Source: Cytospora piceicola (lineage: Eukaryota > Ascomycota > Sordariomycetes > Diaporthales > Cytosporaceae). From it: a DNA stretch of 64,000 bases. Shown piece after piece: positions 1 to 64,000 of the stretch (position 1 is the stretch's first letter; each line of letters starts with the position of its first letter). The notes beneath the pieces are model-generated. The model saw only the letters and a list, made by a program, of their open reading frames with translations. It searched no databases and was not told the DNA's origin. The position numbers were made by a program, and so were the translations under genes. The stretch covers positions 248,001 through 312,000 of the forward strand of contig JALQBC010000038.1 of the NCBI GenBank assembly GCA_023375675.1, given 5' to 3'.

Positions 1-1005
1 TGATCAGCCAGTGGTCAGCACTGTAGCAGGTGCGACCTTGATCGACGCAGTCAGAGCAGAGGTCAAAGTCTCCACCGTCACAAGTAGAGCAGTGATAGTG
101 GGAGTCAGGAATGGTACGGTCGCAATGGTTGCAGCACACCGCAAAGTTGGACTTTGGGGAAATGTAGACCGATGTCGTTGGCTCGGATGGCTGGATGCTC
201 TGTGACTGAGCCTCAGTGTCGGTGGAAGCTTGCTCGAACTTCTCCATGCCTAGCTGCAATTGACTCATGGCCTTCTCCAAGCGCTGGTCAAGAGCCTTGA
301 ACCTGTCCAGACTCGACATGATGTTGGGCAAGGAGCACACCGGGGCAGTTGGCTCCGGTACCCCCGTCGCGGTGGCGGCAGCCTCGGACGAGGCTGTGGT
401 AATCAAAGGAGATTCGGGTTTGCTCTGAGCGAAGTCGTGGTTCTCAGGCTCAGGCTCGGGCTCGGGTTCGGGCTCGTCCTCAACCGTGACGGGCTTTGGC
501 CTCTTGTCCTCTTCGTCGGAGTCGCTGAGGGTGACTCGGAGCTTGAGCTTTTGCTTCGCCTTGGCAGCACGGTAGAGCTGCTTCCAGACTGAAATGTTGC
601 TAGGGTCGAGGACAACGTAGGAAGAGGCAGAATCGGAGTAACGCTCAAAGGTAGCGTAGGCTTCAGGAGAGATGCAAAGGCTTGCGCGGATCTGATGGGA
701 TACCGTCAGCACAGATCACGTTTGTCTGAAGCGAGATGGCGGCAACGCGTTTGTTCAAACCAACGGTTGCGGTATGGTCTAACAAGTTCATGCACATCAT
801 TCACCGTAAATGGGCATAATGAGGCGGTATAGACAATGCAAGATAGATAAGTATTGGCGATAGGAGAGATAACATGACGTACCTTATCTTCCAGCGAGCT
901 AGCACCGAGGTCACGAAGGGGCAGCTTGAATCGGCGAGTGCTCCCCTGGAAATTGACCTTCAAGGTGACGAGGGTGTCAGGAGTAGCTGGCGCAGAGGAG
1001 GCCAT
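1..1005 (-). CDS. NBR1: NBR1-like selective autophagy receptor (PB1 + ZZ zinc finger), 3' end outside window
   Basis: Partial gene; exons 1005..883 and 691..<1, joined by a 191-bp intron with donor GTACGT and acceptor CATCAG in phase 0. The first ~85 residues form a PB1-type domain: a basic cluster (STRRFKLPL) near residue 22 and an acidic-type end (KLRVTLSDSDEED). A Glu/Pro repeat and a low-complexity linker follow. A ZZ-type zinc finger then starts (CNHCD, CSTCDGGDFDLCSDC) and runs to the edge of the window. PB1 plus ZZ is the N-terminal layout of NBR1/p62-type cargo receptors, which link ubiquitinated cargo or cytosolic hydrolases to Atg8. The C-terminal FW domain and any Atg8-interacting motif would lie outside the window, so the NBR1 assignment is inferred from the N-terminal half. 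The start is the first ATG before the PB1 fold. Confidence 0.8.
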
Positions 1006-4000
1006 GCTGAAAGACGGTCTGTGTTCAATTGGAAGTATGGTCAGCGGATGAAGATGATAATATTTCGAATGAATTGATTATAACGATTCAAGCAACCCGA
1101 CACCACAGGCACGCGAGTAAGTCAGGTCGGTAAAGCAATCAACGAGTGACCTCTACCGGGCTGAGCATAAATGATGAACGGACAAGCAAGGAAGAGAGGA
1201 TGCAGCTGGGTAGGTGTAAGATAGGAAGGAAAAACAGAACGAAACAAGGAAAGTCAAACGCACAGATAGGTAGGTAGCTTTCAGCTGGTGTTTCGGGTTC
1301 GAATTCGTCGAGAGTCACGGTGAGGTCCGTAGGAGAAAGATTGATAGTATTGTATGATGCCGAGATCGTAGGAGGCACAGCCTTGGAAGGCAATCCCGAG
1401 CGTGTCAAGGGAAATGGTTGACTTGACTTGACTTTTGATGAATTACTGTCACCGATGACAGCGAGTGTCGTGGGTTGATGAAAGAGAAAGAGGGGAAGAG
1501 AAGAGAGGAGGAAGAAGGAGTTTCGCTCAAGTCAAGGTAAAATGATATAGCTGTACAGATGTACCTAGGTAAGTAAGCATCCCATCAGTGAGCGGAAGTA
1601 GCAGAAGCAGCAGCAGCAGCAGCAGAAGCAGTAGCATAGACAGAAGCAGCAGAAGAGCGGCGGCGGCGGCGGCGGGCAGTAGTACAGGCTGTCCTGGCTC
1701 CTCACCAGCGCACCTGACCTGACACAAGCTGGAACCCTTCAGGCTGCGGGATGGCAGTTTCATTGATTGGTGAGTGGTCTACGGGTTGATTGGCGGGTTG
1801 ATTGGCAGTCGGAAGTGACGGTGTCAGTGGACGGCTTGCGTGTTAGTGCCGGTGCGGAGGTACCCTTGTACACACCCCGTAAAGCTGGGGTTTATTACTA
1901 TCCATGGATGGTAGAGTACCTAGGTAGTGTAGGTACCAGGGTACCTACCTAGGCTGCTAGGGTACCTGTGTAGGTGGGTAAGCGAGGTAGAAAGCAGGGG
2001 TAGCAGGGGTATCAGGGCAGCAGGGGTAGCAGTTAGGAGCCCTGGAGGGTGGGAAGGCAGACTGGCAGAATGGTAGCAGGCAGCGCTGACGCATGCACTC
2101 CTCCCCTCCTCGCGGGTCAAAGTGCTGCTGTGCTGCTGCTGTGTTGATGTGCTGTACGTATCTGCTGTGTTGTAGACTGTCTGACTACCCAGGTACCTAG
2201 GTAATTTACGGATTACCTCGGGTCGGATCTCGATATGGAGGTGTATATCTGATGATGACGCTGCAACCAGCCCCAGCTTAAATGACCACCCCCCCCCCCC
2301 CAGGAGGAGAAGAACGTGCAGGTCGGTTCACGGGTGCTGAAAGTGTGAATCCGGGACACTCGGCTTCTTGCTTAAGTGGCACAGATGAAATGATAACCTA
2401 GGTACCTTATTCAGTACCTTTATAGGTACCTAGGTACACCTACCCAGGTACTGGTACCCCTAGGCAGATGTGAGAACTCGCAATCACACTTACAGATACA
2501 CAAGTCATGGTTCGAGCCTGGAGGCCGCGAAAGGGGCAAGCTTCTGATAGAGCAACAGGAACAACAGAGGAGCAGCAGGAGAGAAAGGTCTAACAGCTTG
2601 GAGGTATACAACCAGTGGTGGCGTTAAGGAAACAGGACCAAGTTGGATGGCCAAAGATGCAGCCGAGGCGGGTGTTACTGGCCAGGGCTGTCACGCGGCC
2701 ATGCTCCGTCACTAACAGCGAGGGACTTTACACAGTACACAGTAGACCAGGACTTTACCACAGCACTGTTACTGTTAGAGAGTCAAGGCAACCATCATCC
2801 ACTCATCATGCTGGGGAGAACGGGAGGGAAGTGTGTGTGTGTGCTGGAGGTCCAGGAGGCCTACAACACCGATGCCGATGCCGATGCAATCAATGCCCAC
2901 GTAGACCGCCTGTCTGCCTTCTCTCTACTCCTCATCATGATTAGCAATAACGCCATCGACTTGTTCATTCGCCCGGTCTCTATGTATGTAGTATGTATGT
3001 ATATATGTATGTATGTACATCATTCATTGATTCATTCATTCCATCCTACACATACACGGTATACCACTTACACATATACCCACCTAACCTCAAGTAGTAG
3101 GTACTCAAGTAGGTATGCGGCTCAGAAGTTGGAGACGGAATATCCCATAACTCAAGTGCTTACGACGACGACAATCTTAGTTCGCCTTTCTGCCCTTCTC
3201 ATTCCATGCACATCGGTTTGGTCTAAACCAAAAAGAATGCCCGTTGAACTCCTCTTCAACCCTCAACCTACCGTACCGTATCCAAGAGAGTAAAAATAAA
3301 CCTGGGTAAGGAACAAAACATGAGGAGGAGGCCATTGCAGTGCCGCTTCCTGCACTTCCTCCCATTCTGATCCCTCGATGCCCTCGTAGACATTGATTTC
3401 TACTTGTAGCCTTACTCCCTTGCCCTTACCTTGCTTACCCGCCTTTTCTTGCTTACCACCTGTTTCATCCACCGATCATCAGCGACCCTCGGTTGTTCGT
3501 AGAAGTTTCACATTGTCAACCTCACTACATATGTATCGAACGACGTAGCCTTGGCCCGCCAACACTCCAAATTGTACTGCTCTTTTTTATTCTATTCTTC
3601 ATACATAGTGGTTGACAGTCAACTAAAGCGCACCGTTTGTTGGACAGCTCATCAGTCTATGTTTTGTTTACTTTAGCATAGTACCCCTTCCCTCTCACCG
3701 TCTTCCTTATCCACGTCCAGTTGACGCACACACATACACACACACACGGATTTACACACATCAGCGGCCGTGAACTCGTACAATCAACACTAAGTAAGCT
3801 CAGACGTTGTCCATCTTCTTGGCTCGAACCCCTTGGCTTGAGCCCCCCCACCTCCCTCGTCAATATTCAAATAATAAAGTGCAACTTACGCCCCCAACAC
3901 ATCTACAAGTGCGGCAAATTCCACTCCCTCCCTGTCATATAAGTCAGGATCTACGATGCCTTGCTTCGGGGCCCATGATGAACACGTCTCGGCTACGTGC

Positions 4001-4629
4001 GGACGGGCGTACGATGCAGTATGCTTGCTTGAACAAGCTTCACCGCTCTCCTTAGAACACTGACCAGTACCCGGAGGACCCTGCCTTTAGGTACTTTACC
4101 AAAAACAAAGTCGTATATATCATGCGAGGGCCTCCCAGGCCTCCGTGAATCAGCACCTACTGTCAGCCACAGCCAGGCTTCTGGAACGGGACGCCTGCTG
4201 GGCTGATCAATCAACAAACTGTTTGCAAACACCTGTGCATACACCACCTGTGCATACATATGCTCCAGAGACTTTCACCGCTCTCGGTAAACAGGCACGG
4301 CCTTGTTATTATAACATACATCGTGGTTCGATCCGGCTGCTAGGCAGGGACCCGGGATTGGCCCTTTAGGCATCCAAGTCACACCGCTTGCTACCATCTA
4401 CATGTCTGTGTGCTCCCCCGACATGTATCTACTTGACCAGCACAGCCTTGGCACCGTGTATGCTCAAACATAAGGTTTGCGTTGCATATCGCCATCAACA
4501 TACTTCTCATGACATGTATGAAGGTACTTGTATACTGGTACAACGACATGTCCGACACAATTGGAAATACACAATCAGAAGTATACAATCAGAGTTCGAG
4601 ATCTCTTCTTGATGGAGGACCTCCAACAC
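1006..4629. other. Intergenic region, no gene supported
   Basis: About 3.6 kb between the start of the NBR1-like gene and the 3' end of the CofD-family gene. Open frames here are short, compositionally odd and show no domain. It holds simple repeats: a CAG-type tract at 1602-1654, a GGC tract at 1657-1676, 13 C at 2289-2301, TATG-type repeats around 2982-3018 and a CA tract at 3726-3748. It also holds four perfect copies of the palindrome TACCTAGGTA (1562, 1917, 2194, 2427). The proximal part should contain the NBR1 promoter. Confidence 0.6.
1602..1676. repeat. CAG-type and GGC-type microsatellites
   Basis: An imperfect AGC/AGA trinucleotide tract (1602-1654) is followed directly by about six GGC units (1657-1676). 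It lies upstream of the NBR1-like gene and is not in a supported coding exon. Confidence 0.8.
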
Positions 4630-6323
4630 TCACCCCATAATCCCCTCCAGCGCCTCAACCAGCCCCGTCTCCTCATACCTCACGCTCCTCCTCTTACCCT
4701 CGCCCTCCACCCTGCCCTTCACCCTGACACACTTGATCCCCAGCACGCCCAGCTCCTCGACATCGACCCTGGGCATCCCCAGCGCGCCCTCCTCGGCACC
4801 CTCGAGGTAGACCAGGTGGGTGACATAGCTCCTCACCTCCCCCTCGCACACCTCCCCGAAGTCCGTCTGGCTCTCCTTGGCCGCCTTCGCGACGGCCCTC
4901 ACAAAGTCCACCGCCGCCATCGGCCCCGTCGCCGGGCCCGTCTCCCTGTCGTTCCTGCTGTTCAGTATCAGCACCTTGTGCCTCGCCGCCCCGCCCGCCA
5001 CCGCCGCCCCGACCCCCCTCGCGATCACCGACGGGACGATGCTCGTGTACAGGCTCCCGACGCTGTACACCACCGTGTCGCTGGCCCCCAGCGCCGACAG
5101 CACCTTCGGGTTCGCGGCCGGCCGGATCTCGTGCCCGTACGGGTTGATGTACCACACGCGGTCGATCCGGCACGGGAGGTCCTCGTCGTCGTCGTCCTTG
5201 GAGAAGGCGTGGTGGCCCCGCAGCACGGGCAGCGACCCCGGCAGGTTCGCGTCCTCGACCCCGTCCGCCGGGTCCGCCCCCGCCCCCGCCCCCGCCGCCG
5301 GGCGGGACGTGTCGTCCGGGACCGCCGTGGGGCCCGACGGGTGCGAGATGGCGACCTGCCCCGCCAGGACGGACCCGTCGACTAGCCCGGCGGAGATGTG
5401 GTGCGTGAAGTTGGAGTTGATGGCCGGCAGGACGGCCGTGGACTCCGGGATCGCGCAGATCAGTGAGAGGAGGTAGATCGCCGACTCGAAGGAGCCGGAG
5501 AAGAGGCGCGCTCTGTGTTAGATAGGCATCAGCTTCCGCTGCGTGCACCTGGATCTGATATGTAACGTGGTTGCTGCAGCTTGGGCTAGGCTGGACTCGA
5601 CTCACCCTGTCAGGAACAGATTGCCAACACTCGCCTCTGCGAAGTTGAAGACGCTTGTTGGCCTGTTCCGCTTTACAATCTCGAGGTTCAGGGTGTTGAA
5701 GACGGAGCGGATCAGCTCCCTCTTCTGGCTGGAGATGAAGGCCCACAAGACGTGGCGCGCCTCAACGATGTCAAGCCATTCCGCGCGTGCCTCCATCGGA
5801 TCCGTAGACAGTCTATACTCGAAGAGCGTCTTGATTGCCGTCCTCTCCTCATCGCCGTTGTGGTTGGGGATTAGACGGACAAGACGACCTGTGCCAAGTG
5901 GACCCACATCAGTACCTGTTATCCCTTGCATGAAGACCTCAAGGCCGATTCTTCAGAGGCCCGGCAATCACTCACTTCGAATGTCTCCGACACCTATGTC
6001 ACAGGGTCAGTAACCTTTCGTCCACCTAGCAACATGGTTGGATCCGACAGGGCCGACTTACTGGGGCCTCCAAACACCCGTATCAGCTCGGACGAGCTGC
6101 CACCATTGTCGCTGATAGGTATGATGTAGCGGAGGGGACATTTCCTCCTAGAAGCGACCTTGTCAAACACGTCGACGAGGAAATTGGCAGCCGTGCCACC
6201 CGAGAAGACGGCTATGCCGCCATTTTCCGACAGTCGAGGCGTGGGTGGTTGAGAAGGTTGAGCTTTCTGGGATTGCGGAGTCAGACCTCGAGGAATCAGG
6301 GATACTGATCGAGGAGTGTTCAT
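4630..6323 (-). CDS. CofD/UPF0052 (YvcK-type) family protein
   Basis: Four exons: 6323..6062, 5993..5976, 5606..5888 read on the minus strand, and 5512..4630, giving 481 aa. Introns carry GTAAGT or GTGAGT donors and keep the frame. The N-terminus has the CofD-family nucleotide-binding pattern: FSGGTAANFLVD near residue 43, ISDNGGSSSELIRVFGG, then VGDIRSRLVRLIP across the 18-nt exon 2. Later come the family-type segments GNLFLTGARLFSGSFESA and DTVVYSVGSLYTSIVPS. The acidic insert KDDDDED and Gly/Ala-rich stretches in exon 4 are lineage-specific. Bacterial relatives are 2-phospho-L-lactate transferase (CofD) and YvcK/GlmR. Fungi are not known to make F420, so the substrate here is unknown and a regulatory YvcK-like role is only a guess. 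The start is the first in-frame ATG; the frame opens slightly upstream without another ATG. Confidence 0.85.
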
Positions 6324-7968
6324 GATTGCCAGGACCAAATTCCCTTGCAAGTTAATCTAGATGTTGAAGGTTTTATGTTTATGGACTTCACGGATCCGCT
6401 GTCAGGTGTGGTTGTTTGATAAGCCTGCGAGATAGACGACGCTTGATCGACGCCATCTTGGAGGCTGAGTGTTGTCCTCTCAACCCTCCCTGTGCAATAA
6501 CACTTACGACGTGTCCTGATTACTTTTGAAATTGAAATCTGGCTCAAACTCAATGACCCCTTCTTTCAGTAATCGCTGATGGCTTTGAACACAGCTACGT
6601 ATTCTGCAGGGGAGTTATGTGACTTTGAAGACCAACGCCATCTCCTTGATACTCAAAGACGCGGAGTTGCTGGTGGGGAACAGCCACGGCATCACTACCG
6701 CCAGTGCCGGCTGGGCATCCAAGACGTGACTCGGAATCTTAAGCATCCAGCATAGATCAAGCTCACCAAGGCCACATTGGGACGTATAGTGAACCCTTTT
6801 TTTTTTTTTTTTTTTTTTTTTTGCAAACAGCGATATTCCATACAACTACCTGAACAGTTCTCTCAGCCTTATCTGTCGCCGAGAACAGACAGTGCAAAGC
6901 GACATTAATGTGCAAGCCCCTCTAGGTGGCCAAACTCTATCTCAATACGATGAAGCAATGACCAAACCAAGACCTAAACTACACCTCTTCCGCCCTTACC
7001 TCTGCTATCTTTCCCACCCTTGCCAGACCAGAAGAAGACAAGAAGACAGAAATAAGCAAAGGAAAGAAGAAAGCAAATGCCGGAAATTTTCCTTGCCAAG
7101 GAACACAAGATGGACAGGGTAGAAGGGAATAGGGCCCAAGTCGCTTCAGAGCAAAGGAGTGTCGTGATCTTTTAGGAGGATCGATTATTGAAAGCGTAGC
7201 GTCACCACCAGCCTATCCACATACCAGCCAAGCTGAGCTACAAATGAAGAGCAAAGCGATCCAAGGTAGCCACGCTGACAATACATGAGGGGCATAACAA
7301 GAACAAAAGAGCCAAAATGCTATATCAACAGGAACAGGACACCTGAACGCCGCTTCCAAAGACTTCCATCCCCCTCCTTTTTTTTTGTGCGTCAAGAACA
7401 AAGCCCTCAATCAACGCCAAGCAAGCAAGCAAGGTGAATAAGAGGGTAACGCGGGAAAGAAAGAGAGAGAGAAAACACTACTAGGTAACGTAGGATTCTT
7501 CGAAGTGAAGATAACTCTCTCCTCATAGTGAGTAATGTGGTGACATCCACTCGCCAACCAAACACGCCCCTTTCCCTCAACACTTCTCGCGTCTCCCCTG
7601 AGTATGATTCGGCAGAAGACCTCAGCAATAGGACAAAGAGTCTCTTCCTTAGACTTATAATATCTCAGCATTTTCGGACTCTGCATGAATAATCAACGCA
7701 GTAGGCTGCAGAAAGAGCTGTTAAATCTGCGCCTGTCCCCTGCTTCCTCACAGAAGCCCATGCGATCACGGTATCTGGCCCATTGGTCTGCTAATGCCAT
7801 TTCTCCATCCTCCAGGGCTTAAGCTGGCCTGTTCAGATCCGGTTGAATATCGCTTCGAAAGTCGTCGCTTAGAAAGGGAAGCTTCAACAAAGCAGGTGAT
7901 ATCAGTGCACAGCGAATTCGTCATTCACCAGTGCCTTCGCCAGTGCCTTCGAAATAGTAATTTGGATT
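6324..7968. other. Intergenic region with poly-T tract, no gene supported
   Basis: About 1.6 kb between the CofD-family start and the Btz 3' end. No reading frame shows a recognisable domain. A run of 26 T sits at 6797-6822. Upstream of 6323 is presumably the CofD-family promoter. The part nearest 7968 probably carries the Btz 3' UTR. Confidence 0.6.
6797..6822. repeat. Poly-T homopolymer, 26 nt
   Basis: An uninterrupted T run in non-coding DNA. It could be a dA:dT promoter element or the tail of an old retroposed sequence; no retroposon body could be recognised next to it. Confidence 0.85.
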
Positions 7969-10166
7969 CTATCCTGGGTATGGGACCATTGCTGGTGCCG
8001 ACTGGTTATAGTAGTATCCCTCGGGCCCTGGCGACATACCCATCCCGTACCCTGGAGCTCCATATTGCGGGTAAGTAGGGTATGTGGGTATCTGCGACGC
8101 GTCGTAGAAATAGACTGTTCCGTTTACGTCCTGGGCTACCAAAGTCGACGGGCCACCTCCTTGGGCACTGGCCTGCGAGGCCTCGCTTTGACCACCCTGA
8201 TTGTAGTTCACGGCTGGAGGCGGCTGGGTGCCTGGGTAGAACGATGGAGCCGTGGCAGGTGGTGCTATGTTGTTACCATACGGCTGAGGGTAGTAGTAGC
8301 CTTGCTGCGGTGGCATTACCTGATATGGCTGATTGTAGTACCCAGGCTGAGGCTGAGGTTGAGGCTGGGAATAAGTCGAGGGCTGGAAGGGTGCCGCATG
8401 GATGGCTCTCTCTGGAATCTGAGAGAGAGGCGTTCCCGTAGAGTGTTGGGATGGGTAAGATGGGTTGCGAGCATGTGCGTCCTGTGACAAGCTGTTGGCA
8501 ACTTGAAGAGGCACCTGCTGGTGGAAAGCTTGCTGATATTGCTGCGGAGGATTGATCTGCCTTGTTGGTGACTCTATATTCTCAAGCGACACAGCCTTCT
8601 GAGGCCGAGGTTGGTGCATAGGGATCGAGTGAGGGCGATTTTCCTGGAAGGTTGGCTTTTGAGGGAGAGGGTGCGCATGCGGTTGTGGCAGGTCATTGAT
8701 CGAAGGCTCGCCGGTCGGTAGTGGCGGTGCGCCGGCCATGTCTGCAGCCGACATATGAGGAATTGGCGCTGCCATGGCAGTAGGCATGGGCATTGGCATA
8801 TCCGGCCTGACCATAGGAGGAAGTCGGACAATGGGGCGCGACATGGCGGAGCCAGTCGGTGAGATAAAGTCCGCCGGAGCTATGGATGAGCGTCGACTCA
8901 TATCGACACTAGGCGTATAAATGCTCCCATTGTAGTAACTTCCACCGTAGACACTAGTTCGACGTGAGAATCCGCCAACAGACCCCAGACCCGGCCGAGG
9001 CTTGCCGCGTATGCGCTGCTGGTTGGGCCGCATAGCTCGGGGAATAAAGATGAAGGATCGATCGACAGCAGGGAAAATGTATCGAGGCGGGTTTTCCGGC
9101 AAGGAAATTCGAACCGGTTTGTCTCGTCTCAGCGGCGGCCTGTGGTCGGGTAGCTTCGTGTACCGCTTGATAGGGATACCAGAGAAGGACCTAGGTTCCT
9201 TAAGCCCGGGGAAGAAGACACGAATTTCCACATTGCCCAGCGTCTTCTCAGTCGACAGAGTTCTGTTGATCGGAGTCGCACTTGCAGGACAGGTGGGAAT
9301 ATGACCATCTCCGTTGGGAAGACCTTCAACAGGCTGGTGGGCAGGTTGTCTAGGTTGTCGCATCGGTGCGGGATCAGCAACGACCTCGTGCATATCATGA
9401 GCCCAGGGGCCGCTCGTCGTCGGGTCGAAGGGTGCTTGGAAGGTCCTGATTACATCGTTAGTGCCGGTAATGATAGTAACGGAGAGACGGAAGGAAATCC
9501 TTACTGAACTGGCGCGAAGGGGCCTACAAAACCACGACCCCTTCCTCGACCTCCTCTCAAAGCTCCTCTGCCAAACGGACGAAAGCCGTTAGCAGCCGGA
9601 CCCGCATGACGATGGTCGTGCATGAAGAACGCCCCTCGATTTGGCACAAATGCAGGGTCCTCGTCCCTCTTCTTGCGGTACTCTTCGTGTTCACGCCGCC
9701 TTCGTTCGAAGGGGGGTTCCTGAGACTGTACTGATGTAGAGCTCACAACGACTGGACCGCCTGGTTTAGAGGACGGCGCAGCTGCTTCGTTTTCGGATGC
9801 AGGTTTGGGCGATCCCGAGATGCTCAATTCTTCCAGGCGTGCTCCGGTTTCCGCCAAGGCCTCAGCAGCCTGGCCGTTAGAGTCAGGAGCTCCGGCGGCA
9901 GGAGGACCACGGCGATGACCGGCCTTCCCAGTCGCACGGCCCGAGGCTTTCTTCAGAACGGGGGATGTAGGCAAGGCCTCGTCGACATTGCTAGTGTCGC
10001 TGTCATCTGCATGGTTGTTCTCGTCGCTGATGACAGAACCTTCGGTAATGGAGTCGTCGTCGAGTACATCGAGTGTCTCGGTGCCACCCTCGTCTTCGCC
10101 TTCATCCTCGACGCGGCGCCGATGGCCGAGCGCCCTCCTGCTGTTGCGTTTGGGATTGGCAGCCAT
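7969..10166 (-). CDS. Btz/CASC3-like (Barentsz) exon-junction-complex protein
   Basis: Two exons, 10166..9505 and 9445..7969, joined through a 59-bp intron (donor GTAAGG, acceptor ATCAG), giving 712 aa. The first ~150 residues are acidic and Ser-rich. A Btz-type eIF4AIII-binding (SELOR) segment follows: RRREHEEYRKKRDEDPAFVP, NRGAFFMHDHRH, then GRGALRGGRGRGRG. The C-terminal 450 residues are low-complexity and rich in Pro, Gln, Tyr and Gly (QPQPQPQPGYY, PQYGAPGYGM). In animals Barentsz/CASC3 is a peripheral exon-junction-complex subunit acting in mRNA localisation and nonsense-mediated decay. The fungal role is inferred from the domain. The disordered tail suggests an RNP-granule component. 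The leader DNA upstream (10528-10567) is rich in CAG-type repeats. Confidence 0.82.
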
Positions 10167-12837
10167 GTCGTTTGTGGGATCGGGGGTTCGTGAGGTCCAG
10201 ATGTGGCGATCTGGACAGCAGCGCGGGCTGTGTTTGCAGCGCTTTTAGGTTGTGTCGAAGGTCGACATACGGTATCGGGGGTCGATGTGACGCTCCTCGG
10301 GATGCTTGATTGCCAAACCGGCGAGGCAAGGCTAGGACGGATAGGTTGGTGAGATCCAAGGAACCGCGCTGCGGCAATGCAAGAAAGCGTAGGTTTGTAA
10401 AGATTGCTGGAACAGGGACAAGCTCTTCTTGTAGGAACGGACGGCACAAAGGCAATTAGTAAAAGACGATGATATTTACCAGACCACCATAACCTAAGCG
10501 AAGTGGCTGGTGTTGGCTGGCTTTGGCTGATGCTGCTGCTGCTGTTTTGTTGCTGCTGTTGCTGTTGATGTCGTGCTGTTTGAGGCACACCGGCTCCACG
10601 TTGGACAGTCCCTCAGTGGCAGTGACAACGGGACAGGAAGCTCAAGCAGAGAAGGGGAAAAGAAGAGGGTTTTGTCGTTGAGGAGGGTGGGGGAGGAATA
10701 AGAGTCAAAGACGAGTTAACGCTTTGAAACTTATATGGCGAGACTGGCAGATGCAGATGCAGAAACAGCTGCTAGGCCCAAGAGATCTCGAAAAATCACC
10801 GACCCAGGACACCGGCTTTCGACGGAGGCGGCGGTGTTGTGGTGATGGACGGGAGGGTGATGTTTCTGTTGTTGGGAAACTGATGACGGAGAGCTGCCCA
10901 GGTCTTGGGTGTGGTCGGAATGGGTCCCCAGCTTTCCACCCGAGTGTGTGTGTGTGTTGTGTTGTATTTTTCCCCCTCGCCCGCATTGGAACTGTCCGGG
11001 TGAGGTGCACTGAGCACCAAAGCACCGAGCACTGGGCGCCTCCCGTCAGGATAGGAGCCCAGGGTGCCTTGGAGCGAAGGTTCCAGGCCAGTCTATCACT
11101 GATTAACCGGGTGGCCAGTGCTTCCATGGGGACAGTGGTGCCTGTGAAACTCACAAATGCCTCACTGTGAGTGGTCACCTGCAGTCATTCATCAGAGCGA
11201 GCTCCACTACAGATGTACTGTAGCAACCTTGGAGATTCCAGGGTTGTAGCCCGCATCGCTCGCCTGATTTCAGAGGAACAGCACACAGCACACAGCCCAG
11301 CCTGGTCGTTGTCAAGGCAAATGGTAGGATGGGAAAGAGCCCGGCATCACTTCAAGAGACTTCGATGTTTCTTCTGCTGCTGCGGGAACAAGAGAGCTTT
11401 GGAAGCCTCGCCAATCGTTGGCGGACAAAGCAGCTTTGCCAGTTGTCGCTTCCGTCAAGCGAGTCAGCCGAGAAGTCTCTTTGATCTTGGAATACGATAC
11501 AGACTTGTCGGTCTCATAAGAAATGCGACAATATACTGTTCAACACCTGGAAAAGAGAAGACAAGGCCTATACTTTGAAAGACTTTGTCCTTAAAGCACA
11601 GAAGAAAAGAAGGAGAGACAGCGGACTGCAAATGGGTACTTAACTACGGACCTTTGGTCTATATTCGTGGGACATCGCGCAGAGACCAGTCTTTGGTGAT
11701 GAGAAGCTACTATAGTACCCCAAGTTTCATCCAGCTTGGCATACTCTTCCGTGGTCCCAAGAGACTACCTAGGTACCTAGGTATACCTAGGTACCCAACA
11801 ATACACATGGTATACACCGCACGATTTTGTACAAGGCCCTGTTATGGCTACATCAAGTCCGCTGTCATGAGGGTGTACAATAGCATATATATATATATAC
11901 ACTCTCTCTAATATAAACTCCTGCCAGTGCCGGATCTGGGAATTATCCAAGAAGCCAGGTACTCTTCGTAGACTCTGTATACTGTGTATGTACCCTCAGA
12001 GGTACCTACCTAGGTACCTAGGAACCTAGGTAGGCATAGGGGACGACCATCTTCACATGGTATCTATCGTCCACACCCCGACTCCGGACCCTATACCCGG
12101 CCCATTTCACAAAACATCTTCAGGTGGTCAGTCAGCCTTCCAGCCTTCCCTGGCTCCCTGCCAGGCTGGCGTTGTGCAACGCAACCCCGAGAAACACACA
12201 TGACAGCCAGGACAAGGGCAGACATATCCATATCCAGTACGGTCCAGGGTTGAAGTCGCCTCGATCGTATGGTTGAATATATGTGTCAGCCAATGCCAGT
12301 GCAGATGCCGATGCCGATGCCGGGCCAGTAAGACGGCCCTCCGCACATGCCCCCACGGTCAAGGAGAAAGCAGTCGGTATTGCCTACCTAGGTACATATC
12401 GCTTGTACTGACCAACCAATCACCATAACATGCTGCCTTGGTTATCTGTATGTCGTGCAGAATATGACGACAGGAAACTTCAACTCACTGTTGAAGTCGG
12501 GAAACAAAGGATAACTTCTAAGTGGATGGTTCTTATTGCTTTGATACGATACGAAAACACGGCTTGGCACAAATGTTGCATTGCAGGGCTCACTCAGCAC
12601 CTACGTATGATTTGAATGACGGGCCGGATGCATGTACGGAGTGCAGTGGAAACTCTTGTGAAACTGTCATTGAAAAGCTAACTAGTATGCTCAAAGCAAC
12701 GTTTCGCGAGTGCCATATAGGCACGACACAAAATCACGTGGCCATCGCCATTCCCACGCCAACCATAACTGTCGCCAAACTCTTCAGTGTATGGACCTCC
12801 TTGGCGATTTCTACCTAAGCGCCACTCCCAGACCCAT
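10167..12837. other. Intergenic region with TACCTAGGTA clusters, no gene supported
   Basis: About 2.7 kb between the Btz start and the 3' end of the aspartic protease gene. The part next to 10166 carries the Btz leader with Gln-codon-like CAG repeats and may contain a 5' UTR intron. The rest has no convincing coding frame. The palindrome TACCTAGGTA occurs at 11766, 11774, 11784 (overlapping or adjacent), 12007 and 12385. A short AT tract lies at 11886-11901. Confidence 0.55.
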
Positions 12838-14217
12838 CTACGAGGTGCTGCTGGGAGGCTCCAGGTTCTGAGTGGACTCGATCTTGGGAACGAAACCAAG
12901 GCGAGTATTGCCCTGGTCCCAGATGGCATAAACGCTCTTCAGGAAAGTGTCTCCCAGGATGTCGAAGGGGTTGTCGCCACGGGACTGGACGCCACCGTAC
13001 CAGTATCCCTCAGAAGCAACTGCGAAAGCAAGATCCTCCTTCTGGATAGTGAACTGCTTGTCGCCCACGGCAACAGTGAAGTCGGGGAGCTGGTCGGCCG
13101 TCACCGACGTAGGGAAGAGGTAACCCTGTTGTTCCTCATCGTACTTGGCTCCAGGAATAGCACTGTACAGAGCCTCGACAACCTCGTCAGACACGAGAGC
13201 GAGAGTCGTGCCGGTATCAGCGATCGCAGTGTTGTTGGATAGGGTGATTGTCTTGCCAGCGACCGTCGCGGAAGTGGAAGGGAACATCCAGAAGCCCTCG
13301 GAGTTGTCGATGTCCACATACGTGATCTCATTGTCGCCGACCAGATCCTGATCAATGTAGCCGAAAGTGTAGAACGAATTGGCCTTCTGGTCACGAGAGC
13401 TGTAGAAAGCGGACGTGAAGAGCTGGGCCTCCTTGGGAATGTCGCCCTGGGCGATCATGTTCGCGACCGGAGTGTTCTGAGGGGCGGCCTTGTTTCTCTT
13501 TGTGACTGTGTTGATAGAGGGGAAGGCAAGACCGAGCAGGCCATCGCCAGAGCCGGAGATGAACTGTTCAGCAGCAGTCTTTGCCAACTCAACAGCCTGG
13601 TTCTCGATCGAGACGCCGCCGATGTTGACTGTGTCAGTGCCGACGTCACCGGAAGCGGAGCTGCCATCGCCATAGGAGATCTTCCATGTCTCGCCAGTCG
13701 CCTCCTTCCAAGTGGACGACTTGGAGGGGTCAAAAATGTTGTGACCCTTCTGTGAGCGGGAACGAAGCTCAGTAGAGAAGACCTGCTCACGTTAGCTGGG
13801 GTTAGACGGACTTGTTTCGACCGAGTTACTCACCCAGAGGTCAGATGATCCAGTGTCAAAGTCCAGAAGGAGCTTCTGGGCAGGAGTGCCGATCTCAACC
13901 TCACAGAGGTACTCGGAGTCGTTCTGCTGGTCCTCAGCGGTGACTTCACCAGTCTCGTCGCCCTTTGCCTTGACGAGCTTGTGTTCGTGGCGGATGCGTC
14001 CTCCCTTGGCAACATTGGATTGAGCCAAACCGCGCTGGTGGATGGCGGTGGCATGACGGTAGGGACCAGGCTTGGTGGGCTGGAAGCCAAACTTGTTGAG
14101 TAGGTAGACGTAGGACTTGGTACCGTGAGCCTTGTAGTTCTGGTTGGGAACAGCCAAGACCTTGCGGAGGCCGAGCTTGTTCTTGAGCTCGGCTTGGGTC
14201 GCGAAGATGGCTTCCAT
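12838..14217 (-). CDS. Pepsin-family (A1) aspartic endopeptidase lacking a signal peptide
   Basis: Two exons, 14217..13834 and 13782..12838, with a 51-bp intron (donor GTGAGT, acceptor AGCAG), giving 442 aa. Both catalytic motifs are present: [12 protein letters not shown] at the end of exon 1 and [12 protein letters not shown] in exon 2. The flap region has the usual [16 protein letters not shown] pattern, and the C-terminus has the family block [17 protein letters not shown] followed by RLGFVP. The N-terminus ([17 protein letters not shown]) is charged and has no hydrophobic leader. About 105 residues precede the first catalytic Asp, long enough for a propeptide. The frame stays open 7 codons upstream but without an ATG. 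Secreted fungal relatives (penicillopepsin, endothiapepsin) all have a leader, so this one is either intracellular or has an unseen upstream exon. Confidence 0.9.
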
Positions 14218-17200
14218 GATAGCTGATTTGGTAGCCACAATGACTGTTGAGTGATGGTATTTGTTGTAGTTTTTAGGGAGTAGAAAGAGGGAAGATGTCT
14301 TGATGATAGGGTTTGGTATTGTGAGATAGAGGAGAAGTGTTTTGGTGGTAAGGGAGAGATGCTTGGGTCAAGAAGATGGGAGGCAGTAAAAGGGAGTGAC
14401 GGAGAGGGAAGCTGCTCTTATATGCCACTGCCTCGTCCATGCCGTGAGATGGGAGCATATGCACCTTCCATCTCAACCCACTCACTCGTAAGGAGGTACC
14501 TGCCTAGTGGTGGATAGTTCAACAAGGAAAGTACCAATCACCTGCTACTACCCCCAGTACCTGAGAAGGGCGATGATGGATCTCGATGCTGATGTTTGGT
14601 CATGATTCCCAGGGTCTTGACCTGGTGATGCGTACCTACCCAGGTACTGTATGTGTCTATGTGGTACAGGTGTGCCCGTCCTGGAAAGGAGGGAGATACA
14701 TGTCACACCCTCCCTCTATAGACCTCGGGAGGCTGTGCCTGCAATGTTTGAGAGTGAACTTGTTCATCAACTGGCTTGGCCAGCTTGGTTGGGGGTAAAA
14801 CACGGGCAGGATCAGTCTGATAGGCCATATCTGGGTATGCTGTACGGTACAGTGAAAGTGTCATTGGTCATTGGATGCGTGTAGATAGGTCACATTCGTA
14901 CTGTATTTAGAAGTGGAACAAACCAGGGCATCACCCAAGCAGATACGCTTGTTGAAGCTGTACCCGTTTGATCAGCTGTGGGTAGCAATAGGCCTCGTGT
15001 CTCTGGTAGAGGGCTGTGAGAGTTGTCGTTATATTGAGGCGAATAGAAACACGGGGTTGTCAACCATGACAGCTAAGACACTGTTAATTGACGACAGCTT
15101 GCGTCACTCCCCAATAGGTACTCTCGGAAGGTCTCAGCTGTATGGAACTGGCGTCATGCATCGTACCTATTTCCATGCTTCTGGGGCGGGATGGGACGTA
15201 AAGTAGGATTGAGATAAGAGAGGGCGAATGGGGATGCTTGGTCGAAACGGGTGAAAGGAGGCAGGCCTCCCGGCAATTGTGATCCTGGCTCGAACAGCTT
15301 GAGTGGATACTATTACTGGGTACCTATAGGTATGTATGGAATTCTGATGCAGTACATACATGTCTATGTAGGTATAGTATCCATACAATGCCAGGGGGGC
15401 AAGGCGATGAAAGATCACGTTATGTGCCAGCCTGGCCAGGAAACTGCCAGCTTCTCAGCAATATGCCATATTACCAGATTACACATGAACAAACAACTCG
15501 CAATCTGCTTCGTGTCTATTCTTGGAGACGCGCCCTGAAGAGGAAGGTGTCTCGACCCTCAGTTAATGCCACCAGAGATCTTGACCTTCTTGGCCACACG
15601 GTTCCTGCATTCTATTCATCCTGTTTTTAGCTCTATGTATGCGCGGGTGGCTCCTCTTCGTGTCGCTGTTATACCCCACGATCGATATTAATAACTACAA
15701 CTGCTACACTAGGTAGCTGTGGACGCCTGCTCGAAATTAAAGCACACTGGCACACCAATGCTCGTTTGGGTGGCGATAGGCGAAGTTTTCAAAGCTTGTT
15801 TTTGACCCGCGTTGGACCAACATCACCATCTCACACTGGCCTGGCCTGGCCTGTCCAGATGGCCAAGATGACTGGCCATTGGGGCTGGCTGGCGAGAGCT
15901 TCCACACCATTAAAGGTGCCCTGGTGGACATGCTTTGAGACATCAAACCATAGTAGCAGGCGCTTGCCTCGTGGGGGGTTTGCTCCGCATGGCGTCAGTG
16001 GTTCCACGGCTGGTCATTCTGTGTCGTGGGTTGCTTGTTGGCGATAGTAAAGAGGTGCAATCAATCTTGTACATGGAATCTTGACACAATTGATGAGCGG
16101 GTGGCAGTAACAGCCGCAACGCTTCATCCAAAACTTGGCCAAACGACTCCCAGCTATGAGGACGGAACGGGATCGATGCGCGGGATGTGCTAGGAAGAGG
16201 GGCATGTGCGAGTCTCGAGCTGTCAACCGAACCCCTCCAGACCCGCGCCCTTATCAAGATTCATCCACTCGGCACTTGGGGCCGGTCGGGTCAACCCGAA
16301 CCAAGCTCAAAGTTCATGATTTGCGAATGGAACGACCAGAATGACCTATCCACTCCGCTTCTGATGTACTCGGAAAATAGACGAGAAACTGCGAGCTCAC
16401 CTTTCACACAACCTCAGTTGTTCTGGGTGATATAACGAAACAGCAGGGATACCGGGGGAAACCCCCAGAAATCAGTGATGGTTGTCTCTTCACGAGAGTT
16501 GTTCCAGGAAACCAAGCCCAATGTAATGTCGCAGTCTGGGCTGATCTTGCGTCACCGCTGCAACCCCCACGCCCATTTTCAATAGCATCGCCTCTCGCAA
16601 CAACCCAGTCCTGAAAGCTCAGTGGGAGACTCCGTTTTCAAAATTTGTTCTGATCAGAGGCAGTGATCGATCATCATCCTCCTCGTGCCTTCAGACTCGT
16701 CATCCGTCAACGGGTGGTTGCAGAACAATGTCTTGGGCACAGCAGGTGGCTTGATGTCTGAGACCTGGCGGCGTCTCGAAGATACACCACATGACCAATT
16801 GATAGATCGTTCTGTTAATTATTACTTCCGGGGCCCCTGACCGCATGACTAGGTGGAATCCACCTGAGGCATTTGTTGATTATATGTTGCCATACGTAGC
16901 ACATCTCTGCGGAAGTGATCACAGACGTTGAATTGCTATATGCGGGTCTCAGCCTCTTTGGCAGAATCCAGATCAAGCCACATACCGGCTGATTGATCCG
17001 ATTGATCTGATTTGACTATACCTAGGTACCCCCTGAAGTCCCGTAAGCACTTAAAAACAACAACTCCAAGCTCATCGTCGTGGTCGACGAATTGAGCATG
17101 GTGAGAACATTCACGGGAGAATATATCCCATGCTTCAAGGCAATGTCTTATGTTCTTCTCAGTTGACCTAAATCGCTGCGTGTGCAATGCATCGTTCATC

Positions 17201-17269
17201 ATCTGGATGTCATACCTGCGATTCCCTCCGCAAACCTGCAACATTGGCATCTCGTCCAACTTGGCGGTC
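14218..17269. other. Intergenic region, no gene supported
   Basis: About 3 kb between the aspartic protease start and the 3' end of the aminodeoxychorismate lyase gene. I see no domain in any frame. A 124-codon minus-strand frame (16936-17310) overlaps the end of the lyase gene in another frame and looks like a 3' UTR shadow. One perfect TACCTAGGTA copy lies at 17019. Confidence 0.55.
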
Positions 17270-18109
17270 TCATTTTCGTATCCTTCCAAAGACAAATCCC
17301 CGAACGCCATTGCTCAACCAAACAGCCTCCCCATCATCGACATCCTGAGCCTTGACTTCCTCCTCGACAGCCAAGCCTCTTTCCAGAGCCCAACGCCTCG
17401 TGGTGCCATCCTGGCCTCCGCTTCCTACCTCGGTGCTGAACTTCTCAGACACTGGCGGCGAAACCCATCGCTGTCCTCTCCAAAAGTACGGTGTGGTCAG
17501 GCTCCCCTCCATAATGGAGCCAGAGGCCTCGTCGACAATAAGCACTTCCTTGGTCGCATCGGTAGGCCTGAGGCCGGCACGCTGGCGGGCCTGATCATAC
17601 ATTTCACGCTTGGTAGTCTTGTAGTGCGTGTACCCAGAGCGTTGTGTGAGGGGGGCGTCAAGGTATATATCGTAGGGAGGCGAGAGCCGGAGCTGGCCTG
17701 GAGGTGTTTCTGTTTCTGCCGATGCAGAGCCATGGCAATCTGGGGCAGGAAGCTCCTGGGGGAAGAGGTTGGCCAGAGTTGTTGGCGGGGTTTGTGCGAA
17801 TTCAAGGCCTAGTTCGCCTTCTTGAGATAGGAGAACCTTCAGTCTCATGGGCTTGTCGTCAGACTGTGGCTTGATCTTCTGTGTCAAGAAGGTCTCTAGC
17901 CTGGCCAAACCTTCGGGGCCCTCAATAGCCGCGATCGCCTTTCCCCATCTCCAATGTGTGGCTGCTCTCAGCATTCGATCCCTGTGATAATCCAGCATGT
18001 AGAAAGGTGATGGCTGTTTGGAGTTCCATCCGCAATAACCGGGCTTGTCATCCGAGAGAATCGCCGGGTCGTAACGAAGGGAAGTAAACAGCTGGAATGT
18101 GTCCGCCAT
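17270..18109 (-). CDS. ABZ2: Aminodeoxychorismate lyase (class IV PLP aminotransferase fold)
   Basis: Single exon, 279 aa. The enzyme converts 4-amino-4-deoxychorismate to p-aminobenzoate and pyruvate in folate biosynthesis. The start MADTFQLFTSLRYDP is typical of fungal lyases. A tyrosine-lysine pair in THYKTTKREMYDQ (Lys about residue 164) is the expected PLP Schiff-base lysine. The block VLIVDEASGSIMEGSLTT matches the class IV cofactor-binding region. The C-terminal LSNGVRGFVFGRI is also family-like, arguing that the protein really ends here. An upstream frame extension to 18187 adds a basic segment (MRLKSYRLRRYPRP) and could give a longer form, but the family start favours 18109. The gene is divergent from TOM70, sharing a 769-bp intergenic region. 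Confidence 0.87.
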   Translation of the reverse strand: MADTFQLFTSLRYDPAILSDDKPGYCGWNSKQPSPFYMLDYHRDRMLRAATHWRWGKAIAAIEGPEGLARLETFLTQKIKPQSDDKPMRLKVLLSQEGELGLEFAQTPPTTLANLFPQELPAPDCHGSASAETETPPGQLRLSPPYDIYLDAPLTQRSGYTHYKTTKREMYDQARQRAGLRPTDATKEVLIVDEASGSIMEGSLTTPYFWRGQRWVSPPVSEKFSTEVGSGGQDGTTRRWALERGLAVEEEVKAQDVDDGEAVWLSNGVRGFVFGRIRK

Positions 18110-18878
18110 GTCGAAGTCTTGTCTAAAGAATGCAACCGATGAATACGGCCTGGGATATCTCCGAAGTCTGTAACTTTTCAGACGCACACGAAAGAGGGGT
18201 TTAAGCCAAGTAAGAGAAAGTAACGGAAATAGCTTCAGTACGGATGGATCCGTAGGAGCTAAATCTAGTCTTGCAGTACAATACAGAAGGAGCAGGCACT
18301 GGACTTTGCCGATTATGATTTACCAGTGGAATCAGTATTTCCACTTGGAAGGGAGTAGATTATAAGAATACCACCTAGACTATAGGATGTTATTCTTGTT
18401 CATCATGGCACCGTGAGTTGCTGTATTCGAGTTGGGTATCCGCGGACCGTGGTGAGTCAAAATCTGTAAAGTGACGGGTGGAGCAGTTGAGCGGTTGTGG
18501 TCAAAGCTTCTCGAGGCAGCCGTGCATCGGACAGCTTATGACGCTGTCCGGGTGGCCCGTGCGTTTCTGTCGAAGCTTCCAACTCATCCTTGCTTACAGA
18601 GTATGTCCTTGCGCTTTGCCGACGTCCGAATCTGAATTCTGACGCAGCGGCAGCACCTCCAATTGCGCGCAACCGATTTTTTTCGCGTCCCATCAACTGC
18701 AGCCGACAAAAGAAGAGGGAAGGCACTCACAGTAACATCAATCCAGAGCTCAGTTCGCATTGCCCAGCCTCGGTATCTGCAAATCGCCTCGACCATCTGG
18801 CTTTTGCATCAATTTATTTGTGCACAATCATTACAGATCCTCTAACGACTCGAAGCATTCGACTTGGACGACGACATC
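18110..18878. promoter_or_regulatory. Divergent promoter region ABZ2-like / TOM70
   Basis: 769 bp between two divergently transcribed starts, so both promoters must lie here. No specific element is recognisable beyond pyrimidine-rich stretches before the TOM70 start. Confidence 0.5.
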
Positions 18879-20933
18879 ATGTCTCAACAAGCGGCATTCC
18901 CTCCGCCCCCCACGGGCGTCCCTGTTCAACTCCCCGCAAACTCTTCTGTATGGGATCGGATATCGAACTGGGTTTCCGAGAACAAGGCCGTTGTTTACAC
19001 AATTGCTGGTGTCACCGTAGTGGTTGTCGCCGGTGCTGGAGTCTTTTACTACACGAAAGATGGCTCGGTACGTCGCTATCTCCTCGCACAACTGGGAGTC
19101 CTATAGAACCTCGCCAAGAGAGGAACTCTGATGCTAACAGAATTTTCAAAGTCGACAGCAGGTGCGCAGCCTAAACTCAGTAAGAAGGAGAGAAGGAAGC
19201 GCAAGGAGGCCGAGAAGAAAGCCGAGGCAGAGCGAAGTGCTAAACCCAAAGAGGCACCATCAACATCCGAGGCCGCCAGTGTCGACAGCGCCGAAGAGAT
19301 CCCAGAACTCACCGAAGCCACCCTTGAAGCCATGTCGCAAGATGAGCGTAAACAGTGGGCTGTCAAGCTGAAGGAGGTTGGCAACCACGCTTATGGCTCC
19401 AAGGACTTCAACAAGGCAATCGACCTCTACTCCAAGGCTATTCTCTGCAAGCCTGAAGCAGTTTACTACTCTAACCGTGCCGCCTGCTACAACGCTCTCG
19501 CCGACTGGGAAAAGGTCGTCGAGGACACGACCGCTGCCATCAACCTGGACCCCGAATATGTGAAGGCGATGAACCGACGGGCGAATGCTTACGACAAGCT
19601 CGAGAAGTACTCTGAGTCTCTGCTCGACTACACAGCCAGCTGCATCATCGATGGATTCAAGAATGCGTCGAGCGCCGAGGCTGTCGAGAGACTGCTTAAG
19701 AAGTTCGCCGAGTCTAAAGCCAAGGAGATCATGGCAAGCAAGCCCAGCAAGCTGCCAAGCCCAACTTTCGTTAGCAACTACCTCCAGAGCTTCCGAGCAA
19801 AGGAAAGGCCCGAGGGCCTGGAAGACTCCGTCGAGTTTCCGGCTGATACCGGCAAGGGCCAATTGCAACTTGGCCTGCGTGCGATGGACACCAAGACGGG
19901 CGAGGGTTACGAGGAGGCAGCGGCCGCTTTCGACAAGGCTATCGAGTTGAACGACCTGGGTCCTTACGAGGCTTTCGCCTACAACATGCGGGGCACATAT
20001 ACTTGTCTGCGCGGAAAGCATGAGCAGGCCCTGGTGGATCTGACCAAGAGCATTGAGCTGGACGCGGGCCTGACGCAAAGTTACATCAAGCGAGCCAGCA
20101 TGCGGCTTGAGTTGGGTAAGTCATCTCATCCAAGTATAAAATGATACAGGCGGCTAACGTGGGATTCCAGGTGACCCCGAGCAGGCAGAGCAGGACTTTG
20201 AGCTGGCTTTGCAGCAGAACTCCGACGACCCTGATATCTACTACCACCGCGCGCAATTGCACTTCATTAAGGGCGAGTTTGCGGAAGCAGCGAAGGACTA
20301 CCAGAAGTCCATCGATCTCGACCCCAAGTTCATCTTCTCCCACATCCAACTCGGAGTAACTCAGTACAAGATGGGATCCATCGCTTCTAGTATGGCAACT
20401 TTCCGCCGGTGCATGAAGAACTTCGAGAAGGTGCCCGATGTCTACAACTACTACGGAGAGCTGCTTCTCGACCAGGGCAAGTACCAGGAGGCTATCGAGA
20501 AGTTCGAGTCTGCCATTGAGATGGAGAAGCAAGAGAAGCCAACCAGCATGAATGTGCTGCCCCTTATCAACAAGGCCCTGGCCATCTTCCAGGAGAAGTC
20601 TGACTTCGGCGAGGCCGAGAAGTTGTGCCAGAAGGCGCTGATCAGTGAGTGAACACCCAAGCGGCTTTGAAATGTGTCTCATTTATTAACACCCTTCTAG
20701 TCGATCCCGAGTGCGACATTGCTGTGGCCACAATGGCCCAGCTGCTCCTCCAGCAAGGCAAGGTGGTGGAGGCTCTCAAGTACTTCGAGAGGGCTGCCGA
20801 CCTGGCACGCACGGAAGGAGAGCTCGTCAACGCGCTGTCCTACGCCGAGGCCACTAGGACGCAGATCCAGGTCCAGGAGAAGTACCCAGCTCTGGCAGCG
20901 AGACTGCAGGCGGCTGGGCCCGGCCTCCGATAA
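18879..20933 (+). CDS. TOM70: Mitochondrial import receptor Tom70
   Basis: Four exons, 18879..19067, 19152..20115, 20171..20644 and 20701..20933, giving 619 aa, close to the usual Tom70 length. Residues ~37-58 form a single N-terminal membrane anchor ([22 protein letters not shown]). A Lys/Glu-rich linker follows ([19 protein letters not shown]). Then come tandem TPR units: the clamp region begins at [20 protein letters not shown], with further repeats such as [33 protein letters not shown] and [20 protein letters not shown]. Tom70 sits in the outer mitochondrial membrane and docks Hsp70/Hsp90-bound carrier precursors. Exon 1 encodes just the membrane anchor (63 codons). Intron donors are GTACGT, GTAAGT and GTGAGT. 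The start is the ATG right before the hydrophobic anchor. Confidence 0.95.
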
Positions 20934-22327
20934 AGAGCTGTAGAGTCTAGGCGTGGAAGCGGATGATGGCACCTAGGTAGCACATACCAAGGTGGGCTAT
21001 AATGAGGGCAATGGGTCACTGCCCGACCGCGTGGTCTCTGGGTGATCTACCGCGATAGTAATCTCTGACCGTGGTCTCGCATTTTGGGATGAGGTGATCT
21101 CGGCGAGCGACCCACGCACAAAGGCAAAGTGGGCGGCGTGTATGAAGTCCGATTAGCAGCGTGGGGATGATGAGACGGGGGAAATCACCCTTGTCTCAAA
21201 AGGCCTGATATGTGGTATATAGGCTCTGGCTTTGTAAGGAACATACAAACACACAATTCTTCCCTCATCCCTTTGAGCGTAGCTGTATATATTTATATAT
21301 TGAGGGAAGTCCATACGGCACCTTGATCTTCTCTCGATTTGGCGTCGGCCGGAGCATCGTCCGTCTGATATACATTTCCAGAATTGCAAGACTAGTCATC
21401 ACATTTACGTAAGGTCCGGACTAAGATCATAGGTTAATAGTAGGTCGTTCAATCTTTGTATAGTAGATCCTCGAAATTTTTACTGAAACTGAATACATTG
21501 TGGTAACTATTCGATCGTTGACTAACAGCTAAAAAATTGAACTGACGACTCTGTACCTCGGTATCGTTGTTCGCAAGGCTGATCCAGTGTGAATGACCGT
21601 GGGGCAACTCGCCTGGGTTCTATGAGACCCAAGTTGTCAACAGCTCCGTCGTCAAGTAGATTAAAACACCCCAAATTGCGAGACTATTCACCAGCACTTC
21701 TCGCCTTGGCCCACAGACTGCGTGTGGCACAACTCTCCGAGCAAATAATTGCATTACTACCGTATACTCCGACACGACTAAAACAAGGGCATCTTCCGAG
21801 AGCCAAACCCCAGCTACCACAAACCACCTTTTCTGCTTTGCCCCCATTTCTGTACGGACGTTGGAAATATATATATACACATAAAATTCGTAAATAAAGC
21901 CTCCGGTGCCCCCGCTGACGACGGCGGGTAGGCTCTTCTTGTTGGGGGAGAGGTCTCGAGGAGAAAGTAAGAATTAAGAGGAAAGTGTCGTCCGTCGTCA
22001 TCCCTAGACATTGTGTCCATCATGGATCGGGCTCTGGTCGTCCGTCCACTCGTCCCTCCTGTCGCTTGTCTCATGTTGTCGTTCAGCCGGCTGCAAGCCA
22101 CCAGGCGAGGAAAGAGCAGAATAGAGGCTGCTTTATGAATCCTCCCCGCCTCGTACAGCCCGGCTCCCTCTCCCTGCTTCTCTTTCGAATACTTCGTCGC
22201 CGGGTATCCCCTTCGTCCCATCATTAACCCTGGCATTAAACAAAAACCCGACACCCCTCGAAAATTACCGTCCATAAGGATTACATCTGAGATATGCCTC
22301 TCAAATAAACTGTCGTACAACCACCCC
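20934..22327. other. Convergent intergenic region TOM70 / syntaxin
   Basis: About 1.4 kb between two gene 3' ends. It should hold both 3' UTRs. No coding frame is supported. A CACCTAGGTAG variant of the recurrent palindrome sits near 20970. Confidence 0.55.
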
Positions 22328-23556
22328 TTATTTCTTCTTGTTGGCGAAGTAGACGCCCAGGCCGACACCGAGGGCGATGGCCAGGATGATGATGAAGACA
22401 ATGAAGGCGCACCACCACTTGAGCTTGCGTGCGCGCCGGGCGTGCTTGATGCCCACGTCCACCTGCTTGTTGCCCTCCTGCAGGTGCTGGTTCGTCTGCT
22501 CCGTCTGCTCCTCGGCGCGCTCCACCATGGCCTCCTGCTGCACGACGAGCGTGTCGAGGTCCTGGAACAGCAGCGCGAGCTCCGTGATGGACTGCTCGAT
22601 CTGCAGGAGCTCGTTGTGGCGGGCACGGACGTTGCCGAGCACGGCCGAGGCCTGCCCTGAGCGGTTGCTTCGGAGCTGTTGTCGGGGTGGGTACCGTCAG
22701 CACAGACTGCTCGCTTGAGGAAGGATAACAAACAACATATCAGAAAGGCGGGGGGGGGGGAAGCTTACTGCAGTCTGGAAGACACCCTCGTTGCCCCAGT
22801 CCGTGTCGGCCGCCTCGCGGACCTGCTCCTCCGACGCCTCCGGGTTCACGATCCTGTACTGGCGGGCGATCTGGTCGCGGTAGCGGTCGCGGTACTGCTG
22901 CTCCTCCTGCAGGTAGTTCTGCAGCTCCTTCTTGAAGTCCCCGTTGAGCGCCTCGAACTGCCTCTTCTTCATGCCGGCCGACCCGTCCGTGGTCCGCTCG
23001 ACGTCGGCCTTGAGCGACCGGATCTGGTCGCGGATGCTCGTGTTCTTGAGCTGGGTCGAGGCGACCAGGTTGTCGAGCTTCCGCTGGGCCGTGTCGTCCG
23101 AGCCGCCGAGGGCGGCGTGGTGGAGCGTCGCAATGCCGTGCACGTCGGTGGTCAAGGACCGGATCTCGTTGCGGACGTGCGAGACGCGCTGGAGGAAGTC
23201 TTGTTGTGTGAGGGTGCTGTGGGAGGTTTGCTGCTGTGTCGAGCCGTAGGGGTTCTGCTGGCCCTGGGCCTGGGCCTGGCCCTGGCCCTGGTTGTCAAAT
23301 TGTTGCAGCTCATGTTGTTCCTGGGCGGCCGTGTTAGTCAATCAATCGCTGTCTACCATGATTCCCAACCCGACTCTTCTGTCTCTTTTCCATCTCTTCT
23401 ATCTTCTCGTCGCTGGTCGCATTCCCGCAGCGAGGGGGAGAGCCAACATACTGTGCCCTCATTGTAGGGGTTTGGGTTGCCGTATGGGTTCTCATATCCC
23501 GACTCTTGCGCCGGGGCCGATTGATACGGGCTCCCGGTATACTGGGAGTACGACAT
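22328..23556 (-). CDS. SSO1: Sso1/2-type plasma-membrane syntaxin (Qa-SNARE)
   Basis: Three exons, 23556..23452, 23320..22769 and 22675..22328, giving 334 aa. The N-terminal ~70 residues are Tyr/Pro/Gln-rich (NPYGNPNPY, QGQGQAQAQGQQ). The Habc three-helix region follows, then the SNARE motif ELLQIEQSITELALLFQDLD with the central zero-layer Gln in FQD, then the C-terminal anchor FIVFIIILAIALGVGLGVYF and a short KKK tail. Sso proteins form the plasma-membrane t-SNARE with Sec9 for exocytosis. Intron 1 has donor GTATGT and a CTAAC branch-like sequence very close to its acceptor. Intron 2 holds a run of G at about 22750-22760. Confidence 0.93.
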
Positions 23557-25170
23557 GTTGAGTGTAGTGCGCGGGTGGATTTGACTGTGGTCAATTGCTT
23601 GAATGGCTGCTGCAGGGTCCGCGCCGATTATATTATTCTAGGTGAGACGCAATAAGGTGAGGCTTTGGGGGGGGGGGGGGGTGAGAAGAGATATCGGCTT
23701 TGGCGGTCGACGTCAAGGAGCGAATTCATCAGGTTACGATGGGTAGTGTGGAACAGCTGCAAAATGCTAGGACAGGCGGACAGCAGGCCCTGCACAACCC
23801 TTCGCCCTGGGGAACGGTTGGGCATGACGTTTATCGCGCCTTGCTGCGTGGTATTAAGCTCGTCCGGTTCCGTAATGGTGGGCCCTACATGCCCTACAAG
23901 CCTCCAGGCTGCACTCCGGGTGTTCGTACCCACTGTTTAGCCGTAGCAAGCGGGGAGGCGATAGGCTTAGCTGCTGCCCACACATGTCACTCACTGCCCC
24001 TGCTGATGCTGGGGCGAGTGCGACCGATCTAAAAATTGACAGAAGGTGTTCCCTGTGTGAAGGGAAAGAAAAGGACGGAAATCACGGCTCGAATGATTGA
24101 CGTTTAGAAACTGCTGAGCGGTGAGGCCCTTGAGCAAGAAAGTGTCAAAGCACTGGCGACTAACTGCCAATCCATATACCTACCTACCCGGAACGGATCA
24201 TTCTATACCATGCCGTGCCGTATATATCTACCCAGGTAGATACGAAGGCGTCTAGGCAAAACATGTGCTAGACAGGCTGACAGGCGGCGTCACTGAGCGA
24301 GGCTGAAGCCACCTGGGCATACAGGCAGAGGTGCGCCAGCCTGCAGAATGGATTCGCTCTAAGATCAGCATGCATTGCCTAGCACGTACATACACATAAA
24401 CACCCAGTCTTTGGAGGCTTCTTATTAGACAATTCCTACAGCCCTGACAGCCAACAGTTCTCGGTCGACACATGGAAATGTGAACGGTCGAATCGTAAAG
24501 ATCGATTTGCAAAGCCGAATCTTCCGTACTGCTAGTCTTTCCGACCACATACATGATGACCGTGCGTGTCTTCTCATGGGTATCTGTATATTTGTATCGT
24601 TTTATCTAATAGGCAGAAAAAGGTCCTGACCGGCTGACATCGCCAATTACCCTAATCATCTTCCTTCATTCTACCAGCTCCCTCTCACCATGACGTCCTA
24701 TTTGTATAGGTTGACGGTGCTTCGTGGCCGTTCCTGGTGGCCGTTCTTGTTAAGGACGGCGTCTCAATTGCCGCACGCCAAGGTAGCGTATATGCCCTCA
24801 AAGCGACATATTTGACGCCCCCAACCATATGTGACCCCCATACGGTCACCAGCTCCTATACTCGCCGGAACCTGTACTTCTTGCATGTACCATATGGACA
24901 CCACCATGAACGCCACCAGGCTGTCTCTGTGCACTGGCGGCTGTTTCCCCGCGACCTGTCTGTTGCATTTCAGAATTGAGCGATGTTGATCCGGAGACCT
25001 GATCGCCTTCATCATGGACTCTGCAAGAAATCCTCTCTTTCGCCTTATGCTATTCCTCAAGCTGTTGACTGGATGTCCGTTTCCGTAAAAATTCCCATCT
25101 TTGGAGCTTGTTGGCGCAGTCCAATTAATGCCATGGCCAACGGAGCTGCCCTTGGCTCTCTTCGTTTCGT
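23557..25170. other. Intergenic region, no gene supported
   Basis: About 1.6 kb between the syntaxin start and the IMP4 3' end. A run of G lies at about 23667-23681. A minus-strand frame (24764-25222) overlaps the IMP4 terminus in another frame and has no recognisable domain. The proximal 23557+ part is the likely syntaxin promoter. Confidence 0.55.
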
Positions 25171-26264
25171 TCACAGGTAGTTCTTTTTCCGACTTGTGCG
25201 CGTGTATTGGTTTAGGTGCCACTCGACGTCACCGTCCTTGTTCTCCAAAGACCCGCCCCGTATCTCGAATGGCCGGAGACTCATACGAGGTCCCACCTCA
25301 CTGAGCTCGCAGGAATCGTACGAGGTCCGCACGAAAACATGATGTCTGACTTCGATGATGTCGTCAACATTCTTGAACGTTACAACCCTGCCGCTTTTTG
25401 GCTTGTCGGAATCGGGTGGCAGCGGAGGGAACAGGTGCTTCAGAACCTTGACGATCCTTTGTCCCATAGGTGATGTGAAGCCCTGTGTATGACCATGTTA
25501 GCGACCGAGGTTACGACTTGGGGTTCAGAAAAGGGCACCAACCTCGAAAATAAGGTGCGGGTAGCTTTCCGAGACAGTACCGCGCAGGCTGTTGGGAATG
25601 TCCTGTCTCAAAACAACGTTGTGCAAGGAGAAAGAGACTGTCGGTCCATGCGGCAGATGAGATATAGTCATGGCTGTCGGTGTACCACGATGCTCGTGCA
25701 GTAATATAATGTCGGACAGGCCCCTGCTGTTGCACGAGCGCACGAGCTCGGGAAGGACAGTGTTTCCTCGATTCAGTCGAATTGCTGTAGGCATCAGAAG
25801 ACGGATCTCCTTGGAGAAGGCACCCAGTCTGCTGGAGGGCGATCGGGAAGTGGTCACGAGCACGCGAGGCTCGACAACACCGGAGAGCGCGGCATCTAGT
25901 ATGTATTAGCAGGAAGACCACATGTATCTCCAGTCGAGGTGTAGAGGAGCGGAGGGTCGAGCAGGGTCTGGAAGAACGTACACTCATCGTCGAGGTCCAG
26001 CTGCTCCTTGTTGTCAGGCATAGCCTCGTCATATTGGAAGTCCTTTCTCAGCTTCTCGTCGTTGGCGATTGCGTGTTCCAAGGGCCTGCCAGTCGCAAGG
26101 CTATCTCTCAGCTTGGCCCGTTTCTCGCTGATCTCGGCATCCTTCAGGAGGAGCGCCCTGCGGTAGAGGTAGTCTCGCCGTTGTCGGTTCTGTCTTCGCT
26201 GTTCGGATAGAACCATCAGTTCTCGATCTCCACGATGCAGTCAAGTGCTTGAACTCACAATCAT
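25171..26264 (-). CDS. IMP4: U3 snoRNP protein Imp4 (Brix domain)
   Basis: Four exons, 26264..26259 (only ATG ATT), 26198..25982, 25895..25543 and 25482..25171, giving 295 aa (yeast Imp4 is of similar size). The spliced N-terminus reads [20 protein letters not shown], the conserved Imp4 start. The Brix domain follows with [40 protein letters not shown] and [19 protein letters not shown]. The C-terminal half includes [14 protein letters not shown] and a basic tail SRKKNYL. Imp4 joins Imp3 and Mpp10 in the small-subunit processome for 18S rRNA maturation in the nucleolus. Without the 6-nt first exon the frame has no ATG, so this exon decides the start. Intron donors are GTGAGT, GTACGT and the weaker GTTGGT. 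Confidence 0.92.
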
Positions 26265-26935
26265 TTTGTATGTGTATGTGACGTTGTTGTTCTCAGAGTA
26301 GAGAGGAAATCTTGAAAATCTGCGACTTCCCCAAAAAGTTCCTTTGGGAAATCCTTATCGATCTTATCGGAGATCCCTGCTCGGTGTGCACAGGCCAGCA
26401 TGTCCCCGCCATTCTGCTTCTGGACTGCTGCTGAAGCGCCTGTTTGGCAGGCGTGGGCAGGCACTTTGGCGCGATTTCAGTTGGCGTGGAATTTCGTCGG
26501 GAATTTCTCGAGAAACCACCAAACACCCAAATCACCAATCCCACCACTACTTTCGAAGGGGAACTAGTCAGAAACGCCACTCGCGATTGCCACCCAGGGG
26601 AGACCGTGTAGCTGTGACAGTTAGGATGTGATAACCATCTTCCACTGTTACTACCTACATTATTTTCACTACTGGTAGAGCCGAGTCGAGGCTGCGGCAC
26701 CCTTCGTTCTACACATACACATATACATACACATACATACTGCTGTTGCTAAAGGTGTGTGTGTCTACTTCCTTGGATCTTTTCTTCTGTCTGGCACACC
26801 CACGCAGGCACCCTCCAACCCGCCCCTTCCAACCACACAAGGTCTGGGTGGAACCTTTGGGACTGACTCGAATTATAGTAAACCTAGCAGTAATATTCGA
26901 CTTTGCGACAGAACAATACACCGTCTCAAGCCAGC
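26265..26935. promoter_or_regulatory. Divergent promoter region IMP4 / UPF1
   Basis: 671 bp between two divergent starts. It includes an ACATA-type microsatellite at 26711-26740 and pyrimidine-rich DNA before the UPF1 start. No TATA box or specific operator can be assigned. Confidence 0.5.
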
Positions 26936-29900
26936 ATGGACGCTGCTTTCAACCATGTTGGCAATCATCTGATCTCCGACTCCGCCGATACCATCAAGGC
27001 TGGTGGCTCTGATGAGCTGTCCAACATCGACCCTGATGAGAGCCTGCTTTACGGTAGAGCTGGTGGACGCAGGGGACTCGGAAATGGTCGCCGACGGGCC
27101 GACGACGACGATGGCGAAAACGAGACGATTGGCGACGACGACGACGACGAGAGCCTCGCAAGTGTCTCTCTTGGCGCCATGAAGGGAGTGAGCCTCAACG
27201 AGCCCGAGGAGGAGAAAGAGCTACCTGCGCATGCTTGCGCCTACTGTGGGATCCACTCACCTTCATCCGTTGTCAAGTGTCTATCTTGCAGGAAGTGGTT
27301 CTGCAGCGGTCGCGGCGGTGCCAACACCTCCCACATTGTAAACCATCTCGTCCGCGCACGACACAAGGAGGTTCAGCTGCACCCCCAATCTCCCATGCAG
27401 GATACTATTCTGGAATGCTACAACTGTGGAACCCGCAATGTCTTCCTTCTCGGCTTCATCCCGGCTAAGTCTGATACTGTCGTGGTTCTTCTCTGCCGTC
27501 AGCCATGCGCCGCCAGTACCTCTTCCAAAGACATGAGCTGGGACGTTTCGCGTTGGCAGCCACTTATCGAGAACCGTTCTTTCCTGGACTGGCTTGTCCA
27601 CCCTCCCTCGGACGCCGAACAGCTGCGCGCTCGTCAGCTGACACCGCCCACTATCGCCAAGCTCGAGGAGATGTGGAAGGAAGACTCCAATGCCACGGTC
27701 GCGGACCTGGAGAAGGGCGCGAACGTTGATGACGACCCCCACCCCGTGCTTCTTCGATACGACGATTCGTTCCACTATCAAAACATCTTCGGACCCCTCG
27801 TCAAGATGGAATCCGATTTCGACAAGAAGCTGAAGGAGGCACAATCCGAAGATGGGTTGGTCGTGAGCTGGACCATGGGACTGAACAACAAGCACATGGC
27901 CAGCTTTGTCCTCCCCAAGATGGAGTCAGGCGATGTCAAGCTTGCTGTTGGGGACGAGATGCGTCTTAAGTACAAGGGAGAGCTTCGCCCTCCTTGGGAG
28001 GGTGTTGGCTATGTCATCAAGATCCCCAACAACCAGAATGACGAGGTCATTCTGGAGCTGCGAAAGACAGGGAGTGACAAGTCCGTCCCAACTGACTGCA
28101 CCCACAACTTCTCTGCCGAATATGTTTGGAAGGCTACTTCGTATGATCGCATGCAGCTCGCCATGAAGACCTTCGCGGTTGACGAGAAGAGTGTGTCTGG
28201 CTTCCTGTTCCATAAACTGCTTGGCCACGAGGTCCAAGTCGCGCCGACGAGGCCACAGGTACCCCGGAAGTTCACTGCGCCACACCTGCCCGACCTGAAC
28301 AACAGTCAGATCAATGCTATCAGGGCCGTTCTCTCGCAGCCTCTGAGTCTGATTCAGGGCCCTCCTGGAACCGGAAAGACTGTCACCTCGGCAACTATCA
28401 TCTACCATCTGGCCAAGATGAACAGTGGGCAGGTACTTGTCTGTGCTCCATCCAACGTCGCTGTTGATCAACTTTGCGAACGTATCCACCGCACTGGCCT
28501 GAAGGTCGTGCGCCTGACAGCCAAGTCACGAGAAGATGTCGAGTCCTCCGTCAAGTTCCTTGCTCTACATGAGCAAGTTCGATCCCTCGCCTCTGACATG
28601 GGTTCGGAGCTGGGTAAACTTACGACACTGAAGAACGATGTTGGCGAGCTGGCCAGTCACGACGAGAAGAAGTTCAAGCAGCTCACTAAGGCTGCCGAGA
28701 AGGAAATTTTGGGCAATGCCGATGTGGTCTGTTGCACATGTGTTGGTGCGGGTGACCCTCGACTTGCAAAGATGCAGTTCCGCAGCGTCCTCATCGACGA
28801 GTCCACCCAGTCAGCAGAGCCAGAGTGTTTGATCCCTCTCGTCCTCGGCTGCAAGCAGATCGTGTTGGTTGGTGACCACAAGCAGCTTGGCCCTGTGATC
28901 ATGAACAAGAAGGCTGCCAAGGCTGGTCTCAACCAGTCTCTTTTCGAGCGGCTGGTGAAGCTTAACCACGTTCCGATCCGCCTCAACGTGCAGTACCGTA
29001 TGCATCCGTGTCTGTCCGAGTTCCCGTCCAACATGTTCTACGAGGGTTCTCTTCAGAACGGTGTCACCATTCAAGAGCGACTCCGCAAAGATGTTGACTT
29101 CCCGTGGCCTGTCGCTGAGACTCCGATGATGTTCTGGTCTAACGTGGGCAACGAGGAGATATCGGCATCTGGTACCTCGTACCTCAACCGTACCGAGGCC
29201 TCAAACGTTGAGAAGGTGGTGACCCGATTCCTGAAGGCCGGTGTCAAGCCTCTCGACATTGGTGTTATTACCCCATACGAAGGTCAGAGAAGTTACATCG
29301 TCAGCACTTTGCAAACTACAGGGACATTCAAGAAGGAAAGCTACAAGGAAGTCGAGGTTGCATCTGTCGATGCCTTCCAGGGTCGTGAGAAGGACTTCAT
29401 CGTTCTGTCTTGTGTCCGTTCCAACGACACCCAAGGCATCGGTTTCCTTTCTGACCCTCGTCGTCTCAACGTGGCCCTTACTCGTGCCAAGTATGGTCTT
29501 GTTATCATTGGAAACCCCAAGGTGCTGTCTAAGCATGAACTATGGCACCATCTCCTGGTTCACTTCAAAGACCGCAAGTGCCTCGTGGAGGGCCCGCTCA
29601 CCAACCTACAGACATCTCTCTTGCAGTTTGGCCGCCCCAAGACGAGTTACCGCCCGCAGCGATTCGGCCCTGTTGGCCAGTCAATGAACTACGGAACCAA
29701 CAGCCGATACGGTGGCACTGGGACGAATGGTTCGACTCGAGAGTTCGATTCGGCGTCCATGATGTCGTACATCCCCGACGACGTTTCCTCGATCCACGGC
29801 TCTGCACTCGGAGGTGCCGCCTTCAACTCAGCTTACCCTCACATGTTCTCCAGCTTCAGCCCTGACCAGTGGCCTGGACTCCCCGGCGTCGCCCCACCCA

Positions 29901-30235
29901 ACCGCTCCAACGGCAAGAACCGAGGTCGGGGTACCGAGAGCGTCGCAGGCGAGAGTGTGGCCACCTCTGAGTACACCGAAACGAGCGCCAGTGTCATTGG
30001 CGGAAAGGGCATCGGACAGGGTGGTGCGAGCCTCGGAGCAGGTCTGCATGATGCCGTCGGCGCTTCTCGTCCGACTTCATACAGCCAGAGCGACCGCCTG
30101 CGACAGTACGTTGAGGCTATGGGCGGTGGCCGGCTGGGACCCAGCAACGGTTACGGACGACGAGATGACGACGAGAAGAGCATCAGCACCGCTTTCCACA
30201 GCCAGCTCGGCGGCACTGGTTTCGACGGGATTTGA
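26936..30235 (+). CDS. UPF1: ATP-dependent RNA helicase Upf1 (nonsense-mediated decay)
   Basis: Single uninterrupted exon of 1099 aa, the expected Upf1 length. The Cys/His-rich zinc domain starts near residue 98 ([20 protein letters not shown], later [10 protein letters not shown]). The SF1 helicase core has Walker A GPPGTGKT (about residue 474), motif [15 protein letters not shown] (about 619), [31 protein letters not shown] (about 811) and [16 protein letters not shown]. The C-terminus is Ser/Gly-rich with TQ/SQ-like sites (SYSQSDRL), the type of tail phosphorylated in animals. Upf1 detects premature stop codons on terminating ribosomes and drives mRNA decay in the cytoplasm. An acidic stretch ([17 protein letters not shown]) lies before the zinc domain. 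The start is the first ATG; upstream frame extension has no ATG. Confidence 0.97.
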
Positions 30236-31782
30236 TTGAATCGATGAGCAATGCAGTTGGCATTATACATTGGCTCCAGGGACTTTGATGTCGAGGCTAT
30301 CAGTCGCAACTAAAGCCTGTCTCTCACCGGCATCTTGCGTCTGCCCCAGCCTCGCGTCGCCCGGAACGACGACGGGCAACCTCAACCGATCAACCAAACC
30401 GCCCAGACAGGTGGCAAACAACGGTATGCCAAGCATGTCAGGTCTCTATGCGTGCCGCCACTCACCGAGTCTGCCCAGCCCGCATGAACTGCCGCCGGTC
30501 TTTATCCTGGCGAGGCATCAGTCACAGTCACGGCAGCCATGTCGATACACACAATCGACGCTGGCCGGCCTGTTCACTTTGAGTGAGGAGGAAGCGGATG
30601 CGGCTGGAACGAGTTGGAGTCGTCCAAGGCGACTGCGTTAGAGTAAAGCAGGTATGGTTACTCAGCGTGCTCTATGCTCCTTGAGGGGTAGCTAGACTCA
30701 GGTTTGAGCGCCTCGAATCAGTGCCACGACGTTTGGCAAGGCAAGGTCGATGAAAGCGGATCCTTCAGATTATCACTTTCAGAAGGGCTACTAGTAGGGC
30801 TTGTGGTCTTACGATAGACTGCAGTCGTCATTTCCCCAGTGGCAGCTTTAGAGTCAAGAGTTGTTCGTTTAGTTGGAAGTCTGGCTCACTTGAGTAAAGG
30901 AAAAAGGAAAAAAGGAAACATGGAGGAGAAGGAACAGATAGTGGTTGAGATTTGCTAGTAACATTCTTTTTTGGTGGAAGTCCAGTCACTCTTTTGATAT
31001 GCACTTGGCGCCATGATGATCTCTCATCATAGTGCTGCGCTTTAAATACAGATTTATACCTACGTATGTGTTTAACGGCTTGACTGTGTAAGTGGACGAC
31101 TTCACAGGCTTGTGAAACAGGCTTTCTGGGGCGAGTTGTCAAAGCATCATTCATATTTCTAGCCGGATTGGTTCCCATTTGTGCAAAGTACCCCTGAACT
31201 GGACCCCTCAACAGCCCACCAAATGAACAAAACGTGGACATACATGGACGCATAAGCCTGCATGTCTGACTGATTGACTGACAACCTTGGAACCTTGGAA
31301 GACCTTGGCGTCCACCTAACATCCATGACTCTCTTTTTTATTCAGCTGGTGCTCTTATACTAAGCCTCCTTTGTTCCGTTACAGTATCACTTCGTGTTCC
31401 CTTCATCTGTTCACTCTTAATTCCACATTTCTTGAACTTCTTCTCCCTCCTCCAACCGCATGCGAAACTGCAAACTCGTATCGTGTTTCTGCTGTCAATC
31501 GTGTAACATTAAGCCACGATCGGCCAACGTCACTGGCCTTCGCCCCTGCACGTGCCGCCCCTCGTAATACGGATACGCGGAGACCCAGAACCTTCAAGAA
31601 CGACTTCTGGGTCGGACGACTGCCCCGTGCCAGACATCGCGAGAGGGAGGGAAAAGAGAGAGAGGGAGGGAGAGAGAGAGAGATCTATATACATACAACA
31701 TATAGAACTCTGTGTTATAATTCGAGTTTCTCATACGAAAAAACATACGTGGGCTTTTCAAACCCCATACATACGATTCCCA
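30236..31782. other. Intergenic region, no gene supported
   Basis: About 1.5 kb between UPF1 and the AhpC/TSA-like gene, both on the plus strand. It should hold the UPF1 3' UTR and the next promoter. A GA-rich tract lies at 31641-31684, about 100 bp before the downstream start. No domain in any frame. Confidence 0.55.
31641..31684. repeat. GA-rich microsatellite
   Basis: An imperfect GAGAGGGAGG/GAGAGA tract in the likely promoter or 5' leader of the AhpC/TSA-like gene. Such tracts often bind GAGA-type factors or exclude nucleosomes; that role is inference. Confidence 0.7.
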
Positions 31783-33200
31783 ATGGTCGCATCAAACCAC
31801 CCGGCAGTTGAAGACGCCACAAATCCAAGGCCCAATCAGGAGCCGCGTCTGTCAGATGTGGAGGAGAAGACCCGCGCCGCAGACGAGACCTCAACGCGAC
31901 CACCGGCCTATTCAGCAACCCCCAAGCGCAAGCCGTTGCCAGAGAAGGTCGTCGAGGCGGGCATAACGGCAGACGAGAAGAAGCCAACCACCCCAGAGGG
32001 GACCTCGTCAAAGCATCATGATATCAGGCCGTCGACGCCAGGGGCAGAGAAGAAGGATGTTGGGGCCTCCCCGAGATCAAGCATCCAGACCGACTTCGAG
32101 GATGTGAACCCACCCGACTTCCAGGGCGAAGTGCTGACCAACGACGAGCTGCCGTCGCCCGAGACGGTACGCAAGATCGAGAACTACATCGTGCTGGACA
32201 GGCATGGCAAGACGCATACCTTCAAGAGCCTGTACACGGGGCGCAATGTCGCTCGGAGGGTGCTGATCATCTTTGTGCGACACTTCTTCTGCGGTGTAAG
32301 TGTTATTTATATATTCCAGACTGGTCCCCACCCCCCAACCCTCGCCCCCCCCCCCGCGCCCTCCCCGGGAAGTACTGTTCCGCTGACAAGCGCCCCCAGA
32401 ACTGCCAGGAATACCTCCGCACCCTCTCGGCCTCCATCACGCCCGAGGCCCTCCTCCAGCTGCCCATCCCGACCTTCATCGCGGTCGTGGGGTGCGGCGA
32501 CCCGGGCCTGATCGACATGTACGCGGCCGCGACGGGCAGCCCGTTCCCCGTCTACGCGGACCCGACGCGGAAGCTGTACGAGGAGCTGGGCATGGTCAAG
32601 ACGCTGGCGCTGGGGCCGCGCCCGGCGTACATGCGCAAGAGCCTGGTCCGCTCGTCCATGGACGGCATCCTGCAGGGCGTCAAGCAGATCCGGAGCGGGC
32701 TGGCCATCAGGGGCGGCGACCAGCGGCAGATCGGCGGGGAGTTCCTGTTCGAGCCCGTGAACGCCCTGAGCCCGGCCCTGCCCAGCCCCGTGGTGCACGA
32801 GTCGGAGGGGAGGTTCAGGCTGGGTTATGGTGGTGAGGAAGGGGGGACGGGGGAGAAGAGGGAGAAGAGGGAGGGGAGTGTGAATGGTAGGTTGGCTGCG
32901 GCGGCGGCTGGGCATAGCCGGACGACGAGCGTGAGTGATAATGACAATGACGAGGTGGAGGAGCCGAGTCTGGTTGAGGAGAAGAAGGTGACGTGGTGTC
33001 ACCGGATGAGGACGACGAGGGATCACGTCGAGATCCCGGAGATGATGGAGGTGTTGGGGCTGGATGGTCAGGGAAATCCTATCAAGGACCAGAAGAGGTG
33101 GTCGAAGGCCGTGGGCTTGAGGAAGGGGACTGGCCTGAGCTTGGCAGGTCAGATGAGCCGTATGAGCCGACAGGTGGTCCCTGAGCCTGAGCGCGAGTGA
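31783..33200 (+). CDS. AhpC/TSA (AAED1/PRXL2-like) thioredoxin-fold protein
   Basis: Two exons, 31783..32295 and 32400..33200, giving 437 aa. The first ~130 residues are low-complexity (Pro, Lys, Thr). A thioredoxin-like domain begins near residue 140 (IENYIVLDRHGKTHTFKSL) and has VLIIFVRHFFCGNCQEYLRT, a CxxC motif (C170-G-N-C173). The intron falls exactly inside it, after C170-G171. The domain continues with IPTFIAVVGCGDPGLIDMYA, FPVYADPTRKLYEELGM and YMRKSLVRSS, the pattern of the AAED1/PRXL2 group. The C-terminal third is charged and probably disordered. The AAED1 group is thought to be redox-active, but substrates are poorly known. The start ATG is the only one before the conserved region that keeps a reasonable length. 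Confidence 0.82.
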
Positions 33201-34550
33201 GGTTGGTAATGGACCGGCTGTGTTTTCTTCACTTTTACCCTCCAGCGAGCGGGCCTCGGGCGGGTTCATATTCCAAAATTGCATGGCATAGCGCTCAGTT
33301 GTGGCTATTTGATATCGCATATTAGTCGATTTCTCTGATTATACATATACATTTGGTGCTATCCGGTCTTAGTGACCGGAATGTCGTGATCCATCCATCA
33401 TATCGACCGGCCTGGAATACTGGATGTTGTTGGCTACAGCAGAATATATTGAAGTCGACCAGCCTCTTGAAGAGATTCGAATTGTTCTTTCCCAGGTGTC
33501 AGCCAATACCACACCTGGCAGTGTGGATAGCGGCGCAGGAGGAAAAGGAGACGGTGGTAGTCATCTTCCTTCGCCCTGGGTAATCAGCAAGTGTGACCTC
33601 TGCATTGCCAAAAGATATCAGCTTACAAGACAGTTCAATTTTCCCGGAAACCACGCCGTCTCCCTCCAACAACTCCTGTCTATATGCAACGCCAGTATTC
33701 TATATGCAACACCAGTACTGCTGCAGCCGTCACCCTAGCAATAGAGCTCGTTATCTTTTGGAACAATATCCGGGGCGTGAATGACCTCAACTCCGCGACG
33801 CAGCTCATAGCTCCCGTCATCAGCGGTGCGTAGCGTTCACATCTGGCTCTCGGGACAGAAGAGGGAAGTGAAGGCAATACATTCCCGCATCTCCCGAGCA
33901 GCAGTCGAGGAAGTGTACCAGCAGCAGTGGTAGTCTACGAAGCAGGAAGGAGACATAGGGTCGGCGGGACATCGACGGCACCATCGTTCCAGGAGGACAT
34001 CAAGGCGGTCTTCGAATATGGTCGACTTACCCTCCGTACATTTCTGGTGTCCCGCCCAATTTCCACGGCCGTGCCAACAGCGCTGTCATCACTTGATGGC
34101 CCCGCAGCTTCTGGACAGTACAATATGACACCGTCAGCTATGGCTGGGGTTGATGGTGACTTGTATCTTGGTAACCACGTCTGCGCCGAACCGGAACCGC
34201 CTACAATGCTCCCAGTCCCTCCTGCTAACGATTTGGGTTGCCTTCCACCCGAGCCTCCACTCACGGCAGCATAGATGCAGGGAGGGTGTCGATATCTTCA
34301 TTGTCCGAAGGGTCTTTCTTCCCGCCCGTTGGAGAGTGTCCTTCAACCTCTCCTCCGCTAGGTGGCTTTGTTCAGAAGGGAAAGGGCCAGGAATCGAAAG
34401 ACAGGCCATGAATACAGGAGATATCATCGTCACAGCTTTCCAAATTCAAGTGCCGGCTGCATATGGATGGTCGCGGCCTCGTGTCGTTAATCTTACAGCC
34501 ACACATGGGCCAGTCCCGACAAGTCCCAGAACAATGCCCCCCTTCCAGCT
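33201..34550. other. Convergent intergenic region, no gene supported
   Basis: About 1.35 kb between the 3' ends of the AhpC/TSA-like gene and the minus-strand hypothetical gene. A 13-17 bp near-repeat (TCTATATGCAACRCCAGTA) occurs in tandem at about 33679-33718. Open frames here have no domain. Confidence 0.5.
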
Positions 34551-35090
34551 TCACCCACCCTTACTCTTCCTTCTCGAGAACAGCCGACCAATCTTACTCC
34601 CGGTATTTCCCCTCAACGAAGGCTCCTCAGGCCTCTCCCCACCCCCCTCCCCCTCCTCACTCACAACCGCCAAGCCAGCAGCAGCAGCACCGCGGCCACC
34701 GCGACCAGCACCCCGCCCGGCCTCCCCATCCACCACCTCGCCGCCACCACTCCTCGCCCAGCCCCCCTTGGCCCTCAGCCTGCTCACCCGGACCTCGAAC
34801 CGGTCCCTCCCCTCCTCGCGCGTGACGCACCCGCCCACGTACAGCCCGTCCCTCTCGAAGTGGACCGCAGGCTCGCTCATGAGGCCGGGGCCATTGACGT
34901 CCTCCTTGGCCTCCTTGGCCTCCCTGACGCAGTGCGCCCGCGCGGCCGCGTTGGCCGAGGCGGCGTCGTAGAAGAAGGCGGCGCCGACCGGGGCGGAGAG
35001 GTGGCCTGTCTCGTCCTGTGGTGTGTAAAAGTCCCGACGAAGGATAACGTATGTTGTCGATAAGTCGACGTTGAAGATGAAGTCGGTCAT
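34551..35090 (-). CDS. Hypothetical protein, 179 aa
   Basis: Single-exon frame with high GC at third positions, like its coding neighbours. The N-terminus MTDFIFNVDLSTTYVILRRD looks like a compact folded segment of about 110 residues, including GAAFFYDAASANAAARAHCV and VHFERDGLYVGGCVTREEGR. The last ~65 residues are Gly/Ala/Arg-rich and end in a basic SRRKSKGG. I do not recognise a family. A frame extension to 35186 offers an upstream ATG, but the added residues are low-complexity. There is no signal peptide or membrane segment. Both minus-strand neighbours are 0.7 kb or more away, so the context gives no clue to function. Confidence 0.55.
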   Translation of the reverse strand: MTDFIFNVDLSTTYVILRRDFYTPQDETGHLSAPVGAAFFYDAASANAAARAHCVREAKEAKEDVNGPGLMSEPAVHFERDGLYVGGCVTREEGRDRFEVRVSRLRAKGGWARSGGGEVVDGEAGRGAGRGGRGAAAAGLAVVSEEGEGGGERPEEPSLRGNTGSKIGRLFSRRKSKGG

Positions 35091-35776
35091 GTGGGACGGT
35101 GATGATATTGGTGATTGTCTGTGGGGGGATTTTGTTTGCGGCCGCGGGTAATAGCTGGATTCCCCTTCCGAGGGTCTATGGTTCAAAGGGCACGGAGTAT
35201 TTTCATTACTTCATTTGAAACGAACGGTAGGGAGAGCAGAGGTAATGCGTTTGTTAGTGTCATGTGAGTAATTGGTTCCTCAACTGCAGATTCTCTTGCG
35301 AGACATGCATCAAAGAAGAGAAACCATGATGACGAACGAGATAGTATCCATCGCCGATACAATCAACGAATAGTTTATCATCCAGATCGAACACATCGTA
35401 ATAGCAAGGAAGCATACAGTAAATCCATTCCCGGAACTAGCAAGGATTTGTCCGTCAAGGCGTAGGCGGCCGACGGCTTAGACCATTACTCGATAAAACT
35501 TCGTTTGGGGGTTTCTCATGGGTATCAGTAGCACCCAATGGGCAGGCCCCAGTAGAAGTTCTAAATACACAGATGTGTGTGCAAAAGGATCTGTTGCTGC
35601 AATAGGACCCATTGTGTTTTGAATCTCGAGTGTTGTCTCTGTATCTAAGCTAGACTCATCAGCTTGTCAAACCTGAAGGTTGAGTTCAAATCGTATTGCG
35701 ACAACATGGCCCATCCTTGTACAGCAAAGTCGCTGTGGCGGAAATAGCAAGCTCAAGCAAACGACCAGATTGACTC
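35091..35776. other. Intergenic region, no gene supported
   Basis: About 0.7 kb between the start of the hypothetical gene and the end of the interrupted host gene, both on the minus strand. It presumably carries a promoter and a 3' UTR. Nothing else is recognisable. Confidence 0.5.
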
Positions 35777-36333
35777 TCAAAGATTCTCCTCCGTCTCAAG
35801 TGAGCCAAAAATGGATCCTTGTTGCGCTCGATCCGACAGGGCGTCCTCTTCGAACTCTTCGATAGGGTCACTGCCATAGTTTGGTAGCTTCTTGATGTTT
35901 GCCCTTCCATCGCTCTTCCGCGCGGGCCGCCCGCGCATTGGATTTCTACCCCTAATTTGTGCAGTTGACAACGCAATGTGTCTTCGTTCGTCGACAGGAC
36001 CAAGCTTCTTACCCATGAACAATTTTGGTCGCGCAAATTTGTATGCTTCACTTGAATTACCGTGCTTCTCGAGTTGATGTGGTTGAAATGAGAGTGGCGA
36101 TTGGTCTGTGTCGGTGGAGAAGGTATCGATCCCTATGGGCTTCATCAGACTGTCTACCAGGTCTGTCTGCGCCATTGAAGAAGAGTTCACAGAACCAGCG
36201 GTCGCTCGATCAGTTTGCATAGTTGTATCCGAGAATTGGATTTCTGAAGTCAGTAACGGCGACGAGGCTCCCGTAGTGGCTACGCAACTTGCCGAAGCTG
36301 CGGTCGAGAGTTCGGTAGCAAGATGCTAGCAGG
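35777..36333 (-). pseudogene. 3' remnant of the host gene split by the copia element
   Basis: Minus-strand frame of 182 codons from a TAG at 36328-36326 to the natural stop at 35777. Its frame is exactly that of the 5' part (42703-43792) once the element and one target-site copy are removed: CCG GAT ACC TGC TAG CAT. The only break in the rejoined frame is that TAG, 6 bp from the target-site duplication. A C-to-T change at CpA (CAG to TAG) would explain it as RIP leakage. The encoded segment is Ser/Thr-rich then basic (RGRNPMRGRPARKSDGR) and ends with an acidic tail (DPIEEFEEDALSD). It has no promoter of its own now. Loss of the C-terminal ~180 residues from the gene product is expected. Confidence 0.75.
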
Positions 36334-36338
36334 TATCC
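36334..36338. repeat. Target-site duplication, left copy (TATCC)
   Basis: TATCC directly precedes the TG start of the left LTR and is identical to the 5 bp directly after the CA end of the right LTR (42698-42702). Copia elements usually make 5-bp duplications. Confidence 0.9.
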
Positions 36339-36504
36339 TGTCACACGTAATATATACTCGATTAATATGTTAATGTATTGTCTCGTACCCCGCTTACTCG
36401 GGTACGCTAATTTCTATATTAAATATATCCCGAAGTTAATTATATAACTTACTTATTTATACAGACCGAGGTATTTCCGCAGGCACCTTTACTACCGTTT
36501 AATA
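36339..36504 (-). repeat. Left LTR (3' LTR of the element), 166 bp
   Basis: Aligns end to end, without gaps, with 42532-42697. I count 21 mismatches and all are transitions. Starts TGTCA; its inner end is TTAATA where the other copy has CTGACA, consistent with C-to-T and G-to-A change. Confidence 0.93.
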
Positions 36505-36949
36505 CACCCTTTAGAGGAAGCTATCTACAGATAGGTTTCTCTGCGTAGGCCTTTTTTTTAAAGTGTTAACCTTTATAAAAGGGTAAGGTAAGTAAGGCTT
36601 ATTATAGCTATATAGCTAACTATATTTAGTAATATCGTCTACGAAACGTGTTTCTTTTCTTTTTATTTACTATTACGTAGTTATTACTACTACTACTACT
36701 ACCGTAGTAGTAGTAATAATAACAACTAATAAAGCTTTAGCAGTTTTCTTTATACGTTCCTTTTTAATCGTCTGTATAATGCTTTTCTATTTTAAAAAGG
36801 AAGTAGCCGAAATAGTTAACGATATATTCTTTACTAAGCTAAGTCTTGTTTTAAAGCAGGCTACCTTTATATATCTTCTTATATTTTTATCCTTTATATC
36901 TTTTCTAATTAGTATATAGCTTAACGATATTATCGTCTGTTTAAACGAT

Positions 36950-37065
36950 AATAACGACGATAAAGATAAAGATAAAGACGAAAATATAAACGAAAACGAG
37001 AACGAAGTTAAGAACGAAAACGAAAAAAAAGATAAAGATAAAGGTAAAGGTAAAGGTAAGGCCGG
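36950..37065 (+). repeat. Purine-rich GATAAA / GAAAAC low-complexity tract inside the element
   Basis: About 115 bp of GATAAAGATAAAGA-, GAAAACGAGAAC- and GGTAAAGGTAAA-type repeats on the plus strand, the strand opposite to the RT remnant. Read on the plus strand it would be Lys/Asp/Glu/Asn-rich. Its place near the 3' end of a minus-oriented copia element has no clear role. Confidence 0.7.
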
Positions 37066-38679
37066 CGTAAAGCTTATTATAAGTACTTCTTCTATAATTC
37101 CTTTTACTAAATTATCTATTAATACTTTTATTTTAAAGAAATAAAGAGGTTAAAAGCTAGCTATAGCCTTTAACTACTTTTTATACTCCGTATATAATAT
37201 AATCTACCGGGATCTGTATTATATCCTACCGGCGTTACGTTTACTAGTAAACGTATTAAGGGTTTATAAACTCTTATTATAACTAGGCTAAAGGTTATAT
37301 AAAAACGTATATATAGTATATATAAGTTAGCTATATATACCTTTTTATACCGGTTAGTATAAAGCCTAAAATCTATACTTTCGATTCCCTTTATAAAGGA
37401 ATTCGAAAAGGCGTTTAAACCGATAAAAGCGAAGTAGAAAAGGTATATCGTTATATATATACCTTTTTTACTAGTATTACAGCCGTTAAAGCTACGTAAA
37501 AGTAAAAGGCTTTTTTAAACCTTTACCTTTAATCGGTAATTTAGCTATAAAGGAAAGGCTACCGACTTTAAGTATAGTAGTTTGTTTAAAAATAATATAA
37601 TATAATTTAAACGCTTTTATACGTAGGCCGGTATATTCTACGACTTTCTTTTTCTCTTTAATTCTATAATATATACTTTTATATATCTGTGTTAGATTAA
37701 TAGGTCTTTTAGCTTATTAATTACGTTATTTTTTAGGTCTTTTACTTATTATTTTCGAATTTTATTTTTAATATTAACTAGCTTAAGTTAAATAATAAAC
37801 TTTTAGTAGTTAATAATAGAAAGTACCTTAGTTAGTTTATTAGTAACTATATTTAAAATATTAGCGTAATTAATATATAGATATCTTTACTAGACTTTTT
37901 ACTATAGCTAGTAATTATATATATCTATATAACGAAGTTTTATATTAAGCTAGGTAATTTCTTTATTTACTAGCTTAATCGTTTATATATTATCGTATTA
38001 TAGCTAGATAGTTTACTAATTAAACTAAACTTTTAGTTTTCGTATAAACCGATATTAGAAAAGGACTTCTTTTAATACTTAAATAAGAGAAAGTAACTTA
38101 GCCTTTATAGTAAAGGTAGTTATAGTATCTTACTTATTCGCCCTTTATCCGATATATTTATTAAATAGTTTTATTACGTATACTTACGAACTTCGACGGT
38201 TTAAGCTATTATCGGTAAAAGATAAATCGTTCTATACTTTAAAAAAGTCTGCTCTTTTTAATTTAAAAGCGAAGGCTAATATTTAGATAAAATATATTAA
38301 AACCCGATCGGCTATTTTATAATACTATAGCTTTAGATTAATATTAAACTGTATAAGCCTAAATACTATAAAAGCTATATTTAGCTTTATAATTACTACC
38401 GTGTATAGAATTAATCCGATTTTATATTAATATAAATAGGCTAATATAATAAACGCTTTATCCGGATATAGTAACAGTTTTGCTAAAGTTATTAATGTTT
38501 TATATAAAGCCCGCTATTATATCTATATAAAAGATAATATTTTATTTATATAGTCTGCTTAAAAAAGCTAGATCTTTCGTATAGCTTTATCCCGAAGTAT
38601 TATAATACTTAGAAACTATTAAAGGTTATCTCCGCCTATAATTTTATATTATAACTTTAGCTGTTTAACAGCTTCCTTT

Positions 38680-39010
38680 ACTACTTTCTTATCTTTATTT
38701 TAATATATAATAACGATATTATTTACGTAAAAGAAGATTAGTACGTTATTTTATATAAAATAATAAGGCTTATAAAAAACTAAGGTAAAACCGATCTTTT
38801 TAAGTATACGAGTAAGTTTTTTTTATTATAGTAATAAAGATTCTTTAAGTTTATAAAAGGCCTTTTTTAATAAAAGGACTTACCTTAGCTTTCGATATCC
38901 TTATAATATACGTATATAGATCTCTTTATTAAGTAATACGTTAACGAAGGTATTAACCGTATTATATTAAATAAGTTCGAAATCGAACTTAGCTATAATC
39001 GTTATTACTA
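38680..39010 (-). pseudogene. Reverse-transcriptase remnant of the copia element
   Basis: In reading order on the minus strand, AKFDFELI, a stop, YNTVNTFVNVLLNKEIYIR and then GYRKLR can be read (about 39005 to 38885), followed by FFYVNNIVIIY (about 38745 to 38705). These correspond to the conserved copia RT blocks. Amino-acid differences are those expected from C-to-T and G-to-A change (for example Asp to Asn, Gln to stop, Ala to Thr). The polymerase is dead. Confidence 0.75.
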
Positions 39011-42000
39011 TTTTAAATAACTTTTTAATAAAGGTAGCTATATAAGTTTTTTTTATATCGCCTTTTTATTATTAATCCCTTCGAATAACTAGCCGGGCTT
39101 TATATTTAGTAAAAAACCTGTACTTATTATATTTATAGATATACACTTATATATAGTTTAGTAAAGTCTTTTTAACTACTACGTCTGCTGCTTTTTCTTT
39201 TTATAACCGTATTTCCTTATAGCTTTAAAGATAGTCTTTCTCTGTTTACTTAAATAGGTCTCTATAAATATATCTGTAACGTTTATAAAACGTCTTTAAA
39301 GCTAAAGGCAGCTCTTATCTATATATTTTCTATCCTTTTTATAAACGGTATAATATTGTACCCGGATTTATACTCTTTATCCTTTGAGATAACCTCCTTA
39401 TCTTTCTCTATACTATACCCTTTATAATAGTCTTCCCGTTTCGTTATCTTAACTAGTTCTATAGTCTTCTTGTATTAAACGTTAAAATTTATAAGCGTAC
39501 CTTATTAGTTTAAAGTACTGTTTTATCTCTTAAACACTTTTCGTCTGTCTTTATTATAAAAGCCGTAAAAATAAAGCTATATAACGAAGGAAGAAATACC
39601 TTTAAAGTTAGCAGGTATACGTACGCCTTACTTAGAAAGTAATTAGTCTCTTTAGTATACTCCTTTACTGTTTTATTCCTGCTTTTATATACTTCCGCTT
39701 TTATATTAACTTTAACGTAAACGATACTACTTTTAAAATCTTTTACTTCTTCTTTTTTAAGTAAAACACTTATTAAGTTTTCCTATAGGATTGTCCGTTA
39801 GTATAGGTATTCTTATAATATATCGGTATCTACTTCTTAGATATTATCTTATAAGTAGTTTATTTAGCTATTAAACGTTATTTTTTTATTGAAAATAATA
39901 TTTTTTAAAGCGTATACCTTATTAGTTTAAAAGTTTTATATCTTATAAATATTAGTCGATTTATATCTTATAAAGTAGCTTATCTAAGCTTAAAGGTTTA
40001 TCTTCTTTAGTCGCTCTGTTTTACTTTATACTATAAGTATTATTATATATACTTTACAGCTAAATACCTATAGATAGTATACTTAAAGGCAGAAATTAGT
40101 AAAAAACTTAACTATAAGTTTATTTTATTTTTTTAATAAGATTTTTTATCGTTTTTAGATATACTTCGAAAACCGGTTATATAAATATATAGCTGCCTTA
40201 ATTACTTTTCTTTAAAAGAAATTCGGAAATTTTATATAAACTATTATATACCTTGCTTTTGTAGTAACTATACTTTTCGAACGTTTGATAATATCGTTCT
40301 ATACTTATATTTAAAGTACCGAAGGCTTGATTTTAATATTATTATCGTTTTTTAGCTAGTTTTTTAACTATTATAGTTTAACAATTTCCTTATTATATTC
40401 GAAGATTTTAAATATTACTCCTTTATTCTTTATAGTTCCTATAAAAGATTTTAGTAAGCGCTTTAGCGTAGTTTAGTCTTAGTTTTAAAGGTAATAGTTA
40501 TATATTACCTCTGTTTTACAGTAAGTAAAGAAAGCTACCGCTTTATATCTTTTAAGGTTTTTTATAATATCGATAAAATCTAAAGCGAAGCGCTAGATTT
40601 TCTATAGTTCTTTTCGAAAAACCTAAAATACTTATTTTTTTATCTTCTTTATAGTATATTCGTTATATTTATGTATATAAAGCTTTTACCTTATTTAAAC
40701 ACCTCGATATAAGCTAGTAACTTTATTAAGTCTTTTTAGCTTTAGATGTTTTAGCTGTAAATACTAGAATTTATTTAAAACCTGTCGTTTTATTTTCTGT
40801 AACGTTATATTAAATAAAGCTGCTCTTTCCTTAAACGTAACCTTAGTTATAATATTTAAAAGCCTTTTTAATATATTTTATTTATATTTTATAAAGAAAG
40901 TATATAAAAGGGAGTTATCGTAGTTTTATCTAATAGTATTTTAGTCCCTTTTATTATTTTAATAGTATCTTTTTTCTTAAAACTAGTTAAGTAGTATTAA
41001 GTTATATACGAATTCCTTATAAAAGGCTGCGTTTTTAACTTTAAACACTTTTAAGCTGTTATCCTTTTATATTTTAATATCGACGTTTTTTTACGAAAGG
41101 ATAAGTACTTCTTTATTTCTAACGATTACGTATTTAAAAAGGTCTGCTATTTTAACGTTTATAAACCGATAAATATTATTAAAAATAGGTATAGTTATAT
41201 TTAAGTTTAGTAAGGTTAATTATATAAATAAGTAGATAGATTCGATCTTTGTATTTTAAAACGTTATCTATACCTTAACTAAAAAAGCAGCTAACGTATA
41301 TCCTTATACTAGTTATTGTTTACCTGCCTTTTAAATTTTAAGCTTTTTAATTCGATAAGCTAGGTTTTTATTTTATTAGATTTTCTGTTTCGTTACTAAA
41401 ACGTCGAGATAATATAGTTTAAACTATAGAACGGCTTTTTTAAAGAATATTACTTAGTAGTTTTATAAACGGTACGGTTTCTTATATACTTTATATAACG
41501 CTTTACTATATTTAAGTAAAGATTCTTTTTTACTTTTCTTTTATTTTAAGCCGTTCCGGGCTTATTTTCTTCTTAGTTTACCTTTACTTTATTTTACCGA
41601 TTCTTTTATTAAAGTTTCCTTTTAACTATATTAAATACTATATACTATATATACGCTACGCTTTATTCGGTTATATAAGGCGACTGCCTTTACTATTAAA
41701 TATAGTTTTTAATAGAAGTTTACTACTATATAGATATAATTAAAACTACTGTTATTTATTCTTAACTAATTAGTAATTTTATAGCTAGTTACTTAGCCTT
41801 TAAGATAATTTATATAGCTAAATACTATAAATAAATAGTCTGTTTAGCTATAAGCTTTAAAGACTTAAGAGATTTAGTATTTATTACTTATAGCTATTAC
41901 CTTTTCTTACTCTTTAATTTAGGTTATAAGTCGTTTTTACGTTATTTTATAGTTTAAAGCTATTAATATTATATTATAATTATCCGAGGTATCGGCTTTT

Positions 42001-42531
42001 CTGTTTTATATCTTTAGCTACGTTATTATTAGTAGATTAGCGTACTAATTATTTAAATTCCCGGTATAGTAGTATATTAAAGTATAGGTTTCTATAACCG
42101 AATTTAACACTTAGCTTTATATTATTACCTTTCGAGTTTTATATATATTTTACCTTTTCGTATTAAACTTATAGTCCTTTTATACTTATAAATAGTTTAT
42201 ACGGCTAGCTATAAATAGTTTCGAAACTTTAATAACCGGGCTTAAAGCTTTACGTTATACCGTTATTTAATATATTAAGGTAGTTCGTTTAAACTCTTTT
42301 AATAGTAATGCTTATAGGGAAGATAGTTAAGCTTTCTTTCGTATTATAGCTAGTTAAATATCTACCTGTTTTACCTTAATTTTAAACTAATTCTCGAAAG
42401 TATCTTAGTCTTTAAAGGTCTTATAGATAACCGTAGTACTAGCTAAGGTATTATAGGTTATTATTTCTTTTTCGAGTAAGTGTATATACGATATAACGCG
42501 ATTAACTCTTATAGTATATAAGACTTTTAAT

Positions 42532-42697
42532 TATTATACGTAATATATACTCGATTAATATATTAATGTATTATCTCGTACCCTGTTTGCTCGAGTATGC
42601 TAATTTCTATATTAAATATATCCCGAAGTTAATTGTATAACTTGCTTATTCATACGGACCGAGGTATTTCCGCAGGCACCCCTGCTGCCGTCTGACA
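42532..42697 (-). repeat. Right LTR (5' LTR of the element), 166 bp
   Basis: Partner of 36339-36504. Its outer end keeps TGACA, while its inner end is TATTA where the other copy has TGTCA. The host reading frame of the interrupted gene runs into this LTR and ends at a TAA at 42614-42612. Confidence 0.93.
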
Positions 42698-44557
42698 TAT
42701 CCGGTCTTGAAACCTCGTCACCAGTACTAGAGGAGGAAATTGATGGTCGAAGGTTCCTCGCTGTTTCTTTCCTCACATCTTCACGAATTTGCTCGAGATT
42801 TTCGTCAGAGCCACTGAAGACGAATCTCTTCCACATGTCGTTTTCATCCTCGGGTGTGCATTGCCTGGTCACTTGTACAGTATGTGGTATGATTTGTACA
42901 CTCAAAGGAGCCTCTGGCTCCTGGTATTCCAACGGCTTTTGGCTTTTCGTGGCTGCTCCAGCGGTTGTCTCCTCGGTTTCAACCTTACGCAGGCGCTTCA
43001 AGAGTGTATCATAGTGGGATACGTTCGACGGCGATGAAGAAGGACTCGGAGAGCTCGGGACTACGAGCAACGATACCTCGTCCGAGCTCTCGTGAAATGG
43101 GCTGCTTCTTTGTGTCTCCCTTCCGTCAGCCTGAGAGTTTTCAGAAGTGTACGCCATGGTTGTGTCTGGAAGTTCAGGGTTGGGGTCCTCTGTTGCGGGA
43201 ATGACCTGTCCATCATCTGGTGCATTTTCACTGCCCACAATGCCTGGGTCATCTGGTCGCAGTAAAGTCATGAGTGATTGGAATGGTGGTGCTTCTTCCA
43301 TGTCTCCGTCTACACTGTTGCTTCCCATTACTGGGATATGCGTGGTTGCTTCCTCTTGGTCTGTATCACGAGGTACATCTGTCTGACCCATCTGGCTGAC
43401 ACCTGGCGAGACCATTCCATCAAAGGGAATTTCTTCCTTGCCAGAGGTAGGGAAGTCGTTTGACGACTGAAACTCGAGAGGACCGGTAACGAAGTCTCTC
43501 CATGCCTCGTTCTCCTCGGCTTCGGCGGAAGGAATGAAGGGGCGTTGGGTTCCGACCTGAGCTACAGTACTGTCTGCATTGTCCTCATCATCTGAGTACG
43601 GAGGAAGGAGCTGCAGCAATGCCGGTCGGGTAGGAACAGGATGGAACAACAACGGAGAAGTCGGCATATTGTTGATCTGGTCCGTTTCATTGCTTGACCA
43701 ATGGGTGCGTGCGTCAGAACCAGAAATGGAGACATCGTCTCGCTTCCCACACTCCCCTCGATGATTATGGTGCCGAAAGTCATGTCTCCCTGCTAGAATT
43801 CATGTTAAACCATGCATTAAACAGATGATAACCATGGTGTTCCTTCTGACAGACAGCAGGATTGGTGCTCCTGTCTTCTGGTCGCTGGTTTTGCACACGT
43901 ACCTTGAGAAATCGAACCATCTCCCTTGTGACTCCGGCTGATATTGGAGCTGCCACCCAACGTTCTTTCGCGACTGCCAACTCGAACTCTCAACTTTCTA
44001 AGCGAGATCGGGGTCGAAGCATTTGCGCCACCTTGTGCTGCCTTGCTTCGCCTGTCTTGCTTGACACCAAGGAGTTGTCGTAGTTTGTGGCGAGAAGACT
44101 CATGCCGACCAAGACGTGCACCCCATGCGTAATTAGGTGAAGCCCGTGGTCCGGAGAACTTCATCTCAATGGGCTTCTGGGCACCAGTGCCTACCCAGTC
44201 GCCCTTGAAAAGTAGCTTATGCCTCTTCTGGCGCAACCCCTGAACATCAGTCTGTTGTCGTCGAAAATGGGCTGTGTCTGACGGATTCGCATTGACTTCA
44301 GAGAAGTAACGGCTGGATTCCAGCGCATCACCGTGTTTCTTGGGAGATAATTGTGCTGGCTTCGACGAAGCATGGCGAACAAGAGAATTTGTTAGACCTG
44401 GGCGTGCGAGAAAAGAAATGGAAGGCGGACTGTTTATCACGTTGGCGTTCAGCAGGCCCGAACGAGCTTTTGCGAAGTGCTCTTTCTGACGTAGGACCGT
44501 CTCTTTGCCCTTCCTGCCGCGAGAATGGCGATTCAGAGTGCCTTCTGTCCAATTCAT
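42612..44557 (-). CDS. Host gene of unknown function, truncated by the copia insertion (5' part)
   Basis: Two exons: 44557..43903 and 43792 onward. The intron has donor GTACGT and acceptor TAG, with a possible alternative CAG three bases on (NAGNAG). Exon 2 reads through the target site at 42698 and ends 28 codons inside the LTR, giving a predicted 611-aa protein instead of about 768. The N-terminus (MNWTEGTLNRHSRGR, then RQKEHFAKARSG) resembles, from memory, the start of many uncharacterised Pezizomycotina proteins. The rest is Ser/Pro/Glu-rich and basic in exon 1 (RKLRVRVGSRER), probably disordered and perhaps nuclear. There is no recognised enzyme domain, signal peptide or membrane segment. 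Whether the truncated product is made is unknown. The gene is divergent from the nitrilase gene. Confidence 0.75.
42698..42702. repeat. Target-site duplication, right copy (TATCC)
   Basis: Identical to 36334-36338, immediately outside the right LTR. Confidence 0.9.
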
Positions 44558-45246
44558 GATGGAAGACAAACGAGTCGAATCTGAACAGTCAAGACAGTAG
44601 GAGGGAGACTGATAGTGTGTGAAACCTTGATGGAGACAACGCTGAAGCGCGATAGAGAGTCACAGGAAGTACAATGGAAAACGGACCCAAGATACGATCA
44701 AACCGCTGCGATCTTGAAGAAATACAGTTATGTTGTTTTCTTTGGTAGATCGACTACGGACTGTTGATTCGGAATCAATCGATAATTGCGAGTTGACACT
44801 CTTTGGAATGTTGTTGGATTGGCTATACCGACTTTGCAATAGGTATTGCTGTTGAAAAGACTTTTTTGTGTGCCATCATCTCTGCTAGTTTCCGATATAG
44901 TTGAGGAAGGAGCTACAGTCTTTGAGGTTGAAGAAGGCGCGCCATTGCCATTGCCATTCAAGGCTCAAGACTCAAGGGCTCAGTGGTCAAGACTCCAGGT
45001 GCACGGGCCACAATTGACTTTCGTCCTGGGAGTGGCACGTGCGTTTGTTTTCATTCAAGAGGACAGTGCGCGTCACAGTACTCTATCAGCCTCGCACATT
45101 ACCACCCGCCCCTCCATCCCGATACCGATGCGGGGGAAGCTCTTATCTCTTGCAGCTCCAATGTCTCAACCAGCGCCGTCCAGCACGCAACACAGGACAG
45201 ACAGGGACCCAGGCACTCACACACCTTCCTCCCACCACCACCGAGA
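44558..45246. promoter_or_regulatory. Divergent promoter region, interrupted host gene / nitrilase
   Basis: 689 bp between two divergent starts; both promoters are expected here. The nitrilase frame is open back to about 44983 without an ATG, so 44983-45246 is read as 5' UTR. Confidence 0.5.
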
Positions 45247-46299
45247 ATGCGAACAGCCTGGAGGACGTTTCGCACCCTGATAACAACCGCAGCCCGCCCG
45301 ACATTCCCGCAAGCCCATCTGAAACCCATCAACTGGTGGTTCCGCACAATGGCCTCCTCGACTCCCAGCCCCGTCCTGAAGAAGCCCGTCAAGCTCGCCT
45401 GCATCCAGCTGGCCAGCGGCGCCGACAAGGCGGCCAACCTCGCGCACGCCCGCGACAAGGTGCGCGAGGCCGCCGCCACGGGCGCCAAGATCATCGTGCT
45501 GCCCGAGTGCTTCAACTCGCCGTACGGGTGCGACTACTTCCCCTCGTACGCCGAGCAGCTGCTCCCGTCGCCGCCCACCGAGGCCCAGAGCCCCAGCTAC
45601 CACGCGCTGTCGTCCATGGCCAAGGAGGCCGGGGCGTACCTGGTCGCGGGGTCGATCCCGGAGCTGGTGTCGCGGGGCGAGGGCGAGGGCGACGAGGAGA
45701 AGCAATACTACAACACATCCCTGGTGTTCGGGCCTGCGGGCGACCTCATGGCCACGCACAGGAAGGTGCACCTGTTCGACATTGACATACCGGGCAAGAT
45801 CACGTTTCGGGAGTCCGACGTCCTGACCCCTGGCAACAAGGTCACCATCGTCGACCTGCCCGAGTACGGCAAGATCGCCGTGGCGATCTGCTACGACATC
45901 CGCTTCCCCGAGCTCGGCCTGATAGCCGCTCGCAAGGGGTGCTTCGCGCTCATATACCCTGGGGCGTTCAACCTGACGACGGGCCCGCTGCACTGGCGCC
46001 TGCAGGGGCAGGCGAGAGCTATGGATAACCAGGTGTACGTAGCTATGTGCTCGCCGGCGAGGGACCTAAGTGCCTCGTACCATGCATGGGGCCACAGCCT
46101 GGTGGTGGACCCGATGGCGCAAGTGGTCGTTGAGGCGGAGGAGAAGGAGACGATTGTGACGGCCGAGTTGACTGGTGATAAAATCGAGGAAACGAGGAAG
46201 GGAATACCACTGAGGGACCAGAGGAGATTTGACGTGTACCCGGACATAAGTCACGGAAAGATACAATTCACCGACCCGGGTCAGAAAGAAATCAAGTGA
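45247..46299 (+). CDS. NIT2: Omega-amidase / Nit2-type carbon-nitrogen hydrolase
   Basis: Single exon. The catalytic triad of the nitrilase superfamily is visible: Glu in IIVLPECFNSPYG, Lys in HRKVHLFDIDIPGK and Cys in VAICYDIRFPELG. The later block LHWRLQGQARAMDNQVYVA and the C-terminal IPLRDQRRFDVYP fit the Nit2/yeast Nit3 branch, which hydrolyses alpha-ketoglutaramate and related omega-amides. Two in-frame ATGs matter. From 45247 the protein is 350 aa with an Arg-rich leader without acidic residues (MRTAWRTFRTLITTAARP), typical of mitochondrial targeting. From 45349 (MASSTPSPVLKKPVKLACIQ) it is 316 aa and matches the usual family start. Both ATGs have A at -3, so dual targeting is plausible. 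The gene is convergent with spermidine synthase, 224 bp away. Confidence 0.9.
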   Translation: MRTAWRTFRTLITTAARPTFPQAHLKPINWWFRTMASSTPSPVLKKPVKLACIQLASGADKAANLAHARDKVREAAATGAKIIVLPECFNSPYGCDYFPSYAEQLLPSPPTEAQSPSYHALSSMAKEAGAYLVAGSIPELVSRGEGEGDEEKQYYNTSLVFGPAGDLMATHRKVHLFDIDIPGKITFRESDVLTPGNKVTIVDLPEYGKIAVAICYDIRFPELGLIAARKGCFALIYPGAFNLTTGPLHWRLQGQARAMDNQVYVAMCSPARDLSASYHAWGHSLVVDPMAQVVVEAEEKETIVTAELTGDKIEETRKGIPLRDQRRFDVYPDISHGKIQFTDPGQKEIK

Positions 46300-46523
46300 A
46301 GCTCAGGGCTGTAGCAGCCTTGGGGGGGGTATATCGTCTTTATTGACCAACCCTTCGATGGTCGCTAATTCCGTCGGTCATAATTCCTGTCTAGCAGCTC
46401 CACCATTTTTGCAACCCATTCCCGATGTGGAGGCTGAGGATTTGGGCCTCCTCCTCAGCACTCATAACCAAGCGCTCGGCGCCACTCCGCTGCTTCCCTC
46501 TCGGCGTGCATCCACCCTACCGC

Positions 46524-48112
46524 TTACTCCAGCGCCTTGGCGGCGAATGTAGGCAGAATGTAAGAGGCCTTGTGGATATCGGCGTTGTAGTACCTGCAGA
46601 GCTTCTCCTCTTCCTCCTTGGTCCAGGTCCGCAGGGGAACCCTGACGTTGCGGCTGGCATCCTTGCAGCAGACCATGAAGCCGATCTGGCCCGAGGGGTA
46701 GGTCGGGATGGTGGTGTAAGCGTACTCGGCAACGGGGAAGATCTCCTTGCAGTCCTTCTTGAGCTGGGTGATGAGAGGCAAGTGCAGCCATTGGTTCTCA
46801 GCTGTTTCACACCAGTTAGCCACAAAGCTCAGGTTCTTGGTCTCACAGGGATTGGAAGCTCAAGGGGGGTGGCGCTGGAGAAAGGGGTTATAGAAGAAGG
46901 ATAAACAGTTGGAGAGAATATCAGTTTCTCCAGGGGCGGCTGTAGAGCGCATTCGGGGCTCCAAGCAAAACGCTCGAAAAGGGGCCAGACACGCTGTTTG
47001 TCTGCGTGAGCATCTTCCTAGGCTAGAAGGGACGAAAGGAAACGCACAACCTTGGGTAGTAATGACACCGCCTTCCCGCAGGGCGTCGTGAAGCAGCTGG
47101 AAGTAAGGCTTCTGGAACAAGCTCTCGGCAGGGCCCTCCGGGTCGGAGGAGTCAGTGATGATGACATCGAAGGTGTTCTTGTAGTCGTCCAGGAACTTGA
47201 AGCCGTCACCGACGTGGACCTTGACCTTGGGGTGCTTGTAGCCCTCAGCCATGCCGGGGAGGTACTGCTTGGAGAGACGGATGACGGCCTCGTCAATGTC
47301 GCACAGAGTAGCCTCCTCGATACCCTCGTGCTTGACAACCTCACGCAGGACACCACCGTCACCGCCACCAATGACCAAGACCTTCTTGGGGTCGGGGTGG
47401 GACATCATGGCCAGGTGGGTGATCATCTCCTGGTAGGAGAACTCGTCACGCTCAGTGCACTGAATAACATTGTCCAGAACGAGAACGGTGCCGTGGTTGG
47501 TAGACTCGAAGATCAGGACATCCTGGTACTGGCTCTTCTCGTGGTGGAGGACCTTCTTGACCTTCAAAGTCATAGCCTGGCCTGATTATTCATGCGGTCA
47601 GACGTTGTCGTCCACATTGTTTCAAACAGGATACTGTTTTGACTCACCAGGCCACATCTCTGAGATCTCGCGGAACCATCCATCTAAGACATTTTGTTAG
47701 CTTCGTGTCAAACGAGAATTGTTTATATATTAAAATTGCACAATAATGCATAATGAGAGTAGTAATAGGGTCAGGCACACTGATATAACATCGCTGGATG
47801 TAGTCAAGGATCACAAGCCAATGCTCGCGAAATCTCTTCATACATGCCCAGGAAGATAGATATATGAACCCCGGTTAGAGTTTCACTCAACATGGCAGGA
47901 ACGATATTCGCGATACTGATAGAGTGAAAGCGAATGAGTCCTGGATGTAGTCAAGGAAGATGCCATGGCCAACGACGAGCCACTGTTATTGAAGCACATC
48001 TCTACAAGTCGGCACTGGGCTCGGACTCGTGGGGGGGTTCGTCACGTGGAGGGGTAAAATGGGCTGAAGTGAAGTATTTACCTTGAATGGTGGGGTGGGT
48101 AATCTCGCTCAT
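46524..48112 (-). CDS. SPE3: Spermidine synthase
   Basis: Four exons, 48112..48082, 47683..47648, 47581..47051 and 46801..46524, giving 291 aa (usual size). The enzyme transfers an aminopropyl group from decarboxylated SAM to putrescine. The tiny first two exons (31 and 36 nt) splice to [11 protein letters not shown] then [19 protein letters not shown], the conserved start. The decarboxy-SAM site is [18 protein letters not shown], followed by [11 protein letters not shown] and the catalytic Asp block [18 protein letters not shown]. After intron 3 comes [11 protein letters not shown] and [15 protein letters not shown]. Intron 1 is long (398 bp) and contains two copies of a 17-bp sequence; intron 3 is 249 bp with donor GTTGTG, weaker than the others. 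Confidence 0.95.
47794..47957. repeat. 17-bp direct repeat within SPE3 intron 1
   Basis: CTGGATGTAGTCAAGGA occurs at 47794-47810 and again at 47941-47957, inside the long first intron. It may be a small local duplication. Confidence 0.75.
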
Positions 48113-51100
48113 CTTGAATGCTGAAGGAGGGGGAGTATGCTTGGAAGTAATGGACGATGGAGAGGACTGGTCGGATTGAGTTGTTGTTCTTGTTGTTTGT
48201 GAGTGATTAGAATAATACTGGTGGAAGTGGCAGTATTTCATGTGGCCCTGGTCTGTCAAGAAAGTTGCTGCTAAACTTGAGCGGAGTTGGAGCAGTCCTC
48301 TGCTTCTCGATTGGGCAACGAAAATTTTTCCCATGACACGGATTTCCACGCCGTCAAAGGGAACAACGTCTATTACCGGGATCCTTTCCACGTGGAATTA
48401 ATACAGCCAAAGGCTTTCTTTTTAAAATTGGTCAATGATAAGGCACCAAAATGCCTTTGTCTGATACCCAACAAGTATTGTTCACTCAAAGTTATGACAA
48501 ACGTCATAGAAGATTCTGCCGCCGTTCGCCGCTTCATGTAGATATGCTCGGGCGTTCATATCAACAACATCGGTCAACATCAGTCAAACGATGAAGCGTA
48601 CGATGTCTTTTTGCTCCTGGGCTGCCAAGATCAAGTACACCGGGCGATCTTAGACGAGGGGACACGGGGAGCAAGGCTCTCGAGAACATTATGGCAGGCC
48701 ACTCTTCCACTTCCGACCGTCGGCTTGAGCAGTCTCTTCCCCTGGCTTCATCACGGGTATGCTCGCCACCTGCGGCCCCTTTGGTGTCGCCCGCATCGAG
48801 TGGCAGGCTGTGGGAGGAGCTGTATACAGCAAGTTGCTGTGCATCCTAGCCTCGGGGATTCTCCAGTGTCACGAGGTTGCAATCTCAACGGTGGGAGTCA
48901 AAATTAGGCGGGGACGCTCGAGACGTGGTATATTGTTTGTGCCCTGTGATAATGGGGAAAGTATGTTCCGTCAAGGAAGGACGGTCAAGTCTGTGTGAGG
49001 TTGAGTTTTGCGAACACCAGGCTACACAAGCAGTGCCTTTTCCACCTCCGCTGATGGTGGGGAGCGATATGCGAGGGAATAGACGAGATCGAACAGATGG
49101 CGGAAGCAACATCCAAGGACGCCATCTTCATGGTTTTGACTTCCAAGACCACCAAACGTAAAGCGGCAGGTAAAACAATGGTCGATATGCGGGCCATGGG
49201 CGGCTTGGTTTCAGGTTTGCCATCTGTTATTGGTAGTACGGAGCTCCCAGCTGAACCAACAGCCAGCGCATCAAGCAAGTGCTGCATAACCATAACGTCG
49301 AAACTCCGGGACCTCCCTCGTTCAGCATGCAGCACCGCTATAGAAAGTTACGCGGCGGTGGTAGCCTAATTTGGCCAGCCAGATCTGATGCTTGGGGATA
49401 ACCGGGGGCCTTTCGTCTGGACTATGGCCGCAGGTGTGGCCGTTTGAAAGGTGAGCCAGCCACTGACCTTGCATCTCTTGAGCTCAATATGCAGTCCTAT
49501 GCCATGACCACCAGGTCTTCAGGGCTTCCCATCTGGATCTTCTCTCATCCGAGTAGACTTTTGGGGCCACTGCCGCTCTATCATTCCCATACGGGACAAA
49601 CGAAAACATGGATCCAGAACGAGACACTTGTGGCTCTGCCGAACCCAGGGGTGGTAGATATATCAGAAGACTGGATGAAGGAAATTGATGAGCAATGGAA
49701 AACCTAACTAAGGAGGAACGCGCCGAGAAGGTCCTTGCTGCTGAGCGTGAGTTGCTTCGCGAACACATGGGCCTTCCTCGGAAGCCCGTGGCCCTGCACC
49801 GATCTTCCAAGGAATGCAACTGGGCTCTTTATCGAGAGAGAAGCTGGTGGCGCTTATTGCAAGCTGCCCACTTGCTTGAAAATAATATCCCAAGGGAATT
49901 ATCGGCTCGCATTGGCACGGGCTTTGAACCTGTCGAGGCTGATTCGGAAGCGTGAGTAGATACAGAAACCAGATTGAAAATCAGTTTTTGACTTCTCACG
50001 TACCCTCACTGATGCGGACGATAGCTAGACTAGTTTCACATCCCATGCCCTGAAAAGATTGCCGGCTTCTCCGGCTTCGCATTCATTGACAGAGTAATCC
50101 CCGTCACGAGGAGAACATACCCCCTCAAAGGCACGGGCCATAGCAACATTGGAAGCGAGAACTACCCATGAAATGCTGACACGGAGAGCCTGGTTATGGC
50201 CTGGTAATCTCACGGAATCGTTTGTTCGACGATCGGGATGCTGTCCACCGTGAAGCTGCCCAGACCTCCAAGAACTTCGCCGACCTGGTCCGCAAGGCCA
50301 GCACTCCAATGTTTCAGCCGCCAAAGCCTGAAGGCATGGCATCCCATAGTATGGGTGCAGGGCCCTCCGGCCGAGAGCGATGGTCCCGATGACACGGAGG
50401 CGTGGAGTCTCCAAGACGAATAGCCCCGACAGCCTGAACAGTAAGCACAACTTGAGTGGGAAGCTTGAGCTTCAGAAGACCCATCGCGTACGTCTTCCTT
50501 GTCATCCCCTGGGAAAGACCACGTCTAGCGAGAAGATCGTGCATACTTGGCTCTGCGGATGGCAGTCCCGAGTGATCCAGAAGCTGACGGACCAGCTAGG
50601 GCCCAAAGGGGTTCGAACAATCGAGCGAATGTCCGCGGTGCGTATGCCTGACCTGCAGGCGATCCGTTCCTCTTAGCGTGATGTGCGATCCGCGGTTTCC
50701 CTTTCTGTTCCCAGTTCTTTCGCTTGTGTCAGCTGGTGTACTGTCGACTATGCCACTCCAGCCATCGTTCGAGGCAAGAGAAGTTCCTGGCGACTGTTAT
50801 GAGCTCTGTCCTACTGCTATCTATAGCGGAAGGCGCCGGGGTGATATCCGCGGCTCCTTCGCTTACTAGCTCTATGAATAATTGGTTTACTGCATGCTTG
50901 GGGGACATTCAATGTGACTGTATGTAGAGCTGACTGCAGTCTGGTCGGGCTGGGAACTGCAACGACACCGCGTCCGCTTGTAAACGAAGCCAACCGGTGA
51001 AGGCTTACTCTGACCCGAATATCCCAGATAACGATTATTACCGGTCATCCTGCCGTTAAGTGTACTCGTTATGTGCCAAAGAGACTGGCGTGGTCCTGAG

Positions 51101-53979
51101 CTGCGTATTGCAACGAGATTGCATAGTTATTCTGGTAAAAGATGGATGTCGCCCATGCTGCCATGTGAGCCACATGGCTGCCGTTGCTACGTCTTGGGCG
51201 TTGCAGTCTGACGTGCATACCTAGTTGCAGATGGAAGCTCACATCTCAGCCTTGTGTAACCCGAGATGCCATGTTCGGCAAGCACTCCCGCATTGCGAGC
51301 TTGAATCGGAGCTGAGATGCTGTCTTGCGAATCGGGAACAACGGAGCCTGCTAGTAGTGCTAGTAGTTGCCAGGTGCCGAGTTCTGCGCTCGAGCGAGAG
51401 AAGCTGCCGACGACAGGCGGGCACCACAAGATTGCAAAATAATATATTCGGTACCTTAGTACCCACTGGGATGGATTGCTTAGGTACCTACCTAGGGTAG
51501 GTCCTATCTTCGCGAGGCCTACAGAAATCCTCTTCAACGCCTACGCCTATATCCACGTGTCGGCAAAATAGTACTTAGCCCCCCCCTGATTACTCGTGGG
51601 GATCTTCAGTATAGCCTCATTGGCCAGGACGGATAACACCGAGCGAAAAAACCACGCGAGATCCAGTGTATCCGTGCTGGCTTGTCCCCTGAGCCTTGGT
51701 GCTGGGTTCGATCTTATCCACTGTCAAAGCCCGAAACTCCAAGGCTTTCGGATGAGTACTACCAAGCGCTTTTCTTGACTGATACTAATTAGTAGGTGGG
51801 CCAAACACTACCTAGGTACTTAGTATAATGATACCTTCATTCAATCCCGGAAGCTGGCGGCGGAGGGTCAAGACAAGGAAGAGCCCTCGACCATGGGCGC
51901 CCGACCGAACCTGCGACCACCGCCTGACAGGTTAAAAGAAGAAGGTATCTCTTCCATAAATTTGGTTCGACTACCGTGCCTGCGTGCCGAGCATCAACCT
52001 AGTAAAGCAAGAGCCATGAGGCGAACGTGGCTGCTTGGGCGTCGACTTGGCCTGGCTGCATGGGCACGCGATTGATGCAATTGATGCGGTTGATGAGCGG
52101 CGGGAAAACGTGGTTGCGGCAGTGGCCCACGGATCGCCATAGAATCAATGCAGGGTCTCCTGACACCGGAGCCAAGGAACTTTCCGGGGAACGAAGTCAA
52201 GGCGTTTCAAGCCAGGGCATTGACTAATCACATAGCCGGCTGGGCGCGGGTCTTGGGTCAACTGTCCCCGCCTCCTTCGCCGCAGAATGCACAGTACATA
52301 GTACGGATTACTGGAGGATCGCGTAGGTACAACTTGGAACCCGATAAACCTTGGAACCTAGTGTATTTTTGATTTGAAAAAGGTTTGGGAGGGACGATAG
52401 GGGCAATCTGACTGGCTGCTCGTGTCCACAACTGGCAGACTGACTGAATTTGTCTTGCCGTTGGATAGGGGGCGAGGATCCGTAATAGAGCCGGCGTAAG
52501 ATCAATTGCTGAATAAACACAGGTGCCATGATGCAGTGGTGGTGTGCTGTTCTGTTCTGTAATAACGCAGGACTCAGGGGGCTGCAGCATTCATCAATTG
52601 ATTCGGACGGCGGCTGTCAATGCCTATAAGTGACAGGACCGGGGCCATTTTATTACCTATTGCTTTGCTCCTTCAACCACGTTGACAGATTGACCGACGG
52701 GATCATGGCATCTTGGGGAGATGTCATATATGACTTTTGAGCAGTCGAATGTCAGTCGCGAAAGTCATCTTTCTTAGCCACGGATGATCTGTTGGACTCT
52801 TCCGGCCAGACTGCCAGGAGAAGACTCTGCTGGCGGTGATCGCCGGTTGGATCCAGAGCCCAGAGCTAAGCAGCAATCGGTGAGGAGCAGCAGTTCATCA
52901 TCGACGGCGATCTGTAGCGTAAGCACTCGAGACCTTCTTATACCCGAAATGAAGCATGCGAAGGTCATCAGGATCCCCGGCTGGCAACTGTGTACATAGT
53001 ACCGGCCTTTGTATTTGGTAGGATTCCACCGGCGCAACTCTGAGAGTAAATCACGAGCGAGATTCCAGATTGTTCACCATCAGTTAAAAGTAATCACCCC
53101 TTCCGTAGGGTCCGTATATCAGAGAATAGTCCTGGTTTGGCCTTCCTTTCCCAGGGTTGCATGCGACGACCTTGCGGCTGCTGCAGCAGTTGAACAAGTA
53201 CATGATACTTACAACGCACCAGGATGGGGAGAAGACTCCACAACTGGCCGCGGGTGCTGCAATGTCTTTCCCAAAGCAAAAATAGTCGTTGATGTTGATG
53301 AAGAAGTGGGTAATGAATTATGAAGATCCTGTACAATTACCGATAGCCTTCTAGCATCCTGTCAAACGCCCAGACGCCCTAAATTTTGGTTGTAACGCCC
53401 CGTTTTACAACCTCTCTTATTTCCCCCCCTCCCATTTCATACCGCGTCCAGGCTGTGTCCGGGGCCATTTTTCTGCTCGCTGCTGGTTGGTGGCAGTGTT
53501 CGATGACAGTCGACTTCGGGAGGTGTGTATTATCAATACTGTATCCGGAATCCTCTTGACTCTCTTTTCCCTATTTCCTGCAACATACTTCGTCAAGACA
53601 TACTTTTCCAGCATCATTTGCCTGCACTTTCATCCCAGCGCCACTTCTTCTCGTCGAAGCTGATGATTCCTGTTTATTGGCAGCTCCTGATTCATGTCCC
53701 ACCGATTTGATCCTGCTTCCGCTGTCATCCGTGCTTGGACCCGCCCGTCTTAATCTTGTCAACAGCCGAAGCCGCGAGAAAACCTCTCCCCTTTCGCTGT
53801 CGACCCCTGTGGTCCCATTTCTGTCGATGCCACGGAAAGCTGTACATTCGACTGCATAAAACCTCCCACCCATCCCTGCCCGCGAGGCTGTATATACGTA
53901 CTGGGAGTCGGGCTCGAGTCACGCCACATTACCAAACGAGCTTGGATAGCTGGAGCGATAGCAAACACATCACGTCACC
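48113..53979. other. Gene-poor 5.9-kb region with degraded frames
   Basis: Lies between the spermidine synthase start and the G-alpha start. Base composition is like the rest of the window, so this is not a RIP island. Apart from the relic at 49444-49955, only short overlapping frames are present. Minus-strand pieces around 50070-50544 (for example MTRKTYAMGLLKLKLPTQVV) look faintly protein-like but shift frame. One perfect TACCTAGGTA copy lies at 51809 and an imperfect cluster near 51480. The last several hundred bases should hold the G-alpha promoter and leader. Confidence 0.5.
49444..49955 (+). pseudogene. Possible frameshifted gene relic
   Basis: Two plus-strand frames overlap around 49695-49707. 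The first ends DISEDWMKEIDEQWK then a stop; the second starts at the same place and continues NLTKEERAEKVLAAERELLR and further to WWRLLQAAHLLENNIP. Together they read like one helical protein if one base is missing from the short A run in TGGAAAACC. The family is not recognised. Alternatives are a sequencing error, or two unrelated chance frames. No clear start exon could be placed; a stop lies upstream at about 49399. Confidence 0.4.
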
Positions 53980-55312
53980 ATGTGTTCCTGCTTCGGGAGA
54001 CGAAATAAGGATGAGGCCAACGCGGAGCGGTCGCAAGAGTTGGACAAGATGTTGAGGGCCGACGAGAAGAAGATGCAGAAGGAGGTCAAATTGCTCCTGC
54101 TTGGTAAGGCTGTCGATTGCCCCTATCCATTATGCGATACCATCTGGTATCGAGCCGTTACGACAGACGATGCTAACCAATGGTTGCCGTGTTGTAGGAG
54201 CCGGAGAGTCCGGAAAGTCGACGGTGCTGAAACAGATGAAGCTGATATACGCCACGGGTTTCAGCAAGAATGAGAAGCTGGAATGGAAACCCGTCGTTTT
54301 CAACAACATTATCCAGTCATTTCGCTTAATACACGATGCCATGACGGAACTGAACATCGCTTTTGAGAAGCCCGAGAGCGAGGTGCGTTGACCGACAGAC
54401 AAATATTGCGGCTTGTGACGTACATGGACTAACCCGTCATGCGAATCCAGAAATACATGGAACAAGTATTAGTCGACCACGAGCTGAGCCCTAACGAAGA
54501 CTTCCCGGCGGATTACCTCGTACCAATCAAGAACCTATGGATCGATGAAGGCGTACGAACGGCCATCTCAAAGGGCAACGAGTACGCGTTGCATGACAAC
54601 TTGGAGTAGTGAGTTGAGACTGCCAAACTCCTTAGGGGCATAGCTGACAGTTTCAGCTTCTGCGATGATTTGGACCGGTTCTGGGACAAGACCTATGTTC
54701 CCACAGATCAAGACCTCCTGCGATCACGATTACGAACCACGGGTATAACAGAAACGGTATTCGATCTGGGCCAGCTTACTTACCGTATGTTCGATGTCGG
54801 CGGTCAGCGGTCAGAGCGAAAGAAGTGGATTCACTGCTTCGAAAACGTCAACTGCCTCCTGTTCCTGGTCGCTATCTCGGGTTACGATCAATGTCTGGTT
54901 GAAGACAAGGATGGTGTAGGTACTTTGAATTTCAGCCTAAGTGGCCGTATGTGCTAACAAAACTCAGAACCAAATGAACGAGGCTTTGATGTTGTGGGAG
55001 TCGATAGCGAACTCACACTGGTTCCTCAAATCGGCCCTGATCCTATTCCTCAACAAGATGGATCTGTTCAAGGAGAAGCTGTCAAAGAGCCCCATCACAC
55101 AGCACGGCTTCACGGACTACCACGGAGAACCCGACGACTGGAAGCAAGCGAGCAAGTACTTCATGGACAAGTTCCGCGCGCTCAACCGGAACCCTGAGAA
55201 GGAAATTTACGGTCACTTCACGAACGCTACCGATACGAATCTTCTGAAGATCACGATGGGATCCGTTCAAGACATGATCATACAACGAAACCTGAAGCAG
55301 CTGATTCTCTAA
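53980..55312 (+). CDS. GNA2: Heterotrimeric G-protein alpha subunit, fungal class II (GNA-2 type)
   Basis: Five exons, 53980..54103, 54198..54382, 54451..54608, 54657..54915 and 54968..55312, giving 356 aa. All GTPase motifs are present: [19 protein letters not shown] (P-loop, split by intron 1 before AGESGKS), [15 protein letters not shown] (switch I), [14 protein letters not shown] (switch II), LFLNKMDLF (NKxD) and FTNATDTN. The N-terminus [13 protein letters not shown] lacks the Gly2 myristoylation site of class I and III subunits but has Cys residues that could be palmitoylated. That start and the [14 protein letters not shown] segment match GNA-2-type subunits as I remember them. The C-terminus NLKQLIL lacks Cys at -4. 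It should signal from plasma-membrane receptors; class II subunits have the mildest known phenotypes. Confidence 0.93.
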
Positions 55313-57068
55313 ATTTGAGGACGGACGGACCACCTCGGGATCCATATAGCACACACGAGCCTGCTTTATTCGGGGATTACACCATCCCTTACTGGAAGGA
55401 CACACCAACTTTGGAGGCATACAGGCACGCGAATATATTAATACGGTTGATCAGCGCTGCTGCTTCTTACGACGGACCATGCCGATGATGTTGTTGGCTA
55501 TTACGACCCGCACATCAGGGGTGGATGTGCTTACTTATTTTTGCCTGGAATACGGCAAAATATTCCAGGTCGTCTCACATCAGCAAACTTGGCGACACGC
55601 CCGGTCGAACAGTAATTAAATCGCAAGCAGGGCGAAATAAGCGGAATGCCAGGGATGAGGACAACTACTGCTTTTGAATCTCGAAGTCCCAAGGCATGAA
55701 TCAACGGATACGAGACACTGATAAAGCATATGGGAGAGCGTCGTGCAATCTGGCGGACATTATGCGGAGATGATTTAATTCACCGATTTGAGGCATAGGA
55801 ATGGGAGTGGCCAGGGGCTCGTCCATATTAGATGTTACGGTGAGTCGGATCCCCTTGGAGATGATGGGGGGTTACCAGACGATACCCTTTTTCGAATATA
55901 TGCTGGTCCCAAATACCCGGGGCTGAGCATCACTCAGAGCCAGGAAATCACCAGGCGAGGCCTGTACATATATATAATAAGTTTTCTCAGATACCCGCCA
56001 ATATGTTTATTTCATACGTCTCGGTCTTTTTCGGTGTTTTTGTTATGAGGTCTTGACTGGGCAGAGGTAGGGCGGAGGCAGGGCAGCATTCAGTCTAGAG
56101 CGACAGTCATGAGCAGCTTTCTCGTCAAAACTCCTGCTGGCCATATATACCTGATGATCAGCAAAACAACCCTCACAAGTGCAGAACCACTGGCTGCACG
56201 GCTGCACACTATCGCCAACCCAATGACCAGGTGCGCATAGTATCCTCAAAGCGGGCTCTGTGTCTTTTGCTGCACACCCAAGACCTGGTGGAATGAAGGG
56301 TCCCGTGTAAGTACCTACTCCAGGCGACATGGGAAAGTGAACAATCACATCGCTTTTGTGTCACGAAGATCCGAACCACTTATCTACCCGTCGGTCTATC
56401 CGTAGGGATCAGCCTTAGCAAGCTTGTCCTTGACAGCAGGCGTAACGATGCTGTGGCGTTGCCATGTTGGGTGCCCAATTGTAGGTGTCTCTGGTGGAAT
56501 CTCAGGAGCGGACCACATTTTAAGCTTTCATGTGCAGTAGCCCACAGGGGTTCCCCAGGTGGCGACACCAATAAGATACCGCCTACAACCCTGAAACCTG
56601 GGGGCGGGTCGGACCAGGGGTTGACTGGTAGACTGGTAGGGGGTGCTTTCCAACTTCTAAGTTAGTGCCCGCCTATCAACCACACGCGCCGTTACATAGC
56701 AACGCGAACTTTGGGTCTCAATTGATATTCCAAAGTTGTTCTTGGCCAGGGATGGACGTGCCTTTTTTTAAAACCCAGGATCGCTTGTATGAATACTTCA
56801 AGGGCGCTCCCGACCTCATCGCCGTCTTTTGAAGCATATCGACTTCAGCACAACTTCACACCGCGCCTTGAACAAAGTTATTAGGCATCATTCGTCTTTG
56901 TTGACTTACTTTCAGCCACAACATTGATCGCCGTGGCGTGGAAGCCTCTACCTCAAGAGCGCGAAATATGAGACCACCCTCCTGTCTAATCCTCCCCAGC
57001 AATTTCGACGACCGGTTTTTTCAGCTGGCTGTAAAAGCCTAGTATTTGGCACCTGGGCAGCACCAATT
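55313..57068. other. Intergenic region with short cysteine-rich frame
   Basis: About 1.75 kb between G-alpha and the GH3 gene, both on the plus strand. A minus-strand frame with ATG at 56330 and stop at 56043 encodes about 95 residues with a cysteine-rich middle (CAPGHWVGDSVQPCSQWFCT), but no signal peptide is seen. Another minus-strand frame near 56400-56525 starts MWSAPEIPPETPTIGHPTWQ and is 40 codons long. Neither is supported enough to call a gene. Confidence 0.45.
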
Positions 57069-60042
57069 ATGCCCCATTCAACATCCTACCAACCTGTAAT
57101 GGCTGAGTCGGCTATTAAGACCACGGCCGCCAGTCGTCCTGGGCTTTGGACCAGGATAACCGACCGTCTGCCATTCCTGCGCACCAAGCGAGGCATTGCC
57201 ATTGCGGCCATCGTAATCCTGGTTATCATCGGTGGCGGGTTGGCAGGTCTGGCTGCTTTGCACAACCGATCTTCAGGAAACGGCGGCTCGAGCGGTGATA
57301 CAGACAGCGATGGCTCTGGGGGTGGAAGTGATTCTGATGCTGTCAAGAGTGATGTGTACTTCTATGGGGATTCGCCTGCTGTCTATCCTTCTCGTAAGTT
57401 TCTGGCTCTTGGTTCAAGTTCTTCGCCCTCTATCTTAGGGCGAAGTGAACAGGAATGGCGCTGACAATTTGTGCAGCCAATATTACCGGACTTGGGTCTT
57501 GGACAGAATCACTTTCACGGGCACAGGCCATGGTTTCCAATATGACCCTGGACGAGAAGGTACAGTTTATATTCCCATTGAAGCTCTGGTGCCTCTGTTG
57601 ACGTCTCGTCGCGTGTATAGATCAGTCTGACGGCTGGAACTTCGAGCAGCACTGGCTGTGTCGGCTATCTCAACCCAATCGACCGGCTCCAATTCCCAGG
57701 CATGTGCTTCCAAGATGCTGGCCAGGGCGTTAGAGCGACCGATTTCGTCTCGTCGTGGCCTGCTGGCCTCCATATCGGTGCAAGGTAAGAAATATTCCTC
57801 CTTCCTCGTAGTCAGAAGCATGCTAATCAAAATAGCTGGAACCGAAACCTGACGCTGTCACGAGGGCTTGGTATGGGCGGTGAGTTTCGGACGAAAGGTG
57901 CCAATGTATTCCTTGGGCCCGTCGTCAGTCCTTTGGGCCGAACAGTCACTAGTGGAAGGAACTGGGAGGGTAAGTAAACCTATCTTGAAGCCCCAAGGTG
58001 TGTCTTGGCTTGCTAACTTTGCCACTTGTAGGAATCTCGCCAGACCCATACCTGAGTGGTGCGCTTGCATTTGAAACAATACAAGGAGTCCAAAGCACCG
58101 GCGTGATTACGTCCACGAAGGTGAGAGCAGAACCACGAGCTTCTAAATCCCTTCTAATCGCATATGTAGCACTTCATTGGCAACGAGCAAGAATCCTATC
58201 GCATGCCCCATGGAAACCTTGAATCCGTTTCTTCCAATATTGACGATCAAACGATGCATGAGCTGTATCTCTGGTAAGTAACATTGAACCAATCTGAAAG
58301 CGCTTCTACTGACTACCACAGGCCATTTCAAGACGCCGTGCGCGCTGGCAGTGCAAACTTTATGTGTTCATACCAGCGTATCAACAATTCTTACGGCTGC
58401 TCCAACAGCTATACCTTGAATGGTCTTCTCAAGACAGAACTTGGATTTCAGGGGTTTGTCGTCTCGGATTGGGGAGCACAGTACACAGGGATGGCGACAG
58501 CATTGGCAGGACTCGACGTCGCGATGCCTGATGCCGGTGACTTCTGGGGATCACATCTCAAGCATGCCGTCAACAACGGCTCAGTTGCGGAGTCGCGGCT
58601 CGATGACATGATTACACGGTAAGTCTGTCCTCTGGCGGCCATGAGGAGCAAAATCCACTGACTAGTCAAGTCTCATTGCTTCGTGGTATCAGCTGGGGCA
58701 GGATCAGGGATTTCCTTTACCTGGAGTTGGAATACCGCAGAATCTGGCGACACCCCATACCATCGTCGATGCCCGAAACGCCTCACACAAGTCAATTTTA
58801 CATGATGGGGCGGTTGAGGGACACGTGCTAGTAAAGAACACAAACGGCGTTCTACCACTGGACAAGCCAAGACTGCTATCCATCTTCGGCTACTCTGCCG
58901 CACAACCGGGTCAATACAACGTCGAGCCTCCTGGTGGAAGTGTGTGGACCTTTGGAGCAGAGTCCGCCGATACACTTACAGTAACGCAAGGATTCTCTGG
59001 CAACTTGACGTACCCATATCCTCAGATCGCCGCGAATGGGACCCTGTTCTGCGGTGGAGGCTCGGGGGCGAATTCGGCAGCGCTGGGTAGCTCGCCCATG
59101 GACGCACTTCAGCAGCAGGCGTTCGACGACGACACGGCCCTCTTGTGGGACTTCTGGTCAGATACGCCCAACGTTAATGGTGCCTCAGATGCCTGCTTGG
59201 TCTTCGGAAACGCCTGGGCAAATGAGGGCGCAGACCGACCTGGAGTGCACGACGATTACACCGATGGCCTAATCAAGCACGTAGCGTCCTCGTGCAACAA
59301 CACGATCGTCATCTTTCACAATGCAGGTGTTCGGCTTGTCGACCAGTTCATTGACAATGAGAACGTGACGGCACTTATCTTTGCTCACCTTCCAGGTCAA
59401 GAGTCAGGCCGAGCCCTAGTGTCACTACTGCATGGACAGTCGAATTCGTGGGGGAAGCTCCCATATACGGTGGCACACAATGAATCCGACTATGGCGACC
59501 TGTTGATGCCGGCTAAAGCAGATGGTAGATTCGCGCTGTTTCCGCAGGCAAACTTCACGGAGGGTGTTTTCATCGATTACCGCCACTTCGATGCCAAGAA
59601 TATCACGCCCAGGTATGAGTTTGGTTTTGGCATGTCGTACACGACATTTACCTATTCAAACTTCGCCATCCACAAGAACTCCACCGCCGAGACAACTGAG
59701 TACCCGACCGGCCCCATCGTGATAGGCGGACAATCGGACCTCTGGGACAACTTGGTCACTGTGACGGCGGATGTTCAGAATAATGGGGGCGTGAATGGGA
59801 CCGAGGTGGTCCAGCTGTACCTCCAGATGCCTGGATCAGACAGGCCGCGGGTATTGAGGGGCTTTGACAAGCCCTTCCTCAACCCTGGACAGACGGTCAG
59901 AGTATCATTTGACCTCACGCGGCGGGATCTCAGCATCTGGGACACCGTTGCGCAGAAATGGCTTCTGCAGAGAGGGGAGTACAATGTTTTCGTGGGTTCG
60001 AGCAGTAGAATCTTACCCTTGAACGGCAAGTTAAGCCTTTGA
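57069..60042 (+). CDS. GH3 beta-glucosidase with N-terminal membrane anchor
   Basis: Eight exons: 57069..57393, 57477..57559, 57621..57784, 57836..57969, 58032..58120, 58170..58273, 58322..58618 and 58671..60042, giving 855 aa; every junction keeps the frame. Residues 1-41 are cytosolic and basic near the membrane, residues ~43-64 form one hydrophobic segment ([20 protein letters not shown]), then a Gly/Ser/Asp linker, so the catalytic part is probably outside or lumenal (type II). GH3 landmarks are [39 protein letters not shown] across intron 5, and the nucleophile Asp in [13 protein letters not shown] (about residue 349). The C-terminal half has the second GH3 domain and a fibronectin-III-like end ([22 protein letters not shown]). 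Several N-glycosylation sites occur. It should release glucose from cellobiose or other beta-glucosides. A second ATG ten codons in is an alternative start. Confidence 0.92.
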
Positions 60043-61354
60043 GGTGGGCTGGATTGAGGAGCATTGATAAGATAGGTAAATCATGATTGAAGGGGGGTTT
60101 ACCTGGCCAAGGGGGCATTTGGCGTTCGGCGTTGCAGGGTACATCCAACCCCAAGGAAGGGGTATTAGCCAACGGACGCTGATGGTCTTGCAATTAGTTC
60201 TTGTTTAGAAAATAAAATGATGTGTCCATGGTATGCAAGGGAGGGTGGTAAGGGTGGATGTGGTCGCTTGGGAATTCTCTTGTTCGGCCATCTGGTATCC
60301 CGCAGATGTTAACTATTGTGGTGTTTCTATTGTGATGTTGATAGTGGATGCCGGAGTGAGGTTGGCAGGGCTGGCAAGGCGGGATACAGTACCTTGTCAG
60401 GCCCCAGCGGGTATTGCGGGTGGTTGGAGCCTCCCTGAGCCTTGCAACTGGGGCAGCGGCAGCGGGAAGAGACGCCTGCTCCAGCTGCCACCGAGTGACA
60501 CGTGAAGTGTAATTTCCCGCCTATGACGAACCCGCCCGGGCCCAAACCCAAAGGAGAATGACAGGAGTACTGGTACCGGAAGAGATGACTGGACATCTGT
60601 TGGTCCTGACAGTCCCGTCGCGTTATGTATGCACATGCAGATCCAATACTCCCCTCAATACTGCAGGAGATTTGTTGATCAACCGACGCCATTTTTTCTC
60701 TCGCTTGGTACGGATCCGTATTGGAGACTTTCCAAAGGGTCGCTAACCCGACAACCTGTTCACTTTCTACGCCGTTCCAGATTCAGATCCTCCGTGACCC
60801 TCAAGCCACCGGGCTACGACGATCTAAGATCCTCTCCATTCCTTCTAGCCTCTTTTCGACCGCGCTGCCCTGTGACCTAAGTACTTAAGCGCCCGGATAG
60901 CGGTTGTGAAAGAGCAGTTCAAGGCCCGAGGCCCGGGGTCACTTCATTTCGTCCTCGAGACGCAGCCGAATCGACCTTCACTTCGAGACTTTAGACGCGC
61001 TGTTGTATCCTCTCCCACACACCGACTCGAGTACCTCACGCGCCCCCGACCTCCGATACCTCGAACCACCCGTCTACATCAACGCGCCGAGTCGGTTGTC
61101 TTTGGGCATGTAGAATGAGTTTGGACATCACTTTGTGGAGTCGGGATCATATGTCGGGACCACAGAGGGACCTGCACTAGAATCGGTGTCGAACTGCAGC
61201 AAAAGAGTGGGACCTGCTGCACCTGCCTGTCGATATCCGCATCGAGGGTCGCGAGTCGCCGAAACTCCCGCCTTCATCCTACAACCTCCTTCAACCTGAA
61301 CCTGCGTGCGACGCCTCTCCCAAGGCTCGCGCGCGTCCACGAAACACATCCATC
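60043..61354. other. Intergenic region, no gene supported
   Basis: About 1.3 kb between GH3 and the kinesin, both on the plus strand. No domain in any frame. The last part, rich in CTC/CCT, should contain the kinesin promoter and leader. Confidence 0.5.
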
Positions 61355-64000
61355 ATGGCCGGCGCAGGGTCCGCTGGTGGCGGGGGGAACATCAAGGTCG
61401 TGGTTCGAGTGCGCCCTTTCAATGGAAGAGGTGAGACCGCTTTCACATGCGCCCCTATCTGCAGCTTTCGCGACAGTAAGTCCCTTGCCCAGGTGACCCG
61501 AGGCTGACTTGGCGCTTGCCTGCTCCAGAAATCGACCGAGGCGCAAAATGTATCGTAGAGATGAAAGGAAACCAGACCGTCCTCAGCCCTCCGCCAGATG
61601 CCCCCCAGGGAAAGAACGCCAAGGACGGTGGCCAGAAGGCCTTCGCGTTCGATCGATCATACTGGTCTTTCAATAAGGACGATCAAAACTACGCTGGACA
61701 GGAATGCCTGCACGAAGACCTGGGAACGCCGCTCTTGGACAATGCCTTCCAAGGCTATAACAACTGTATCTTTGCATACGGTCAGACCGGTTCCGGAAAG
61801 TCCTACTCGATGATGGGCTATGGAAAAGAGCACGGTATCATCCCCAGCATCTGCCAGGACATGTTCGAAAGGATAGGAAGGATACAACAGGCAGAACCCA
61901 ATACGCGCTGCACCGTCGAGGTGTCATACCTGGAAATTTACAACGAAAGAGTCAAGGATCTGTTGAACCCAGGCACGAAAGGAAATCTGAAGGTCCGAGA
62001 ACACCCATCCACCGGTCCGTATGTCGAAGACCTTGCGAAGCTCGTTGTCGGCAGTTTCAACGAAATCGAACATCTCATGGACGAGGGTAACAAGGCTCGA
62101 ACAGTCGCCGCCACCAACATGAACGCAACGTCCAGTCGAAGTCATGCTGTCTTCACCCTCATGCTTACACAGAAAAGTGTGGACACCGAGACCAAAATGG
62201 AGATGGAGAAGGTCGCCAAGATCAGTCTAGTCGATCTTGCTGGTTCCGAACGAGCAACATCCACAGGAGCCACGGGAGCGCGTTTGAAGGAGGGTGCTGA
62301 AATCAACAGGTCGCTATCGACGCTTGGTCGTGTCATTGCTGCCCTCGCGGAAATGTCCACTGGGGGCAAGAAGAAGAAAGGCGCCGCTTCACAGGTTCCA
62401 TATCGAGATTCCGTACTTACCTGGCTGTTGAAGGACTCATTAGGTGGAAACAGCATGACTGCAATGATAGCAGCAATCAGTCCTGCTGATATCAATTACG
62501 ATGAAACCCTGAGTACGCTACGATATGCCGACTCCGCCAAACGTATCAAGAACCACGCTGTCGTCAACGAGGATGCCAACGCTCGCATGATCCGAGAACT
62601 GAAGGAAGAGCTGGCTCTGCTGAGAAGCAAGCTTGGAGGAGGAGCGGGAGGAGGAGGAGGGGGCGCTGTCGGTGGCGGTGCTGGTGGAGTTGCAGTCCCT
62701 GCAGATGAGGTGTATGCTGAAGGCACGCCCCTCGAGAAGCAACTTGTCACAATTACCGGATCTGATGGTAGCACGAAAAAGGTCTCGAAAGCTGAAATTG
62801 CAGAGCAGTTGAGCCAGAGCGAGAAACTGCTCTCAGACCTTAATCAGACCTGGGAGCAGAAGCTGGCCAAGACCGAAGAGATCCACAAGGAGCGGGAGTC
62901 TGCTCTCGAAGAACTCGGTATCAGTATTGAGAAGGGGTTCATCGGTTTGAGCACGCCCAAGAGGATGCCGCATCTGGTCAACCTGTCAGACGACCCGCTC
63001 CTTGCAGAATGTCTCGTTTACAATCTGAAGCCTGGTATCACCACAGTCGGCAATGTAGAAGCGGAGGTCGATAACAGCCTAGGCATAAGGTTGAAGGGAT
63101 CCCGTATCCTGCCGGAGCACTGTCAGTTCGAGAATGGTGCAGATGGCACCGTTACGCTTATACCTATGGAAGGCGCGGCCGTAATGATCAACGGCAAGCG
63201 CATCACCGACCCTCAGCCACTGCATTCCGGATACCGTGTCATCCTTGGTGACTTCCACATATTCAGATTCAACCATCCCACGGAAGCCCTGGCGGAACGC
63301 GCTGAGCGGACCGAAACTCAGAGGCATAGCTTATTGCGACAATCAGTCACGGCCAGCCAGCTGCAGATTCTGGACCGAACGTCACCAACACCCAGCCCGA
63401 GCCCAAGGCTGGGGCCACACGAACGAGGCTGGAGCAAAGGAGGCTCAGATCTTGGGAGCGACAGCCGTTCAGAGTCTCCAGCGCCTCGTGGCCGTGAGAC
63501 AGACTGGTCATTTGCACGACGGGAGGCAGCTGGTGCCATCCTAGGTTCGGACCAGAATTTCTCGAGCCTAACAGATGAGGAACTCAATGCTCTCTTCGAG
63601 GAAGTCCAGCGAGCTCGCGCTGAACGTGTGACCGGAAAGGAAGGTGATGATGACTTGGAATCATTGGCATCATACCCTGTCAGGGAGAAGTACATGTCGA
63701 CCGGCACGATTGACAATTTCTCGCTTGACACGGCCCTCACCATGCCGTCAACTCCAAAACAGGGCGACTCTGATGACAAGATTCGCGATGCTCGCGACGA
63801 GATGCAGGCTCATTTAGAGAAGCAAAAAGAGGAGTTTCGGGAGCAGCTTAAGAGTGCTGAAGCAGCAAATGTAGAGGTTGAGGATATCAAAAGAGAGAAG
63901 GCGCAAATGGAGGAGACGCTAAAAAAGATGAAAGAGGACATGCAAAATCAGCTCGCAATCCAGAAGCGCGACTTTGAAGCCAAGATCGAAAAGTTGGATC
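61355..64000 (+). CDS. Kinesin-3 (UncA/Unc104/KIF1-like) motor with FHA domain, 3' end outside window
   Basis: Exon 1 61355..61430, exon 2 61529..>64000 (98-bp intron, donor GTGAGA). At least 849 residues are visible. The motor domain starts with IKVVVRVRPFNGR and has the P-loop FAYGQTGSGKSYSMMG (about residue 110), switch I NMNATSSRSHAVF and switch II ISLVDLAGSERA, then NRSLSTLGRVIAALAE. The neck includes STLRYADSAKRIKNHAVVNE. A Gly-rich linker (GGGAGGGGGGAVGGGAGG) follows. The FHA domain (about residues 515-600) has GSRILPEHCQFEN and INGKRI, the kinesin-3 layout. A coiled coil begins at the window end (EMQAHLEKQKEEFREQLKSA). Fungal UncA moves endosomes and vesicles along microtubules. The PH-domain tail would lie outside the window. 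Confidence 0.93.

Follow-up and report, generated by a model that had tools for sequence, protein, structure and literature searches.

The window, a stretch of 64,000 nucleotides from Cytospora piceicola, contains a minus-strand gene of two exons that is interrupted within exon 2 by a full-length copia element with RIP-type mutations (Table 1). Base-by-base reading of the element led to a length of 6359 bp with LTRs of 166 bp each, TG opening the left LTR and CA closing the right one, the inner ends being altered, and with TATCC on both flanks, identical in 5/5 bases. A repeat search of the window detected a single long direct repeat of 165 nt, 88% alike and 6193 bp apart, and the two LTRs differ at 21 sites, all of them transitions. 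The position of the element inside exon 2, its length, LTRs and duplication, and likewise the coordinates of the two exon 2 pieces, were confirmed as described in an earlier note made from the letters of this DNA.

Table 1. Features of the split gene, the inserted element and the neighbouring gene (positions of the window)
Feature	Position	Strand	Basis
3' part of host gene, TGA end, conserved C-terminal block	35777..36333	-	base reading and homologues
Left target-site duplication TATCC	36334..36338	.	base-by-base reading, family ends
RIP-mutated copia element	36339..42697	-	coding strand inferred from sibling copy L012
Left LTR, 166 bp, most RIP-type changes in inner half	36339..36504	.	base reading, paired LTR counts
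Reverse transcriptase (RVT_2) region	38535..39149	-	placed by alignment with sibling L012; window copy without direct match
Right LTR, 166 bp, most RIP-type changes in inner half	42532..42697	.	base reading, paired LTR counts
Right target-site duplication TATCC	42698..42702	.	base-by-base reading, family ends
Exon 2, 5' part, right TATCC included	42698..43792	-	base reading and homologues
Intron, 110 bp, GT...AG	43793..43902	-	base reading
Exon 1, from ATG	43903..44557	-	open frame; P0001 residues 1-230 at 74% (match extends past exon end)
Carbon-nitrogen hydrolase (nitrilase) open frame	44932..46299	+	neighbour; adjacent locus tags in two Cytospora mali records

The 5' part of the gene (583 residues) has 62 homologues with a best protein match of 65% identity, and those with names include proteins of Cytospora, Diaporthe, Gnomoniopsis, Coniella, Xylaria and Colletotrichum. 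Searched alone, the 3' piece (182 residues) matched 60/62 of these homologues at E <= 1 and 58/62 below 1e-3, its best matches lying near the C-terminal ends (73% over 178 residues of P0001 and 71% over 181 residues of P0010). The earlier note had considered homologues that end at the LTR junction and a 3' part belonging to a different gene: the homologues do not end there, they run through both pieces, and the 3' part is shared by nearly all proteins that match the 5' part. All genome matches to the host gene (3/3) are at the split locus, and no second copy of it turned up. Two records of Cytospora mali list the homologue and the nitrilase under adjacent locus tags (VP1G_05778/05779 and VM1G_09959/09958), which matches the order in the window, and the Diaporthe amygdali homologue is five locus tags away from UPF1 (N8I77_001971/001976). 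Because homologues span both pieces, the genome has this sole locus and the synteny is conserved, the two pieces represent one gene in its ancestral place. The split gene is flanked in the window by a UPF1 helicase (26894-30235) and the nitrilase. The protein belongs to a conserved Sordariomycete family without a name, with VM1G_09959 and N8I77_001971 as examples: no Pfam family was detected in the three window pieces nor in 35/35 homologues scanned, NCBIfam gave a single match, far below the cut-off, among four homologues, and a profile search led to no solved structure for the family.

To describe the state of the element, a RIP index (TA/AT minus (CA+TG)/(AC+GT)) was calculated in 500-bp bins. 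It was 1.39 to 1.77 across the 12 bins of 36501-42500, 0.16 and 0.01 in the two edge bins in which element and flank are mixed, and below 0 in the four bins of 34001-36000 and the six bins of 43001-46000. Together with the transition-only LTR differences and the loss of CpA/TpG, this points to a RIP-type decay of the window element that is restricted to the repeat and spares its flanks, and the description of the element as RIP-mutated was thereby upheld. Each of the six frames of the element contains 161 to 240 stops. At other copies of the family, an index above 1 was observed on both sides of L035, to the right of L016 and to the left of L037; in contrast to the window copy, some copies thus adjoin further mutated repeats.

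When the genome (43.6 Mb, 99 contigs) was searched with the left LTR, at least 40 scored matches among 73 candidates were obtained. The 29 stretches fetched gave 20 full copies with both LTRs, which together with the window copy make the 21 copies counted here; nine stretches were left uncounted, eight with one LTR only (L028, L030, L032, L033, L034, L038, L039 and L040) and L036, which overlaps L035. For L035, the first two of three LTR-like matches were taken. These three matches follow each other in a row at L035/L036 (contig C78), two of them 187 bp apart, which suggests two adjacent or nested copies. At the true ends, the 5-bp duplication is perfect in 19/21 full copies and agrees in 4/5 bases in the remaining two, one of them L016, for which a perfect duplication results only if the ends are shifted; the duplication in the window is thus more than chance. 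The 20 other full copies show 83.5-87.0% identity to the window element and differ from it by 813-1025 transitions and 3-31 transversions, and two of them show 3 transversions and no gap at all over 6359 bp. As the LTR pairs contain one transversion in 3320 site pairs, the copies of the family look young, and their divergence appears to be almost entirely of the RIP type. Most elements measure 6335-6365 bp, with L022 (5919 bp) and L024 (6455 bp) outside this range, and L024 also has the most LTR differences of all (36).

RVT_2, the copia reverse transcriptase, gave 11 matches in the genome, one of them inside sibling copy L012, and no direct match in the window copy. It is from the match in L012 that the window element takes its label as copia, which agrees with the earlier assignment. 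For the integrase (rve), no match was detected in the fetched copies, and a single genome match at E <= 1 is located on another contig. One sibling, L027, was considered as a second insertion into a gene, the flanks being stop-free over 330/390 and 387/390 bases at first look. This was rejected, as those frames of 110 residues or more that meet the element diverge from it on opposite strands, and the two longest frames in the wider flanks (528 and 466 residues) stop short of it.

If the element and one duplication are taken out, the pieces of 655, 1095 and 557 nt add up to 2307 nt or 769 codons. The earlier note had rejoined 43792..42698 with 36333..35777 in one open frame of 768 codons plus stop; the phase is indeed kept, but the frame is not open, as codon 586 of the 769 is a TAG (36328-36326, minus strand), the second whole codon past the junction. 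The table of open reading frames agrees with this, its 3' frame starting only at 36325, and apart from the TAG the frames of both pieces are without any other stop. For comparison, the two window pieces were added separately to an alignment of 27 homologues, in which P0002-P0004 (named Cytospora) and P0001, P0010, P0013 and P0014 (grouped with them by similarity) were taken as the Cytospora-type set. The TAG is aligned opposite Gln in 5/7 and Glu in 2/7 of these. In the interval bounded by the last full codon ahead of the element and the first codon past the TAG, all seven have 32-33 residues and the window has three codons, the TAG included; in the protein alignments the window hence lacks 29-30 codons where the element inserted (36326-36333, minus strand). 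At this gap, the remaining 20 homologues have 25-35 residues in 19 cases and none in one (P0016). The models of P0016 and of P0005, a protein of Cytospora leucostoma outside the alignment, likewise do not contain the stretch, which may reflect either a genuine loss or a misplaced intron in the models; the stretch may be prone to both. A search with the peptide of the missing stretch gave no genome match at E <= 10 and only weak matches in the window (best E 0.058). A control peptide of equal length, which is an easier target than the gap peptide, was found in the genome at 85% identity.

An intron that masks the TAG was rejected on the donors inspected by eye, since splicing from a GT 38 nt upstream would leave an intron of minimal length, and residues kept by the Cytospora-type homologues would be lost with any intron at this place. 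The TAG may also be a base-call error in the assembly. It is found 11-13 bp outside the left end of the element, and insertion, gap and stop are crowded into about 13 bp although the gene measures 2.3 kb, a proximity that would be improbable if they were independent. An otherwise coherent gene, as the earlier note had assumed, is not supported by the host sequence beside the insertion. A clean insertion into a fully intact gene of 768 codons without any other change would be in line with the perfect duplication and the kept phase, but it is highly improbable given the in-frame TAG and the 29-30 codons that are absent compared to 7/7 Cytospora-type homologues. Recombination between two elements about 90 bp apart, with deletion of the stretch between them, would link the element with the gap. 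In that case the outer duplications would stem from different sites, and yet they match in 5/5 bases (chance about 1 in 1000), which makes this scenario scarcely credible. Overall, the locus is very probably explained by a once-only gene into which a full-length copia element has recently inserted, splitting it, with later mutation of the element by RIP. The element would have arrived through an ordinary integrase insertion, followed by RIP mutation. From the 5' piece, at most 583 residues and 28 further residues from the LTR would be made, without the conserved C-terminal block, and since no product of the 5' piece would contain this block, the allele should be null or truncated.

The duplications of the family allow a view on how the TAG might have originated. 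Two of the 21 are discordant (L016 and L035), each by one C-to-T change at CpA in the left copy, on the side of the TAG, and 18 bases in CA/TG context in the duplications of both sides are still unchanged. RIP-type changes thus reach a few bases beyond the left LTR as a faint spill into the flank. In the other copies changes outside the LTR are found within 5 bp only, and the TAG lies further out than any of them. Both a C-to-T change at CpA, as is typical of RIP, and a deletion that joined two half codons are possible origins of the TAG.

For the order of events in this one genome, we tentatively and weakly favour three steps. A variable linker would first have lost 29-30 codons in frame and without harm, the element would then have inserted within a few bases of the point of this loss, and the TAG would have arisen last via a spill of RIP a few bases past the LTR. 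Linker loss is placed first because this leaves the longest time for it and needs no luck with the frame. Nearly as good is a single deletion that fused half codons into the TAG, either before or after the insertion; the deletion point is outside the duplication, a few bases from its left copy, which allows the deletion to predate or to postdate the element. If the deletion is older, the loss of the 29-30 codons and the fusion of the half codons had already broken the gene, and the element then entered a pseudogene. One event would account for both gap and stop, and the duplication outside the deletion point would allow such an age. Such a state must have been short-lived, however, as there is no stop besides the TAG and none of the tests shows faster evolution; we therefore regard this as a doubtful, if conceivable, course. 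Branch lengths are 0.263 for the window gene versus 0.241 for P0001 and 0.219 for P0003, and no significant speed-up of the window gene was detected in 12/12 Tajima comparisons (p >= 0.092). Relaxed constraint in the 3' part was rejected, as three Fisher tests were likewise not significant (p 0.39 to 1.0). The identity of the 3' part to the Diaporthe-type homologues P0006, P0008, P0009 and P0012 was lower for the window in 4/4 cases (49.5-52.5% versus 52.0-57.9% for P0001-P0004) and not lower with P0018 as reference. In one set of four, the window has 45 private residues versus 20, 28 and 16, an excess that may be due to its deeper branch. If the deletion is younger, the element entered an intact gene, and a later deletion outside the duplication took the 29-30 codons and made the TAG. 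Both duplications could have survived this, the deletion point being a few bases outside the left one, but the young family leaves little time and the kept phase would be luck, so that we consider this order unlikely. Under the favoured order, as with an older deletion, changes to the allele, or its breakage, may have preceded the insertion, and the role of the element as first breaker is not proven. The locus can hence not be taken as the direct evidence of insertional inactivation that the earlier note had seen in it, the allele perhaps having been altered or truncated by the time of insertion, and that interpretation as a whole is partly supported.

The paired LTRs of the family also indicate where within the repeat RIP-type changes accumulate. 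As the two LTRs of a copy are identical in sequence at insertion, base context is controlled in a paired comparison. In the 20 copies with 166-bp LTRs (L021, with LTRs of 167 bp, was excluded from positional counts), an A/T state in one LTR only was observed at 417 sites, 381 in the inner half and 36 in the outer half, and position for position the inner half had at least as many as the outer half in 20/20 copies. At LTR positions 1-40, no site was changed in the left LTR alone and 107 in the right LTR alone. The unpaired profile of A/T from the edge is noisy, with fractions of 0.13-0.42 in the left and 0.07-0.42 in the right LTR over the outer 80 bp, and rises unevenly further inward. Leakage of RIP into flanks is described in the accessible part of PMC7296669, and no account of a sparing of the outer LTR was found in the accessible parts of the open-access papers searched, including PMC12543289, PMC4858203, PMC7296669 and PMC10787394. 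From the counts in these copies, we consider it rather likely that the RIP footprint in C. piceicola is drawn back from the repeat edge, an LTR being hit far more rarely in its outer half than the other LTR is in its inner half, where it has the matching sequence, and that a faint tail of a few bases beyond the element is able to bring a stop codon into an adjoining gene and may have made the TAG here, the rest of the flanking gene being clean.

In fungi, it is nothing unusual for a RIP-silenced element to split a gene, and transposon-split genes are readily taken as proof of damage by the transposon. Here, the homologues reveal two more lesions no further than about 13 bp from the insertion, so that more than one cause and order may be considered. 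The value of the locus is in these adjacent lesions and in the gauge of the RIP edge, as the paired LTRs and duplications of 21 copies form a natural measure of RIP at and beyond the edge of a repeat that works without an outside reference genome.

Compared to its Sordariomycete homologues, the window gene is similar over both pieces and in its synteny, but it is split, contains the TAG and is 29-30 codons short. With the Ty1/copia elements of filamentous ascomycetes, as far as the available part of PMC5445492 describes them, the family shares the TG...CA ends of the LTRs, the 5-bp duplication and RVT_2 (in the sibling copy), and RIP-like decay has been reported for fungal copia in the same source. 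RIP on the LTRs of full copies is likewise known from crapaud, an LTR retrotransposon of Podospora (PMC10787394); that work, in the part available, is about LTR subfamilies and solo LTRs, and a split into outer and inner halves does not appear in it. Compared to RIP in Neurospora, as presented in the accessible parts of PMC4858203 and PMC7296669, the RIP-type changes of the window family, known here from sequence alone, seem to thin out inside the outer ends of the repeat, whereas the transition-only decay, the loss of CpA/TpG and the confinement mostly to repeats are common to both.
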